In this document: positions 1-51,736 of the stretch, piece after piece
How positions within the stretch are numbered: position 1 is the first letter of the stretch
How the letters are laid out: each line of letters starts with the position of its first letter
DNA from: Phycisphaerales bacterium
GTDB lineage: Bacteria; Planctomycetota; Phycisphaerae; Tepidisphaerales; Tepidisphaeraceae
Length of the DNA stretch: 51,736 nt
Assembly (NCBI GenBank): GCA_020847545.1
Contig: JADLBV010000078.1
Span: 1-51,736, forward strand
Direction: 5' to 3'
Program-made: the position numbers and the translations under genes
The notes under the pieces: generated by a model
The model's database searches: none
What the model saw: only the letters and a program-made list of their open reading frames with translations
What the model was told of the DNA's origin: nothing

Positions 1-211
1 CCTCACCGGGGATATACGCCGTCACCTCGCGTCCATTGGACAACCGCACACGGGCGATCTTCCGCAACGCGGAGTTGGGCTTCTTGGGGGTCATCGTCTT
101 GACCTGAAGACAAACGCCTCGCTTCTGCGGGCACGCATTAAGGTCCTTGACCTTGTTGATGCTCGCCAGCGGGCGCCGGGGCTTCTTGATCAACTGATTG
201 ATCGTCGGCAT
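1..211 (-). CDS. rpsL: 30S ribosomal protein S12, 5' part
   Basis: The first 70 residues of ribosomal protein S12, a small-subunit protein at the decoding centre. The start [10 protein letters not shown] and the core [14 protein letters not shown] are the family signature; the latter contains the lysine at which streptomycin-resistance changes occur in other bacteria, here the ordinary lysine. The gene runs off the left edge of the window, so about half is missing. The ATG is preceded by an AAGGAAG-type ribosome binding site. A near-consensus promoter and a leader hairpin lie upstream. In most bacteria rpsL heads an operon with rpsG and fusA; that part would lie outside the window. Confidence 0.97.
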
Positions 212-239
212 GGGCTTCCTTTTGGGTCTACTGACAAAG

Positions 240-264
240 ACACTCCCGCAACAGGCGGAAGTGT
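240..264 (-). promoter_or_regulatory. Leader hairpin upstream of rpsL
   Basis: Read on the minus strand, two 10-base arms (ACACTTCCGC and GCGGGAGTGT) pair completely if one G-U wobble is allowed, around a 5-base loop. The hairpin lies between the promoter and the ribosome binding site of rpsL. No T-run follows directly, so it is more likely a leader structure or processing site than a terminator. Function is inferred. Confidence 0.5.
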
Positions 265-274
265 GAAGTCCGGT

Positions 275-303
275 AGTATAAAAAGCACCCCACCTCATGG
301 CAA
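275..303 (-). promoter_or_regulatory. Promoter of rpsL
   Basis: On the minus strand TTGCCA is followed after 17 bases by TATACT, each one base off the sigma-70 consensus with ideal spacing. Transcription would start about 55-60 bases before the rpsL ATG, giving a leader that contains the hairpin at 240-264. Confidence 0.65.
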
Positions 304-354
304 GCCCACGAAACGCAATTTATCCTAACCTCCAAGGCAAACGCATTTGTATTT

Positions 355-459
355 CCCCCTCCCCCGGTATTCCGGGGGAGGGCTGGGGAGGGGGGTTCGT
401 ATCGTCATTTTAAGGAAAAACCCCCACCCTTACCCTCCCCCGGCGTACCGGGGGAGGGG
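355..459. repeat. Paired GC-rich palindromic repeats (REP/BIME-like)
   Basis: Two copies of an 11-bp stem (CCCTCCCCCGG / CCGGGGGAGGG) around different 4-base loops (TATT at 368-371, CGTA at 444-447). The first is followed by CTGGGGAGGGG; the second is preceded by a related C-rich tail, so the copies face in opposite directions, like paired bacterial REP elements. They occupy the gap between the kinase gene and rpsL. Related elements with a slightly different stem lie at 47465-47490 and 50638-50734. The rest of 304-568 shows no gene. Confidence 0.75.
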
Positions 460-568
460 AGAATGAGGCTCTGCGGGCATATTGAATGTCACGAAAAATA
501 TAATTCGTTTGCTCTGTCCCACCCCTCAATTCACTCATATTGTTCGGTAAATATACGGCATCCCCATC

Positions 569-1219
569 TCAAACCTGATACCCCTTCTGCACCGCCTTGA
601 CCGCCTCAAATGCCAATTCCGTCGCCGTTTCCACTCCCACGCTCCCCGTGTTGATCGACAAATCGTAATTCCGCGCATCGCTCATCATCCGGCCCGTCAT
701 CCCCTGGATAAACTTCTCCCGCTCCTTGTCCACGCGATCGATTGTCGTCCGCGCCTCCTCGTCGCTGGCCAGCTTAAACGCCTCCCGCACCGCCCCCACC
801 CGCTTGGCCGGGGCGGCATGAAGGTAAATCCTCACCAGCCTCGGATGTTCCCTTAATGTCCAAAATGCCCCCCGCCCGATCGACACCACGCTGCGGCGAT
901 GGGCAATCTCCTGAATAATCCTCGATTCCACCTCAAACAACCCCGCATCCCGAATCGGCGGCTCCGGAATCGGCGCAAAGGCAACCTCGGGCGGGCCAAC
1001 CGCCAATGAATCGATCAGCCGTTCCCAAAAACTCGACAACCGCTCATCCCAACGTTCCAAATCCTTCTCACTGGTGCCGGTCTGCTCGGCCGCAAGCCTG
1101 ATAATTTCCCGATCCAGACACAAATAACCCAACCGAGCCGCCAACCGTTGACCCACCGCCGCCCCACCCGCGCCCAGTTGCCGTGAAACGGTCACCGCCC
1201 AGGGAAATTCCTCGGTCAT
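569..1219 (-). CDS. Cytidylate kinase-like family protein
   Basis: A 216-residue P-loop protein of the cytidylate-kinase-like family. The N-terminal AVTVSRQLGAGG takes the place of the nucleotide-binding loop and is followed by the ARLGYLCLDREII segment typical of this family. The region around IDRVDKEREKFI resembles the nucleotide-kinase lid. The true CMP kinase (cmk) family is related but distinct, so CMP phosphorylation is not certain. The frame is open 37 codons further upstream, but the ATG at 1219 is preferred: it has a GGAGAAGGG ribosome binding site and begins just before the conserved core. Divergent from the gene at 1419. Confidence 0.8.
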   Translation of the reverse strand: MTEEFPWAVTVSRQLGAGGAAVGQRLAARLGYLCLDREIIRLAAEQTGTSEKDLERWDERLSSFWERLIDSLAVGPPEVAFAPIPEPPIRDAGLFEVESRIIQEIAHRRSVVSIGRGAFWTLREHPRLVRIYLHAAPAKRVGAVREAFKLASDEEARTTIDRVDKEREKFIQGMTGRMMSDARNYDLSINTGSVGVETATELAFEAVKAVQKGYQV

Positions 1220-1339
1220 ACCCTTCTCCGGTTGAACCAAACAAAAATATACTCCACTAGGCCGATTTACATAACTCTTTTGTAAATAACCGCTTCCGCT
1301 CCAATCCAGACAATACCTAACAATCCCCAAATATTTTTC

Positions 1340-1376
1340 TTGACGTCCAATAAATGTTAGGGTAATATTATCCTAA
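1340..1376 (+). promoter_or_regulatory. Promoter with overlapping palindromic operator
   Basis: TTGACG (1340-1345) and TAATAT (1363-1368) are separated by exactly 17 bases. A 20-base near-palindrome, TTAGG-N-TAATATTA-N-CCTAA (1357-1376), covers the -10 element and mismatches only at the two N positions. This is a good site for a repressor. The promoter points to the gene at 1419, which has an AAGGAG ribosome binding site. Confidence 0.6.
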
Positions 1377-1418
1377 CGAAGACCGATCAGGATTCGGGCT
1401 TCATATGAAGGAGTAACC

Positions 1419-2009
1419 ATGACCACGCTACGCCAGATCGAACGACTTTGGTCCGCCCGCCGATACGACCACCTTTTTCGCCAGCTCATGGCCGCCCGCC
1501 CCGAATCATCCATGCGGCTGGAGGTGGAGGTGGGTGGTTCGGCCCCCGCCGCCGCGTTGGCTCTGATTCGTCTCGATGAGCTGTGCCAGAGTCATCAACC
1601 CCTGGCCAGCGATCTGTTACGCGCGTTGCTGGCATCCCAGGAATCGGATGGCGGGTGGAAAGACCCCATGACCACCGCACTTTGCCTGCGCGCCCTGTTC
1701 ACCTGCCACGGGGCCGGCGCTGCCATCGACCGCGGCCTATTTTATCTGGCCAATCTCCAAAAATCCGAAGGCATCTGGCCCAATGTCCCCCTGCGCCGGC
1801 TCCCCGCGGACCCATTCGTTTCCGCCTTCATCCTGTATCAGCTTGGCGAAAACCCCGGATTCCGCGCCGCCGTTCGCTTCATCGACGCCCTCAACTGGTT
1901 TGAACATCACGAGTCCAGCCTTGATCCCGAATCCCGCCGACTGTGGGATCGCGCAATCACCCGCTGTCGGCTGGGAAATTCATCCCAATCGACACTCACC
2001 TGGTCCTGA
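1419..2009 (+). CDS. Hypothetical protein with terpene-cyclase-like repeats
   Basis: A 196-residue protein with no clear function. Two segments, LLASQESDGGWKDPMTTALCLRAL (described in part: QESDGGWKDP) and LANLQKSEGIWP, resemble the QW-type repeats of the prenyltransferase/squalene cyclase alpha-alpha barrel. Only two or three repeats are present and no catalytic DxDD motif is seen, so it is unlikely to be an active cyclase. There is no signal peptide. It stands alone between a divergent kinase gene and a convergent LysM gene, with its own promoter and an AAGGAG site 8-9 bases before the ATG. Confidence 0.6.
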   Translation: MTTLRQIERLWSARRYDHLFRQLMAARPESSMRLEVEVGGSAPAAALALIRLDELCQSHQPLASDLLRALLASQESDGGWKDPMTTALCLRALFTCHGAGAAIDRGLFYLANLQKSEGIWPNVPLRRLPADPFVSAFILYQLGENPGFRAAVRFIDALNWFEHHESSLDPESRRLWDRAITRCRLGNSSQSTLTWS

Positions 2010-2016
2010 TGCGCAT

Positions 2017-2040
2017 AAAAAATGGCGCAAGGTGCGCCAT
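2017..2040 (-). terminator. Intrinsic terminator of the LysM gene
   Basis: On the minus strand an 8-bp perfect stem (ATGGCGCA / TGCGCCAT, loop CCT) is followed by a run of five to six T. It lies just past the stop codon of the LysM gene in the convergent gap with the gene ending at 2009. Confidence 0.8.
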
Positions 2041-2078
2041 GTAAAAAGGGGAAATTCAATTGTTCGACGATCGGCCGA

Positions 2079-3002
2079 TTATCGTGCCTGCGCCACTGTC
2101 GGCGCTTCGGGCAATTCCAAAACCGATCCCACCTTCAGCCGGGCCGGATCGGCCCCGATCAATTGCTTGTTCTTTTCATAAAGCTTATCAACGTATTTCC
2201 CGTTCCCATAAAGCTTTACCGAAATCTTGTACAGGCTGTCCCCCTCCTGCACACGATACTGCCGGCTTGAATCCAACGCGGCCGAGCCGGTTGTTCCACC
2301 AGCGGATGATTCATCTGATGCCTGTGTTGTTCGGCTTGGAACCACCTGTTGCGGGTCCGGCAGGTTGATCACCATGCCCGGTCGCAGCTTGTGAGCATCC
2401 AGCCCCGGATTGGCACGCAAAATATGCGGATAGTAATTGGCGCTGCCATACGTCGCCTTGGAAATGGAGGAGAGCGTGTCCCCTTTTTGCACCTTATACG
2501 TCCGCATCCCGCTCGGCTGCGTGGATGGACTGCCCGTTGATGCCGGCGTATTGGCCGCGGCGACATTTGGGGTTTCCAAGGCCGGTGAACTTGGCACAAC
2601 ATTGGCCGATGAATCCGCGGGCGGCGCATCATGGCCTGTCGGCGCACCGGTTGTCGGCGGCGTGCTGGTCACCGTCGGCTGCTGGCCAGTCGCCAGCAAC
2701 TGGTTCCAGTCCGTCACCGACCTTGGATCATTTGGCGTCGTACTCACCGCCGGCGGAGTATTGCCCGGCGTCGTTGCAAATGGATCGTTCCCCTGGGCAC
2801 TGGCCACTTCGGTGCCGGGCTTTTGTTCATGTGTGGCATCAGCGGGAGCGGCGGGGGCATCGGTCGATGCCGTCTGTTCAACCGCGGGGGTTGTATCCGA
2901 CACCGTCTGTTCGGGCTTGCTCCGCACCGACAGGGTGTACACCACAATCACCGCAAGCAGCACACCACCAATGGCCAATCCGAATCGCACGTCCTTGCGC
3001 AT
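2079..3002 (-). CDS. LysM-domain membrane-anchored protein
   Basis: A 307-residue protein with one N-terminal membrane segment (about residues 6-23), a long Ala/Thr/Pro/Ser-rich linker, and two C-terminal LysM domains. The domains begin with YKVQKGDTLSSIS and YRVQEGDSLYKIS. LysM domains bind peptidoglycan, so the protein probably sits in the inner membrane and reaches the wall through its low-complexity stalk. No hydrolase domain is visible. The frame stays open upstream to 3170, inside secDF, but the ATG at 3002 has an AAGGGAG site and leads straight into the membrane segment. It follows secDF by 97 bases and ends at a good terminator. Confidence 0.85.
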   Translation of the reverse strand: MRKDVRFGLAIGGVLLAVIVVYTLSVRSKPEQTVSDTTPAVEQTASTDAPAAPADATHEQKPGTEVASAQGNDPFATTPGNTPPAVSTTPNDPRSVTDWNQLLATGQQPTVTSTPPTTGAPTGHDAPPADSSANVVPSSPALETPNVAAANTPASTGSPSTQPSGMRTYKVQKGDTLSSISKATYGSANYYPHILRANPGLDAHKLRPGMVINLPDPQQVVPSRTTQASDESSAGGTTGSAALDSSRQYRVQEGDSLYKISVKLYGNGKYVDKLYEKNKQLIGADPARLKVGSVLELPEAPTVAQAR

Positions 3003-3099
3003 AAACCAACTCCCTTCGAGATGTACTCTTTTTCCCCGGCCAACCGCACCGCGGTGTTTGGTCGATGGTCCTGTCCAAGCGGCCATCCCCGATGTCTCT

Positions 3100-6000
3100 T
3101 TATCGTCCGGCCTTCTGCAACTGCCCGGCAGAAGCCTTGCCCGTCGCCGCCTCGTGTTCCTTTTTTCCACCCCACAACAAAATCGGCGAGGCGATCGCTA
3201 TCGACGAGTATGTGCCGACAAATATGCCAACCAGCATCACAAAAGTAAAGCCATGAATCGCCGGCCCGCCCAACAAATACATCACCGCCACCGTCGTCAG
3301 TGTCGTTCCGCTGGTCAAAAGCGTCCGCGACAGGGTCTGGTTGATCGAGTCGTTGATGACCTGTCGGCTCAAATGGCCAAATCGTCCCCGGTTTTCACGA
3401 ATTCGGTCAAAAACCACGATCGTGTCCACCATCGAGTACCCCAGAACCGTCAAAACAGCCGCCACCACCGTCAAATTGACGCGGAATGGCTCGATCAACA
3501 GCGCATGTCCAACCGCGGTCTGACCCAGATAATGAGACAACCCGATGAACCCGACCACCATGAATGTATCGTGGACCGTTGCCACAATGGTGGCCGTCCC
3601 GTATCGCAGATCACCAAACCGCAGCCAGATGTAGACCATGATCGCCAGCGCCGAAAAAACCACCGCCAGCAACGCATCGCGCGATGTTTCACCCGCCACC
3701 TGGGCGTCAAAGTTCGACACTTTGTTCAACTGTGCCGGCTTGCTGATCGCCTCATTGACGATCTGCCAGAATGGCCCGGCCAAATCGTCGCGCCATTTGG
3801 CCGGATCGGCCGAATAAGGCAACGCGGTGTCGGAGGTCAAAATCACCGCCCAACTCACCGGCTGCTCCTGATCCACCACATCCGATTCCACCTTGAAATC
3901 ATGGAACGGCGGCTGCGAACCATCGGGCCTGGGCTGCAACTGCTGCCGCTCGACGCGAGAACGAATCTCCTTCAAGCTCAGTGCCGGTGTCAAATTCCTC
4001 AGCACAATCGCCACGCCACCCTGATAATCCGCCACCGATCGCGGCTTGAAATTGTTGACCGAAAAACTCGTGTTCTGGATCGGCAACACCTCCGTATCCA
4101 CCACTTCGTTGATTGGCCGATCGGCCCCATCAAACTGCGATGGTAGTTCCAGTTTCAACCGGTCGCCCATCACTTCCAAAATGGCATTGCGCACCTGCGA
4201 GCTGTCGGCGTTGGCGGTCACCACTTCGTATTCCCGCTGCGTGTCCCCCACCGTCACCACGCTGGGGCTGGGAATGTCCGATGGTTTTGTCTCCAGAAGT
4301 TTCAACACTTCCGGCTGGGTCAACGGCTGTTTCAATTCAAACTGCACGCTGGTTCCCGATGCAAATTCGATGTCCAGCAATTTGCCCTGTTGATATTTCA
4401 CCACCAGTGCTGTCATGCCCGACACCAGCAGCACCGCGCTGACGGTGATGAACCATCCGATTTTGCCCATCCAGTCCACATTGGGATGCAGCAACCGCGC
4501 CACCGCCGGGATCGACACCGGCAGGCTCCCCAGCTTTTTGAGACCGAAATGATCCAGCCAGATGCCGAAGATCGTCTTGGTGACAAACAACGACGTGAAC
4601 AACGAGCTGAGCAAACCAATCGCCAGCGTCAACCCGAACCCTTTGACTTCCTCCGAACCGAAATAGTACAGCACCACGCAGGTGATCAGCGTCGTCACGT
4701 TCGAGTCCACGATAGCGCTCAACGCCCGGTCATACGCATTGCGCAGCCCCATCCGCAGCGACAACCCTCGCGATTGTTCCTCCCGCAAACGCTCGAAAAT
4801 CAGCACGTTGGCATCCACCGCGATGCCCATCGTCAGCACGATGCCCGCGATGGCCGGCAGCGTAAATGTCGCCCCCAGCGCCGCCATCGAACCCAAAATC
4901 AGCACGATGTTCAGCACCAGCGCCACCACCGCCACCAGGCCGGACATGTGGTAGTAGACGATCATCAGCAAACTGACCGCGATCAACCCCACCACGCACG
5001 ACATCAGCCCGCGGCGCAGGTTGTCCGCACCCAGTTGCGGCCCGATGGTCTGTTCGCGGATCGGTTCCTCGGCCAACTGTGCCGGTAGCGACCCCGCGTT
5101 GAGCGTGTTGATGAGGTAATTCAGTTCCTGATCGGTAAACCCGTTCGCCCCGCCGCCGCTGATGGTTCCGCTTCCGCCGGTGATCGCCTCGTTGATGTTG
5201 GGCGCGCTGATCACCTTGTTGTCCAGCACAATCGCCAGCGGTTTGCCGACGTTCCCGCGCGTCAAATCCGCAAACAGCGCCGCGCCGGTGCTGTCAAACT
5301 GGAATCCCACCGCTTTCTGAGCGGCGAACCCCTTTTCGATGCGGGTCGAATAGGCCTGTTGCAATCCCCACGTCACCCCACCCGGCCTGTGGGTCATCGA
5401 CTTTTCCGCGGTGTCATAGGCCAGGACGTAATACTTGTCGTTGTACATTTGCAGCATTTCGTGCTGCTGTTTGAATTCCTCCGGCCGATCCACCTGATAC
5501 CAGCGCATCTGGTCACCAGCCTGCGGCGCGGGGCCTTTTTGCTTGAGGCGCTGCACCATCGCCTGCACCTCGGACGAGCTTTCCGTCACCAGAATATGAA
5601 ATTCCAGAACGCCCGATCCGCGCAACAACCGTTTCAGTTCGGCCGCGTCGTCGATGTTGCCACGAACCTTGTCAAACTGCTCCGATTGCTTGGTCATCTG
5701 ATCAATCGCCTTGAGACGATTGGGAAAATCGGCGTATTTTTCCTTCAGTTCCTTCAGCCGCTGATCGCGACGATCCGGGTTCAATTCCAGAATCTGCTCC
5801 AGATCGGATGCGCTCAAATTGGTCTCGTCGATGCGCAGCTTCAACTGGTCATACTGCATTTCCGCGTCGGCCTGCGCCTTGAAATCCTTGTTGGCCTGTG
5901 CCGCCTGAATCGCCTTGTGCGATTCGAGCAGTTCGGCGAACAGTTTTTTGCGAACCGCCGACCCTTCGGTCAGTTCGTCCAGACGGGCCTGATTGCCCTC

Positions 6001-6399
6001 CTCAACCGCGCCGATGACTTCGGCGGCGCGGATGTTGGTCGCCTCCAGTTCACGCTGGGCATTGAGATACGCCTCGCGGAGCTTGCGGTTTTCCTCGCTG
6101 TTGCCGCTGGAGGGCATCTGGATTTCAAGCCGGTTGTTCCCCTGCGGACGCCAGATCAGGTTTCGCACACCCTGCGGGTCCACGCGCTTTTTCAGCGACT
6201 CCATCACCTTGATCGCGAGGTTTTCGTCGCTGGTTCCGGGAGCGGCCTTGATCTCATACAGCAGGCTGGTGCCGCCGGCCATGTCGATGCCGGGCTTGAG
6301 GTTGGGATGGGTGAAGTTCCCCGTTGGGAAAATCGCCCACAGGGCGATCGCCAAAATCGCCAGAATCAAAAACACGCGGCCGGAATGATTGTTTGACAT
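3100..6399 (-). CDS. secDF: Protein translocase SecDF, fused
   Basis: A single 1099-residue protein containing both SecD and SecF, the membrane components that use the proton gradient to help pull secreted proteins through SecYEG. The SecD half starts with a membrane helix and DMAGGTSLLYEI, has a long charged helical insertion in the first periplasmic domain (about residues 110-230), and reaches its membrane block near IREQTIGPQLG. The SecF half begins near residue 650, with DIEFASGTSVQFEL and the late motif YSMVDTIVVFDRIRE. Fusion occurs in several phyla including Planctomycetota. It follows yajC by 55 bases, as is usual. Confidence 0.95.
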   Translation of the reverse strand: MSNNHSGRVFLILAILAIALWAIFPTGNFTHPNLKPGIDMAGGTSLLYEIKAAPGTSDENLAIKVMESLKKRVDPQGVRNLIWRPQGNNRLEIQMPSSGNSEENRKLREAYLNAQRELEATNIRAAEVIGAVEEGNQARLDELTEGSAVRKKLFAELLESHKAIQAAQANKDFKAQADAEMQYDQLKLRIDETNLSASDLEQILELNPDRRDQRLKELKEKYADFPNRLKAIDQMTKQSEQFDKVRGNIDDAAELKRLLRGSGVLEFHILVTESSSEVQAMVQRLKQKGPAPQAGDQMRWYQVDRPEEFKQQHEMLQMYNDKYYVLAYDTAEKSMTHRPGGVTWGLQQAYSTRIEKGFAAQKAVGFQFDSTGAALFADLTRGNVGKPLAIVLDNKVISAPNINEAITGGSGTISGGGANGFTDQELNYLINTLNAGSLPAQLAEEPIREQTIGPQLGADNLRRGLMSCVVGLIAVSLLMIVYYHMSGLVAVVALVLNIVLILGSMAALGATFTLPAIAGIVLTMGIAVDANVLIFERLREEQSRGLSLRMGLRNAYDRALSAIVDSNVTTLITCVVLYYFGSEEVKGFGLTLAIGLLSSLFTSLFVTKTIFGIWLDHFGLKKLGSLPVSIPAVARLLHPNVDWMGKIGWFITVSAVLLVSGMTALVVKYQQGKLLDIEFASGTSVQFELKQPLTQPEVLKLLETKPSDIPSPSVVTVGDTQREYEVVTANADSSQVRNAILEVMGDRLKLELPSQFDGADRPINEVVDTEVLPIQNTSFSVNNFKPRSVADYQGGVAIVLRNLTPALSLKEIRSRVERQQLQPRPDGSQPPFHDFKVESDVVDQEQPVSWAVILTSDTALPYSADPAKWRDDLAGPFWQIVNEAISKPAQLNKVSNFDAQVAGETSRDALLAVVFSALAIMVYIWLRFGDLRYGTATIVATVHDTFMVVGFIGLSHYLGQTAVGHALLIEPFRVNLTVVAAVLTVLGYSMVDTIVVFDRIRENRGRFGHLSRQVINDSINQTLSRTLLTSGTTLTTVAVMYLLGGPAIHGFTFVMLVGIFVGTYSSIAIASPILLWGGKKEHEAATGKASAGQLQKAGR

Positions 6400-6454
6400 G
6401 GGCTTGTAGTGTGAATCCGTTGGCTAATGACAACTCTAATGGACAACGCGAAGA

Positions 6455-6823
6455 TTATTTCTCCGCTTTTTCTTCCTCGATCACGCGATGAATCGCGCTG
6501 CGGGAAAAACGAATCTTGGTGTTGGAGCTTTCATCCACCTTGACCAGGATTTCGGTGTCGCGGGCCTCGACCACGGTGCCGAGGATGCCGCCGATGGTCT
6601 GCACGCGGTCACCTTTTTTCAGATCCGACAACATATCCTTACGTTTGCGGTCATCCTTTCGTTTGGACCTGAAAATAAAGAGGTAAAAAACCACCGCGAT
6701 CAAAATCAGCGGCACCATCGGGCTGGCCCAGATGGGGGCATCGGGCCGGGTGGTGGGCGCGGGGGCGCCGGGGGCGTTGGAGACCGTTGGCTGGGACTGG
6801 GCCAGAATTACCGTATGCGTCAA
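6455..6823 (-). CDS. yajC: Preprotein translocase subunit YajC
   Basis: A 122-residue small membrane protein of the SecDF-YajC accessory complex. One membrane helix (about residues 33-50) is followed by the basic FRSKRKDDRKRKDML and the conserved LKKGDRVQTIGGILGTVV core. The N-terminus carries an extra Pro/Ala/Thr-rich stretch before the helix. The start is TTG, chosen because AGGAG stands seven bases in front of it and no ATG fits. It lies between tgt and secDF, the canonical tgt-yajC-secDF order. Confidence 0.93.
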   Translation of the reverse strand: MTHTVILAQSQPTVSNAPGAPAPTTRPDAPIWASPMVPLILIAVVFYLFIFRSKRKDDRKRKDMLSDLKKGDRVQTIGGILGTVVEARDTEILVKVDESSNTKIRFSRSAIHRVIEEEKAEK

Positions 6824-6847
6824 GGCGAACTCCTCAATATAAAACCG

Positions 6848-7996
6848 TCATTCCTTCACATTGCCATCATTCGACGGCCCAAGCCGGCAGCGCGGGTCGG
6901 TTTTGGCAAACGCTTCAAACGTGCCCTGTTCAATCGCCCGGCGCAGGTCGGCCATCAGCCGTTGATAGAACCGGATATTATGCAGGGAAACGAGGATCGG
7001 GCCAAGCATCTCGGAGGCGAAAAAAAAGTGGCGGATCGCCCCCCTGCTGAAACCCCGACACGCCACGCAGTCGCAACCGGCCTCAATCGGACGGTCATCG
7101 CGGGCATATTGGCTGTTTCTCAGCCGCAACGGACCCTCGGCACAAAAGGCATAGGCATTGCGGCCATTGCGGGTGGGCAGCACGCAGTCAAACATGTCGA
7201 TCCCCGCCGCCACCGCCGCCACGATGTCGCGCGGAAAACCAACCCCCATCAGGTATCTTGGTCGATCCGCGGGTAAAATCGGGCAAATTTCGTCCAAAAC
7301 CCTCACCATCGACTCAAACCCCTCCCCCACCGCCAACCCTCCCATGGCATAACCGGGAAGATTCAGTTCGACCAGGCTTTGGGCGCATTGCCGACGCAAA
7401 TTCAGGTCCGTGCCACCTTGAACAATGCCAAAAAGTGCCTGTTGATCCGGCCGTTGGTGGGTGTCGATACACTCTTTGGCCCACCGCACAGTCCGCTCGA
7501 CCGCGCGAAGATGCTCCTCGGCCGGGGCATCGGCAGGCGGGCATTGGTCAAATGCCATGATGATGTCCGCCCCCAGCGCGTTTTGCACCTCCATCGAACG
7601 TCGCGGCGTCAGTTGAACCATCGCCCCGTCGATATGGCTCTTAAACGTCACCCCGACATCATCAATGCGATTGAGATCGGCCAGTGAAAAAACCTGAAAT
7701 CCGCCGGAATCGGTCAAAATCGGGCCATCCCACCCCATGAACCGGTGCAAATCTCCCAGTTCGGCCACCACCGTTTCGCCCGGCCGAAGCATAAGATGGT
7801 AGGTGTTGGCAAGGATGCATTGCGCCCCCGTGGCGGCCACATCGGATGGCAACAACCCCTTGATCGTCCCCTGCGTCCCCACCGGCATGAACGCCGGCGT
7901 CTCAAACGCACCATGCGGTGTCTGAATCTGCCCACGACGGGCCTTTGACGAGGGATCCTGTGCAAGAAGTTGATATTGAACCGGCCGATCTGGCAT
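6848..7996 (-). CDS. tgt: Queuine tRNA-ribosyltransferase
   Basis: A 382-residue tRNA-guanine transglycosylase, which exchanges guanine 34 for preQ1 in tRNAs with GUN anticodons. Catalytic features are intact: Asp96 in TDSGGFQVFSL, the nucleophile Asp270 in MFDCVLPTRNGR, and zinc ligands Cys308, Cys310, Cys313 and His339 (GCDCVACRGFSR and SLHN). Length matches the family. The queuosine precursor genes are not in the window. No clear ribosome binding site precedes the ATG, but no other start fits the family's N-terminus. It probably heads the tgt-yajC-secDF operon; yajC starts 24 bases downstream. Confidence 0.97.
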   Translation of the reverse strand: MPDRPVQYQLLAQDPSSKARRGQIQTPHGAFETPAFMPVGTQGTIKGLLPSDVAATGAQCILANTYHLMLRPGETVVAELGDLHRFMGWDGPILTDSGGFQVFSLADLNRIDDVGVTFKSHIDGAMVQLTPRRSMEVQNALGADIIMAFDQCPPADAPAEEHLRAVERTVRWAKECIDTHQRPDQQALFGIVQGGTDLNLRRQCAQSLVELNLPGYAMGGLAVGEGFESMVRVLDEICPILPADRPRYLMGVGFPRDIVAAVAAGIDMFDCVLPTRNGRNAYAFCAEGPLRLRNSQYARDDRPIEAGCDCVACRGFSRGAIRHFFFASEMLGPILVSLHNIRFYQRLMADLRRAIEQGTFEAFAKTDPRCRLGPSNDGNVKE

Positions 7997-8046
7997 GCGT
8001 GGCCGAAGCGTAGTCGGTCATCGCCCGATTTGCCACCTGAGAACCA

Positions 8047-8439
8047 TCAGACATATGACTTGAGATAAATCAGCATGTCTTCATCAGGAAGGATTTTGGG
8101 AATGGTCCCGACATGATGAAAACCGTGATCGGTTAAAAACGCGCGGCCGTTGACCTGCGATTTTTGCCGCACGGCCATCCAGACCTGACGAAGAGGCTGG
8201 CGACGCTTACGGGCATGGGATTGGGCCTGGGCGATCATCGCGTCAAGAATTTGAGCGCCCAATCCTTTGCGTTGGCGGGAACGGGGGATTTCCAGTTCGA
8301 GAATCTGCACGATGCCGGGGGCGCTGTAATGCCAGCAGGCTTGGCCGGCCGGTTTGCCATCGTCCAGCAGACGAATGGTCCGCACCGACGACAAATCGCC
8401 AAGCTGATCAAGTGGAGGATCGTAAGCCAGTTCCATCAT
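8047..8439 (-). CDS. GNAT-family N-acetyltransferase
   Basis: A 130-residue acetyltransferase of the GNAT fold, which moves an acetyl group from acetyl-CoA to an amine. The acetyl-CoA pyrophosphate loop RQRKGLGAQIL (motif A) follows the beta-strand IVQILELEIP, and the C-terminal FLTDHGFHHVGTIPKI matches motif B. The substrate cannot be told. Two adjacent ATGs (8439 and 8436) are equally possible; neither has a strong ribosome binding site. It lies 12 bases downstream of the lipoprotein gene and is probably cotranscribed with it. Confidence 0.85.
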   Translation of the reverse strand: MMELAYDPPLDQLGDLSSVRTIRLLDDGKPAGQACWHYSAPGIVQILELEIPRSRQRKGLGAQILDAMIAQAQSHARKRRQPLRQVWMAVRQKSQVNGRAFLTDHGFHHVGTIPKILPDEDMLIYLKSYV

Positions 8440-8451
8440 GGGAATCGAAGT

Positions 8452-9123
8452 CTATGGTGCGGGTGGATTGGGATGCGGGCCAAGCCGGGCGTTGGCGATA
8501 TTGGCACTGGATTGAGCAGGTTCGGATTGTGGAGAACGGATGTCGGCCAGAATCTGATTGACTCGGGCGGTGTCATTGAGTGCGGTGATGTTGCCCAGCA
8601 GCGTGGCATTGCCGATGGGATCGGTCATTCGGCCGCGAATTTCGACCGGTTTGAGGGTGGCGTTGCGGACATTGAGGGTTCGGCTATCGCCCGATCCATG
8701 AACACTGACATAGGCCGCACCCTGATAATGCAGCCAATCCGAGCCGCGGTTGTCGCCACAGGGGGTGATGTACCAGTCAATTGAAGCATTGACGGCCGAG
8801 GGGTGGTCGGCCTTGACGCCGCTGAGCGGCCGCCAGAACAGGTGCAGATAGACCACCTGCCGCAAGGGCGGGGTCGATGCGGGGCTGATGATGGCTTGGT
8901 TGGAACCCAGTGGCAAAGGGGATGATTCATCGATCAGGACCACCTGAATATCCCCATTGGCATCCTGGCCAATGAACGCCTGATCGAAATTTTGCAAATA
9001 CTGCGTATTGGATTGCGCTGAGGAGAGCCGCAATGATGCGCCCGGTGTGGCGCATCCAATCGCCACCATCAGCAAGGGGACAAAAGATGCGAAAATCCGA
9101 ATTTGTTTCACGCCGATACCCAT
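8452..9123 (-). CDS. Putative lipoprotein
   Basis: A 223-residue protein with a signal peptide ending in a lipobox (VAIGC, Cys at about residue 24), so it should be lipid-anchored outside the cytoplasmic membrane. The mature part is beta-rich, with a conserved-looking core around VVYLHLFWRPLSGV and an internal YITPCGDN. No known domain is recognised. An AAGG lies close before the ATG. It is followed at 12 bases by the acetyltransferase gene and preceded at 21 bases by an amidohydrolase gene on the same strand. Confidence 0.7.
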   Translation of the reverse strand: MGIGVKQIRIFASFVPLLMVAIGCATPGASLRLSSAQSNTQYLQNFDQAFIGQDANGDIQVVLIDESSPLPLGSNQAIISPASTPPLRQVVYLHLFWRPLSGVKADHPSAVNASIDWYITPCGDNRGSDWLHYQGAAYVSVHGSGDSRTLNVRNATLKPVEIRGRMTDPIGNATLLGNITALNDTARVNQILADIRSPQSEPAQSSANIANARLGPHPNPPAP

Positions 9124-9144
9124 CCTTGGGTAAAATTTTTCAGA

Positions 9145-10023
9145 TCAACCCAGACCCAGCAACCCCAGCGTGTCGCGTTCGACGATGCCGCGAAGGGATT
9201 CGCGTGGGACGACCGGCAGGTTGGTCCCCTGGGCCAGTTGATTGATGCTGTAAAGGGCTTCGATGCAGTCGGTGGCATTGGTGTAGGGGAAATCGCTGCC
9301 AAAGAGGAGTTTGTCGATCACGCCGTATTGGTGGGCGCTGGTCAGGGCGTTGTACGCCTGCCAGGGGCGGGTGAGCAGGCCGCTGATATCGGCAAAAACG
9401 TGCTGGTGTTTGGCCAGCAGGCAGATGGTTTCATCAACCCAGGGCTGGCCAAGCTGGGCGATGACAATCCGCAGTTTGGGGAAGGCGCGCGCCACCTCGT
9501 CGTACAGATAAGGGCGGGCGTATTCGAGCTTGCTTTGTTCGGTGAAATTGCTGCCGGAATGGACCAGCAGGGGCATGTTCAGGCGTTCGGCGATGGAATA
9601 GATGCGCATCGCGCGGGAGTCGGTGGGATGAAAATCCTGATTGGCGGGGGAGACCGTGACGCCGCGCAGACGCAGATCGGCGTGGGCGGCATGAATTTCA
9701 TCCTTGGCCGAGTCTTCGGTGGGGTCGATGCCGGCGAATCCGATCAGTTTTTGCGGGAAACGGTTGACGTAATCGGCGACATAGCGGTTGGGGATTTCGG
9801 CCCGCAGATAGCGGCTTTTGAAACCCAGGACGATGGATTTATCCACCGCGCTGCTTTGCGCCCAATGATGGTCGGCGTCGGCGGCCGGGACGGATCGCCA
9901 GGCGGATCGGGCCGGCAATGGCCGAGCGCTGCGCCAACGGGGGGATTTCATCGGTTCGCCAAGGTCCACCTGACCCAGTTGTTCAGGCGACTGCCAAATA
10001 TGGGTATGACAATCAACGATCAT
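9145..10023 (-). CDS. Amidohydrolase family protein (TIM barrel)
   Basis: A 292-residue metal-dependent hydrolase of the amidohydrolase-2 type. It opens with the metal-binding DCHTHIW motif, has LLVHSG and VIAQLGQPW strands in the barrel, and ends with the FGSDFPYTNA motif that holds the catalytic aspartate. Relatives include decarboxylases and lactonases; the substrate is unknown. The frame is open ten codons further upstream from a TTG, but the ATG at 10023 places the start directly before the conserved strand MIVDCHTHIW. The upstream gap to prfB (10024-10277) holds an imperfect inverted repeat at about 10093-10131 and no gene. Confidence 0.85.
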   Translation of the reverse strand: MIVDCHTHIWQSPEQLGQVDLGEPMKSPRWRSARPLPARSAWRSVPAADADHHWAQSSAVDKSIVLGFKSRYLRAEIPNRYVADYVNRFPQKLIGFAGIDPTEDSAKDEIHAAHADLRLRGVTVSPANQDFHPTDSRAMRIYSIAERLNMPLLVHSGSNFTEQSKLEYARPYLYDEVARAFPKLRIVIAQLGQPWVDETICLLAKHQHVFADISGLLTRPWQAYNALTSAHQYGVIDKLLFGSDFPYTNATDCIEALYSINQLAQGTNLPVVPRESLRGIVERDTLGLLGLG

Positions 10024-10277
10024 AACTTGCTCTATAGACTCCGCGGAACTCAATATCCCACAGCGTCCATGCCCAGGTTGGCAACCTGCCGGCCTGATTC
10101 CCCGAGCTTCGCCGGCCTTGGCGAATCAGACACAATGGTATGGATTTGTGGGCTTTCGTCAAAGAACCATCGGACCCGCCGGTCTCATAACCGACACAAT
10201 GAATCTTATCGGACGTGGAGGGGAATTTCTTTTAGAAAATATAAATCGTTGTCAAATATGAGGTTATGAATGCCAAA

Positions 10278-11394
10278 TTATTTGTGCGATTGTTTACGGC
10301 GGCGCAGTTCAGCATCGATGAAGGCATCCAGTTCGCCACGGTCGAGGACCGATTCGACATTGGCGGTTTCGACGCTGGTGCGGTGGTCTTTGACTCGCCG
10401 GTCGTCCAGAACATAACTGCGTATCTGGTTGCCCCAGGCGATGGATCCCTTTTCGCCATACATCTTTTTCAGCTCTTCATCGCGCTTGGACTGTTCGATG
10501 AGTTCGAGCCGCCCTTTGAGCAGTGCGATGGCCAGTTGCTTGTTCTGCTGCTGGGATCGCTCAACCGAGCAGGTGACTTGGATGCCGGTGGGTTTGTGGG
10601 TGATGCGGACGGCGGTGGCGACTTTGTTGACGTTCTGGCCGCCGGGGCCGCTGGCGCGCACGAAGGCGACGATCTCCATGTCACCTTCGGGGATTTCGAT
10701 GTCCGAATCATCCTCCTCAAATTCAGGCACGACATCGACCGATGCGAAGCTGGTCTGGCGTTTGCCCTGTGCATTGAAGGGGCTGGGGCGGACCAGTCGA
10801 TGCACACCCGATTCGGCCCGCATGTAGCCAAAGGCGTATTCGCCGCGAACCAGCAGGGTGATATTTTTGATGCCGGCCTGTTCGCCCCAGGTTCGGTCCA
10901 CCTCGGAGACATCCCAGCCGCGACGCTCGAAATAAAAGAGATACATCCGCAGGAGCATTTCGGCCCAGTCCTGGGCTTCGGTGCCGCCGGCGCCGGCGTG
11001 GATCTGAACAAAGCAGCTTAAGGGGTCGTTTTTGCCGTCCAGCAGGGATTGCAACTCGACTTTTTCGCCGAGTTTTTCCAGTTCGGCCAGATTGTTGTCG
11101 GCCTCTTCGAGGGTCTGATCGTCCGAGGCTTCGCGCCCCAGTTCATACAGCGTGCGAACATCGTCCAACTGCTGAAGCAGCGAGAGGATGGGTTCGGTGG
11201 TGGCCTTTAGGACTTTGACTTCGGAGACGATGGTGCGGGCGGCCTGCTGGTCGTTCCAGAAGTCGGCCTGTCCCATTTTTTCTTCAAGTTCCTTGCGGCG
11301 GGCGAGTTTGGCGGGCCAGTCAAAGAGAGTCCCGGATCGCGATGATCCGGGCCGAAAGGTTTTCGATCGCCTGGGGGATGTTGTCGTGAATCAT
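10278..11394 (-). CDS. prfB: Peptide chain release factor 2 (programmed frameshift)
   Basis: Release factor 2, which ends translation at UGA and UAA. The main frame (from 11276 down) shows the codon-recognition motif [15 protein letters not shown] and the catalytic GPGGQNVNK. Its true start is upstream in another frame: the ATG at 11394 opens 24 codons ending in CTT followed by an in-frame TGA. A +1 shift at CTTTGAC then continues as [15 protein letters not shown] into the main frame, exactly the N-terminus expected for RF2. Product 371 residues. This is the classical autoregulatory frameshift: low RF2 favours the shift. The usual strong Shine-Dalgarno-like stimulator is weak here. rpiA lies 48 bases upstream on the same strand. 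Confidence 0.95.
11319..11325 (-). promoter_or_regulatory. Programmed +1 frameshift site of prfB
   Basis: On the minus strand the slip sequence CTTTGAC joins the 24-codon first frame to the main frame. The spot where an AGGGGG-like stimulator normally stands has only CGGGACT. Five bases before CTT an 8-bp perfect hairpin (CCCGGATC / GATCCGGG, at 11333-11353) ends. The slip site is certain; the hairpin's role is inferred. Confidence 0.9.
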
Positions 11395-11442
11395 GTGGGG
11401 GACTGTAGCGGGTGGATCGCACAGGGGCAACAGCACCGGACA

Positions 11443-12117
11443 TTATCGGGTACGATGTTCAAGCCCTTCATCTCCTGCGATGATGGCTTCGTGGGCCAAG
11501 CCGATGAACAGGCCGGTTTCGACGATGCCGGCGCGGGTTTTGAGGGTGGCTTGCAGTTGTTCGGGGTTGTCGATGCGGGAGAATCGGCAGTCGTAAATGT
11601 AATTGCCGTTGTCGGTGGTGTAGAGGGAATCCTGCGCTTTGCGCAAGGTGGGGGTTGCGCCAAGGTTGCGGAGGAATGATTCGTGCGATTCGTGTCCGAA
11701 GGGGGCGACCTCAACCGGCAGGGGCGATTTGACGCCCAAGGCGGGGACGGATTTGGAGGCATCGGCGATGATCAAGAGTCGGCGCGAGTTTTGGGCGACG
11801 ATTTTTTCGCGCAGGAGCGCCCCGCCAAGCCCTTTGATCAGGTTTAATTTCGGGTCGATTTCATCGGCGCCGTCGATGGTCAGGTCGGGGTTAGGGCATT
11901 CGACCAGGGTGGCCAGGGGGATGCCCATCTCTAGCGACCGGCGTTCGGATTGGCGGGAGGTGGGGACGCCGCGGATGTTGGTCAGCCGGCCGGATTTGAG
12001 GGCCGCGGCCAGGGCTTGCAGGAAATAGTCGGCCGTGGAACCGGTCCCCAGACCTAGGATCATCCCGCTTTGAACCTTTTCCAGTGCGGCCTCGGCAGCG
12101 CGTTGTTTTGGATTCAT
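11443..12117 (-). CDS. rpiA: Ribose-5-phosphate isomerase A
   Basis: A 224-residue RpiA, interconverting ribose 5-phosphate and ribulose 5-phosphate in the pentose phosphate pathway. The phosphate-binding GLGTGSTADYF, the TIDGADEID loop with catalytic Asp residues and the KGLGGALLREKIV motif are intact. Family members mostly have GGGG in the last motif; here one glycine is leucine. The start at 12117 is chosen by family length; a TTG 16 codons earlier is possible. It lies between a sugar-isomerase-like gene and prfB, all on the minus strand with gaps under 50 bases. Confidence 0.93.
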   Translation of the reverse strand: MNPKQRAAEAALEKVQSGMILGLGTGSTADYFLQALAAALKSGRLTNIRGVPTSRQSERRSLEMGIPLATLVECPNPDLTIDGADEIDPKLNLIKGLGGALLREKIVAQNSRRLLIIADASKSVPALGVKSPLPVEVAPFGHESHESFLRNLGATPTLRKAQDSLYTTDNGNYIYDCRFSRIDNPEQLQATLKTRAGIVETGLFIGLAHEAIIAGDEGLEHRTR

Positions 12118-12161
12118 CCCAGGCAAAGATATCGGCCGACAGTGGCCGCGACAATGGAGCA

Positions 12162-12998
12162 TCAAGTTGTGGCGGAGGGGATGCCTTCGATCAACCTATG
12201 CGTGGCCAGCCATGCCAAACGAGCGGCGGCGGCGGGTGGCATGGCGGATAATTTGGAGCTGAAGACTTCAAGCGAGCAGCCGCCGGTGTAGCCGGTTTTG
12301 ATCAAGGCGGTCAGGAAACCACTCAAGTTGATGACTCCATCGCCGGGCAAAACTCGTTCAAAATCCTCCAATTTTGACAATGGGAGATCGGGCGCATCGT
12401 TGATGTGGACCCAGACGATCCGCTTGGCCGGCAGACTGGCCAGTTGATCGAGGCTGACCTGTGCGGCATGGCAATGGAATGAATCGACCAGCAGGCCGGC
12501 GTTTGTGCCGATGTCGTTGGCCAATTCCAGCATTTGGCCGGGGGTGAAGATGAATTCATGTTTACCCCGACGGCGGAGGTGTTCGGGGGAGACAAATTCC
12601 AGCCCCAGCCGCAGGCCATGATCGGCCAAAATACGGGCGATGGGGGTGAGGCGCAGTTGATGGAATTTCCAGTTTTCCATCAAGGGAAGGTCGCCCGATG
12701 GGAGGATGTAGGTGCAGCAGCGGTCGATGGACAACTGGGAGGCGACTTTGGCCTGTGCGTTGAGTTGGCGCAAATCATCGGCCGACAAAGGATCAGCCCC
12801 CCGCCAATCGGGCAGTCCCCATGCGCCAAATCGCAATTTGTGGCGTTGATATAGCTGTCGAAGGGCGTCGACCCCCTGCTCAACCCCATAGGACAAATCG
12901 ACATCCGCCCCCTGAAAACCAGCCTCAGCAGCAATCTGGGTAAATTGATCCAGCGGCAAACCCCGGCCGGCGGTTCCATGATCCAGGCAACAGTACAT
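12162..12998 (-). CDS. Sugar phosphate isomerase/epimerase family protein
   Basis: A 278-residue TIM-barrel protein of the xylose-isomerase-like (AP endonuclease 2) family. Likely metal ligands are the Glu in LGLEFVSP, the Asp and His in LLVDSFHCH, the His in VWVHINDAP and the last Glu in CSLEVFS. Members epimerise or isomerise sugars, inositols or sugar phosphates; the substrate cannot be told from sequence. No signal peptide, so cytoplasmic. It precedes rpiA by 44 bases, which fits a role in sugar metabolism. Confidence 0.85.
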   Translation of the reverse strand: MYCCLDHGTAGRGLPLDQFTQIAAEAGFQGADVDLSYGVEQGVDALRQLYQRHKLRFGAWGLPDWRGADPLSADDLRQLNAQAKVASQLSIDRCCTYILPSGDLPLMENWKFHQLRLTPIARILADHGLRLGLEFVSPEHLRRRGKHEFIFTPGQMLELANDIGTNAGLLVDSFHCHAAQVSLDQLASLPAKRIVWVHINDAPDLPLSKLEDFERVLPGDGVINLSGFLTALIKTGYTGGCSLEVFSSKLSAMPPAAAARLAWLATHRLIEGIPSATT

Positions 12999-13093
12999 TA
13001 AAATTTCCCTCTTTCGTTGTTCTCAAGGTCGGCATGATACTATGTGGTATCAGTGTAAGACGATAGTGGGTGGTTCTAAACAAAGTTGAATCG

Positions 13094-13750
13094 ATGAACG
13101 CCAAACTCCGCGGGACGCTTCGACGCGCTCTGACGGTCGTGGATGAACACGACTCGCAGGGGGCGCGTCTGCTCGACGATGGCCGACGGCTTTGGAATCG
13201 CGTGAGCCGGTTTCTGGAGATGGGATTGATCGGCCCCGGCGCGGATGTCGAGGCGCTGGAGCTGGCCTGTTATGCGTTGCAGCTTCCGTTGCGACAGTCC
13301 AAGCAGCCGACGACCGGGCGGCTGGGGCGGACCAATTTGCGTGATAGAGCGGAGCAGTCGGCCGAGTTGCTGGTGGGTTTATTGGGAGAATTGGCCGAGG
13401 AGTCGTTGTTGGATCGCGCCACGCGGATGTTGCATGAATCACCGCAGCGTTCGCCGGTGCTGGATGAAGCGAAGCTGCTGGCGGATGCGGTGAATCTGGA
13501 GGATTTTGGGGTGACGGGGTTGTTTTTGCAGGCGGTTCAGATCAGCCGACAGGGGGATGGGTTGTTGCAGGTGGCCGATGGGTGTGAGAAGCGGGAGCAG
13601 TATGGATATTGGGAGGCGAGGTTGAAGGAGGGGTTTCATTTTGAGCCGGTTCGGCAGATCGCCACGCAGCGGTTGGCGGGTTCGCGGCAGGTGGCGGCTT
13701 TACTCTTGAGCGAATTGGCGGAAGATCGGGCACGTGAAAACCATTCTTAG
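13094..13750 (+). CDS. Hypothetical protein, HD-superfamily-like
   Basis: A 218-residue helical protein. Its second half, with DEAKLLADAVNLEDFGVTG and YWEARLKEGFHFEPVR, resembles the C-terminal part of bacterial HD-domain hydrolases, but a full set of metal-binding His/Asp residues is not evident; one HD pair (EHDSQ) occurs near the N-terminus. It may be a degenerate HD protein. The ATG at 13094 is taken; a GTG at 13070 is also in frame. Neither has a strong ribosome binding site. Its last 17 bases overlap the next gene, so the two are probably translationally coupled. Confidence 0.55.
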   Translation: MNAKLRGTLRRALTVVDEHDSQGARLLDDGRRLWNRVSRFLEMGLIGPGADVEALELACYALQLPLRQSKQPTTGRLGRTNLRDRAEQSAELLVGLLGELAEESLLDRATRMLHESPQRSPVLDEAKLLADAVNLEDFGVTGLFLQAVQISRQGDGLLQVADGCEKREQYGYWEARLKEGFHFEPVRQIATQRLAGSRQVAALLLSELAEDRARENHS

Positions 13751-14960
13751 CGCTGATTGGATTTGTACGATGGTCGATCCGCCGCTGCGCGATGGGGCGG
13801 TGGTGATCAAGGGTGGCCGGGTGTTGGAGGTGGGGCCGGCAGATAAGATTCGTCGGCGGTATCCGCAAAATAAAATGACTCCTCTGGCCGGGCAGGCGAT
13901 TTTGCCCGGAATGATCAATGCCCATGCGCATCTGGAATTGTCGCATGTTGAGGCGGAAGATTTGCCGCATGATTCGTTTGTAAAGTGGGTGAGGGGATTG
14001 CGCGCGATGCTGCGATCCGACGTTGTGGACCCAGCCAGGAGCGCACTGAAGGGTGTGTGGCAGTCGATTGTGTATGGAGTGACGCATATCGGGGACATTT
14101 CACGCTCGTGTCGGGAGACGCGGGGGTTGTTGCGTCATGGGCCGGCGCGCATCACCAGTTTTGGTGAGGCGTTGGGATTGGCGAAGTTGCGGCCGAATTT
14201 TGAGGAAAGCCTGCCGGGGGCGCTGGATGATTCATTCCAAAACCAAAGACTTCGCATCGGGCTTAGCCCGCATTCACCCTATACGGTGGATCTGGCGGGA
14301 TATCGGCAATGTCTGGTACTGGCCCGCAAACTGTGCCTGCCACTGGCCACCCATCTGGCGGAAGTGCCCGAGGAGCGGGAGTTTCTCATGAATCAGACCG
14401 GCCCGTTGCGAAAAATGTGGGATAAATTCGGCCTGTGGGCCGATCCGGTGGAGACATTCAAGGGTTCACCCATCGCGATGGCGAAGGCGATTGGGCTGCT
14501 GGATTACCCCACGCTGCTGGCGCACGTCAATGATTGCACGGAGGAGGAATTGGGGTGGTTGAAGGATGGCAAGGCTTCGGTGGTCTATTGCCCGCGGACA
14601 CACGCTTATTTCAACCGACCGCCCCATTCTTGGCGTCGGATGATGGAGCTGGGGATTAATGTCGCGGTGGGGACGGACAGTCGCGCCAGTTCGCCCACGC
14701 TCAACCTGGTGGACGATTTACGACTGTTACACCAACAATCACCGGATGTCCCCGTGGAGCGGATCTGGCACATGGCGACGATCAATGGCGCGCGGGCGCT
14801 GGAATGTGATGGGGGGCAAATCGCCTACGGCGAGCCGGCCGACCTGGTGAGTTTCGACATTCAGAGCGATGATCCACTGACCGAAATTCTGGAAAACAAC
14901 CTCATCCCCAATGGTGTCTGGGTCGGCGGAAAACTCATCCTCCCGCAATCGCTCCAATGA
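13734..14960 (+). CDS. Amidohydrolase, deaminase type (TRZ/ATZ-like)
   Basis: A 408-residue cytoplasmic metal-dependent hydrolase of the chlorohydrolase/deaminase group. Metal and catalytic residues are visible in [31 protein letters not shown] and [10 protein letters not shown], with the small beta domain at both ends. Related enzymes deaminate S-adenosylhomocysteine, methylthioadenosine, guanine or aminodeoxyfutalosine. The HAHLELSH motif followed by an F-x-x-W segment resembles what is recalled for aminofutalosine deaminases of the menaquinone pathway, but no other men/mqn gene is present, so this is only a possibility. The start is GTG inside the previous gene. Its 3' end overlaps the convergent MoaD-like gene by 26 bases. 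Confidence 0.85.
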
Positions 14961-15231
14961 TGAAAAACGGCTCCTTGCCGGAGGCCACATCCTCCGGCAG
15001 CGGGGTGTCGGTTGGCTCGTTGGACCAATCTTCCTGGGTGACGAAAAACCGCACCAGCGGCCGGCGGCGAAGGGTCACATGGTCGCGGATGGTGCCGCGC
15101 AGCATGGGATATCGCGCCTCGATCGCATCCAGAATGGATGCGGGGGTGACGACACCTCGCACATCAAGTTGAATCTCCCGGCCAACGCCGGCCAATATCC
15201 GAAGATGCTGGGGAAGGACGATGCGAATCAT
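14935..15231 (-). CDS. MoaD/ThiS-like sulfur carrier protein
   Basis: A 98-residue beta-grasp protein ending in Gly-Gly (IIGAIAGG), the hallmark of ubiquitin-like sulfur carriers that are activated as a C-terminal thiocarboxylate. It starts [14 protein letters not shown] and has the [17 protein letters not shown] helix typical of MoaD/ThiS. It lies 18 bases downstream of the BNR-repeat gene; a MoaD-like gene beside such a BNR protein is a recurrent pairing as far as recalled. What sulfur acceptor it serves is unknown. Its end overlaps the convergent amidohydrolase gene. Confidence 0.85.
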
Positions 15232-15249
15232 GGCATTGTTGATGAAAAT

Positions 15250-16434
15250 TTATTTCAACGTCTGAACTTCCACCGACAAGACCGCGGGCAGGTCGCGCAC
15301 GATGGGGTTCCAATGGTCTCCCCCATCGGCCGAGGCGTAAACCTGGCCGCCGGTGGTGCCGAAATAGATGCCGCAATCATCCATCGAATCCACGGCCATC
15401 GCGTCGCGCAGGATGTTGACGTAACAATCCTTTTGCGGCAGGCCGTTGGTCAGCGGCTCCCATTCATTGCCGCCGGTGCGGCTGCGGTAGACGCGCAGTT
15501 TGCCTTCGGGGGGATAATGCTCGCTGTCGCTCTTGATCGGCACGACATAGACCGTCTGCGGCTCGTGGGCGTGGACATCGATCGGAAATCCGAAATCGCT
15601 GGGGAGGTTTCCGCTTACTTCATGCCATGATTCGCCGGCGTTGTCGGACCGCATCACATCCCAGTGTTTTTGCATGTACAACACCTGCGGTTTGTCACGA
15701 TGCAGTGCGATTCGATGCACACAATGCCCAACTTCCGCTTCGGGGTTGGGAATGTAGTTGGATTTGAGTCCCTTGTTGATCGGCTTCCATAATTTTCCAC
15801 CATCATCGGTGCGAAACGCGCCGGCCGCCGAGATGGCGATGTACATCCGCTGGGGGTCGGTGGGATCGAGCAGGATCGTGTGCAATCCCATTCCACCCGC
15901 GCCTGGCATCCATTTGTCACCATGCGCCTGGCGCAGGCCGGCCAGTTCGTTCCATGTCTTGCCACCATCGGTGGTCTTGAACATCGCCGCATCCTCCACG
16001 CCGGCGAAGACCGTCATCGGGTCGCTCAAAGACGGCTCCAGATGCCACACCCGCTTGAATTCCCACGGATGTTGCGTGCCATCGTACCACTGGTGGGTGG
16101 TCAACGGCCGGCCGGTCTGGTCGGAGGTGTCATAGACAAATTTGTTGCTCTCCCCCATCGGAAACCCTTCGGGGGATTTGAGTTCCTGCCCCGCCGGCGT
16201 CCCCGGCTGATGCCAGGTTTTGCCCCCATCATCCGACCGCTGAATGATCTGTCCGAACCAACCGCTGGTTTGCGAGGCATAAATATGGTTCGGCTCGGAC
16301 GCCGACCCCTTCATATGAAAAATCTCCCACCCCGCGAAATGCGGCCCGCTGACTTCCCATTTCTGACGTTTCCCATCCGAACTGAGAATAAACGCCCCCT
16401 TGCGCGTCCCCACGAGAACCCGTACGGAACTCAT
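15250..16434 (-). CDS. BNR-repeat / exo-sialidase-like protein
   Basis: A 394-residue beta-propeller protein with repeated Asp-box motifs: [58 protein letters not shown]. It begins [14 protein letters not shown] and has no signal peptide, so it is probably cytoplasmic. Family members are often annotated exo-alpha-sialidase, glycosyl hydrolase or photosystem II stability factor-like, but the sialidase catalytic residues are not evident, so enzymatic function is doubtful. The ATG is preceded by AAGGAGAT. It appears cotranscribed with the MoaD-like gene. Confidence 0.85.
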
Positions 16435-16477
16435 TGTTGATCTCCTTCACTGAATGTTCAAATGAAATTCGGAATGC

Positions 16478-16576
16478 TCACATCCCAGACAACGGAGCAT
16501 ATTTGATGAATTGTCTCGCAGGCCCCGGCGAAAGTAATGCGCGGATCAGGACGTTGGTGTCAATGACCAGCCGCAT
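16478..16576 (-). pseudogene. Truncated PIN-domain toxin remnant (VapC-like)
   Basis: A 32-codon frame starting MRLVIDTNVLIRALLSPG, the N-terminal strand of a PIN-domain ribonuclease with its first catalytic Asp. It stops at a TGA where a full toxin would continue for about 100 more residues, and no continuation is seen downstream in any frame before the next gene at 16434. Its ATG lies inside the last codons of the antitoxin-like gene, the usual layout of such pairs. This is a decayed toxin that cannot have nuclease activity. Confidence 0.7.
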
Positions 16577-16802
16577 TGTTCTGGTCTCGCCGATGATTGC
16601 GACGAACCGAATCGATTTCCAGTTGAATCTCCTCGTCGGTCAAATCCGGCCCGGCGCCGCGTTGTCGATCGGATTGCGACAACACCGCGTCAAACCGTTC
16701 CACCAACAAGCTGTTCAACAAGACCCGACGTTCTTCCGGCGACAATTGTTGCGTCAATTCCAGGAGTTGAGTGACCGAAATGGGTATCGTCAAACTGGCC
16801 AT
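16560..16802 (-). CDS. Antitoxin-like small protein
   Basis: An 80-residue protein, IPISVTQLLELTQQLSPEER in its start region, followed by a leucine-rich helix (VLLNSLL) and a charged C-terminus with DEEIQLEID. Small proteins of this form pair with PIN toxins or RelE toxins as antitoxins. The 3' end overlaps the start of the truncated PIN reading frame in a +1 register. The start at 16802 is chosen for the beta-strand-first layout; upstream in-frame starts exist to 16841 and no clear ribosome binding site decides. Confidence 0.6.
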   Translation of the reverse strand: MASLTIPISVTQLLELTQQLSPEERRVLLNSLLVERFDAVLSQSDRQRGAGPDLTDEEIQLEIDSVRRNHRRDQNNAAGH

Positions 16803-16857
16803 GACATTCAAAAGCATAGCACCGCCCAACCACCCGATCAATCAACTCCATATTTCC

Positions 16858-17520
16858 TTATTTCCTTTCCATCTCAATGTGCATCATCTGGCCATCCTTG
16901 CCGGTTTTCGGGTCTTTGCCGTACATGTCCCAGGTTCGCGTATTCTCGCCGGTGCGGGTCAGGACTTCGCGCATCACCGCCGGTCCTTTGGTGATCGGAC
17001 AGGAGAAGGTGTACTCCCAGGTCAGCACCTTTCCATCTTCCGACAACTTGCCCACGCCCCGGCTGATGCCGGTGCTGTGATTGTCCATAAAGCTGGAAAC
17101 AAACTGCCCGGACACATTGTCGAACCCGTAAAAACCAAGCCCGTGATATTCACCCATGCCCTGCGTCTGGCCGTTGACGACCCACTGCAGATACCGGCCA
17201 TCCATGATCGAGGTGATCTCCACCGTCCCCTGACCTTTCATAGGCTCGCCACTGGTTCCCATCCACATCGACGTTTGGCATTGCCAGTGGCCCACATCCT
17301 CGGCCAGATGCTGCTGCATCTTGCCGGGAGCGCTGGCCACCATGCACGCCTGCATATCGGCCTGCGTCCAACCTTCGGGCAGTTGCATCGCCGGCGTCTC
17401 GGCGGGCTTGTTGGATATGTCATCCTCGGCCGATTCGGCCCAGGCCGTCGCCCCCACTCCAATCGCCAGTCCCAATGCCGCCACACACGACCAGTTCAGC
17501 CATTTTCCGAAATGATTCAT
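16858..17520 (-). CDS. DUF1579 domain-containing exported protein
   Basis: A 220-residue protein with a clear signal peptide (membrane stretch VAALGLAIGVGATAWA, cleavage after about residue 28). The mature part matches the DUF1579 family: GHWQCQTSMWMG, then GTVEITSIMDGRYLQW, GLGFYGFDNVSGQF and ENTRTWDMYG. Function unknown; the family forms a lipocalin-like beta barrel. AAAGGAG precedes the ATG. It is divergent from a TetR regulator with overlapping promoters, so it is a likely target of that regulator. Confidence 0.85.
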   Translation of the reverse strand: MNHFGKWLNWSCVAALGLAIGVGATAWAESAEDDISNKPAETPAMQLPEGWTQADMQACMVASAPGKMQQHLAEDVGHWQCQTSMWMGTSGEPMKGQGTVEITSIMDGRYLQWVVNGQTQGMGEYHGLGFYGFDNVSGQFVSSFMDNHSTGISRGVGKLSEDGKVLTWEYTFSCPITKGPAVMREVLTRTGENTRTWDMYGKDPKTGKDGQMMHIEMERK

Positions 17521-17554
17521 ATGCTACTCCTTTCGATTATTTGTAGCGGTCGTT

Positions 17555-17582
17555 ATAATAATGATCAAAAACAGTTTGTCAA
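17555..17582 (-). promoter_or_regulatory. Promoter of the DUF1579 gene, overlapping the tetR promoter
   Basis: On the minus strand a consensus TTGACA (17577-17582) is followed after 16 bases by TATTAT (17555-17560). A plus-strand candidate for the TetR gene, TTGTCA (17576-17581) with TAGAAT (17597-17602), has a short 15-base spacer. The two -35 boxes overlap, so one bound repressor could control both directions. Confidence 0.6.
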
Positions 17583-17627
17583 AGAAAAAAATATTGTAGA
17601 ATGGGATAAATATATCCAGAGGTGCAT

Positions 17628-18245
17628 ATGTCTCGCGGCCGGCCGCGACAATTCGATCCTGAGAAGGCACTTGATGCCGCGTTGATGCTCTTTTGGCGGC
17701 ACGGCTATGAGGGGACTTCGCTGGCTGCGCTGGCCGATGCGATGGGGATCAATATGCCCAGCCTGTATGGGGCGTTTGGGAACAAGGAATCGCTTTTTCG
17801 CAAGGCGCTGGCTCGATACATTGAACGCCCCGCTTCCTACATGTCCAAGGCACTCAAAACACCCGATATTCGACAGGCGATTAAAAACATGTATCAGGGG
17901 GCCATCGACATGGTCATGGAACACGACCATCCGGATGGATGCCTGCTGGTGCAGGGTGCGTTGGCATCGGGTCCGGCATCCGAATGGGTTCGCCATGAAT
18001 TGACCCTGCGGCGAGGCGGGGCCGAGGCCGCGGTTCGTCGGCGGCTCGAACGGGCGGTTGAGGAGGGGGATCTCCCCACCTCGACCGACCCCGAACAACT
18101 GGCACGGTATCTCATCACCGTATTGTGGGGCATGTCGGTGCAGGCAGCGGGGGGGGCGACGCGCGAACAGTTGTTTGACATCTCCCGACAGGCTCTGCGT
18201 TCATTGCAGGTCAATCACCAACGCAATACAGTATTGCCCCGCTGA
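17628..18245 (+). CDS. TetR/AcrR family transcriptional regulator
   Basis: A 205-residue repressor-type regulator. The N-terminal helix-turn-helix reads RQFDPEKALDAALMLFWRHGYEG, then TSLAALADAMGINMPSLYGAFGNKESLF in the standard layout (quoted in parts); the C-terminal helical ligand domain includes HPDGCLLVQGAL, typical of the subgroup related to AcrR/TetR C-terminal 19-like domains. The ligand is unknown. The ATG at 17628 has AGAGG upstream; a GTG two codons earlier is possible. It is divergent from the DUF1579 gene and precedes the sialidase-like gene by 18 bases, so it may control both. Confidence 0.9.
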   Translation: MSRGRPRQFDPEKALDAALMLFWRHGYEGTSLAALADAMGINMPSLYGAFGNKESLFRKALARYIERPASYMSKALKTPDIRQAIKNMYQGAIDMVMEHDHPDGCLLVQGALASGPASEWVRHELTLRRGGAEAAVRRRLERAVEEGDLPTSTDPEQLARYLITVLWGMSVQAAGGATREQLFDISRQALRSLQVNHQRNTVLPR

Positions 18246-18263
18246 CAAAAGGAATGGGCAATC

Positions 18264-19385
18264 ATGAAGATCATTGATTCTGGCATTGTGGTTGCATCGC
18301 GCCCCAAGACGGATGCCGCCAGTTGTTGTTTTCCCTCGATATGCGTGTTGGAAGGTGGGCGATGGCTCGCCGGGATGCGCATCGGCCCGGCGAAGATGAG
18401 CCGGATGCAGCGGGCCTGTGTCTGCTGGTCGGATGATGAAGGCAAAACCTGGTCGCCGACAATGGAAGTTGCCAGTCCACTGGTACTCAATGGCAAACCG
18501 GGAACCTGGCGCACGGTTGCTTTAACGCCATTGGGCGGCCAACGGGTGGCGGCGGAAATTTGCCGTGAAGATGCCTCCGATCCCTTTTTGCCCATGTTCA
18601 ATGAATCGACCGAGGGGTTGATCGACATGAAGCTGTTCACCGCCATATCGGAAGATGGCGGCGAGCATTTTTCATCGCCGCTGGCGGTTGGATGCGGCAA
18701 ATACGATGCTGCTCCCACCCCCGCCACCGGGCCGATGCTGGCCTTGCCCGATGGGCGCTGGGCGGTGCAATTTGAAGTCAACAAGCACTACAACGACCCG
18801 GCCCCCTGGCAACATTCATCGGCACTCACCTTTTCATCCGATCAGGGAAAGACCTGGGGGGATGTGCTGGACATTCATACCGATCCAGAGCGGCGAATCT
18901 TCTGCTGGGATCAGCGCATCGCGACATCGGGCAACACCGTCGTCGCGGCATTCTGGACATTTGACCAGAAGGAAAACCGTTATCTCAACATCCACTGCCG
19001 AAAATCAATCGACGGCGCCAAAACATGGGGGCCGCTGGAAGAGACCAGCATCCCCGGCCAGCCGGCCCGACGGGTCATGGTGGATCAGAATCGGTGGATC
19101 ATGGTCTATGTCGACCGCACCTCGACACCCGCGATCCGCGCCCGTGTCAGCACCGATGGGGGCAAAACCTGGCCGCAATCCAACGACATCCTCATCCATC
19201 AACGCCAGTTGCGCACCCAGACCTGGAACAAAGGATCGATGCAGGATGCCTGGGCGGAAATGAACGCCTATTCCATCGGCCTGCCCGATGCCACCCGCAT
19301 GCCCAATGGCGATGCGCTGGCGGTCTTTTATACCGGCGATCACCACGACTACACGGATATTCAGTGGGTTCGGCTGCGGTTGTAG
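18264..19385 (+). CDS. Sialidase-like (BNR) family protein
   Basis: A 373-residue six-bladed-propeller protein of the sialidase-like superfamily. Asp boxes are SDDEGKTWSP, SSDQGKTWGD, SIDGAKTWGP and STDGGKTWPQ. The start VVASRPKTDAASCCFPSI lacks a signal peptide, so the protein is probably cytoplasmic, and the arginine triad of true sialidases is not obvious; a catabolic glycosidase or a binding role are both possible. Next to the TetR gene and likely in the same transcript. It is distinct from the BNR protein at 15250-16434, which has different repeats and a smaller Asp-box spacing. Confidence 0.8.
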   Translation: MKIIDSGIVVASRPKTDAASCCFPSICVLEGGRWLAGMRIGPAKMSRMQRACVCWSDDEGKTWSPTMEVASPLVLNGKPGTWRTVALTPLGGQRVAAEICREDASDPFLPMFNESTEGLIDMKLFTAISEDGGEHFSSPLAVGCGKYDAAPTPATGPMLALPDGRWAVQFEVNKHYNDPAPWQHSSALTFSSDQGKTWGDVLDIHTDPERRIFCWDQRIATSGNTVVAAFWTFDQKENRYLNIHCRKSIDGAKTWGPLEETSIPGQPARRVMVDQNRWIMVYVDRTSTPAIRARVSTDGGKTWPQSNDILIHQRQLRTQTWNKGSMQDAWAEMNAYSIGLPDATRMPNGDALAVFYTGDHHDYTDIQWVRLRL

Positions 19386-19414
19386 ACCCACCCGGCCGCC
19401 GAGCCGTGCTGCCG

Positions 19415-20068
19415 TCAGGGTTCATCCAGAATCTGCTGAACGTACGGATTGGTTTGCAATTCCTGCTCCAGCGTGCTTGGCTCACCGTGGCCGGGCAGTA
19501 GTTTCGTCTCTCCGGGCAGTTTCATGATCCGCCGAATGGACTGGGCCAAATCCGAATAGCTCGAATCGGCAAAATCGGTTCGCCCGATCGCCTGCATGAT
19601 GATCAAATCGCCCCCCACCAACACATTTTCCCGCTGTAGATAATAGGCCACATGCCCCGGCGAATGTCCCGGCGTGTAGATCGCCCGCACCGGGATCGAC
19701 CCGATCATCAATTCATCACCCTCCAGCACATGTCCATCGGCCGAGCGGGGTGGAATCAAAAACGGGATCGGAATCGGCAACTTGAATGGCAGCTTCGGCT
19801 TTTGCAATTTGATTTCATCATCAGGATGAATCAACACTATGGCCTTGGGAAATCGTTCCGTCACGGCCGCATGGCCCGCCACATGATCAAAATGTCCATG
19901 CGTCAGCCACAACCCCACCACATCCCATCCGTTGCGCTGTGCTTCATCCAGCAGCGGTTCGGTGGTGTCGTTGGGGGCATCAAAAATCACGGCCTGCTTG
20001 CTGATCTCATCAGCGATCAGATAACTGTTGGTCGCCGCGATTCCCCCATTGTTCATTAAAATTTTCAT
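19415..20068 (-). CDS. MBL-fold metallo-hydrolase
   Basis: A 217-residue metallo-beta-lactamase-fold hydrolase of the glyoxalase-II-like group. The metal motif LTHGHFDHVAGH, the later His in TPGHSPGHVAYY, the Asp in VLVGGDLI and the final His in LLPGHGEPS are all present. Natural substrates of such proteins include thioesters and persulfides; this one is not assignable. Its ATG overlaps the stop codon of the NADH dehydrogenase gene by four bases (ATGA), showing translational coupling. Confidence 0.9.
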   Translation of the reverse strand: MKILMNNGGIAATNSYLIADEISKQAVIFDAPNDTTEPLLDEAQRNGWDVVGLWLTHGHFDHVAGHAAVTERFPKAIVLIHPDDEIKLQKPKLPFKLPIPIPFLIPPRSADGHVLEGDELMIGSIPVRAIYTPGHSPGHVAYYLQRENVLVGGDLIIMQAIGRTDFADSSYSDLAQSIRRIMKLPGETKLLPGHGEPSTLEQELQTNPYVQQILDEP

Positions 20069-21387
20069 GCCGATGCCTTCTGGTTTTGTTTTCTGGATCG
20101 CTGGGCCGGGTGTTCATCCCCAAACAGATCCAACTGCACCACATCATTTCTAAACAGCAACGCCACCGTCCAATCCAGAATGATGCGAATCCGCCGACTC
20201 CATCGCGGCATCTGCATCAGGTAATAACTCCGCCACACCCACCATGCCAAAACCCCTCGAATCTTCAATCCCATCACCCGGCCCACTCCCTGATAATGTC
20301 CCAACGCAGCCAGCGTCCCCAAACTCTTGTAATCAAATGGCTTAAGAGGGCCACCGCGCAGTGCGGACGTGATGTTGCCCGCCAATACCTTCGCCTGCCG
20401 CAGCGCATGTTGAGCCAATGGAGGATATGGCTTGCCTTGCGGGTCTGGAACAGTGGAGCAATCCCCCAGCGCCCAGAGATTGGGATGTTGACGACTACGC
20501 AGGGTTGGTTCCACCACCGCCCGGCCGCGCTTGTCTTTTTCAATCGGCAACGCAGCCACCAGCGGGCTGGGGGCCACGCCAGTTGCCACGATGATCGTTT
20601 CCGATGTAAGTAATTGTCCATCCTCCAGTTGCAGCCGATCTCCCTCGATGCTGCCCACTCTCGTATTCAGCCTGATATTCACCCCCCGACGACGCAGAAC
20701 ATTGGCGGCATACTGAGCCAGATCCTCATCCAGTTCTTGCATGATCCTCGGCCCGGAATCGATCAATTCAAACTTCAATTCCTTATAAGTCACGCTCGGA
20801 TAAGACTTTCGGACATTATGCAAAAACTCCGTCATCTCCCCCATCAATTCCACCCCCACCAACCCCGCGCCCACGATGATGAACGTCAGTAATGCCGTCT
20901 TGCGGGATGGGTCCTGTTCCACCTCCGCCCGCTCAAAAAGCTGGATCGCATGATTTCGCAAAAATATCGCATCCCCCATCGTCTTAAAGGTCAGCGCCTT
21001 CTCCGATCCACGAATAAACGAGCGATTGGTGATTCCCCCCAATGCCAGCACAATATGATCAAACGAAATGTTTAATTGTTCATCCGATTCCGGGCGGGTG
21101 GCGACAATTTGTCGCTCCAGGTCGATTGCCTCCACTTCCGCCTCGATAAACCGCGTATGCCGGAGCAACGGGCGGATTGGATTGACCGCGTGTCTGGGTT
21201 CCAACACCCCGGAACTGGCTTCAAAGAGGAGGGGTGTCATTAAATAATAGTTGTTCCGGCTGATCAGCGTCACTTCGATCCGCCGATCCCCCATCCAGAT
21301 TCGCTCCAGCCACAAGGCCGTGTAAACCCCCGCGAACCCACCCCCCACAATCACCACCCGTGCCGGTTGAGTCTGGTTTCGGTCCAT
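20065..21387 (-). CDS. Type II NADH dehydrogenase-like flavoprotein
   Basis: A 440-residue FAD/NAD(P)-dependent oxidoreductase of the NDH-2 type, passing electrons from NADH to quinone without pumping protons. The N-terminal VVIVGGGFAGVYTAL binds FAD, LTFIIVGAGLVGVELMGE binds NADH, and ALGDCSTVPD is the second FAD contact. The C-terminus (GVLAWWVWRSYYLMQMP) has the aromatic amphipathic stretch that attaches NDH-2 proteins to the membrane. No CXXC redox pair, which separates it from disulfide reductases. It is coupled to the MBL hydrolase and divergent from ftsW with only about 105 bases between. Confidence 0.9.
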   Translation of the reverse strand: MDRNQTQPARVVIVGGGFAGVYTALWLERIWMGDRRIEVTLISRNNYYLMTPLLFEASSGVLEPRHAVNPIRPLLRHTRFIEAEVEAIDLERQIVATRPESDEQLNISFDHIVLALGGITNRSFIRGSEKALTFKTMGDAIFLRNHAIQLFERAEVEQDPSRKTALLTFIIVGAGLVGVELMGEMTEFLHNVRKSYPSVTYKELKFELIDSGPRIMQELDEDLAQYAANVLRRRGVNIRLNTRVGSIEGDRLQLEDGQLLTSETIIVATGVAPSPLVAALPIEKDKRGRAVVEPTLRSRQHPNLWALGDCSTVPDPQGKPYPPLAQHALRQAKVLAGNITSALRGGPLKPFDYKSLGTLAALGHYQGVGRVMGLKIRGVLAWWVWRSYYLMQMPRWSRRIRIILDWTVALLFRNDVVQLDLFGDEHPAQRSRKQNQKASA

Positions 21388-21492
21388 GATGACCGCATTT
21401 TTGCGGTAACGGGTGAATTAGGCGAGGGGCAAAATGTGAATTTATCCGCCTGCGTTCAAGTGGGCCTCGCCGCAGGTCCGATAAACTGGCTA

Positions 21493-22677
21493 ATGGACGC
21501 ATCCATAGACCGACTGCACCATCGCGACATATTGACCTTCTGTGTGCTGGCGTTGCTGGGCATGGGCATTCTGATGGTGCAATCGGCCGCCATGAGCGCT
21601 TCGGGCAACATCGGCTGGCAGTGGACGCAGCTTGGCGCGCGTCATGTCACCTATGTTCTGGTCTCGATCGCGACCTATTTTATCATCGGACACATTGATT
21701 ACGCGGCACTGGGCCGCAACGGGGGGCGGGTTTGGCGCAGTCCGGTGGTTTGGATGCTGGCGGTCGCCTTTTTCACCTGTGCCATAGTTCTCATCCCGCA
21801 CATCGGCAAGGAGGTCAACGGCGCCCGCCGATGGCTGATGCTGGGGTTTGTGCAGGTTCAACCCTCGGAACTGGCCAAATGGGGCGTGGTGATCTTTCTG
21901 GCATGGTGGCTGAGCGCCCGCCCGGTCCCGATTGAGGACTTTTTCGGCGGGTTCATCCCCACGTTATTGCCAATTGGCCTGATCTGTCTGCTGGTGGTGA
22001 TTCAGGATTTTGGCACGGCCGCGCTGATCGGCGTGGCGGCGTTGACCATGCTGCTGGTTGGCCGGGTGCGATTATGGCATCTTGCGATTGTGATCCCACC
22101 GGCACTGGTGGCCGCGTTTTGGTTTGTTCACCATGAGCCTTATCGCTGGGCACGCATGACCGCGTTTCTTGATCCTTTTGCGCAGCCCAAGCGCGAAGGG
22201 TATCACATGATCCAAAGCCTCCTCTCCTTCTCCAGCGGCGGGGTTTTTGGGCGGGGGTTGGGGAACGGCGTGCAAAAGCTCGGATATCTCCCCGAAGACA
22301 CCACCGACTTCATTTTTGCGATTATTTGCGAAGAATTGGGACTTTTTGGGGCGATTCTGGTGGTCGCGTTGTATCTGGGCATCCTGTATGTCGCCTGGCA
22401 GGTGATTCGCCAGAAGCGCGATTCGTTTGGGCGGATGCTGGCGTTTGGCGTGGCGTCGATGATCTGCCTTCAGGCGGTCATCAACATCGCGGTGGCCACC
22501 GTCTCGGTGCCGACCAAGGGGTTGTCATTGCCTTTGATCTCGGCCGGCGGGTCGGGGTTGGTCATTACCTGCGCGGCGCTGGGTTTGCTCTATTCGGTCA
22601 CCCGGCATGAGCATGAAATGGAAACCCTCCCCGAGTCACCAATTGTGTCGCCTGCTTTAACCCCCGCGACAAGTTGA
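21493..22677 (+). CDS. ftsW: Peptidoglycan glycosyltransferase FtsW
   Basis: A 394-residue SEDS-family membrane protein with about ten membrane helices that polymerises lipid II at the division site. Signature motifs include KEVNGARRWLMLGFVQVQPSE, GTAALIG, the GVFGRGLGNGVQKLGYLPEDTTDFIFA region (in parts) and SLPLISAGGSGL near the end. The neighbours murG, murC and murB identify it as the division-cluster FtsW rather than RodA. The ATG at 21493 is chosen because the following helix fits; the frame is open to 21367. Confidence 0.92.
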   Translation: MDASIDRLHHRDILTFCVLALLGMGILMVQSAAMSASGNIGWQWTQLGARHVTYVLVSIATYFIIGHIDYAALGRNGGRVWRSPVVWMLAVAFFTCAIVLIPHIGKEVNGARRWLMLGFVQVQPSELAKWGVVIFLAWWLSARPVPIEDFFGGFIPTLLPIGLICLLVVIQDFGTAALIGVAALTMLLVGRVRLWHLAIVIPPALVAAFWFVHHEPYRWARMTAFLDPFAQPKREGYHMIQSLLSFSSGGVFGRGLGNGVQKLGYLPEDTTDFIFAIICEELGLFGAILVVALYLGILYVAWQVIRQKRDSFGRMLAFGVASMICLQAVINIAVATVSVPTKGLSLPLISAGGSGLVITCAALGLLYSVTRHEHEMETLPESPIVSPALTPATS

Positions 22678-22690
22678 CGTAGTTGTAAGA

Positions 22691-23821
22691 ATGTCCGAAC
22701 CCAAACCATCCACGATCCTTTTGGCCGGCGGCGGGACCGGCGGGCATTTGTACCCCGGCATCGCGGTGGCGGCCGCGCTGGTGCAACTGAACTCGGCCAT
22801 TCGACCGGTTTTTCTGTGTACCATGCGCGAGATTGACCGGACGATCCTCGGCCCCACCGGATTTGAATTTATCCCACAACCCATTGTCCCCCCCCACCGC
22901 AACATCGGCGGTTTGCTGAAATTCTGGAAAAGCTGGCGGGAGACCAAGGATTTGGTGAAGGGGATTCTGAGTACCGATCAACCATCCGCCGTCATCGGGC
23001 TTGGCGGGTATGCCGCGGGTGTGGCGGTGAAATTGGCCGCCCAGGTGGGCATTCCCACCGCCATTTTGAATCCGGATGTCATTCCCGGCAAAGCCAATCT
23101 GTATCTGTTGCGGCACGTCAACGCCGTCTGCTGCCAATTTGAGGCCACGTTGACGCGGATTGCCGCCAATCAGCGGGAGAAATGCCACGTCACAGGTTGC
23201 CCCATTCGCCAGGACATCGCCAAGTTGCCTGATCGCGAGTCGGCCAAAAGTCGGCTGGGCCTCGATCAAAGGCTTCAGACATTGGTGGTGACCGGCGCAT
23301 CGCAGGGCGCGACGACCGTGAATGAGGCGGTGCTGGAAGCCCTCAAGGACCAGAAATTTCAAGGATGGCAGGTGTTGCACTTGTCTGGGAAGGATCACGC
23401 CTCGGCCGTTCGGACCGCCTATCGCGAGATGGATGTCTCGGCGCGGGTGATCGATTTTACGCCGGAGATGTCCGATGTCTGGGCGGCGGCCGATCTGGCG
23501 ATTTCGCGGTCGGGGGCCAGTTCCTGTGCCGAGTTGGCGGTCTGCGGCATTCCAGCCGTGCTGATGCCCTATCCGTTTCACAACGACATGCACCAGCGGG
23601 CCAACGCCAAAGTGCTGGTTGATGCGGGGGCCGCGATTTTGATGGATGATGAGAAGGATCGGCGTAAAAACGGGCAGAAACTTCGCCCGATCCTGCAATC
23701 GTTGCTGTATGATCTGACCCGTAGGCAGGCGATGTCGGCGGCGGCCAAATCGATCGGCAAACCGGACGCGGCGATGGCCGTTGCCAGGTTGGTCACGAAG
23801 ATGGTTGCCAACGGCCGATGA
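22691..23821 (+). CDS. murG: UDP-GlcNAc transferase MurG
   Basis: A 376-residue GT28 glycosyltransferase that adds GlcNAc to lipid I to form lipid II on the inner face of the membrane. The N-terminal LLAGGGTGGHLYPGIAVA is the lipid/acceptor loop, GLGGYAAG the second G-loop, and VTGASQGATTVNEA with SRSGASSCAEL form the UDP-GlcNAc site. AVLMPYPFHNDMHQRANA is the usual late motif. It follows ftsW by 13 bases and precedes murC by 9, so the block is one operon. Confidence 0.96.
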   Translation: MSEPKPSTILLAGGGTGGHLYPGIAVAAALVQLNSAIRPVFLCTMREIDRTILGPTGFEFIPQPIVPPHRNIGGLLKFWKSWRETKDLVKGILSTDQPSAVIGLGGYAAGVAVKLAAQVGIPTAILNPDVIPGKANLYLLRHVNAVCCQFEATLTRIAANQREKCHVTGCPIRQDIAKLPDRESAKSRLGLDQRLQTLVVTGASQGATTVNEAVLEALKDQKFQGWQVLHLSGKDHASAVRTAYREMDVSARVIDFTPEMSDVWAAADLAISRSGASSCAELAVCGIPAVLMPYPFHNDMHQRANAKVLVDAGAAILMDDEKDRRKNGQKLRPILQSLLYDLTRRQAMSAAAKSIGKPDAAMAVARLVTKMVANGR

Positions 23822-23830
23822 TGAGCTACT

Positions 23831-25339
23831 ATGCCCAATGTCGTGGAGAATGCAGTGAGCCAGTTGCGAACGGATTCGCGCTCGGCAAGCCGGTTTACCG
23901 GCCGTCGGGTTCATTTTATCGGCATCGGAGGATGCGGCATGTCCGGCCTTGCGCGGATGTTGCTGGACGCCGGGGCCATCGTCAGCGGATCTGAACCCAA
24001 ACCCAATGCACAAACCTTTGAATTGACCCGCCTGGGCGCGGCGATCTCGCGCGACCAGTTGGGGCAGTTGCTCAGCCGTGAGACCGACCTGGTCGTCCGC
24101 ACCGCCGCCATTCCAGACAACAACCCTGAATTTCTGGCGGCCAAATCGTATGGCCTCAAATCGATCAAATATGCCGAACTGCTTGGCCAGATCATGCAGG
24201 AACGGTTTGGCATCGCCATCGCCGGCACGCATGGCAAATCGACCACCACCGCGATGCTGGCCTGGGCGCTGATGCAATGCGGTGCCGACCCCTCGTTTGT
24301 GATCGGAGGGACGGTTCCGCAACTGGGGGGTGGGTCGCATTCGGGTTCCAGCCGGTTTTTCGTCGCCGAGGCGTGCGAATTTGACCGCAGTTTTCATAAG
24401 CTTCACCCAACCGTCGCCATCATCACCAACATCGAGGAGGACCACCTCGATTGTTACAAGGACATTGACCAAATCGTTGAATCATTCCGACAATTCGCCC
24501 AATTGGTTCCTAGCGATGGGTTGATTATTTCCAATCAATCCGATGAGCGTGTTCGACAGGCCCTTGCGGGGATATCAGCGCCGATTGAGTTCTGCTCCAT
24601 CGGCGAATCCGACCTCCTATCAGGCAATGGTGGGCAATGCCCACCCTACGAGCCAACCACCACTCCAAGTAGGGTGGGCACTGCCCACCTCTCCAACTGG
24701 CACACCCGCATCACCGGCATCACAAAAGGGTGCTACAACGGTGAAGTATTCCACCACGGCAAGTTGGTGTGCGAGCTGCATCTGTCGGTGGCCGGGCGGC
24801 ACAATCTGTTTAACGCCACCATGGCGCTGGCCGCCTGTCATGCGTGCGGGGTTGATCTGAACCGTGCGGCCGAGGCAATTGGCCGGTTTTGCGGGGTGGA
24901 TCGTCGGATGACCGAGATGGGGCAGGTCAACGGCGCCACCATCGTTGATGATTATGGCCACCACCCCACCGAAATCCGCGCCACGCTCAAGGCGGTTCGC
25001 GAAAAATACCAGCCCAATCGGCTTTGGTGCATTTTTCAGCCCCACCAGCACAGCCGCACGAGATTTTTGCTGGAAGATTTTGCCGCCAGCTTCGCGTTGG
25101 CCGATGAAACCATTGTGCCGGACATTTATTTTGTCCGCGATTCGGAATCCGAACGCCAGAGCGTCAGCTCGGCCGACTTGGTGGCGCGCATCGCCGCCAA
25201 TGGGCGAAATGCGCGGCATCTGCCGGAATTTTCCGAAATCATCCGGCATGTACGGCAAAACGCCCGCCCGGGCGATTTGATATTGACCCTGGGCGCGGGC
25301 AACGTCTGGGAAATCGGACGCGACCTGGCGGCCGGATAA
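23831..25339 (+). CDS. murC: UDP-MurNAc--L-alanine ligase MurC with an in-frame repeat insertion
   Basis: A 502-residue MurC, the ATP-dependent ligase adding L-alanine to UDP-MurNAc. Family motifs are FIGIGGCGMSGLARMLL at the start, the ATP loop AIAGTHGKSTTTAML, TNIEEDHLDCY, and VDDYGHHPTEI and FQPHQHSRT in the C-terminal domain. Residues about 267-287 are encoded by a palindromic repeat (24629-24689) and form a Gly/Pro/Thr-rich insertion, GNGGQCPPYE and onward, between strands of the central domain. The frame is kept and the downstream motifs are intact, so the protein should be active. It lies between murG and murB. Confidence 0.96.
   Translation: MPNVVENAVSQLRTDSRSASRFTGRRVHFIGIGGCGMSGLARMLLDAGAIVSGSEPKPNAQTFELTRLGAAISRDQLGQLLSRETDLVVRTAAIPDNNPEFLAAKSYGLKSIKYAELLGQIMQERFGIAIAGTHGKSTTTAMLAWALMQCGADPSFVIGGTVPQLGGGSHSGSSRFFVAEACEFDRSFHKLHPTVAIITNIEEDHLDCYKDIDQIVESFRQFAQLVPSDGLIISNQSDERVRQALAGISAPIEFCSIGESDLLSGNGGQCPPYEPTTTPSRVGTAHLSNWHTRITGITKGCYNGEVFHHGKLVCELHLSVAGRHNLFNATMALAACHACGVDLNRAAEAIGRFCGVDRRMTEMGQVNGATIVDDYGHHPTEIRATLKAVREKYQPNRLWCIFQPHQHSRTRFLLEDFAASFALADETIVPDIYFVRDSESERQSVSSADLVARIAANGRNARHLPEFSEIIRHVRQNARPGDLILTLGAGNVWEIGRDLAAG
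24629..24689. repeat. Palindromic repeat element inside murC
   Basis: Two 21-base arms, GGTGGGCAATGCCCACCCTAC (24629-24649, the longest run quoted: first 20 bases match) and its inverted partner at 24669-24689, differ at one position and enclose a 19-base loop. Each arm is itself a small hairpin (GGTGGGCA / TGCCCACC). This nested structure is typical of mobile palindromic repeats. It lies in frame within a coding sequence. Confidence 0.8.
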
Positions 25340-25369
25340 ACAATATGATCGTGGATATGGAATTCGCCA

Positions 25370-26281
25370 ATGCGCATCGCCAACGCCAACCCCTTCGCCG
25401 GCCTCGAAAGTTTTGTTGAGGAAAATTTTCCGCTGGCACGTCACACCTGGTATCGCATCGGCGGGCCGGCGCGGTGGTATGTCCGGCCACGGTCATTGGA
25501 GGAGCTTCAGCAGGCGGTTGGCCGTTGCAACGAGGCCCAAATCCCGATTTATGTGCTGGGCTTGGGGGCCAATTTGCTGGTTCGCGATGAAGGGGTGGAT
25601 GGCGCGGTCTTTCGGCTGGACGATGAACACTGGCGACGGGTGAAATATGATGGCAACCTGGTCGAGGCGCACGCAGGCGTTGATCTGCAAAAACTGATTC
25701 TTCACACCGTCCGGCAGGGACTGATGGGGATCGAATGCCTGGCCGGCATCCCCGGCACCATCGGCGGGGGCATCCGCATGAACGCCGGGGGCAAATTCGG
25801 CGACATCGGCGCGGTGGTCAACAAGGTCACCGTCATGGACGCCAACGGGCATGTCTTTGAACGCGAGAAGGATGATCTGGTCTTTGATTATCGATCATCG
25901 AACATCGCCGCCACATTTATCCTGGGCGCCACGCTGGAGCTGGAACCGGAAGACCCCGACCGCATCATGCGCAAGACCAAGGAAATCTGGATGTACAAGC
26001 GCAACACCCAGCCCTTAAACACCAAAAGCTGCGGCTGCATCTTCAAAAACCCCCGCGGCCTGAGCGCCGGCGCCCTGATCGACCAGGCCGGACTCAAGGG
26101 AATGCGCATCGGCGGCGCCGAAGTCTCCGAAAAACACGCCAACTTCATCATCGCCCACCCCGGCTGTCTTGCCGATGATGTGCTGCGGCTGGTCAATGTC
26201 ATCCGTGAAAAGGTGTACGACAAAAACCAGCTTCATCTGGAGAGTGAAGTGCAGATTTGGCCTTATCGACAAGCGGAATAG
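25370..26281 (+). CDS. murB: UDP-N-acetylenolpyruvoylglucosamine reductase MurB
   Basis: A 303-residue FAD enzyme that reduces enolpyruvyl-UDP-GlcNAc to UDP-MurNAc with NADPH, the step before MurC. FAD-domain motifs: HTWYRIGGPARWYVRP, LGLGANLLVRDEGVDGAVF and GIECLAGIPGTIGGGIRMNAG (in parts). The catalytic serine/cysteine region NTKSCGCIFKNP and the late GLKGMRIGGAEVSEKHANFI segment with catalytic Glu later are present. The order ftsW-murG-murC-murB is the classical division/cell-wall cluster. Confidence 0.95.
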   Translation: MRIANANPFAGLESFVEENFPLARHTWYRIGGPARWYVRPRSLEELQQAVGRCNEAQIPIYVLGLGANLLVRDEGVDGAVFRLDDEHWRRVKYDGNLVEAHAGVDLQKLILHTVRQGLMGIECLAGIPGTIGGGIRMNAGGKFGDIGAVVNKVTVMDANGHVFEREKDDLVFDYRSSNIAATFILGATLELEPEDPDRIMRKTKEIWMYKRNTQPLNTKSCGCIFKNPRGLSAGALIDQAGLKGMRIGGAEVSEKHANFIIAHPGCLADDVLRLVNVIREKVYDKNQLHLESEVQIWPYRQAE

Positions 26282-26338
26282 TTGATCGGTCGGTCCATCC
26301 GTCTCAATGGTATCAACGGTAAACGGTTGCCAACCATA

Positions 26339-26353
26339 GTGCGATCATCGCAC
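26339..26353. terminator. Hairpin between convergent genes
   Basis: GTGCGA-TCA-TCGCAC forms a perfect 6-bp stem in the 84-base gap between murB and the convergent DUF3299-like gene. There is no good T-run on either strand, so activity as a terminator is only suggested by position. Confidence 0.3.
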
Positions 26354-26365
26354 GGTGCAATTTGT

Positions 26366-26884
26366 TTACACCGGATCAACGCTTTCAACCTGGAGTTGGT
26401 AGACGCTGGAGACCTGGCCGCCCGCTTTCTGCACATTGACATGGAGCGTGCCGACGACGCGGACCAGCCCGCTGTAATAGGGGACTTTCCCCTTGACTGA
26501 TTTGGATTGCACAAAGTGCTGAATTTGCGGCGGGCCTGAAAAACAGCACTTGGCGATGGAATAGACCAGCTCAAAATTCTGCAATTCCGACCCCGCGCTG
26601 TTGGGGGCCCAGATTTCACCCTCGACCATCACGCGCTTGCCGTTCAGATCGCGAAACCGCTGGGGAATGTCGTTGACGGTTCCGTTGATCTGGTCGAAGG
26701 GGAAATTGCTCATCGCCTTCAGATCGACTTCGAGATAATCGCCGTGATTTTTGATCCCGCCGCTGAGCCGCGAATCGAGATAAATGTAAAGCGGCGCCCC
26801 CACCAGCGCCACCACCACCGCGACAAAGATGATGATGCGGAGGTTAATCCGTTCGGAGAGTGGAATTTTTACGGCATTTTCCAT
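26366..26884 (-). CDS. DUF3299-like membrane-anchored protein
   Basis: A 172-residue protein with one N-terminal membrane helix (about residues 15-34) and an exported domain. The domain has LNGKRVMVEGEIWAP, an ELVYSIAKCCFSGPPQIQHFV segment (in parts: SIAKCCFSGPP) and VRVVGTLHV, which resembles DUF3299 proteins. The paired cysteines CC could bind a metal or form a disulfide. DUF3299 genes are recalled next to ABC permease genes of the type found here, 36 bases upstream. Function unknown; a role in metal handling or lipoprotein/envelope transport is an inference from context. Confidence 0.65.
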   Translation of the reverse strand: MENAVKIPLSERINLRIIIFVAVVVALVGAPLYIYLDSRLSGGIKNHGDYLEVDLKAMSNFPFDQINGTVNDIPQRFRDLNGKRVMVEGEIWAPNSAGSELQNFELVYSIAKCCFSGPPQIQHFVQSKSVKGKVPYYSGLVRVVGTLHVNVQKAGGQVSSVYQLQVESVDPV

Positions 26885-26920
26885 CGATCACCTCAAACAA
26901 CTTTCAGGGATTCATACCCA

Positions 26921-28333
26921 TCAGACCGTCACCAGGTTCGTGGCGACGGGCGTTCGATAGGCCTTGAGGGCGGGCACGAGGCCGGCGAGCAAAGCGATCA
27001 CCACCACCACAACCAAGTATAGCACCTCTTCGGGTCCGACGGCCATCCAGTTCAAACCTTCGCCGATGAAGGAATTAAAGTAAACCGAGGCCAGCGCCCC
27101 CAATCCATGCCCCAAAATGAAACCCAACACCCCCCCCACCAGGCCGATCATCCCCGCTTCAACGCAGATCAACGCCAAAACGCGCCCTCTCGTGGCCCCA
27201 AGGGCGCGCAAAATCGCAATTTCCCGCAATCGGGCGGAGACGGAATTGTAAATGCTGACCAGAATCGCCACGGCCGCGACGATCGTCACCAGCAGCGAAA
27301 TCAACAACAGCACCATCGAGGGGCCTTTGAGGAAATTCTCAAAAAAAGTGCGCATCACCGAGGCGGGATTCACGGCCTGCGCTTCGGGGCGATTGTTGAA
27401 GACGTACATTAACTGCTGCGCCATGGCGGGGTTACGCGCCTTGACCATGATCGCGCTGATGGACCAGTCCTCCTTGGGAATGTGCAGGTCGATGGTTCCA
27501 TCGGGGTTTGTCGTAAATGAAGCATCATGGTCATGATCGTGATCGTGGTCATGCCCATGATCGGCTTCGGTGATGGTGTTGGATGGGATGGCGGCGGGGT
27601 TGATGCCCTTCTTGACGGCGGCCTGCGCCTTTAATCCCTCTCCGTGTTCGGAAATGGCATAAAAACTGGTCAGTGGAATGTAAATCGCCCGGTCGGCCGC
27701 GGTGTGGGTTGGCTTGAGAATGCCGACGACGGTCCATTGCTGGGAATGGATGTCGGGAACCTGATTGGGCAATGGCAGGCCGTGGGTGGCTTTGAATGTG
27801 CCGTTGAGGGTCAGGCCGGTCAATTTTGGAATGTCGCTGCCGAGAATCGCCTGAAACTTGCGCGGATGAAAAACATGCCCTTGTGTGACCTCATAGTGGT
27901 AGCCGGGGCGATAATCGATGATCTGGTCGGCCTGTAGCGGATGCCCCTCATCATCGACACCAAACAGCGCGGGCAGCGTGCCGACGATTCGATAACCCTG
28001 ATAGCTGTCGCCGACGCCGACGGGGACGGCCGCCTGCACATACGCGCGGGTTTGCGGATTGGTGGAGAGGGTTTCGTAGATGGAATAGGGGATGTTGCCG
28101 GGGCTTTTTTCGATGTGATAAACGGTGTTGACGACCAGTTGCAATTCGGACCCTTTGGCGCCGATCAGGACATCGTATCCATATTCGGTCTGCCCCAGCA
28201 GGGCCGCCCCCTCGCGGCGAAGAATCATGATGGCAATCGCCAGCCCCACCCCCAGCAGCACCGACAACAGCGTCAGCCAGGTGGAGAGCGCCCGCTGCCG
28301 CATCTGCTTGAAGACCAGTTCAAATAGGTTCAT
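26921..28333 (-). CDS. ABC transporter permease, FtsX/MacB type, with His-rich loop
   Basis: A 470-residue permease with the MacB/LolC/FtsX layout: one N-terminal helix, a large periplasmic domain (about residues 45-320), then three helices from about residue 335, including LREIAILRALGATRGRVLAL, the coupling loop to the ATPase (in parts: LREIAILRALGA). Residues 259-270 of the periplasmic domain are an alternating His/Asp run (HGHDHDHDHDHD), a likely metal-binding loop. Its start overlaps the ATPase stop by four bases. Such proteins move no substrate through a channel but drive periplasmic events mechanically. Substrate unknown. Confidence 0.88.
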   Translation of the reverse strand: MNLFELVFKQMRQRALSTWLTLLSVLLGVGLAIAIMILRREGAALLGQTEYGYDVLIGAKGSELQLVVNTVYHIEKSPGNIPYSIYETLSTNPQTRAYVQAAVPVGVGDSYQGYRIVGTLPALFGVDDEGHPLQADQIIDYRPGYHYEVTQGHVFHPRKFQAILGSDIPKLTGLTLNGTFKATHGLPLPNQVPDIHSQQWTVVGILKPTHTAADRAIYIPLTSFYAISEHGEGLKAQAAVKKGINPAAIPSNTITEADHGHDHDHDHDHDASFTTNPDGTIDLHIPKEDWSISAIMVKARNPAMAQQLMYVFNNRPEAQAVNPASVMRTFFENFLKGPSMVLLLISLLVTIVAAVAILVSIYNSVSARLREIAILRALGATRGRVLALICVEAGMIGLVGGVLGFILGHGLGALASVYFNSFIGEGLNWMAVGPEEVLYLVVVVVIALLAGLVPALKAYRTPVATNLVTV

Positions 28334-29055
28334 GGCGGCGACACCGTGGAGAGGGGTTTGGCCGGGATGGCCGCGGCGCGGTTCAATTCCGACAACACCA
28401 CCGACCGCGGAAGCTGGCGGGTGATGTTCGGATCGTGGCTGACCAGAATAAGGCTGGCCCCCACTTCATCGCACAATCGGCGGACCAGATCGAGAACCTG
28501 CTGGGCATTGACCGGATCGAGCGCCCCGGTGGGTTCATCGGCCAACACCAGCATCGGACGATTGGCCAGGGCGCGGGCGCAGGCGACACGCTGTTGCTGG
28601 CCGACCGACAACCGCGAAGGCTTGTAATTCAGCCGTTCTCCCAGGCCGACCTGTTGCAGCAGATGGCGAGCCCATTGGGGGTCATGACGTCGGCCGGTGA
28701 AACTCATCCCCAGAAGAACATTTTCCAGCGCGGTGAACCCACCCAGCAGGTGGTGGGTCTGGAAGATGTAACCCAGATGACTGCCACGAAAAATATCCCG
28801 GCAGGGTTCGGAAAGTTTTGCGATGTCAACCGGCGGCCGGCCATTGGTATCCCCGTCAAAGAGAATTTCCCCTTCATCCGGTGCAAGAATGCCGGCGATG
28901 AGGTTCAGCAACGTCGTCTTGCCCGAACCGCTGGAGCCGACCAGCGCGATCTGCTCTCCGTTGCCGATGGAAAATTCATCGATGTCGATCACCGGCACAA
29001 CGCTGCCGTCCGGGCCGATGTATCGTTTGCGGAGATTGTGCAGTCGCAGGGCCAT
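28330..29055 (-). CDS. ABC transporter ATP-binding protein (LolD/MacB type)
   Basis: A 241-residue ATPase. Walker A GSSGSGKTTLLNLIAG, Q-loop IFQTHHLLGG, signature SRLSVGQQQRVACARAL, Walker B LVLADEPTGALD and the H-loop VSHDPN are all intact. The LDPVNAQQVLDL segment is typical of the LolD/MacB/FtsE subgroup, and the overlapping permease agrees. Energises the FtsX-like permease at the inner membrane. First gene of a three-gene unit (ATPase, permease, DUF3299-like). Confidence 0.93.
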   Translation of the reverse strand: MALRLHNLRKRYIGPDGSVVPVIDIDEFSIGNGEQIALVGSSGSGKTTLLNLIAGILAPDEGEILFDGDTNGRPPVDIAKLSEPCRDIFRGSHLGYIFQTHHLLGGFTALENVLLGMSFTGRRHDPQWARHLLQQVGLGERLNYKPSRLSVGQQQRVACARALANRPMLVLADEPTGALDPVNAQQVLDLVRRLCDEVGASLILVSHDPNITRQLPRSVVLSELNRAAAIPAKPLSTVSPP

Positions 29056-29263
29056 GGCTGGTCAAAAGGGACGATCCGCGGGGGGCTCCCGTACATCGTC
29101 ATCCATCAGGAGGATAAAGGTTGCAGTTGGAGGTGGAAATGTAAAGGGAGGGAAATCAGATGGTCTACCCCGCGCATGGTGGGGCCGCGCAGTATGGTTC
29201 TCGCGACCAATTTACTCAAAGACTGCCGTTTCCATTTTCGCCATGAAGACCAGGAGGCTTTAT

Positions 29264-29314
29264 ATGAATGTAATTCCCTCAGACGCAATGACCCCGCTTA
29301 AAGTCATCGTTTGA
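29264..29314 (+). CDS. Possible 16-residue small protein
   Basis: An ATG opening 16 codons (MNVIPSDAMTPLKVIV) is preceded at the right distance by a perfect AGGAGG. The frame can also begin seven codons earlier. No homology can be judged at this length, and the strong ribosome binding site is the only support. Confidence 0.2.
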   Translation: MNVIPSDAMTPLKVIV

Positions 29315-29371
29315 AAAATCAAGAAATGCCTTCCTGTCGCGTTTTACTTATTGGTTATGTATGAAATGACT

Positions 29372-29413
29372 GATATATATTTCGGTTGATTTTCTTAATT
29401 GACGATATATATT
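29372..29413 (+). promoter_or_regulatory. Direct repeats upstream of the toxin-antitoxin pair
   Basis: GATATATATT occurs at 29372-29381 and again at 29404-29413, 32 bases apart, about three turns of DNA. The second copy overlaps the likely -10 region (TATATT after a TTGATT and 16 bases). Binding sites for the antitoxin are plausible; this is inference. Confidence 0.4.
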
Positions 29414-29451
29414 ATATAACATCAGCGCAGCATGTAGAAGGGTGGTTGAAC

Positions 29452-29919
29452 GTGAAAAAACAATTGAAAGTTGGCGTGAACCAGGGTGATGGTGAGCCAC
29501 CTTTTCGTTGGAACGTCGTTCTCCTCGACTTGGCGATGAAGGAGGGATCAAGCTTTCTGGATGATGCTCAATACCACCATGTTGCTGAACAGGTACAGGA
29601 ATTGGCTCGCGAAACAGATCCGACGCACTCGGCAACGCAGAGGGTAGCCGGTGTTGAGGATTTCTTCGAGTTGAAGGACAAGGGAGGACCGCTGGGAAGG
29701 ATCAACGTGAGGGTATTTTTCTTCCTCGACAAACGATTCACGGCAATCGTGGTGCTGGGGGCGATCTTTAAGCAGAACGAAGGAAAGACGCCGGAGTCGG
29801 ATAAGGTACGGATGGGACGAAGGAAGCGAAAATACCTGCAGGGCGACTATGGCGATCCCGCCTTGTTTATTCAGATTGACCCTGGAAAGCGGATTTCGAA
29901 GCGACGCAGGAAAAAGTGA
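29452..29919 (+). CDS. RelE/HigB-like toxin
   Basis: A 155-residue basic protein. The centre reads FFELKDKGGPLGRINVRVFFF, then IVVLGAIFKQNEGKTPESDKVRMGRRKRKYL (quoted in parts), matching the beta-sheet and C-terminal helix of RelE/HigB mRNA interferases, which cut mRNA in the ribosome. It is longer than typical RelE (about 90-100 residues), having about 70 extra N-terminal residues, as in some HigB subfamilies. The GTG start is preceded by GAAGGGTGG. Its stop overlaps the antitoxin's GTG by four bases, toxin first, as in higBA pairs. Confidence 0.75.
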   Translation: MKKQLKVGVNQGDGEPPFRWNVVLLDLAMKEGSSFLDDAQYHHVAEQVQELARETDPTHSATQRVAGVEDFFELKDKGGPLGRINVRVFFFLDKRFTAIVVLGAIFKQNEGKTPESDKVRMGRRKRKYLQGDYGDPALFIQIDPGKRISKRRRKK

Positions 29920-30416
29920 AGACACAAAGAAAGCCGGAAAGGAAACGGTGTGGCATGGATACCAAGGAAAAAATGAATGTGGGCGTCGGAGAGGCGGCGT
30001 TGACGATGGCAATCGGCATCATCATCGAGCGGGCGCAACGTCTGTCGAGCGAGGATCAGAAAGACTTTTACAAACTGGTCAACGCCCTGGAGACCGCGAA
30101 GGATGCCGAGGATCTGCAGGCGATTCGCATGGCCATGATGGAGATTCTCGACCAGGAGCCATGCGGCATTACCCGCATGGACCTGCCCAATCGACCGGCA
30201 AAGCTCCAGCGGTGGGTGGAATACGTCGCCCAAAAGGTCAGACAACTGCGCAAGCAGGCCAAGCTGACGCAAGTTGAACTGGCCAAAAAGAGCGGCTTAC
30301 CACAAAGCCATATCAGCCGGATCGAAGCGGCCAAACTCAGCCCTTCGCAAGCGACTCTGGAAAAGATTGCCAAAGCGATGGGAAGACTTCTGAGCGATCT
30401 TGACCCTTCCGCTTGA
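29916..30416 (+). CDS. XRE-family antitoxin (HigA-like)
   Basis: A 166-residue protein with a C-terminal XRE helix-turn-helix (residues about 108-162: LRKQAKLTQVELAKKSGLPQ, then HISRIEAAKLSPSQATL). The N-terminal half is helical and acidic, likely the part that covers the toxin. It starts at a GTG overlapping the toxin stop; an ATG at 29955 would give 153 residues. It should neutralise the toxin and repress the shared promoter. Converges with the sugar isomerase gene 28 bases away. Confidence 0.85.
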   Translation: MKTQRKPERKRCGMDTKEKMNVGVGEAALTMAIGIIIERAQRLSSEDQKDFYKLVNALETAKDAEDLQAIRMAMMEILDQEPCGITRMDLPNRPAKLQRWVEYVAQKVRQLRKQAKLTQVELAKKSGLPQSHISRIEAAKLSPSQATLEKIAKAMGRLLSDLDPSA

Positions 30417-30444
30417 GAGGAGGTTGCTCGACAAAAATGCGGCT

Positions 30445-31842
30445 TTATCCGCCAAATCGTTCAAATCCCAACCCCGGGATGAATTTTGTCGCCTCGGCCA
30501 GCACATCCGCACAGTGGTCATATGCGCACGAACAATGGTGAATGTACGGCCCCTCGATCAGTTGGCGTTCCCAGCGCGGCCAGTTGTCCACCTTCATCCA
30601 GGCGTAAAATTCCTGCGTGTAGGGGCCGTCGATGGTGTGCCCTTCACCCGCGCCGATGCGATATTGCCCATTGGAGCCATCAAACCGGCAGAGCGTCAGC
30701 GGGCCATCCTTGAGTTGCATGTGCAGCAGGCCGGTGGGAAGCCCTTTGAGAATCCAGGGGATGTCCAACTTGACCGGTGAATCCTTCTTTCGCAATGACA
30801 GGGGCGCATCGGCGTGCCAGAGAAGTATCGCGTTGTCGTTTTCAGGGTGGCGGATGGTGATGTCCGGCAGGAATGATGGATCGTCGGTCCCGCTGGCGGC
30901 CTCGATCAACACGGAGCTGATCGCCCCATGCACATCCGACTCGGGCGCCACCGGTATCCCCGCATCATCCACCAGCGCGACACCCAGACACAAAAACGAC
31001 TTCAATTCATTCTGGATGGATGTAAACGACTGGAGGGCAATGCCGTCAAGCTGATGTTCGCAGGCGGCCTCCATCATCCAGTCACGGAAGGCGAATTGAT
31101 AATAAATGTCCTGCCGACGCGAAAAGCCGTTGAATTTGATCCATCGCTCAAACCCCTGCAATTCCTTTTCATAATCGGCCTGATGTTTCTCGGCCAGCCG
31201 TCGAATGTCGGCAATGGCGTTGGTCAAATCCAGCGTCTGCACCTGCACGTTGAATTTCCGCAGCAACTCGGCCTCATCGACGATGGTGGACCAGAAAAAG
31301 TCGATCCGTTGGCCGACAAATCCGATCTTCATCGTGCGCATCGCCTTGGCGACGCGGGCGGCCCGCACAAACCGATCCACCCCCTGCGCCCATTGCGGCT
31401 CATCAATCCGGCAATTGGGGATGTAACTGAATGGCACACCCAGCGTGTGCAACACCTTGCTGGTCGCCAGCGTGCCGCACAGAGAGTCGCGCAGACGCGA
31501 TCCATCCGCCAGCGGCGCATCATCGCGCGGCCCCCAGAGGAGCGTCGGCACACCACACCCGCGGGCGATCATGCCGGCCGCCCCTTCGGTGCCGAAATTG
31601 CAATGGGGAATGAAGAGCGCATCGATCCGATGTTCCTGAAAATGCCGCACCGCCGCCTCGACATGCTTCTGGTCGCGGATCACCCCATCGGGAATCACAC
31701 CATCCAGATTGACATATTTGATCCCCATGCGGTCAAAGCGTTCTATGATCAACGCCTTGAACCGCAGCGCATCCTCGTGCGAGAAGACGAATTTACCGAT
31801 GGGGCAAAGCCCCACCAACACCGGCTTTTTTGGTTTTTTCAT
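30445..31842 (-). CDS. L-fucose/L-arabinose isomerase family protein
   Basis: A 465-residue enzyme of the fucose/arabinose isomerase-like superfamily. The N-terminal half carries GLCPIGKFVFSHEDA and FIPHCNFGTEGAAGM, and the C-terminal part has a beta-barrel lid with PCISS-like APESDVHGAISSVLIE, LLWHADAPLSL and SCAYDHC near the end. Metal-binding Glu/Asp/His residues of aldose-ketose isomerases are plausible at ESDVHG and the final histidines. Fucose or arabinose as substrate fits the two arabinofuranosidase genes just upstream (gap 12 bases). No signal peptide. It should bring released pentose or deoxyhexose into central metabolism. Confidence 0.8.
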   Translation of the reverse strand: MKKPKKPVLVGLCPIGKFVFSHEDALRFKALIIERFDRMGIKYVNLDGVIPDGVIRDQKHVEAAVRHFQEHRIDALFIPHCNFGTEGAAGMIARGCGVPTLLWGPRDDAPLADGSRLRDSLCGTLATSKVLHTLGVPFSYIPNCRIDEPQWAQGVDRFVRAARVAKAMRTMKIGFVGQRIDFFWSTIVDEAELLRKFNVQVQTLDLTNAIADIRRLAEKHQADYEKELQGFERWIKFNGFSRRQDIYYQFAFRDWMMEAACEHQLDGIALQSFTSIQNELKSFLCLGVALVDDAGIPVAPESDVHGAISSVLIEAASGTDDPSFLPDITIRHPENDNAILLWHADAPLSLRKKDSPVKLDIPWILKGLPTGLLHMQLKDGPLTLCRFDGSNGQYRIGAGEGHTIDGPYTQEFYAWMKVDNWPRWERQLIEGPYIHHCSCAYDHCADVLAEATKFIPGLGFERFGG

Positions 31843-31854
31843 GGTGATTGATTC

Positions 31855-33732
31855 TTACGATTCAAACCGAACCCGCAACACCGACAATGGCGGCAATGTC
31901 AGATGCCCATCCTTCAATTGGGGCGCTTCGGCCGCCAGCAGTTGACCCAGAGGCGAATCGCCGCTGAGCATCATCACATCCGCTGCCTTTCGCCCGCCAA
32001 ACCCGCTCAGGTCCACCTGAGCCGACTGCGTGGGGTGGCGATTGCTCAAAAAGACCCAGTCCCCGGCCGTCTGTCTAAGACAAATCGCATCCACCGCCGA
32101 TTCGGTTTCCCCCAGTTTGGGCGATTCAACCCGCAGCGGCACAAAATCCCCCGGGAACGCCGGCCGATACATCCTGAAAAGCTCCACGATGCAGGTTTCC
32201 ACCACGTCGGCCGTGTAATGCTGAATGATCCCCATCGGGTTGATCAGGTGATAAAACGTCGCCAGTTCCATGTCGGCCGCCATGCGGGCAAACAGGTGAA
32301 TCATCCCGGAAATATATTGCGCATGGCTGACATCATAATCTTCGGTAAATCGCCTCCCATCATAGGCGCTGGCGCGCATCCAGTAGTTCCATTCGGTGAT
32401 GCCGATTTTTGTGCTCAAACCCTTCTTCCGACAATCACCGATCAACTCCTCAAAATCACGCTGCACTTTGGTGACGCTATCGACCACGTTGATCTGTTTG
32501 TCCAAGTCGCTGTCGTTCCACTGCCCCTTGTATCGGTTGATCACGATCACATCGATCCCAAGCTCCTCCACCACCTCCAGCACGCGGTCGCGCCAGGCGT
32601 GATCTTCACTTTTGCGAAGGGTCTGAAATTCCTTCTCCCCCAGCGCGACGATCCGGGCATTGGGATAATTGGCCCGCACCGCCGGGATATATTCGCGCAA
32701 TGCCGCGGCATACATCGCTCCGGTCATGTGCGCGGATTCCCACGTTCCATAATGCTCGTTGCCCATCTGAAAATAGGCCAAGGGAGGTTCCTGGCCGTGA
32801 CGGCGATAAAATTCGGCGATATACGCCGCCCACTCCCCCGCCTCATCGGGTGTGCCGCTGCCGATGTTTATCGTGATCATCGGCGTGATCTTCTGTTTCA
32901 GGCACAAATCCAGATACTCATCGGTGCCAAAATCGTAATAAGCCGGGAGTTTACATGATTCATCCCTCACCGCCGGCCGCAGATGCACCGGCCCGATGCC
33001 GAATTTCCAGTGATAATTGGTGGAAAAACATCCCCCCGGAAACCGCAAGATCGGAATATGCATCGTCGCCATCCGATCCAACACATCCTGACTGACATTC
33101 CCCTCCCCCTTGGGCCGCATGTGAATCTGATCCAGCCACAGTTGCCCCGGTCCGGTGATGAAAAAATGGAACACCGCCTGATCGGTCGATTCGGGAACGT
33201 TCAATTCGACGCGATAATTTTTCCAGTAAGAAGCATCCACCACAGTCGATTTAATACAATACGCCTCCCTGCGAACTTCAGGTGGATTGAGATGAATCTC
33301 CACCTCCACCGGCTGATTAACCGCCTTGGCCAAGAAATCCACCACCAGCTTCTCCCCCGCTCTCACCGACCGCCCGGTCTGCAATGGCCCGAATTTGGCG
33401 CCATCATGGTAATTGTGCAGCTTTAGCGTCTCGCCGAATGACATCGACATCCCGGAACTTAATTCCGCCTTGAATGCCGTGTAATGAAACCCGGGAGTCT
33501 GCCACGGCGACGGCAAACCATGAGACGACACCGGCCCGACAAATTTGGGGTTCTCCAGCCGGTCAGTCAGCATCCCCATCACCGAATATTCAATCGTCTC
33601 GATGTTCTGTCCCAGCAGCTTCTCGGAAACGTGATGCCCCGCCTCCCCTGTCGGCGAAACCCGTACCTGCAAACCTGTTGTCGGGTGTTTGGATGAACGA
33701 ATGGGTGTAATTGTTTTTTCCACGATAGTCAT
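31855..33732 (-). CDS. GH51-type alpha-L-arabinofuranosidase (copy 2)
   Basis: A 625-residue retaining glycosidase of family GH51 by motif. Catalytic acid/base Glu325 lies in FQMGNEHYGTWE and nucleophile Glu447 in GITEWNYWM; LRFPGGCFSTNYHW and FGTDEYLDLC complete the barrel signature. An N-terminal carbohydrate-binding-like beta domain covers about residues 80-205. No signal peptide, so it acts on imported oligosaccharides, removing arabinose from arabinan or arabinoxylan fragments. Strongly similar to the next gene along its whole length, an old tandem duplication. Cotranscribed with the isomerase. Confidence 0.9.
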   Translation of the reverse strand: MTIVEKTITPIRSSKHPTTGLQVRVSPTGEAGHHVSEKLLGQNIETIEYSVMGMLTDRLENPKFVGPVSSHGLPSPWQTPGFHYTAFKAELSSGMSMSFGETLKLHNYHDGAKFGPLQTGRSVRAGEKLVVDFLAKAVNQPVEVEIHLNPPEVRREAYCIKSTVVDASYWKNYRVELNVPESTDQAVFHFFITGPGQLWLDQIHMRPKGEGNVSQDVLDRMATMHIPILRFPGGCFSTNYHWKFGIGPVHLRPAVRDESCKLPAYYDFGTDEYLDLCLKQKITPMITINIGSGTPDEAGEWAAYIAEFYRRHGQEPPLAYFQMGNEHYGTWESAHMTGAMYAAALREYIPAVRANYPNARIVALGEKEFQTLRKSEDHAWRDRVLEVVEELGIDVIVINRYKGQWNDSDLDKQINVVDSVTKVQRDFEELIGDCRKKGLSTKIGITEWNYWMRASAYDGRRFTEDYDVSHAQYISGMIHLFARMAADMELATFYHLINPMGIIQHYTADVVETCIVELFRMYRPAFPGDFVPLRVESPKLGETESAVDAICLRQTAGDWVFLSNRHPTQSAQVDLSGFGGRKAADVMMLSGDSPLGQLLAAEAPQLKDGHLTLPPLSVLRVRFES

Positions 33733-33801
33733 TGTATTTCAATCCAGTCAGAATTTCCCTGTCAAATTCAATTGCAAAAGAGTCGCCACCGACTCATCCA
33801 A

Positions 33802-35619
33802 TCAGCAATGTAACCGCAAAATTGATAACGGCGGCAATACGATCTTCTTTTCACGCGGCGGCGTTGATTCCATCGGCCGCATGAATTCCGTCGGTGAACC
33901 AGCCACCATTCCTGCCATCTCCTTGATTGCTCCCAACCCATCGGGTAATTCCACGGATGCCGACAGAGTTGGATGTCGATTGGCCAGAAAAATCCAGGTT
34001 GACTCTTCCTGCTTGATGCACAACCCGTCAATGGCCGACTCATGTTCCCCCAACCGGGGTGAATCGATCTCCAAAGGCAATAGCTGGCCGGGAAATGCGG
34101 GGCGATAAAGCCGAAAAACATCCGCCATCGGCGACTCAATCACATCGGCGTTGCGATGGATAAAAATGCCCATCGCATTGAGTAGTTGGAAAAAATTCCC
34201 CAATTCAAAATCGGGCGCCAGCCGGGCAAACATGTTCAAAACCCCCGCGGCAAAAAGACAGTGCTGGGCATCATTGGGTTCATAAAACCGCAACGGCCCT
34301 TTTTCAGTATGACGGGCATGAAGCCAGTAGTTCCATTCCGTGATGCCAACCGTGTTGGTCAACCCACGGGATCGGCAGTCTTGGATCAACTCATCGATAT
34401 CATTTTTGATCTTGGTAACGCTTTCGACCACGTTGATCTGGCGGTCCAGATCATTGGCGCACCATTGTCCCTTGTAACGATTCAGAACCAGGACGTTGAT
34501 GTCCAGTTCCCGCACAACCTCCAATACCGCCTCCCGCCACGCGGATCGTCGCGACTGATCCAGCCCCTGTGCCCATTTTTCGGCCAGTGCCACAATGCGG
34601 CAATGCGGATAATTGTCCCGCACGGCCGGTATGAATTCCCGCATCGCCGACACATACATCGCCCCGTTCATGTGGGAGGATTCCCACAATCCATACTGTT
34701 CATTGCCCATCTGAAAATAGGCCAACGACGGCTCAACGCCTCGGTCCCGATACCATTTGGCGATATAGGCCGCCCATTCCCCCGCCTCATCGGGTGTGCC
34801 GCTGCCGATGTTGACGGTGATGTGCGGCATGATTCCCTGCGCGAGACATATCTCCAGATATTCATCCGTCCCAAAATCATAATGGGTCAGCAGATGGTTC
34901 GTCGGATCGTGCATCGCCTGACGCAGATGAATGGGACCGATCCCATGTTTCCAGTGATAATTGGTGGAGGTGCAACCGCCGGGCATGCGCAGCACCGGAA
35001 TCCGCATGGTCGCCATCCGCTCGATCAATTTCCGACACAACGGCCCTTCCCCCTTTGGCCTCATGTGAATCTGATCGATCCAAACCACCCCCCCCTCCTC
35101 CAGGATGCATGAAAAAAACGCCTCATCCTCATCCTCCGGCGCCTCCAATTCCACGCAATATCGCTTCCAATACGAAGCATCCACCACAATCCTGGCGCTG
35201 GAATATTCCCGTCGGCGCAGTTCCGATGATGTCAAATGAAACAGCAGCGTCACCGGCTGATGGGCCGTCTTGGCCCATATCTCCACCTCAAACTTCTCCC
35301 CCGCGCGCACGCTCCGGCCGGGCTGATGAATGGCCGCATGCGCCACACCCGCGTTATAACAATGCAGCCACTGCGACTCATGCCCGCTGAGGCTCATCCC
35401 GCTGACCACCTCGGCCTTGAATGCGGCATAATGAAGACCCACGGGTTTCCAACCCCGCGCCACACCGGTTTCGTCGGCCGGCCCGGCGAATTTGGCATTG
35501 TCCAACCGATCCGACAACAATCCCGCAACGGTATCACCGATCAAGTCGAGGTTCTGCCCCAGAATGGTTTGCGGAACGCGCGCCTTGGGCCCGCCGACCC
35601 GCCGAACGCTCGCGCGCAT
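33802..35619 (-). CDS. GH51-type alpha-L-arabinofuranosidase (copy 1)
   Basis: A 605-residue paralogue of the downstream enzyme. Glu307 in FQMGNEQYGLWE and Glu428 in GITEWNYWL are the predicted acid/base and nucleophile. The sugar-contact motifs MPGGCTSTNYHW and FGTDEYLEIC match its twin. The frame is open to 35760 inside the regulator gene, but the ATG at 35619 is preceded by AGGGGTGAT and begins at the conserved N-terminus, so it is taken as the start. No signal peptide. Second gene of a unit regulator, enzyme, enzyme, isomerase. Differences from the twin in loop residues may reflect different linkages. Confidence 0.9.
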   Translation of the reverse strand: MRASVRRVGGPKARVPQTILGQNLDLIGDTVAGLLSDRLDNAKFAGPADETGVARGWKPVGLHYAAFKAEVVSGMSLSGHESQWLHCYNAGVAHAAIHQPGRSVRAGEKFEVEIWAKTAHQPVTLLFHLTSSELRRREYSSARIVVDASYWKRYCVELEAPEDEDEAFFSCILEEGGVVWIDQIHMRPKGEGPLCRKLIERMATMRIPVLRMPGGCTSTNYHWKHGIGPIHLRQAMHDPTNHLLTHYDFGTDEYLEICLAQGIMPHITVNIGSGTPDEAGEWAAYIAKWYRDRGVEPSLAYFQMGNEQYGLWESSHMNGAMYVSAMREFIPAVRDNYPHCRIVALAEKWAQGLDQSRRSAWREAVLEVVRELDINVLVLNRYKGQWCANDLDRQINVVESVTKIKNDIDELIQDCRSRGLTNTVGITEWNYWLHARHTEKGPLRFYEPNDAQHCLFAAGVLNMFARLAPDFELGNFFQLLNAMGIFIHRNADVIESPMADVFRLYRPAFPGQLLPLEIDSPRLGEHESAIDGLCIKQEESTWIFLANRHPTLSASVELPDGLGAIKEMAGMVAGSPTEFMRPMESTPPREKKIVLPPLSILRLHC

Positions 35620-35669
35620 CAAATCACCCCTGATATCGCCACTTGCACCCACGGCCAAACTCCTGTCCT

Positions 35670-36794
35670 TCAGCCCCTCTGACTTGGTGGCCCGATGGTC
35701 CCTCGATCCGCCCAGAACGAACGAGTCCAGGTCACGGTTCCACGCAAATCCTCCCGCCAATCCCGGATCAGAGAGTGGATCATCGCCACGTCAACGGCAA
35801 AATCCGAACCGTACGCAGTCACGCGTTTTTCCACCCCCGCCACAATCCGATCACCCGGGTCATCCAGCGAAACAACCGACACATCCCGTGGAATCTCCAG
35901 CCCCGCCTTCCGGCACAGTTCCCCGACCAACTCAACTGAGCGCAGATAGGTGCATATCCACGCACTGATCTGTTTCACATCCGGCGTGCCGCTTGGATCA
36001 AGATTATTCATCACCTGCACGATGCCGCCGGGATGAATTGGTTTGTTCAATTCCCGATGGGCATCCAGATACCCCAAATAGGGTGTGGAAAATCCAAAGT
36101 GACAAGGGTCGTGGTTGATCAGCCCCACATGCCGATGACCCATTGCGTACAGTTTCAGCACGGTTTCGCGGGTGGCGCTCCGCCGATCCACGTCGATGTT
36201 GATCAACCCTGCAAATTGTCGCTCAACCCCCTCGACAATCACCCGCACCCCCCGTGCCGCCAAATCCTGGAGTTCAAATACCTGTCTCTCACGCGGATCC
36301 AATGCCACAATCACCGCGTCACCCACTTCGTCCAACGTCAAGTGATCATTGTGATGGCGAATTTCCACCGCTAATCGCGGCTGCAACTCCGGCGAAGACA
36401 ATGCACGCAACACCTGCCCCGAAAAACGCCCCTCCACCGAATCATCCCACACCGGCAAGATCACAATCACACGCTGTCGGCCAACGATTGCTTCCGATTT
36501 CTGAATATCCTCCTGCGACGCCACCCCCGGCTGCTTGTCCACAATCACACCAATCCGCCGACGCCGACTCAAATACCCCTCCTGCTGCAACCCATCCACA
36601 GCCCGTCGGATGGTATTGCGGCTCATCTTAAGTCGTTGAGCCAACTCATTTTCCGTGCAATACCGCTCCCCCCGGCCAATGCCCCGTTCCATGATGTCGT
36701 GAAATATTTTTTCCCGCGCCACCAGATGCAGCGGCTTGGACCGCCCCAGCGGGTACGCGGGCATCAGGCCGGATGATACGGATAAGTTCGCCAT
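35670..36794 (-). CDS. AraR-like regulator, GntR DNA-binding and LacI effector domains (copy 1)
   Basis: A 374-residue transcriptional regulator. N-terminal GntR-type winged helix (about residues 22-85) with recognition segment MSRNTIRRAV; C-terminal LacI/GalR-like sugar-binding domain from about residue 105, with HRHVGLINHD and DVSVVSLDDPGD. This combination is that of AraR, the arabinose repressor. It precedes the two arabinofuranosidases and isomerase on its own strand and is divergent from the PEP-CTERM cassette, so it probably controls both. The -10 of its likely promoter ends only about seven bases before the ATG, which suggests a leaderless transcript. A downstream ATG at 36764 is possible. 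Confidence 0.88.
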   Translation of the reverse strand: MANLSVSSGLMPAYPLGRSKPLHLVAREKIFHDIMERGIGRGERYCTENELAQRLKMSRNTIRRAVDGLQQEGYLSRRRRIGVIVDKQPGVASQEDIQKSEAIVGRQRVIVILPVWDDSVEGRFSGQVLRALSSPELQPRLAVEIRHHNDHLTLDEVGDAVIVALDPRERQVFELQDLAARGVRVIVEGVERQFAGLINIDVDRRSATRETVLKLYAMGHRHVGLINHDPCHFGFSTPYLGYLDAHRELNKPIHPGGIVQVMNNLDPSGTPDVKQISAWICTYLRSVELVGELCRKAGLEIPRDVSVVSLDDPGDRIVAGVEKRVTAYGSDFAVDVAMIHSLIRDWREDLRGTVTWTRSFWADRGTIGPPSQRG

Positions 36795-36801
36795 GAGTGA
36801 T

Positions 36802-36829
36802 ATTGTACCTTAATGTTCCTTCGTGTCAA
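36802..36829 (-). promoter_or_regulatory. Regulator 1 promoter with operator motifs
   Basis: On the minus strand TTGACA (36824-36829), 16 bases, TACAAT (36802-36807). On the plus strand the same span contains ATTGTACCTTA (36802-36812) and ATGTTCCTT (36813-36821), forming TGT(A/T)CCTT repeats every 10 bases. ATTGTACCTTA recurs exactly at the second regulator's promoter. Binding here would block the promoter, giving autorepression. Confidence 0.65.
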
Positions 36830-36915
36830 GAATAAAGGAATAATTCCATCCTGCTCAATCCAATAAGAATCATAATATCCATTTTTTCATTAGTTTTACT
36901 TTTATCACTTTTTTC

Positions 36916-36943
36916 TTGACATAGGCATCTTTGGTGGTATTAT
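36916..36943 (+). promoter_or_regulatory. Promoter of PEP-CTERM cassette 1
   Basis: TTGACA (36916-36921) and TATTAT (36938-36943) with a 16-base spacer, a strong sigma-70-type promoter. An imperfect stem-loop TGCACCCC / GGAGTGCA (36962-36982) lies in the leader, before a GAGGAGG ribosome binding site and the ATG at 37029. Confidence 0.7.
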
Positions 36944-37028
36944 TCAAATTGAGGTATTGATTGCACCCCATTGTGGAGTGCATGAAATACCCGCTCTTTC
37001 ATCCATCTTTTCTGAGGAGGATCTGCAT

Positions 37029-37940
37029 ATGTTCAAGTCAACCACACTCGCCTCGGCGGCATTGCTGGCGACGGTCTCCTGCACGGCGTGGATGGCCGCC
37101 CCATCCCACGCGGCCACCCTGTTCAGCAGCGATTTTTCAGGCGTCGATAACGCCCAACTTAGTGACAGCCCCGACTGGGCCGATTGGACCGACGACAGCC
37201 CCAGCTATCCAATCCTCACCACGACAACCTTGGACAACCAGGGGTATCTGACAAAAAGCAGCGCTGTTACTGGTGCATATAAATCCGTGCGTGCCGAAAT
37301 TAGCGGCTCGCCGGCAAAATTCGATCCGGCCCAGGACTTGCGTTACCAGATCGATCTGAATCGGATGTACGATACACGATCCCGAACATCCGAAAACATT
37401 TACTTCATCCAATATCTCACCCCTGACCCCACACTTGCGGGCGAATATGTGAGTATGTTTGTTAATTACAACAAAAGCTCAAGTCCATCCGCTTCCACAA
37501 TCAATTTATACCTCCAGCAACGCTCGGCAGGCGGCGCCAGCACTTTGTGGCAACCCAATCTTTCGGGCAACGGAATTGAGCTGGATGATGCTTCGCCAAA
37601 CACCAAAATGGATCTTCAGATGGCAATCGAATTGCGCGACGACACCGGCAGCAATATCCGCGCTGGTTACCAGATCGTGTACAATGGCGTCGGGCAGGGA
37701 TGGGTCTATTCCAATTGGTTTGATGCGACGACCGGATCCGATCCATTCAGCGACGGCTGGACTACTAGCTGGGCCGGCAACACACAGTTGCTGCTGTACA
37801 CCGGCGGAGGATACGGAACAAATGGCTTGGCACAAACATGGATTGACAATGCCATCGTCACCGGAACCCCCGTCCCCGAACCGACCAGCTTGGGTCTGCT
37901 GACGACCGCCGGGTTACTGGCACTGCGCCGCCGGCGATAA
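37029..37940 (+). CDS. PEP-CTERM sorting-domain protein (copy 1)
   Basis: A 303-residue exported protein. A signal peptide (membrane stretch in the first 28 residues, MFKSTTLASAALLATVSCTA onward) is followed by a beta-rich, Ser/Thr/Asp/Asn-rich middle and a C-terminal PEP-CTERM tail: VPEP (about 282-285), a hydrophobic stretch and RRRR. Such tails are handled by exosortases, leaving the protein on or outside the surface. The middle begins with FSSDFSGVDNAQ, suggestive of a lectin-like jelly roll, but no family is assigned. GAGGAGG precedes the ATG. First gene of the cassette with a prepilin-like and a DUF4838 gene. Confidence 0.85.
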   Translation: MFKSTTLASAALLATVSCTAWMAAPSHAATLFSSDFSGVDNAQLSDSPDWADWTDDSPSYPILTTTTLDNQGYLTKSSAVTGAYKSVRAEISGSPAKFDPAQDLRYQIDLNRMYDTRSRTSENIYFIQYLTPDPTLAGEYVSMFVNYNKSSSPSASTINLYLQQRSAGGASTLWQPNLSGNGIELDDASPNTKMDLQMAIELRDDTGSNIRAGYQIVYNGVGQGWVYSNWFDATTGSDPFSDGWTTSWAGNTQLLLYTGGGYGTNGLAQTWIDNAIVTGTPVPEPTSLGLLTTAGLLALRRRR

Positions 37941-37953
37941 GAATTGTGTTAAA

Positions 37954-38001
37954 TCGATTGAGCGCGCCCAACCTGATCAAAAAGGGAGCGCGCTCAATCG
38001 A
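37954..38001 (+). terminator. Intercistronic hairpin after PEP-CTERM gene 1
   Basis: A perfect 14-bp stem, TCGATTGAGCGCGC (37954-37967) and GCGCGCTCAATCGA (37988-38001), with a 20-base loop, then GTTTTAAT. The T-run is short, so partial termination or 3'-end protection of the PEP-CTERM message, lowering expression of the next genes, is the likely role. The second cassette has no equivalent. Confidence 0.65.
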
Positions 38002-38039
38002 GTTTTAATCTCTTGACGGCATGAAAGGTGGATTGCCTT

Positions 38040-38777
38040 ATGAAGCGAAACGCATTTACCTTGGTCGAATTGCTGGTCGTCATCGGCATCATAGCCCTTT
38101 TGATCAGTATCCTGCTGCCGTCGTTGAACAAGGCCCGCCGGGCTTCGCAGGCGGTGGCGTGCGCCTCCAATCTGCGACAGATCGGCATGGCCTTTCAGTT
38201 GTATGGCAACGACCACCAGCAGTGGTATCCGATGAGTGTCGGAGTCAATACATATGTCTGGCCGGGCGGTGACACATCCAACCTCTGGTACGCCTTCATC
38301 GCTCCATATCTGGGATGGAACGGGGACACCAGTGTCAACGGATTCATCTACCCAAGAGTTCTGGATTGCCCCGCATACGACCGCACGGTCAATGTGACAT
38401 GGAACAGTACGTCCAACAACTGGGTGTATATCTCCTACGGATATAACGACGTTTATTTCGGCAACTGGAGTTTCTCCAATCCGGGTACTCAAAGTCGAAA
38501 TTTCAAACGCACCCAGATCAAGCGGGCCGCCGACAAGTTTGTGGTGGTGGATTCGCTGTACATGATCACCCGCTGTCAAAACACCCCCATCACCTCCCCT
38601 TATTACATCCAGCCGCGCCATGACAATCGATGCAATGCCCTGTTCGCCGATGGTCACGTCACGATCATGACCCCCGAGGAGATGGTCGGCGACGGCATCA
38701 TAGGCAGTCCAAGCAATACCGATGCCTTATTGCAACACTGGTACAACTATTGCTTCACGCCGGGGGCGTGGAACTGA
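38040..38777 (+). CDS. Prepilin-type N-terminal methylation protein with H-x-DG-like end (copy 1)
   Basis: A 245-residue protein starting with a type IV prepilin-like leader: [20 protein letters not shown], cleaved before the phenylalanine and then anchored by the hydrophobic helix. The rest has conserved [20 protein letters not shown] and, near the end, NALFADGHVTIM, the motif shared with DUF1559-type proteins abundant in planctomycetes. These are thought to be pseudopilin-like surface proteins of unknown role. It follows the PEP-CTERM gene by 99 bases including the hairpin and precedes the DUF4838 gene. AAAGGTGG lies eight bases before the ATG. Confidence 0.88.
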   Translation: MKRNAFTLVELLVVIGIIALLISILLPSLNKARRASQAVACASNLRQIGMAFQLYGNDHQQWYPMSVGVNTYVWPGGDTSNLWYAFIAPYLGWNGDTSVNGFIYPRVLDCPAYDRTVNVTWNSTSNNWVYISYGYNDVYFGNWSFSNPGTQSRNFKRTQIKRAADKFVVVDSLYMITRCQNTPITSPYYIQPRHDNRCNALFADGHVTIMTPEEMVGDGIIGSPSNTDALLQHWYNYCFTPGAWN

Positions 38778-38853
38778 TTTGATTCGATAACGTTGTTCGT
38801 TGAAACAACCATCCAACCATCCAGGGAGGAGTGGCCGCGCCCATTCCATCAAT

Positions 38854-41223
38854 ATGATCAAATTTCACCACTTTGTTTTGGCTGTTTTGGCCTTCGTATC
38901 GGTTTCGATGGCAGGCCAACCCGTGACAGTCTTCGATCAAGGGAAGTCGCATGTTTATCTTTCGATCGATTCGCCACAACTGGCCAACCTCTCCTACCCG
39001 ACATTCATCACCGGCGATGCGCTCAATGACCTCAAACGCTGTTTCAAGCTGATGACCGGACACGAATTGCCGGCCGCCGCCGCCGATGGTTTGATCCCCC
39101 TGCGGTTGGTGATGATCGACCCGGCCGCCGATGCCAAGGCGGACCATCCGCTGGGCCGACAGGGATATGAAATTCGCATCAGCGACAAGGAGATCGTCAT
39201 CACCGCCCCCACCAAGCTGGGCGTGGGCAACGGCATCTATCACCTGCTGGATGGATGGGGCTGTCGCTGGATCATGCCCACAGAAGATGGGGAGTTCATT
39301 CCAAAGCAGTCGACACTCACCCTGCCGGCGGGTGTTCAACGGCACACCCGGTACATGGACCAGCGCTTTGACGGCGGACAGGATGCTGCCGGCAATCTCT
39401 GGCGGGCGCGTAACGGCTGCGGCCTGGAAGGATGGATCACCTTTCAACACTACTTCCATTACTTTTTCCCGCCGGAGGAATATTTCAAGGATCACCCCGA
39501 ATTTTACGCCTGGCGGGCCGGGGCGCGCCGACCTGTGCAGTTGGAGACCGCCAATCCGCAGGTCATTGAGCTGATGATCCAAAAGGCCAGGGAGTTGTTG
39601 CGCAGCACCCCCGGGCGAGACAGTGTGCCGGTCGACTGGGATGACAACATCGACTATTCGGTCAGTCCCGAAAGCCTGGCGCTCGATCCCCCCAACAATC
39701 CGCGATTTCTGGGTGTTCCTTCAATGACGGACCGCGCGGTGCGGGTGGCCAACGCCGTGGCGGAGGGGATCGAAAAGGAATTCCCCGGCAAAATCGTCGG
39801 TTTTTACGCCTACACCCATCACACCCTGCCACCGGTGGCCGTCAAACCGCGCCCGAACGTCGGCGTGGGTGTCACCCGCGCGGGATTCAGTTCCATCCGC
39901 TACATGCCCGATCCAAAAGACGCCGACTCCATGGCCTATTGGAAGGTGTTGTCGGACTGGCTGGCGATCTGCAACCATGTCTACACTTATGACTACGATC
40001 CCATCCCCCGCACCGAAGGGCTTCCCAGCGCCCTGATCCTGCAACGGGCCGAGGCGATTAAAAAACAGTACGCCATGGGTGTCAAAGGCAATTACACCGA
40101 CAAAGTCACCGCCAATCTCGCCTTGCAGTTCGCCGACTATTATCTGGAATATCGCATCAAGGCCGATCCCAGCCGCGATCCCAAAACCGAATTGAAGCAG
40201 TTGTGCGACGTCTTTTTCGGCCCGGCCGCCGAGGGGATGTACGGCTATTATCTTGCCCTCGACGCCGCTTCGCACGTCATCACGTCAACCCCTTCCACCG
40301 ATTGGACTGTTCTGGCGATCAAGGACTATTTCACGCCGGAAATTCTCTCCGATGCCGCCAAACATCTGGACACGGCCGCCCGCGCCGCCAAGGATTCACC
40401 CACCATCGCCCGCCGGGTTCAAATGGTGCGGCAGGGCTTTGAAACCCTCGAAAACACCATCGCCGGTTTTCGACGTGCCGAATCGAACGATTATGGCGGT
40501 TCCGTCGCCGCCTTCGCACGCGCGGTTCAATCGGCCGAAAAGCTGAATGCGATGGGGGAGGGCCTGGTCGCGCTGGATCGTTTCAAAACGGTATTGGATG
40601 AGGCGAAACTCAAGACACTGGCTAAATATTTCCCCCAGCGGTTTGGTTACCAACGAAGCTGGCTGCTGCTCGGGCCGGTTCCCAACGACTATCGCGACGC
40701 ACAGTGGTATGAGGAGGATTTCCCCAAGGCCCTTTTCCCCGATGGGGTGAAGGTGGGCCAGCCGGTGAAGCTGACCGATGGAAAAACCGCCAACTGGATC
40801 TCTTACACCAGCCCGGAAGGACAAATTGCCTTTTCCGATGCGTTTGAAAACATCAAGCGGGACTGGCATTTTTCCAGCGCCCACGCCCTGTTGGCGGTTC
40901 AATCCCCCGCCACCCGGAAGGTGCAGTTTCGCCTCAGCAGCTTCAATCCCATGCGCCTGTTCCTCAACGGCAAACAGGTCTACGAACAGCTTGGATGGGA
41001 CAGCGACCCGCCCGATCAGCGAATCATCACGGTGGACCTCAATACCGGCCTGAACCTGATCGTCATCAGCGGCAGCGAATATTGCTGGCAGTCGCCGGTC
41101 TATCGCTGGGGCTTTTATTTCCGCATCACCGACACCAACGGCAACCTTGTGACCGACCTTCGCACCTCATCGCAAATCCCCGATGTCGCCAAAGCATGGT
41201 CTGCAACGACGGGATCACATTGA
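38854..41223 (+). CDS. Secreted DUF4838 glycan-active protein (copy 1)
   Basis: A 789-residue exported protein. The signal peptide (MIKFHHFVLAVLAFVSVSMAG) is followed by an alpha-glucuronidase-like N-terminal fold with GYEIRISDKEIVITAP and WGCRWIMPTEDGEFIP, then the DUF4838 core with PESLALDPPNNP, FYAYTHHTLPPVAVKP and YTYDYDPIP. DUF4838 proteins are related to glycoside hydrolases of the GH67/GH20 type fold; the precise reaction is unknown. Acidic residues in VPVDWDDNIDYS may be catalytic. A C-terminal beta-sandwich (from about 650) is sugar-binding-like. The ATG at 38854 gives a clean signal peptide, although the strong GGGAGGAG lies 25 bases upstream. Confidence 0.85.
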   Translation: MIKFHHFVLAVLAFVSVSMAGQPVTVFDQGKSHVYLSIDSPQLANLSYPTFITGDALNDLKRCFKLMTGHELPAAAADGLIPLRLVMIDPAADAKADHPLGRQGYEIRISDKEIVITAPTKLGVGNGIYHLLDGWGCRWIMPTEDGEFIPKQSTLTLPAGVQRHTRYMDQRFDGGQDAAGNLWRARNGCGLEGWITFQHYFHYFFPPEEYFKDHPEFYAWRAGARRPVQLETANPQVIELMIQKARELLRSTPGRDSVPVDWDDNIDYSVSPESLALDPPNNPRFLGVPSMTDRAVRVANAVAEGIEKEFPGKIVGFYAYTHHTLPPVAVKPRPNVGVGVTRAGFSSIRYMPDPKDADSMAYWKVLSDWLAICNHVYTYDYDPIPRTEGLPSALILQRAEAIKKQYAMGVKGNYTDKVTANLALQFADYYLEYRIKADPSRDPKTELKQLCDVFFGPAAEGMYGYYLALDAASHVITSTPSTDWTVLAIKDYFTPEILSDAAKHLDTAARAAKDSPTIARRVQMVRQGFETLENTIAGFRRAESNDYGGSVAAFARAVQSAEKLNAMGEGLVALDRFKTVLDEAKLKTLAKYFPQRFGYQRSWLLLGPVPNDYRDAQWYEEDFPKALFPDGVKVGQPVKLTDGKTANWISYTSPEGQIAFSDAFENIKRDWHFSSAHALLAVQSPATRKVQFRLSSFNPMRLFLNGKQVYEQLGWDSDPPDQRIITVDLNTGLNLIVISGSEYCWQSPVYRWGFYFRITDTNGNLVTDLRTSSQIPDVAKAWSATTGSH

Positions 41224-41241
41224 GTGCGATCGTGTGATGTT

Positions 41242-42315
41242 CTAACCGCGCGACGGCGGGGCGATGCTGCCACGGTCCACCCAGATACTGGGTATCCAGG
41301 TGATGGTCCCCTGCTTTTCCTTTGGCCATTGATGAAGAAGCCGATGAATCTCCGCGGCTACGGACTCATAATCATCTGTGTAGGCGCTGATCGGCGTACC
41401 CAGCACGGCCACCGTTTCATGGCCCGGATCGTCCAGGGTGATGACCGATACATCGTCCGGACATCGCAACCCCGCCTCGGCGCAAGCCTTGCCCACCATG
41501 CCCACCCCCGCCATAAACGTACAGACCCAGGCCGATATCTCGCCAACGTCCACGCGGCGGGGCGTTTGGGCACAAAACATCTCCTGCACAATGGCATTGG
41601 CATGAATGTCCCGCTTTAACTCGCGATGGGCATCCAGAAAGCCCAGATAAGCACTTGAAAACGCCAGGTGCGAGACATCGTGATTGATCAGGCCGACGTG
41701 ACGATGACCCAGCGCGTACAGCTTCTTGACCGATTCCGCGGTGGCGACCCGACGCTCACCATCCACCGCGATAAAGTCAGGATAAATGGCCCCGGCCGCA
41801 CACAACAGCACTCGTCCCCCCTGCTCCACCAGTTTATGCAATTGCCACAGTTGCCGGCCACGTGGATCGACTGCCAAAATAACATCATCCACCGTCAACT
41901 GTTCATCATCATTGTGGCGGATTTCCACGGCCAAGGGGGGATCCAGTCGCGGCGACGAAAGCGCCCGCAGCAACGGCCCTGAATATCGCCCGCCGATGGA
42001 ATCATCCCATGCCGGCAAAACCACGACCAATCGTTGACGAATAGCAGCGGTCCCCGCATCCGCATCATTGCCGGTGCGCGGGCCAACCAGAATCCCGACC
42101 CGCTTGCGCCGATGGAGAACCCCTTCATTCTCCAATTGTTCCATCGACTTGCGAATCGTATTGCGGCTGACCGACAAGTTGTGGGCCAACTCCCCTTCCG
42201 TGGCATAAACGTGGCCAGCCGGATAATTCCCCTTGGCCAGGTCGCGCAACACCTTCTCACGGATTTGAACCGTAAGTCTTTCGTTTCCTTCATCCAATTC
42301 CGTAGAAATCGCCAT
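41242..42315 (-). CDS. AraR-like regulator, GntR DNA-binding and LacI effector domains (copy 2)
   Basis: A 357-residue paralogue of the first regulator. Winged helix from about residue 14 with recognition segment VSRNTIRKSM (SRNTIR as in copy 1), then effector domain with HRHVGLINHD, YLGFLDAHRELKRD and DDVSVITLDDPGH. The two effector domains differ enough in the binding pocket region that they might sense different sugars. It is convergent with DUF4838 copy 1 (18 bases) and divergent from cassette 2. The ATG at 42315 has GAGGTGAT before it, so unlike copy 1 it has a normal leader. Confidence 0.88.
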   Translation of the reverse strand: MAISTELDEGNERLTVQIREKVLRDLAKGNYPAGHVYATEGELAHNLSVSRNTIRKSMEQLENEGVLHRRKRVGILVGPRTGNDADAGTAAIRQRLVVVLPAWDDSIGGRYSGPLLRALSSPRLDPPLAVEIRHNDDEQLTVDDVILAVDPRGRQLWQLHKLVEQGGRVLLCAAGAIYPDFIAVDGERRVATAESVKKLYALGHRHVGLINHDVSHLAFSSAYLGFLDAHRELKRDIHANAIVQEMFCAQTPRRVDVGEISAWVCTFMAGVGMVGKACAEAGLRCPDDVSVITLDDPGHETVAVLGTPISAYTDDYESVAAEIHRLLHQWPKEKQGTITWIPSIWVDRGSIAPPSRG

Positions 42316-42332
42316 CAATCACCTCATGATCC

Positions 42333-42347
42333 ATTGTAAGGTACAAT
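42333..42347. promoter_or_regulatory. Operator palindrome at regulator 2
   Basis: ATTGTA-AGG-TACAAT is a perfect 6+3+6 palindrome. On the minus strand it contains ATTGTACCTTA, identical to the site at 36802-36812, and its TACAAT is also the -10 candidate of the regulator's promoter (TTGCTT 17 bases before). A GntR-type operator for autorepression is likely. Confidence 0.65.
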
Positions 42348-42376
42348 TAAATGAAAAGCAAGGATATAAATTTAAT

Positions 42377-42389
42377 ATGTTCCTTATGT
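42377..42389. promoter_or_regulatory. Second operator motif in cassette 2
   Basis: ATGTTCCTTATGT contains ATGTTCCTT, identical to 36813-36821 in front of cassette 1. It lies between the two divergent promoters, 22 bases before the -35 of the cassette 2 promoter. Confidence 0.5.
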
Positions 42390-42410
42390 AAAAATAATTT
42401 AATTTTATTC

Positions 42411-42438
42411 TTGACATAATAATATTTCGAGATATATT
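42411..42438 (+). promoter_or_regulatory. Promoter of PEP-CTERM cassette 2
   Basis: TTGACA (42411-42416), 16-base spacer, TATATT (42433-42438): same architecture and spacing as the cassette 1 promoter, and both are preceded by TTCTTGACATA. AAGGAG stands before the ATG at 42469. Confidence 0.7.
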
Positions 42439-42468
42439 GCATCAGGTTCATATCAAAGGAGAGCAAAA

Positions 42469-43488
42469 ATGAGCGTACTGGCACAGAAGCAACTGAAAAG
42501 TGTAACGGTGGCCGTTATTTTGGGCTTGGCGGCCTCGGCTCCGGCCGCGGTTATTTTCGACGGTGTTCCAACCGGTCAACCCAACGGAACCACCCTCGAC
42601 AGCCTTCCCCAATGGTCACAATCATGGCAGACGGATGGGGCGGCCGGTTACAGCGGAACGATGCAGAACAACCAAGTCCAGACGGGCCTCGACGGCACAG
42701 CCGGTGGTGGGAGTTGGCGATATCTGGGCTTCCGTGCCGATTCCGGCCCAGGTGTGGCACAGACCTATGACGCCACCAGTTCCCCCCTGCATTATCTGAT
42801 CGACATCGACAAGATGATCGACAACGGATCGCACTCATTTACCACATACAATAACTTTTTCACCTTTTATCTGACCCCCGAAGACTATTCCACCCAACCC
42901 TTCAATTCGCTGGGTGAGAAAATCGCGGTCACAGTGCAGTATAATTATGGCACAGGCCGGGGATCCGGTGTCAACGCGTGGGACCCGAATTTAATAGTCT
43001 CGTTACTGGTGATCAATAAAAATGGCGATGTCGGAGAACCAGCTACAGATGTCGGCACCACCGTTGCAACCAAGACATTTTATTACACGCACATCGATCG
43101 TCCCGATGGCGATCCCGACGGCGATCGCGGCAGCATGTCGCTGGACCTGCAATGGGATGACGGCCAGGGGTTTCGACTGATCGCAACGCCTGGCTTCGCG
43201 AGCGACAAGGATCCAAGCTATAGCCCGGGGCCGCTGGATACCGGTTGGATCGATCCCACAACCGTTGCGAATTCGCCGCTTGGCGACACGTCCGCGTTTG
43301 GACTGGACTGGAAAACCCGCTGGAATGGCGACACGAAGTTTTTCATCGAAAACTCCACCGCTCCATATGGGATTCCGGTAACGAATTTGAGCTTGGTTCA
43401 AGTGACTCAAAACGTGGTTCCAGAACCGGCCGGCATGGCCATTATTGGGCTAATCACCATGGGTTTGGCCGAGCGACGCCGCCGGTAA
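42469..43488 (+). CDS. PEP-CTERM sorting-domain protein (copy 2)
   Basis: A 339-residue exported protein with a signal peptide (VAVILGLAASAPAAV) and a C-terminal PEP-CTERM tail, VPEP at about 317-320, hydrophobic stretch and RRRR. The middle is rich in Gly, Asp, Ser and Thr, with FDGVPTGQPNGTTLDSLPQW at the start and WKTRWNGDTKFF near the end, comparable in position with WTTSWAGNTQLL of copy 1. The two proteins share layout and a few motifs but little continuous identity, so the mature domains have diverged much more than the flanking genes. First gene of the second cassette. Confidence 0.85.
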   Translation: MSVLAQKQLKSVTVAVILGLAASAPAAVIFDGVPTGQPNGTTLDSLPQWSQSWQTDGAAGYSGTMQNNQVQTGLDGTAGGGSWRYLGFRADSGPGVAQTYDATSSPLHYLIDIDKMIDNGSHSFTTYNNFFTFYLTPEDYSTQPFNSLGEKIAVTVQYNYGTGRGSGVNAWDPNLIVSLLVINKNGDVGEPATDVGTTVATKTFYYTHIDRPDGDPDGDRGSMSLDLQWDDGQGFRLIATPGFASDKDPSYSPGPLDTGWIDPTTVANSPLGDTSAFGLDWKTRWNGDTKFFIENSTAPYGIPVTNLSLVQVTQNVVPEPAGMAIIGLITMGLAERRRR

Positions 43489-43511
43489 TCTGATAACAGG
43501 AGCTTCAAGCC

Positions 43512-44231
43512 ATGACCAAACGTATTCGTGGTTTCACCCTTGTGGAGCTGCTGGTCGTCATCGGCATCATAGCCCTTTTGATCAGTATATTGTTGCCGGC
43601 GTTGAACAAGGCTCGCCGGTCGGCCCAGACGGTGGCCTGCGCCTCCAACCTGCGGCAACTGGGACTGGCGATGACGATGTACGCCAACGCCAACCGGGAT
43701 GTTTTCCCCCCAACCTATTGGGAAAGCACCTGGTGGTGGAATGGCCATACCACCTATACCAGCATCTGGGCCGCATTTATCGGCAAATATGTCGGTTGGA
43801 ACGAGGATTCGGTCAATTTTATCCTGCCCAAGCTCTTCATATGCCCCTCGTATGAGCCGGCCATTGATGTCAACTGGGCCAGCACCGCGCCCAATTGGGC
43901 TAACGTCTCATACGGGTATAATTACCTGAAGCTGGGAATCACGATGTGGACGCCGATCCCCACCAAGCGGACCAGCATTCGTCGGCCGGCCGATAAGATT
44001 CTGCTGGCCGATTCAGGCTATTCTCCATTGTATCCGCCGGGTGGCATCATCATCCTTTCCGCGGACACTTCACAGGGATATCTTCTGTCCAAACGCCACA
44101 ACAATGGCTCCAACATCCTGTTTATCGATGGGCATGTTGACCTGCACTCCTATGACGAAATGCACGGCATCCCACCGCTGTTTAATTTATCAAATGCGTA
44201 TTTGAAATATTGGGATGTCACCGCACCGTAA
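43512..44231 (+). CDS. Prepilin-type N-terminal methylation protein with H-x-DG-like end (copy 2)
   Basis: A 239-residue paralogue of the gene at 38040. The leader [20 protein letters not shown] carries the prepilin peptidase site before the phenylalanine; [20 protein letters not shown] follows, and [12 protein letters not shown] is the C-terminal motif. Central aromatic residues ([20 protein letters not shown]) correspond to a similar stretch in copy 1. A 40-base block coding for the leader is identical to copy 1 at nucleotide level. It begins 23 bases after the PEP-CTERM gene, with AGGAGC before the ATG. Confidence 0.88.
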
Positions 44232-44267
44232 ATAGATAGCCGCTCAAGACTTTTACCCGTTAATCTG

Positions 44268-46631
44268 ATGACAATGCAAACTCCATTAACAATTGTAATG
44301 GTCTGGGGGATGCTCTGTGCATGGGCGCAATTCAGCAGGGCCGAGCAGCCATCGGCCGATGTGCCTTCCCGCAAGACAGTCGCGATTTTTGCGGATGGCC
44401 GACCGCGAATCTATCTGGACAAAGCGGGATCGGACTGGCAAAAGCTGGCCGGTGTCACCTCACCCTTGCAATCGATTGGGCTTCCCCTTGAGGATTTGCC
44501 GCGATGTTTTGAATTGTTGACCGGACAGGCATTGCCAACCGAAGCGGGTGAGGGGCGCATTCCACTGCGATTAAAGCTGCTGGAGGGGTCAAAGGAACTG
44601 GGTCACCAGGGATATCTGATCGAGGTGAGCGACAAGGAGATTGTCTTGGCCGCCCCACACCCGATGGGTGTCTTCAACGCCATTTATGATGTGCTGGATC
44701 GTTGGGGATGCCATTGGATCATGCCGGGCATGGAAGGGGAGATCATCAACAAAACCAACCTCCTCGATTTACCGGCGGGAACGATCACATGGAACAACAG
44801 TTTTGACGGCCGTTACGAGGCGAATGTTGACAACGAGTTCAATCTCTGGCGGGCGCGCAACCGAATGGGATGGACCGAATGGAACGGCGTCCAGCACGGA
44901 TTTCAGATCGTGTATCTGCCGCCGGACGGGAATTTCAAGGAACATCCCGATTGGTATGCCCAGATCGCCGGACATCGCGTGCCGGTGCAACTGGAAACCG
45001 CAAATCCGCAGGTGGTCAACCAGATTTGCCATGTCGCCGATCGGCTTCTGAAGGAACCCTTACGAATGGCGTTTCCGGTTGAATGGGATGACAACCCGCA
45101 GATGTCCACCAGCCCCGAAAGCCTGGCGCTGGATCCGCCCAACAATCCAACCTTCATGGGATTGCCATCCATGACCGACCGGACAGTTATTTTGGCCAAC
45201 GCGGTGGCCGAACACATCGAGAAAAATTTTCCCGACAAATACGTCGGTTTTTACGCCTATACGCACCACACCCTGCCGCCGGTGGCGGTCAAGCCACACA
45301 GGAATATTCTGCTGGGACTGACGCGCTGCGGTTTCAGCCTGATCCATTATCTCCCGACCCAAAAGGACCCAACCTCCATCGCGTGGTGGAAATTACTGGA
45401 GGATTGGCGGAAGTTGGGTGTGACGATCTTCTCATATGAATATGATCCGCTTCCCTGGAGCGCGGGGATGTTGACGCCGGTTCATCTGGAACGTCCGCGC
45501 ATGCTCAGGAAGCTGTGGGAGGAGGGAGTCAAGGGAAGTTATACGGACCGGGGAGGGCGAAACGATGCGGCCAATTTCGTGACCTGTTACATCGAAATGC
45601 GCATCAAGGCCGATCCGAGACGGGAGCCGGAAGCGGAACTGGCCAGCCTGTGCCGAATCTTTTTCGGCCCCGCCGCCGATGCGATGAACCAGTATTACCT
45701 GGCGCTGGATGAAGTGACGCGGACAAATTTTCCCGATCACAACTTCACGAATTTCGGCCTGTTCAGTTTCGGTGACATCTATACCCCTGCCATCATCGCC
45801 AAAGCCAGGGTTCAATTACAAAAAGCCGTTACGGCCGCCGAAGGCGATCCGACCATCTCCCGGCGAGTGGAGATGGTGCGATGCCAGTTTGATTACATGG
45901 AACAATTCCTTCTGGGATGGTGGGCGGCCAAAGCAAAAAACAAGACCGGGGCACTGGAGCATTTTGACCATGCGATGAAATTGATCGATCCCCTGGCCGC
46001 GATGAACCACAAATACATCGACGCCAAGGCCGCCCATGACCAGTTGTATGCCGCCCGTGGGAATGTGATGACCCAATATTTTCCCGAATGGATCAATCTC
46101 CAGCGTCAATGGAGTCTGCTGGGGCCACTGCCCAATCGATACGCTGAAATGGACTTTTACGAGGAGATGTTTCCGCAGGCCATTTTTGATGGCAACGTGA
46201 AACCCGGCCAGCCAGCCAGGTTGAAAAATGGAACCCCGCTGCAATGGAGAACTTACAACAGCCCGGAAGGGATGATGGATTTTTCGCAGGCGTTTGGACG
46301 ACACACATCCGATCAACCCGTGCGGGCGGCATACGCGGGAATCCGGTTGGATTCGCCGCGTGCGCAGTCGATCATGATCCGCATGGACAGTTTTCATCCT
46401 CATCGATTATATCTGAACGAAAAGGAAATTTTTCACCGTGGCAACTGGAATTCCCCCTGCCCCGACCGCGAGGTGGTGAAGGTGGACCTGCCCGCGGGCA
46501 CAAGTTCGCTGATATTAATAAGCTCGCAGGTGTCGGCGGACGATCCCTCATCCCGATGGGGATTCTGGCTGCGCATCACGGATGATAAATACGAACCGAT
46601 CAAAGACCTGCGCATCGGCCCGTTGCAATAG
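44268..46631 (+). CDS. Secreted DUF4838 glycan-active protein (copy 2)
   Basis: A 787-residue exported paralogue of the 38854 gene, with signal peptide (TIVMVWGMLCAWAQFSRA). Conserved blocks: GYLIEVSDKEIVLAAP, WGCHWIMPGMEGEI, PESLALDPPNNPTFMG, FYAYTHHTLPPVAVKP, FSYEYDPLPW, and a C-terminal beta domain ending in SSRWGFWLRITDD. The likely catalytic region VEWDDNPQMSTS matches VDWDDNIDYSVS of copy 1. Roughly half the residues look identical between the copies across the alignable core. Third gene of cassette 2. No clear ribosome binding site precedes the ATG. Confidence 0.85.
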   Translation: MTMQTPLTIVMVWGMLCAWAQFSRAEQPSADVPSRKTVAIFADGRPRIYLDKAGSDWQKLAGVTSPLQSIGLPLEDLPRCFELLTGQALPTEAGEGRIPLRLKLLEGSKELGHQGYLIEVSDKEIVLAAPHPMGVFNAIYDVLDRWGCHWIMPGMEGEIINKTNLLDLPAGTITWNNSFDGRYEANVDNEFNLWRARNRMGWTEWNGVQHGFQIVYLPPDGNFKEHPDWYAQIAGHRVPVQLETANPQVVNQICHVADRLLKEPLRMAFPVEWDDNPQMSTSPESLALDPPNNPTFMGLPSMTDRTVILANAVAEHIEKNFPDKYVGFYAYTHHTLPPVAVKPHRNILLGLTRCGFSLIHYLPTQKDPTSIAWWKLLEDWRKLGVTIFSYEYDPLPWSAGMLTPVHLERPRMLRKLWEEGVKGSYTDRGGRNDAANFVTCYIEMRIKADPRREPEAELASLCRIFFGPAADAMNQYYLALDEVTRTNFPDHNFTNFGLFSFGDIYTPAIIAKARVQLQKAVTAAEGDPTISRRVEMVRCQFDYMEQFLLGWWAAKAKNKTGALEHFDHAMKLIDPLAAMNHKYIDAKAAHDQLYAARGNVMTQYFPEWINLQRQWSLLGPLPNRYAEMDFYEEMFPQAIFDGNVKPGQPARLKNGTPLQWRTYNSPEGMMDFSQAFGRHTSDQPVRAAYAGIRLDSPRAQSIMIRMDSFHPHRLYLNEKEIFHRGNWNSPCPDREVVKVDLPAGTSSLILISSQVSADDPSSRWGFWLRITDDKYEPIKDLRIGPLQ

Positions 46632-46640
46632 GAATCCAAC

Positions 46641-47363
46641 CTACCAGAAATACCACTGGTCCTGATTCAATATGTAGTGCGATCCCAGCACATACGCCCC
46701 CAGCAGGAAATTGGTCACACCATGGGCGATGATGCACGCGCCGAGGCTGCGCGTGTACACCAGCAGCCCGCCGATCATCAATGCCCAGACAATCGCCGTC
46801 ATCCATTGGATGTGGACGCATGAAAAAATCAGCGACACCAGAAAAAAGGATGTGGGATCCCATTCGCCCACATCGGCCAGTTTGAAATCATTGGGAGCGG
46901 CGATGGTTCTCCATGCGAAGTCGCGCCAGAACAGCTCCTCCATCACCGGCACCAGCAGCGTCGCCCCGCCCCAGCGAACCGCGTAAAAGAGCCACAACAT
47001 CGGCCCCGACATCGCCGTCGTCGGGTTATACGGCTCGGCCGACAATCTCGGATAATTGGGCCACCAATGGAGCAACAATTTTTCCATCCCCACCCACTGC
47101 ACGATCCCCAGCACCCCCACCACCACGCCCAACTGCCAGTGTGTCCAGCGAATTTTCGTGAAATGCCGCCACAACACCACCAGCAACACCGCCACGATCA
47201 GCGTCTTGGCGATGTAACTGGCCGCGAACAACCCCGGCCATTGCACCCCCACCTGCGTCAACGCCAAAAACACCCCCATCGGCAACACATACGCCACATC
47301 ATCGCGAATGCGAGACGGCCGGGGCGGGGCATTAACCGAAGGTGGTGATGATGAAGCACTCAT
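46641..47363 (-). CDS. CAAX-protease-related membrane protein, PEP-CTERM associated type
   Basis: A 240-residue polytopic membrane protein of the CPBP (CAAX protease / bacteriocin-processing) family. Active-site motifs are EELFWRDFAWR (Glu142, Glu143, Arg147), FSCVHIQW (His184) and HGVTN (His214). Its form, with WPNYPRLSAEPYNP before the first motif, matches the CAAX-protease-related proteins recorded as companions of exosortase/PEP-CTERM systems. It directly follows the two PEP-CTERM cassettes on the opposite strand (9-base gap). It may process or remove exported tails, though this is inference. The ATG at 47363 has AAGGA upstream; a TTG 14 codons earlier is possible. Confidence 0.82.
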   Translation of the reverse strand: MSASSSPPSVNAPPRPSRIRDDVAYVLPMGVFLALTQVGVQWPGLFAASYIAKTLIVAVLLVVLWRHFTKIRWTHWQLGVVVGVLGIVQWVGMEKLLLHWWPNYPRLSAEPYNPTTAMSGPMLWLFYAVRWGGATLLVPVMEELFWRDFAWRTIAAPNDFKLADVGEWDPTSFFLVSLIFSCVHIQWMTAIVWALMIGGLLVYTRSLGACIIAHGVTNFLLGAYVLGSHYILNQDQWYFW

Positions 47364-47464
47364 GCCCGATTTTTCCTTGATTGGAGACAACAAACCATTG
47401 TTCAAACCATCGGCCAGAGGGCAAGTATCGGTAAAATATCAATACAGAAGACCATTGTTTGGTT

Positions 47465-47490
47465 CCCTCTCCCTGAATACAGGGAGAGGG
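47465..47490. repeat. Palindromic repeat, single copy
   Basis: CCCTCTCCCTG-AATA-CAGGGAGAGGG, a perfect 11-bp stem. Same family as the pair at 50638-50734. It sits just upstream of the leuA promoter and could also end transcripts coming from the left. Confidence 0.7.
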
Positions 47491-47513
47491 CGTTAGAAAT
47501 TTCGCCTCAATGC

Positions 47514-47543
47514 TTGACAAACCAACCCGCCCTGTCGTAAAAG
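47514..47543 (+). promoter_or_regulatory. Promoter of leuA leader
   Basis: TTGACA (47514-47519) with TAAAAG (47538-47543) at 18 bases. The start point would fall at about 47550, next to the ATG of the leader peptide, so the message may be leaderless. The -10 box matches consensus at four of six positions. Confidence 0.5.
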
Positions 47544-47550
47544 ATCATCC

Positions 47551-47628
47551 ATGCGAGCGGATCGCCTGCGAGTTGCGCCCCTTACCCTGGCCCTTGGCGG
47601 CCTTCTTTTGTTGCGCGCAAGATCGTAG
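47551..47628 (+). CDS. leuL: leuA leader peptide, leucine-rich
   Basis: A 25-codon frame, starting MRADRLRVAPLTLALGG, then four consecutive leucines (CTT CTT TTG TTG at 47602-47613), then five residues and TAG. Eight of 25 residues are leucine. Nothing else fits this spot, and a leucine-rich short frame in front of a leucine-biosynthesis gene and a terminator is the classical leader-peptide layout. It is too short for homology. No strong Shine-Dalgarno sequence precedes it; translation may begin at the 5' end of the RNA. Confidence 0.7.
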   Translation: MRADRLRVAPLTLALGGLLLLRARS

Positions 47629-47695
47629 GGAACTGTCTTCAGACACTGATTTTGAAACGGCCCTGCGATTGAAATCGCGGGGTTTTTTTGTTTTT
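47622..47695 (+). promoter_or_regulatory. leuA attenuator: antiterminator strand and terminator
   Basis: Terminator: arms CCCTGCGAT (47661-47669) and ATCGCGGGG (47674-47682) pair over 9 bp around TGAA, followed by seven T, G and five T. Antiterminator: ATCGTAGGG (47622-47630), spanning the leader stop codon, can pair with the same left arm over 9 bp (one G-U). A ribosome stalled at the leucine run leaves 47622-47630 free and termination is prevented; a ribosome reaching the stop covers it and the terminator forms. A weaker alternative partner CCTTAC (47580-47585) could pair with GTAGGG. Confidence 0.72.
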
Positions 47696-47719
47696 ATGAC
47701 TTCACCAGCGGAGTAGATC

Positions 47720-49270
47720 ATGGAAAGCGTACGCATCTTCGACACCACCTTACGCGATGGCGAACAATCCCCCGGCGCCACGCTGACATTGCCCGAAAAA
47801 GTCGAGGTCGCCCGCCAGCTCGAGCTGCTGGGGGTCGATATCATCGAGGCCGGCTTCCCCGTCTCCTCCACCGGCGACTTTGAATCCGTCAAGGCGATCT
47901 CATCGCAGATCACCGCCAGCACCATCTGCGGGCTGGCCCGGTGCATCCCGCTGGACATCGAACGCGCCGGCAAGGCCGTCCAGCACGCCAAAAAATCGCG
48001 CATCCATATCTTTTGCGCCACCAGCAAGATTCACCGTGAACACAAGCTGCGCAAAGGCAAGGAGGACATCATCAAACTGGCCGTGGATTCGATCCACCAG
48101 GCGCTGCAATACACCCCTGATGTCGAATTTTCCCCAGAGGATGCCAGCCGCACCGAGCTGGATTTTCTGGAGGAGATCACCCACGCCGCCATCGAGGCCG
48201 GCGCCACCACCATCAACCTGCCCGACACGGTCGGCTATGCCACACCCAAGGGATACGGCGGCATCTTCTCCCACATGATCCGCAAACTGCCGATTATCCG
48301 CGAGAAAAACATCATCCTCTCATCGCATTGCCACGACGACCTGGGCATGGCGGTGGCCAATTCGCTGGCGGCCATCGAAAACGGCGCCCGACAGGTAGAA
48401 TGCACCATCAACGGCATCGGCGAACGCGCCGGCAACGCCGCCCTGGAAGAGATCGTCATGGCCCTGCGCACGCGAAGCGATTTTTATCAGGTCACCACCC
48501 GCATCGACGCGACCAAGATTTATCCCACCAGCCGGATGGTCTCCAGTTTGACCGGACTGGTCGTGCAGCGAAACAAGGCGATCATCGGCGAAAACGCCTT
48601 CGCCCACGAGTCGGGCATCCATCAGGATGGCATCTTAAAATTCCGCGAAACCTACGAGATCATGGACCCGGCCCATGTTGGCATCCCCAAATCCTCGCTG
48701 GTGCTGGGCAAACATTCCGGCCGACACGCCTTCCGCGACCGCGTGGTGCAACTGGGGTATACGCTGACCGATGAACAACTGGAATCGGCCTTCACCCGTT
48801 TCAAAACACTGGCCGACAAGAAAAAAGAGGTCTTCGACGAGGACATCGAGGCGCTGGTCGATGACCAGTTGGAACGTAACCATTCCCTGTGGAAACTGAC
48901 GTCGTTGCAGGTCGTCGCCGGAACCAACGCCATCCCCACCGCCACCGTCACGCTGACCGACAGCAACGGCCAGCAGATTCAGGATGCCTCCGTGGGAGAT
49001 GGTCCGGTCGATGCGATTTATTCGGCCATCCAACGCCTGACCGGCGTGAAGGTCAACCTGACCGACTACCGCATCCGCGCCGTCTCCCGCGGCAAGGATG
49101 CACAAGGTGAGGTGCAGATCGAACTGGAACATTCCGGCCGAAAAATCCACGGCCGGGGATTGAGTACCGACATTCTCGAAGCCAGCGCCCTGGCCTATCT
49201 GGCGGCCGTCAACCGCCTGCGAAATCTGGCCGACCGTGAACAATTGACGCTCTCTGAAGCGAATGTCTAA
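47720..49270 (+). CDS. leuA: 2-isopropylmalate synthase
   Basis: A 516-residue LeuA, condensing acetyl-CoA with 2-ketoisovalerate in the first committed step of leucine biosynthesis. The HMGL-like barrel has FDTTLRDGEQSPGATLTL (substrate/metal), HCHDDLGMAVANSLAA (metal His pair), GIGERAGNAALEEIV, and the C-terminal regulatory LeuA dimer domain from about residue 380 that gives leucine feedback inhibition. Length fits the bacterial type. It has a dedicated attenuated leader and terminator, and no other leu gene is next to it, so it seems to be transcribed alone. Confidence 0.97.
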   Translation: MESVRIFDTTLRDGEQSPGATLTLPEKVEVARQLELLGVDIIEAGFPVSSTGDFESVKAISSQITASTICGLARCIPLDIERAGKAVQHAKKSRIHIFCATSKIHREHKLRKGKEDIIKLAVDSIHQALQYTPDVEFSPEDASRTELDFLEEITHAAIEAGATTINLPDTVGYATPKGYGGIFSHMIRKLPIIREKNIILSSHCHDDLGMAVANSLAAIENGARQVECTINGIGERAGNAALEEIVMALRTRSDFYQVTTRIDATKIYPTSRMVSSLTGLVVQRNKAIIGENAFAHESGIHQDGILKFRETYEIMDPAHVGIPKSSLVLGKHSGRHAFRDRVVQLGYTLTDEQLESAFTRFKTLADKKKEVFDEDIEALVDDQLERNHSLWKLTSLQVVAGTNAIPTATVTLTDSNGQQIQDASVGDGPVDAIYSAIQRLTGVKVNLTDYRIRAVSRGKDAQGEVQIELEHSGRKIHGRGLSTDILEASALAYLAAVNRLRNLADREQLTLSEANV

Positions 49271-49280
49271 CCAACAATCG

Positions 49281-49313
49281 GAGGGCGGCCACCCCGCGCC
49301 GCCCTCTCTTTTT
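49281..49313 (+). terminator. Intrinsic terminator of leuA
   Basis: A perfect 9-bp stem (GAGGGCGGC / GCCGCCCTC) with an 8-base loop is followed by TCTTTTT. It begins 11 bases after the leuA stop. Confidence 0.88.
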
Positions 49314-49394
49314 CGATTCATCCTGTCGATACACGCCCCCATTTTGGATTGCGCCCCCAACTGTGATACGCTTTTGATCGACAGGAGCCACACC

Positions 49395-50624
49395 ATGATC
49401 CACCCCCGTAATTTGTTCTTATCCTTTTTACTCGCACTTGGCCTGCTGGCGGGTTGCCAACGCTGCGGCCAGATCGTCTGGACCGCCGACGGCGCCCGCG
49501 CTGCATGGTATTCCGGCGAGCCGGCCAATTCAGCGGCCGTGATCGATGACAAAGGGAACATTCTGGCCGAACTCGGCCCCTCCATGGGAGGTTTCGCATG
49601 GTCCGCCGATGGCCAACGTCTCTTTTTCACCTCATTGGAACCCTCCCCACCCACCCCCATCGACTCGGCCATGTCGGATGTCGATCCACCCGCCACCCAA
49701 CCCACCACCGATACTCAAGATGAATCCAAAGACCCCAAAGGAACCACCGTCGCCCAATTTGCCGACGGCCATCATCAGCCCCTCTTTTTCCTCCCGAATC
49801 TGAAAATCGTCTACCTGATGCTCTCTCCCGACCAAAACTGGCTGGCAGCCATCGCCTATCGCGATGACAAATCCGCCGATGAGCGTTGCGAGCTTTATGC
49901 GTATTCTTTATGTGCCAATCGTCTCTACCTGATCTCCAATCAATGCGCCTTCGCCGCCTGTTTCAATACCGCCAATCATCTGATCTATGTCCAGCCCGAT
50001 TACGATCATGGCCACCCCCTGCCAAAGGGCCAGGTGGTCGAAGTCGCCCTGCAGGACAACCCCGCATCCCCACCCCAACGCAATCCGCTCCTCGATGTTC
50101 TCTGGTCCGACACCCTGTGGATTCAGCCCCTTGGCGAAGACCTGCTGTTGACCACCCGCAAGGCCGTCTACCCCGCGACCACCCAACCTGCAACCGGCAC
50201 CCTTTTCCTCTTCTCCCCGCGCAACGGCGCACTGGTTCCACTGGCCGAAAATGTCGGCCCCATCTTCATGCCCAGTCCCGATGGAAAATTCATCCTCTTC
50301 CAACAGAACACCTCCGATGGCACAACACTCTCGGTGATGAACGCCAATGGATCCAACCCCCAGTCCCTCCGCAAACTCCCCTCCAATCTGCCGATGTATC
50401 CCAACTGGCGAACCAGCGCCCAGATCACCTACGCCGCACCTTTTGATGAGCAATCTCCCTCAACCCAGGGGCGCACCCCCACACAAGTCGTTCAATACAA
50501 ATTGCTCGATGGCCGACTCGAACCCTCGGCCACCCTCAGCACCCACTGGCCGCAATCCCTCAAACCCAATTATCGCACCGAGGATTTCACCACCACCCGC
50601 CCGGCCGCATCCACACAACCCTGA
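49395..50624 (+). CDS. Putative lipoprotein with TolB-like propeller repeats
   Basis: A 409-residue protein with a lipoprotein signal peptide ending LLAGC (Cys at about residue 21). The mature part has repeated short blocks such as VWTADGARAAWYSG, AWSADGQRLFFTS, LSPDQNWLAAIAY and PSPDGKFILFQQN, the pattern of WD40-like/TolB-type beta-propellers, with a Pro/Thr-rich low-complexity insert near residues 85-115. Probably faces the periplasm. Function unknown. The ATG at 49395 is preceded by AGGAG; the open frame further upstream includes the leuA terminator and is not used. Confidence 0.75.
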   Translation: MIHPRNLFLSFLLALGLLAGCQRCGQIVWTADGARAAWYSGEPANSAAVIDDKGNILAELGPSMGGFAWSADGQRLFFTSLEPSPPTPIDSAMSDVDPPATQPTTDTQDESKDPKGTTVAQFADGHHQPLFFLPNLKIVYLMLSPDQNWLAAIAYRDDKSADERCELYAYSLCANRLYLISNQCAFAACFNTANHLIYVQPDYDHGHPLPKGQVVEVALQDNPASPPQRNPLLDVLWSDTLWIQPLGEDLLLTTRKAVYPATTQPATGTLFLFSPRNGALVPLAENVGPIFMPSPDGKFILFQQNTSDGTTLSVMNANGSNPQSLRKLPSNLPMYPNWRTSAQITYAAPFDEQSPSTQGRTPTQVVQYKLLDGRLEPSATLSTHWPQSLKPNYRTEDFTTTRPAASTQP

Positions 50625-50637
50625 ATTGGCCTTAACT

Positions 50638-50734
50638 CCCTCTCCCTGTACTCAGGGAGAGGGCTGGGGAGAGGGTTCCCAGCTTCGGGTAATATACCCT
50701 CTCCCCCACCCTCTCCCTGAGTACAGGGAGAGGG
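50638..50734. repeat. Paired palindromic repeats (REP/BIME-like)
   Basis: Two 11-bp stems CCCTCTCCCTG / CAGGGAGAGGG at 50638-50663 (loop TACT) and 50709-50734 (loop AGTA). The first is followed by CTGGGGAGAGGG, and the second is preceded by its inverse (CCCTCTCCCC), so the pair is head-to-head. The same layout as 355-458 but with one different stem pair, maintained by matching changes on both arms. Also likely to serve as the end signal of the lipoprotein gene. Confidence 0.75.
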
Positions 50735-50796
50735 AGTAATTGCGGAGACGTTCAAGATTCACACACGGCGATTTAGCTGGAAGGATTCCAACCCCC

Positions 50797-51345
50797 ATGA
50801 AAATCTACACCCGCACCGGCGACGATGGCACCACCGGTCTGATCGGCGGCCAGCGCCTCTCCAAATCAGACCCGCGCCTGGACACCTACGGCACCCTCGA
50901 TGAACTCAACGCCTCCCTCGGCCTGGCCGCCTCGCTGTTGCCCGCCAGCGCTTCCCAACTGCTCGATCCCCTCCATCAAATCCAGTCCGACCTGTTCACC
51001 CTCGGCTCGCATCTCGCCTGCGCCGACCCCAAATACGCCCAAAAACTCCCCTCATTTTCAGAAGACCGAATCACCTGGCTCGAACAACAAATCGACGCCG
51101 CCGATGCCATCTTGCCCCCCCTGCAACAATTCATCCTCCCCGGCGGCACCCCCGCCGCCTCCCATTTGCACCTGGCCCGAACCATCTGCCGTCGTGCCGA
51201 ACGCCTGTTGGCCAACTTTGCCGCCTCCCAACCCACCCCACCCCTGATTTTTCCCTATCTGAATCGCCTCTCCGACTGGCTATTCACCCAAGCCCGGCTG
51301 GTCAACCAGCTTTGCGGAGTCGCCGACATCCCCTGGCGGGCGTGA
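50797..51345 (+). CDS. Cob(I)alamin adenosyltransferase, PduO type
   Basis: A 182-residue ATP:cob(I)alamin adenosyltransferase that makes adenosylcobalamin. The N-terminal MKIYTRTGDDGTTGLIGGQR is the ATP-binding motif; TYGTLDELNASLG and the helical FILPGGTPAASHLHLARTICRRAER (quoted in parts) contain the conserved active-site Arg/Glu residues. The C-terminal NRLSDWLFTQARL ends the helical bundle. Length is typical. The ATG at 50797 matches the family start; the frame extends further upstream without support. AAGGA precedes it. No cobalamin-dependent enzyme is visible in the window. Confidence 0.95.
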   Translation: MKIYTRTGDDGTTGLIGGQRLSKSDPRLDTYGTLDELNASLGLAASLLPASASQLLDPLHQIQSDLFTLGSHLACADPKYAQKLPSFSEDRITWLEQQIDAADAILPPLQQFILPGGTPAASHLHLARTICRRAERLLANFAASQPTPPLIFPYLNRLSDWLFTQARLVNQLCGVADIPWRA

Positions 51346-51736
51346 AAATCAAAATATTCCTACCCCATGTCACAACGTAACTGTTTACCGTCGATACCAG
51401 CACACACGATTCTCAATACCTGAATCCCCCTCTCGAAGGTCCGGCTGTGCCGGACATTTTCATCTTATTCCGGCACAGTCGGGTCTATGGGCTATCGTTT
51501 GCGCAAAGAAGGAGGATCGCAGGGAAATACCGCTGGCCCGTTAGAGCTTCGGCCGCTGCGATCCTCCGACAACACTATGGGAAATGAACATTATTGCCGT
51601 AGAAAATAACGGGACAGGTCCTAATGGCACTAAATCTAGCGTCGGCGATTTTCGTCTCGCCTGTAAATCTTTGAGTAAAAAGCAGTTGCGCGGTGGTTGG
51701 CGCAAGCCAAGGCCTCCTGGATGATGTGGTCGTCTC
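51346..51736. other. Terminal region with inverted repeats, no recognised gene
   Basis: No convincing coding frame. Seen: a small hairpin GTCCGGC-TGT-GCCGGAC near 51440-51456, the long inverted repeat at 51511-51567, and a stretch containing AAAATAACGGGACAGGTCC (about 51603-51621) that resembles ends of small mobile elements as recalled. The right edge cuts the region. Confidence 0.4.
51511..51567. repeat. Perfect 12-bp inverted repeat with structured loop
   Basis: GGAGGATCGCAG (51511-51522) and CTGCGATCCTCC (51556-51567) are exact inverted copies around 33 bases that contain an inner GGCC / GGCC pairing. It could be an RNA stem-loop or the ends of a small element. Which one cannot be told from one copy. 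Confidence 0.55.

Follow-up and report, generated by a model that had tools for sequence, protein, structure and literature searches.

Evidence for a leader-peptide transcription attenuator upstream of leuA in a planctomycete of the class Phycisphaerae

Whether the segment directly in front of leuA (positions 47514 to 47719 of the window, i.e., of the whole stretch of 51,736 nucleotides analyzed here) controls expression of this gene in response to leucine is the question raised by the locus, for which the sequence-only reading had proposed a complete leucine attenuator. The gene itself (47720-49270, plus strand) can be assigned to 2-isopropylmalate synthase by profile matches, as its product scores 777.8 bits with NF002086 (cut-off 532) and 728.9 bits with TIGR00973 (cut-off 598.7) and bears the Pfam domains HMGL-like and LeuA_dimer. 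It is a solitary leuA, followed downstream by a gene encoding a PD40-repeat protein, and a tetranucleotide GGAG at 47710-47713 is its likely Shine-Dalgarno sequence. The upstream neighbor of the leader (46641-47405, minus strand) encodes a CAAX-protease-related protein of the PEP-CTERM/exosortase type (TIGR03008, 117 bits). Since this gene is divergent, the terminator preceding leuA cannot serve it, and an assignment of the terminator to the upstream gene was ruled out. As detailed in the following, the segment is with a probability of roughly 90% a ribosome-mediated (leader-peptide) transcription attenuator setting leuA expression by charged leucine tRNA, the mechanism thus being very probably the one proposed earlier.

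Re-reading the sequence confirmed a frame of 25 codons (MRADRLRVAPLTLALGGLLLLRARS*, 47551-47628, plus strand) running from an ATG at 47551 to a TAG stop codon at 47626-47628 and containing eight Leu codons, four of which are consecutive (CTT CTT TTG TTG, 47602-47613) and represent the predicted stall site. Likewise, the strong terminator with a 9-bp stem was recovered, both by inspection and by a terminator scan, as a hairpin at 47661-47682 composed of the arms CCCTGCGAT (47661-47669) and ATCGCGGGG (47674-47682) separated by a TGAA loop and followed by the U-run T7GT5 (47683-47695). Also the strand ATCGTAGGG (47622-47630) overlapping the leader stop codon pairs with the left arm of the terminator as claimed, forming nine of nine pairs including one G-U, or ten pairs when position 47621 is counted, so that the complete antiterminator strand is GATCGTAGGG (47621-47630, in the following strand 2). 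Beyond these elements, the analysis revealed a promoter, a small hairpin within the frame and a 13-bp protector helix, in which strand 1 (CCTGCGA and TTGCGC, 47565-47578) pairs with 47623-47629 and 47615-47620, respectively. Attenuators of this class are characterized by a short frame with cognate codons, an intrinsic terminator ahead of the gene, a competing antiterminator that can be masked at the stop codon, and a protector helix, all of which were found in the leader. The small hairpin (47589-47602) shows the family consensus GGCCC-TTNN-GGGCC and possibly acts as a pause signal; in the family alignment, 87% of its cells are paired and two sequences have both sides changed. In relative L099, the hairpin (alignment A1, columns 39-52) is base-reversed to GGGCC-TTCT-GGCCC.

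The promoter consists of a -35 hexamer TTGACA (47514-47519), with an equally spaced TTGACN in nearly all family members, and an imperfect -10 hexamer TAAAAG (47538-47543) ending 7 nt before the leader ATG. It was not listed by the standard promoter scan and was found by a scan tolerating an imperfect -10 element. Across the family, the gap between the -10 hexamer and the start codon peaks at 7-10 nt, which places the transcription start at or a few nucleotides from the start codon. Accordingly, the leader frame in the window is probably leaderless, with the transcription start deduced from the promoter consensus. A leaderless start is also said to have been reported by Neshat et al. in 2014 for attenuators of Corynebacterium glutamicum. 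The short gap is characteristic of most members of the own family and of part of the other families; in family f10 and part of f5, the gap is longer and a purine-rich stretch is present instead. For Planctomycetes, few genes with Shine-Dalgarno sequences have been reported, together with leaderless or S1-type signals (PMC5397173).

From this architecture, a working cycle can be deduced in which the frame is translated and leucine supply decides between stalling with readthrough and termination. Transcription starting at or next to the ATG, as the promoter position suggests, would allow a ribosome to load an mRNA practically devoid of a 5' untranslated region. At scarce charged leucine tRNA, this ribosome would slow down within the run of rare Leu codons (47602-47613) and cover or unwind the protector, leaving strand 2 free. 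Before synthesis of strand 4, strand 2 would then pair with strand 3 (47661-47670), and RNA polymerase would read into leuA. At plentiful charged leucine tRNA, the ribosome would reach the stop codon and cover strand 2, enabling the 3:4 terminator to form. When no ribosome is present, the 1:2 helix would form and termination would be the default. This interpretation, that stalling frees the antiterminator and a ribosome at the stop codon hides it, was already part of the sequence-only reading and is now supported by folds of the three states, conservation, cross-lineage covariation and rare codons.

In the fold of the whole leader from the window, the 1:2 protector coexists with the 3:4 terminator (-52.2). 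The RNA left free by a stall on the Leu run adopts the 2:3 antiterminator, at -21.1 before strand 4 exists and at -23.9 thereafter, and the RNA left free by a ribosome at the stop codon forms the terminator. The outcome depends on where the ribosome edge is placed, as two of the last four Leu codons in the window give the switch. Minimum energy alone suffices for switching in 42 of the 104 detected leaders, compared to 1-4 in ten shuffled controls; the test is conservative in taking no account of the earlier formation of the antiterminator. Within the own family, the full switch is absent from minimum-energy folding in 11 of 23 members, for which kinetics would have to decide. Family-wide support for the protector comes from comparing the frame plus antiterminator strand with codon-permuted frames, where folding between frame and antiterminator is in excess (mean z of -1.96 versus -0.64 for the frame alone; paired test p = 9e-5, which, like the p-values throughout this analysis, ignores shared ancestry and overstates independence among related sequences).

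The codons and the spacing of the leader likewise agree with a stalling ribosome. CTT, CTA and TTA make up 146 of 295 Leu codons in the leaders (50%) versus 184 of 1745 in the leuA bodies (10%), corresponding to an odds ratio of 8.3, and CTT is used for none of the 46 Leu codons of leuA in the window. In the Salmonella leu attenuator, rare CUA Leu codons matter and replacing rare codons reduces sensitivity (PMC1183508). On average, 12.5 nt separate the last Leu codon from the antiterminator strand, a spacing near half a ribosome that bears out the earlier suggestion of a geometry fitting a ribosome footprint. Estimates of ribosome reach in the window employ the usual footprint. Accordingly, with the first Leu codon of the run (47602) in the A site, the front edge of the ribosome would lie at about 47614, and with the last one (47611) at about 47623, the edge of strand 2. 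Moreover, antiterminator strands located further downstream of the stop codon are accompanied by shorter Leu-free peptide tails, so that the two lengths compensate each other (rho = -0.63), as expected if the Leu codons need to keep just sufficient distance from the antiterminator strand.

For surveying leuA upstream regions, a strict detector was applied, which accepts a region only if it combines a strong terminator with a Leu-rich frame whose stop codon is the site of an antiterminator helix. Positives amount to 19 of 24 regions in the own family, 52 of 110 in the class sample (own family included) and 10 of 79 in a wider set, with no match in 20 shuffles of each set. About 2,700 tiles, 514 from the window and 2186 from 45 loci of relatives, were scanned as a natural control; the leuA leader was the sole match in the window, and only leuA leaders were returned from the relatives. 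The Leu-rich frame is found at the same place in all 24 leuA-bearing family genomes, so that the comparison of related upstream regions suggested by the sequence-only reading turned out in its favor; weaker or displaced antiterminators occur in family members L092, L101, L107 and L113. With a covariance model of the family leader (R1), a single strong match per genome, located in front of leuA, was obtained in 21 family genomes, 18 of these having served to build the model; the search of the host genome relied solely on this RNA model. Positives of the wider set are confined to Planctomycetota and Verrucomicrobiota, none being obtained for its leuA genes from Bacillota, proteobacteria and others. 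In a phylum-wide sample of 47, eight were positive in the strict test; six of these belong to family f48, whose remaining members also have the frame. The earlier description had referred to a lone leuA in a planctomycete-like genome. Nearest relatives place the host in the Phycisphaerae, and the element is not limited to one genome, occurring across Phycisphaerae, some other Planctomycetota and Verrucomicrobiota.

Covarying alternative stems had been predicted as well, and this holds between lineages but not within the own family. In the latter, the terminator shows two-sided changes, whereas none were found in the antiterminator helix, whose strand is nearly invariant and whose few changes mostly preserve pairing. 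Consequently, evidence from covariation rests on tests between lineages, where three strands change together, as is obvious from the strand pairs GATCGTAGGG/CCCTGCGATC in the own family, GCGGATAGG/CCTGTCTGC in relatives of f15 and f18, GGATCGCGGG/CCCGCGATCC in f10, GGCGTAGGGCT/GGCCCTGCGCT in f6, GGTCTTAGG/CCTGAGACC in f48 and GTGGCAGT/ACTGCCAT in a verrucomicrobial genome. As the detector selects for antiterminator pairing, the test was repeated on leaders chosen without that criterion. In these loci, pairing of the stop region with its own left arm gave 17.28, compared to 14.15 ± 0.29 (maximum 14.98) with swapped arms. With one member for each of 32 lineages, the own arm reached 15.37 versus 12.52 for an arm from another lineage, coming out ahead in each of 200 draws.

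Weaker matches of model R1 pointed to two sister attenuators, upstream of genes for citramalate synthase (cimA) and DAHP synthase. Of 22 family genomes, 18 show before cimA a leader with Ile codons, mostly arranged in a run, together with a matching antiterminator; examples are MFFFRTQIGPIQITPRQRG from the own genome and MRPTYSSILPVTIIIPRHRG from G133. The LeuA paralogue that follows an Ile-rich leader is assigned to citramalate synthase by its profile score (TIGR00977). In the own genome, the Ile-containing cimA leader with the antiterminator GGGTAGGGC and a terminator is located at G000:C109, upstream of 51277 (L002, about 1341-1456). The aromatic leader of DAHP synthase (MNTRFAGFGFWFNGYFYPAGQRAS in the own genome) possesses a core ending in WF-x-GY that is conserved in seven relatives, the leader recurring in no fewer than seven of the relatives for which the gene start could be placed. 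At G000:C27:25512-25663 on the minus strand (L193, L339) of the own genome, the aromatic leader FGFWFNGYFYP, an antiterminator and a terminator are found before the DAHP synthase gene. The agreement between leader amino acid and pathway at each gene lends independent support to the interpretation of the leuA leader.

These sister leaders also bear on the idea that the leader encodes a small hydrophobic membrane or signal-like protein, with the terminator only trimming the transcript and leuA being expressed by constitutive readthrough. The peptide is indeed short, basic at its start and Leu-rich, resembling a signal anchor; however, little beyond the Leu residues is common to the sequences across lineages, the Leu codons are rare ones, the stop codon lies within a strand co-varying with the terminator, and the equivalent frames are Ile-rich before cimA and aromatic before the DAHP synthase gene, rendering such a protein very improbable compared to a leader-peptide attenuator.

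Two further candidates in the family were dropped as intrinsic-terminator attenuators. At ilvB, a Val-run frame often ending in -LTVVVR was observed in about 19 of 22 loci (L221-L242), and no set of leader, terminator and antiterminator was found in these loci, the frame lacking an intrinsic terminator. The Val-run frame is followed by an inverted repeat of the GGCCGG/CCGGCC type without a U-run, and a search of five ilvB loci against Rfam returned no match; the element may act through Rho or translation. At trpE, no Trp leader with a terminator was detected in 17 family loci. The trpE gene (L313-L328) appears to be leaderless, several members showing a TACAAT-like -10 hexamer 7-8 nt before the ATG.

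Among described systems, the enterobacterial leuL attenuator (Rfam Leu_leader) shares with the planctomycete leader the Leu-rich peptide, rare Leu codons, protector, antiterminator and terminator. It differs in employing CTA, where CTT prevails in the own family, and in controlling an operon, whereas here leuA alone is controlled and the start is probably leaderless. Leu_leader does not match in the window, neither at the gathering score nor up to E = 5, and with no relevant Rfam match in the window or the loci of relatives, a known Rfam element was rejected.

In other phyla, leu genes are regulated by T-boxes or riboswitches, and a tRNA- or ligand-sensing RNA that happens to include a frame would accordingly be conceivable here. 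However, neither the T-box model nor another relevant Rfam family scores above threshold in the window or the relatives' loci, the sub-threshold matches in the leader are to unrelated sRNA and trpB models spanning the terminator hairpin, and the family alignment shows poor conservation of the primary sequence outside the frame and the arms, so that a sensing RNA has hardly any likelihood left.

Closer in function is Corynebacterium glutamicum with attenuators at leuA, ilvBNC, trpE and aroF (PMC4046766), where a Leu run precedes leuA and an aromatic frame precedes aroF; having leader peptides at both genes, it represents the nearest functional parallel. The likeness concerns gene pair, leader type and, going by the start reportedly found by Neshat et al., the probable leaderless initiation. 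No Rfam family matched the planctomycete leaders, which stem from another phylum, include Ile leaders before citramalate synthase and lack an attenuator at trpE. Actinobacterial leuA genes can also carry the LEU element, a Leu-run leader upstream of leuA for which classical attenuation is doubted (PMC1262725). Accordingly, the planctomycete leader could control leuA translation, or act via a protein or pseudoknot, instead of via transcription termination. In the passages of that source consulted, however, the LEU element forms a pseudoknot, its Leu run base-pairing with the Shine-Dalgarno site of leuA, with control at the ribosome-binding site and no terminator described, whereas in the planctomycetes a conserved strong intrinsic terminator with a U-run lies between leader and leuA. 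Control of this type is therefore considered highly unlikely, and transcription attenuation by the leader peptide remains the favored reading. The ilvB-II and ilvB-OMG RNA motifs (PMC10272879) resemble the leaders in having upstream frames rich in branched-chain codons, interpreted as attenuators, but they sit before ilvB, and the planctomycete leaders tested are without an Rfam match.

Leader-peptide attenuation was known from Proteobacteria and Actinobacteria only, until a survey in 2010 added Firmicutes (PMC2965389). The literature searched, with subscription papers outside its reach, yielded no such element from Planctomycetota or Verrucomicrobiota, in line with the earlier suggestion that an attenuator for a planctomycete leuA may be undescribed. 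As judged from its sequence, the leader would work like a classical leader-peptide attenuator, and no described sequence family was found to which it belongs. While the mechanism class is classical, novelty lies in the phylum, the probable leaderless start and the apparent regulon.

It is reasonably likely that Planctomycetota and some Verrucomicrobiota run a regulon of leaderless leader-peptide attenuation, comprising Leu leaders at leuA, Ile leaders at the citramalate synthase gene, Phe/Trp/Tyr leaders at the DAHP synthase gene and a terminator-less Val-run element at ilvB. If so, leaderless initiation would put the ribosome on the RNA as it emerges, hence synchronizing the start of ribosome and polymerase without a long leader. 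The leader amino acid lets downstream genes be annotated, as for the LeuA paralogue with an Ile leader that is a citramalate synthase by score. Moreover, an attenuator widespread in one class and showing different sequences with the same geometry across lineages bears on the question of repeated origin. The compartmented cell plan of planctomycetes has raised doubts about the coupling of transcription and translation. Since ribosome-mediated attenuation requires coupling, a planctomycete attenuator implies that the two processes are closely coupled, and such leaders offer a clean test of transcription-translation coupling in this phylum.
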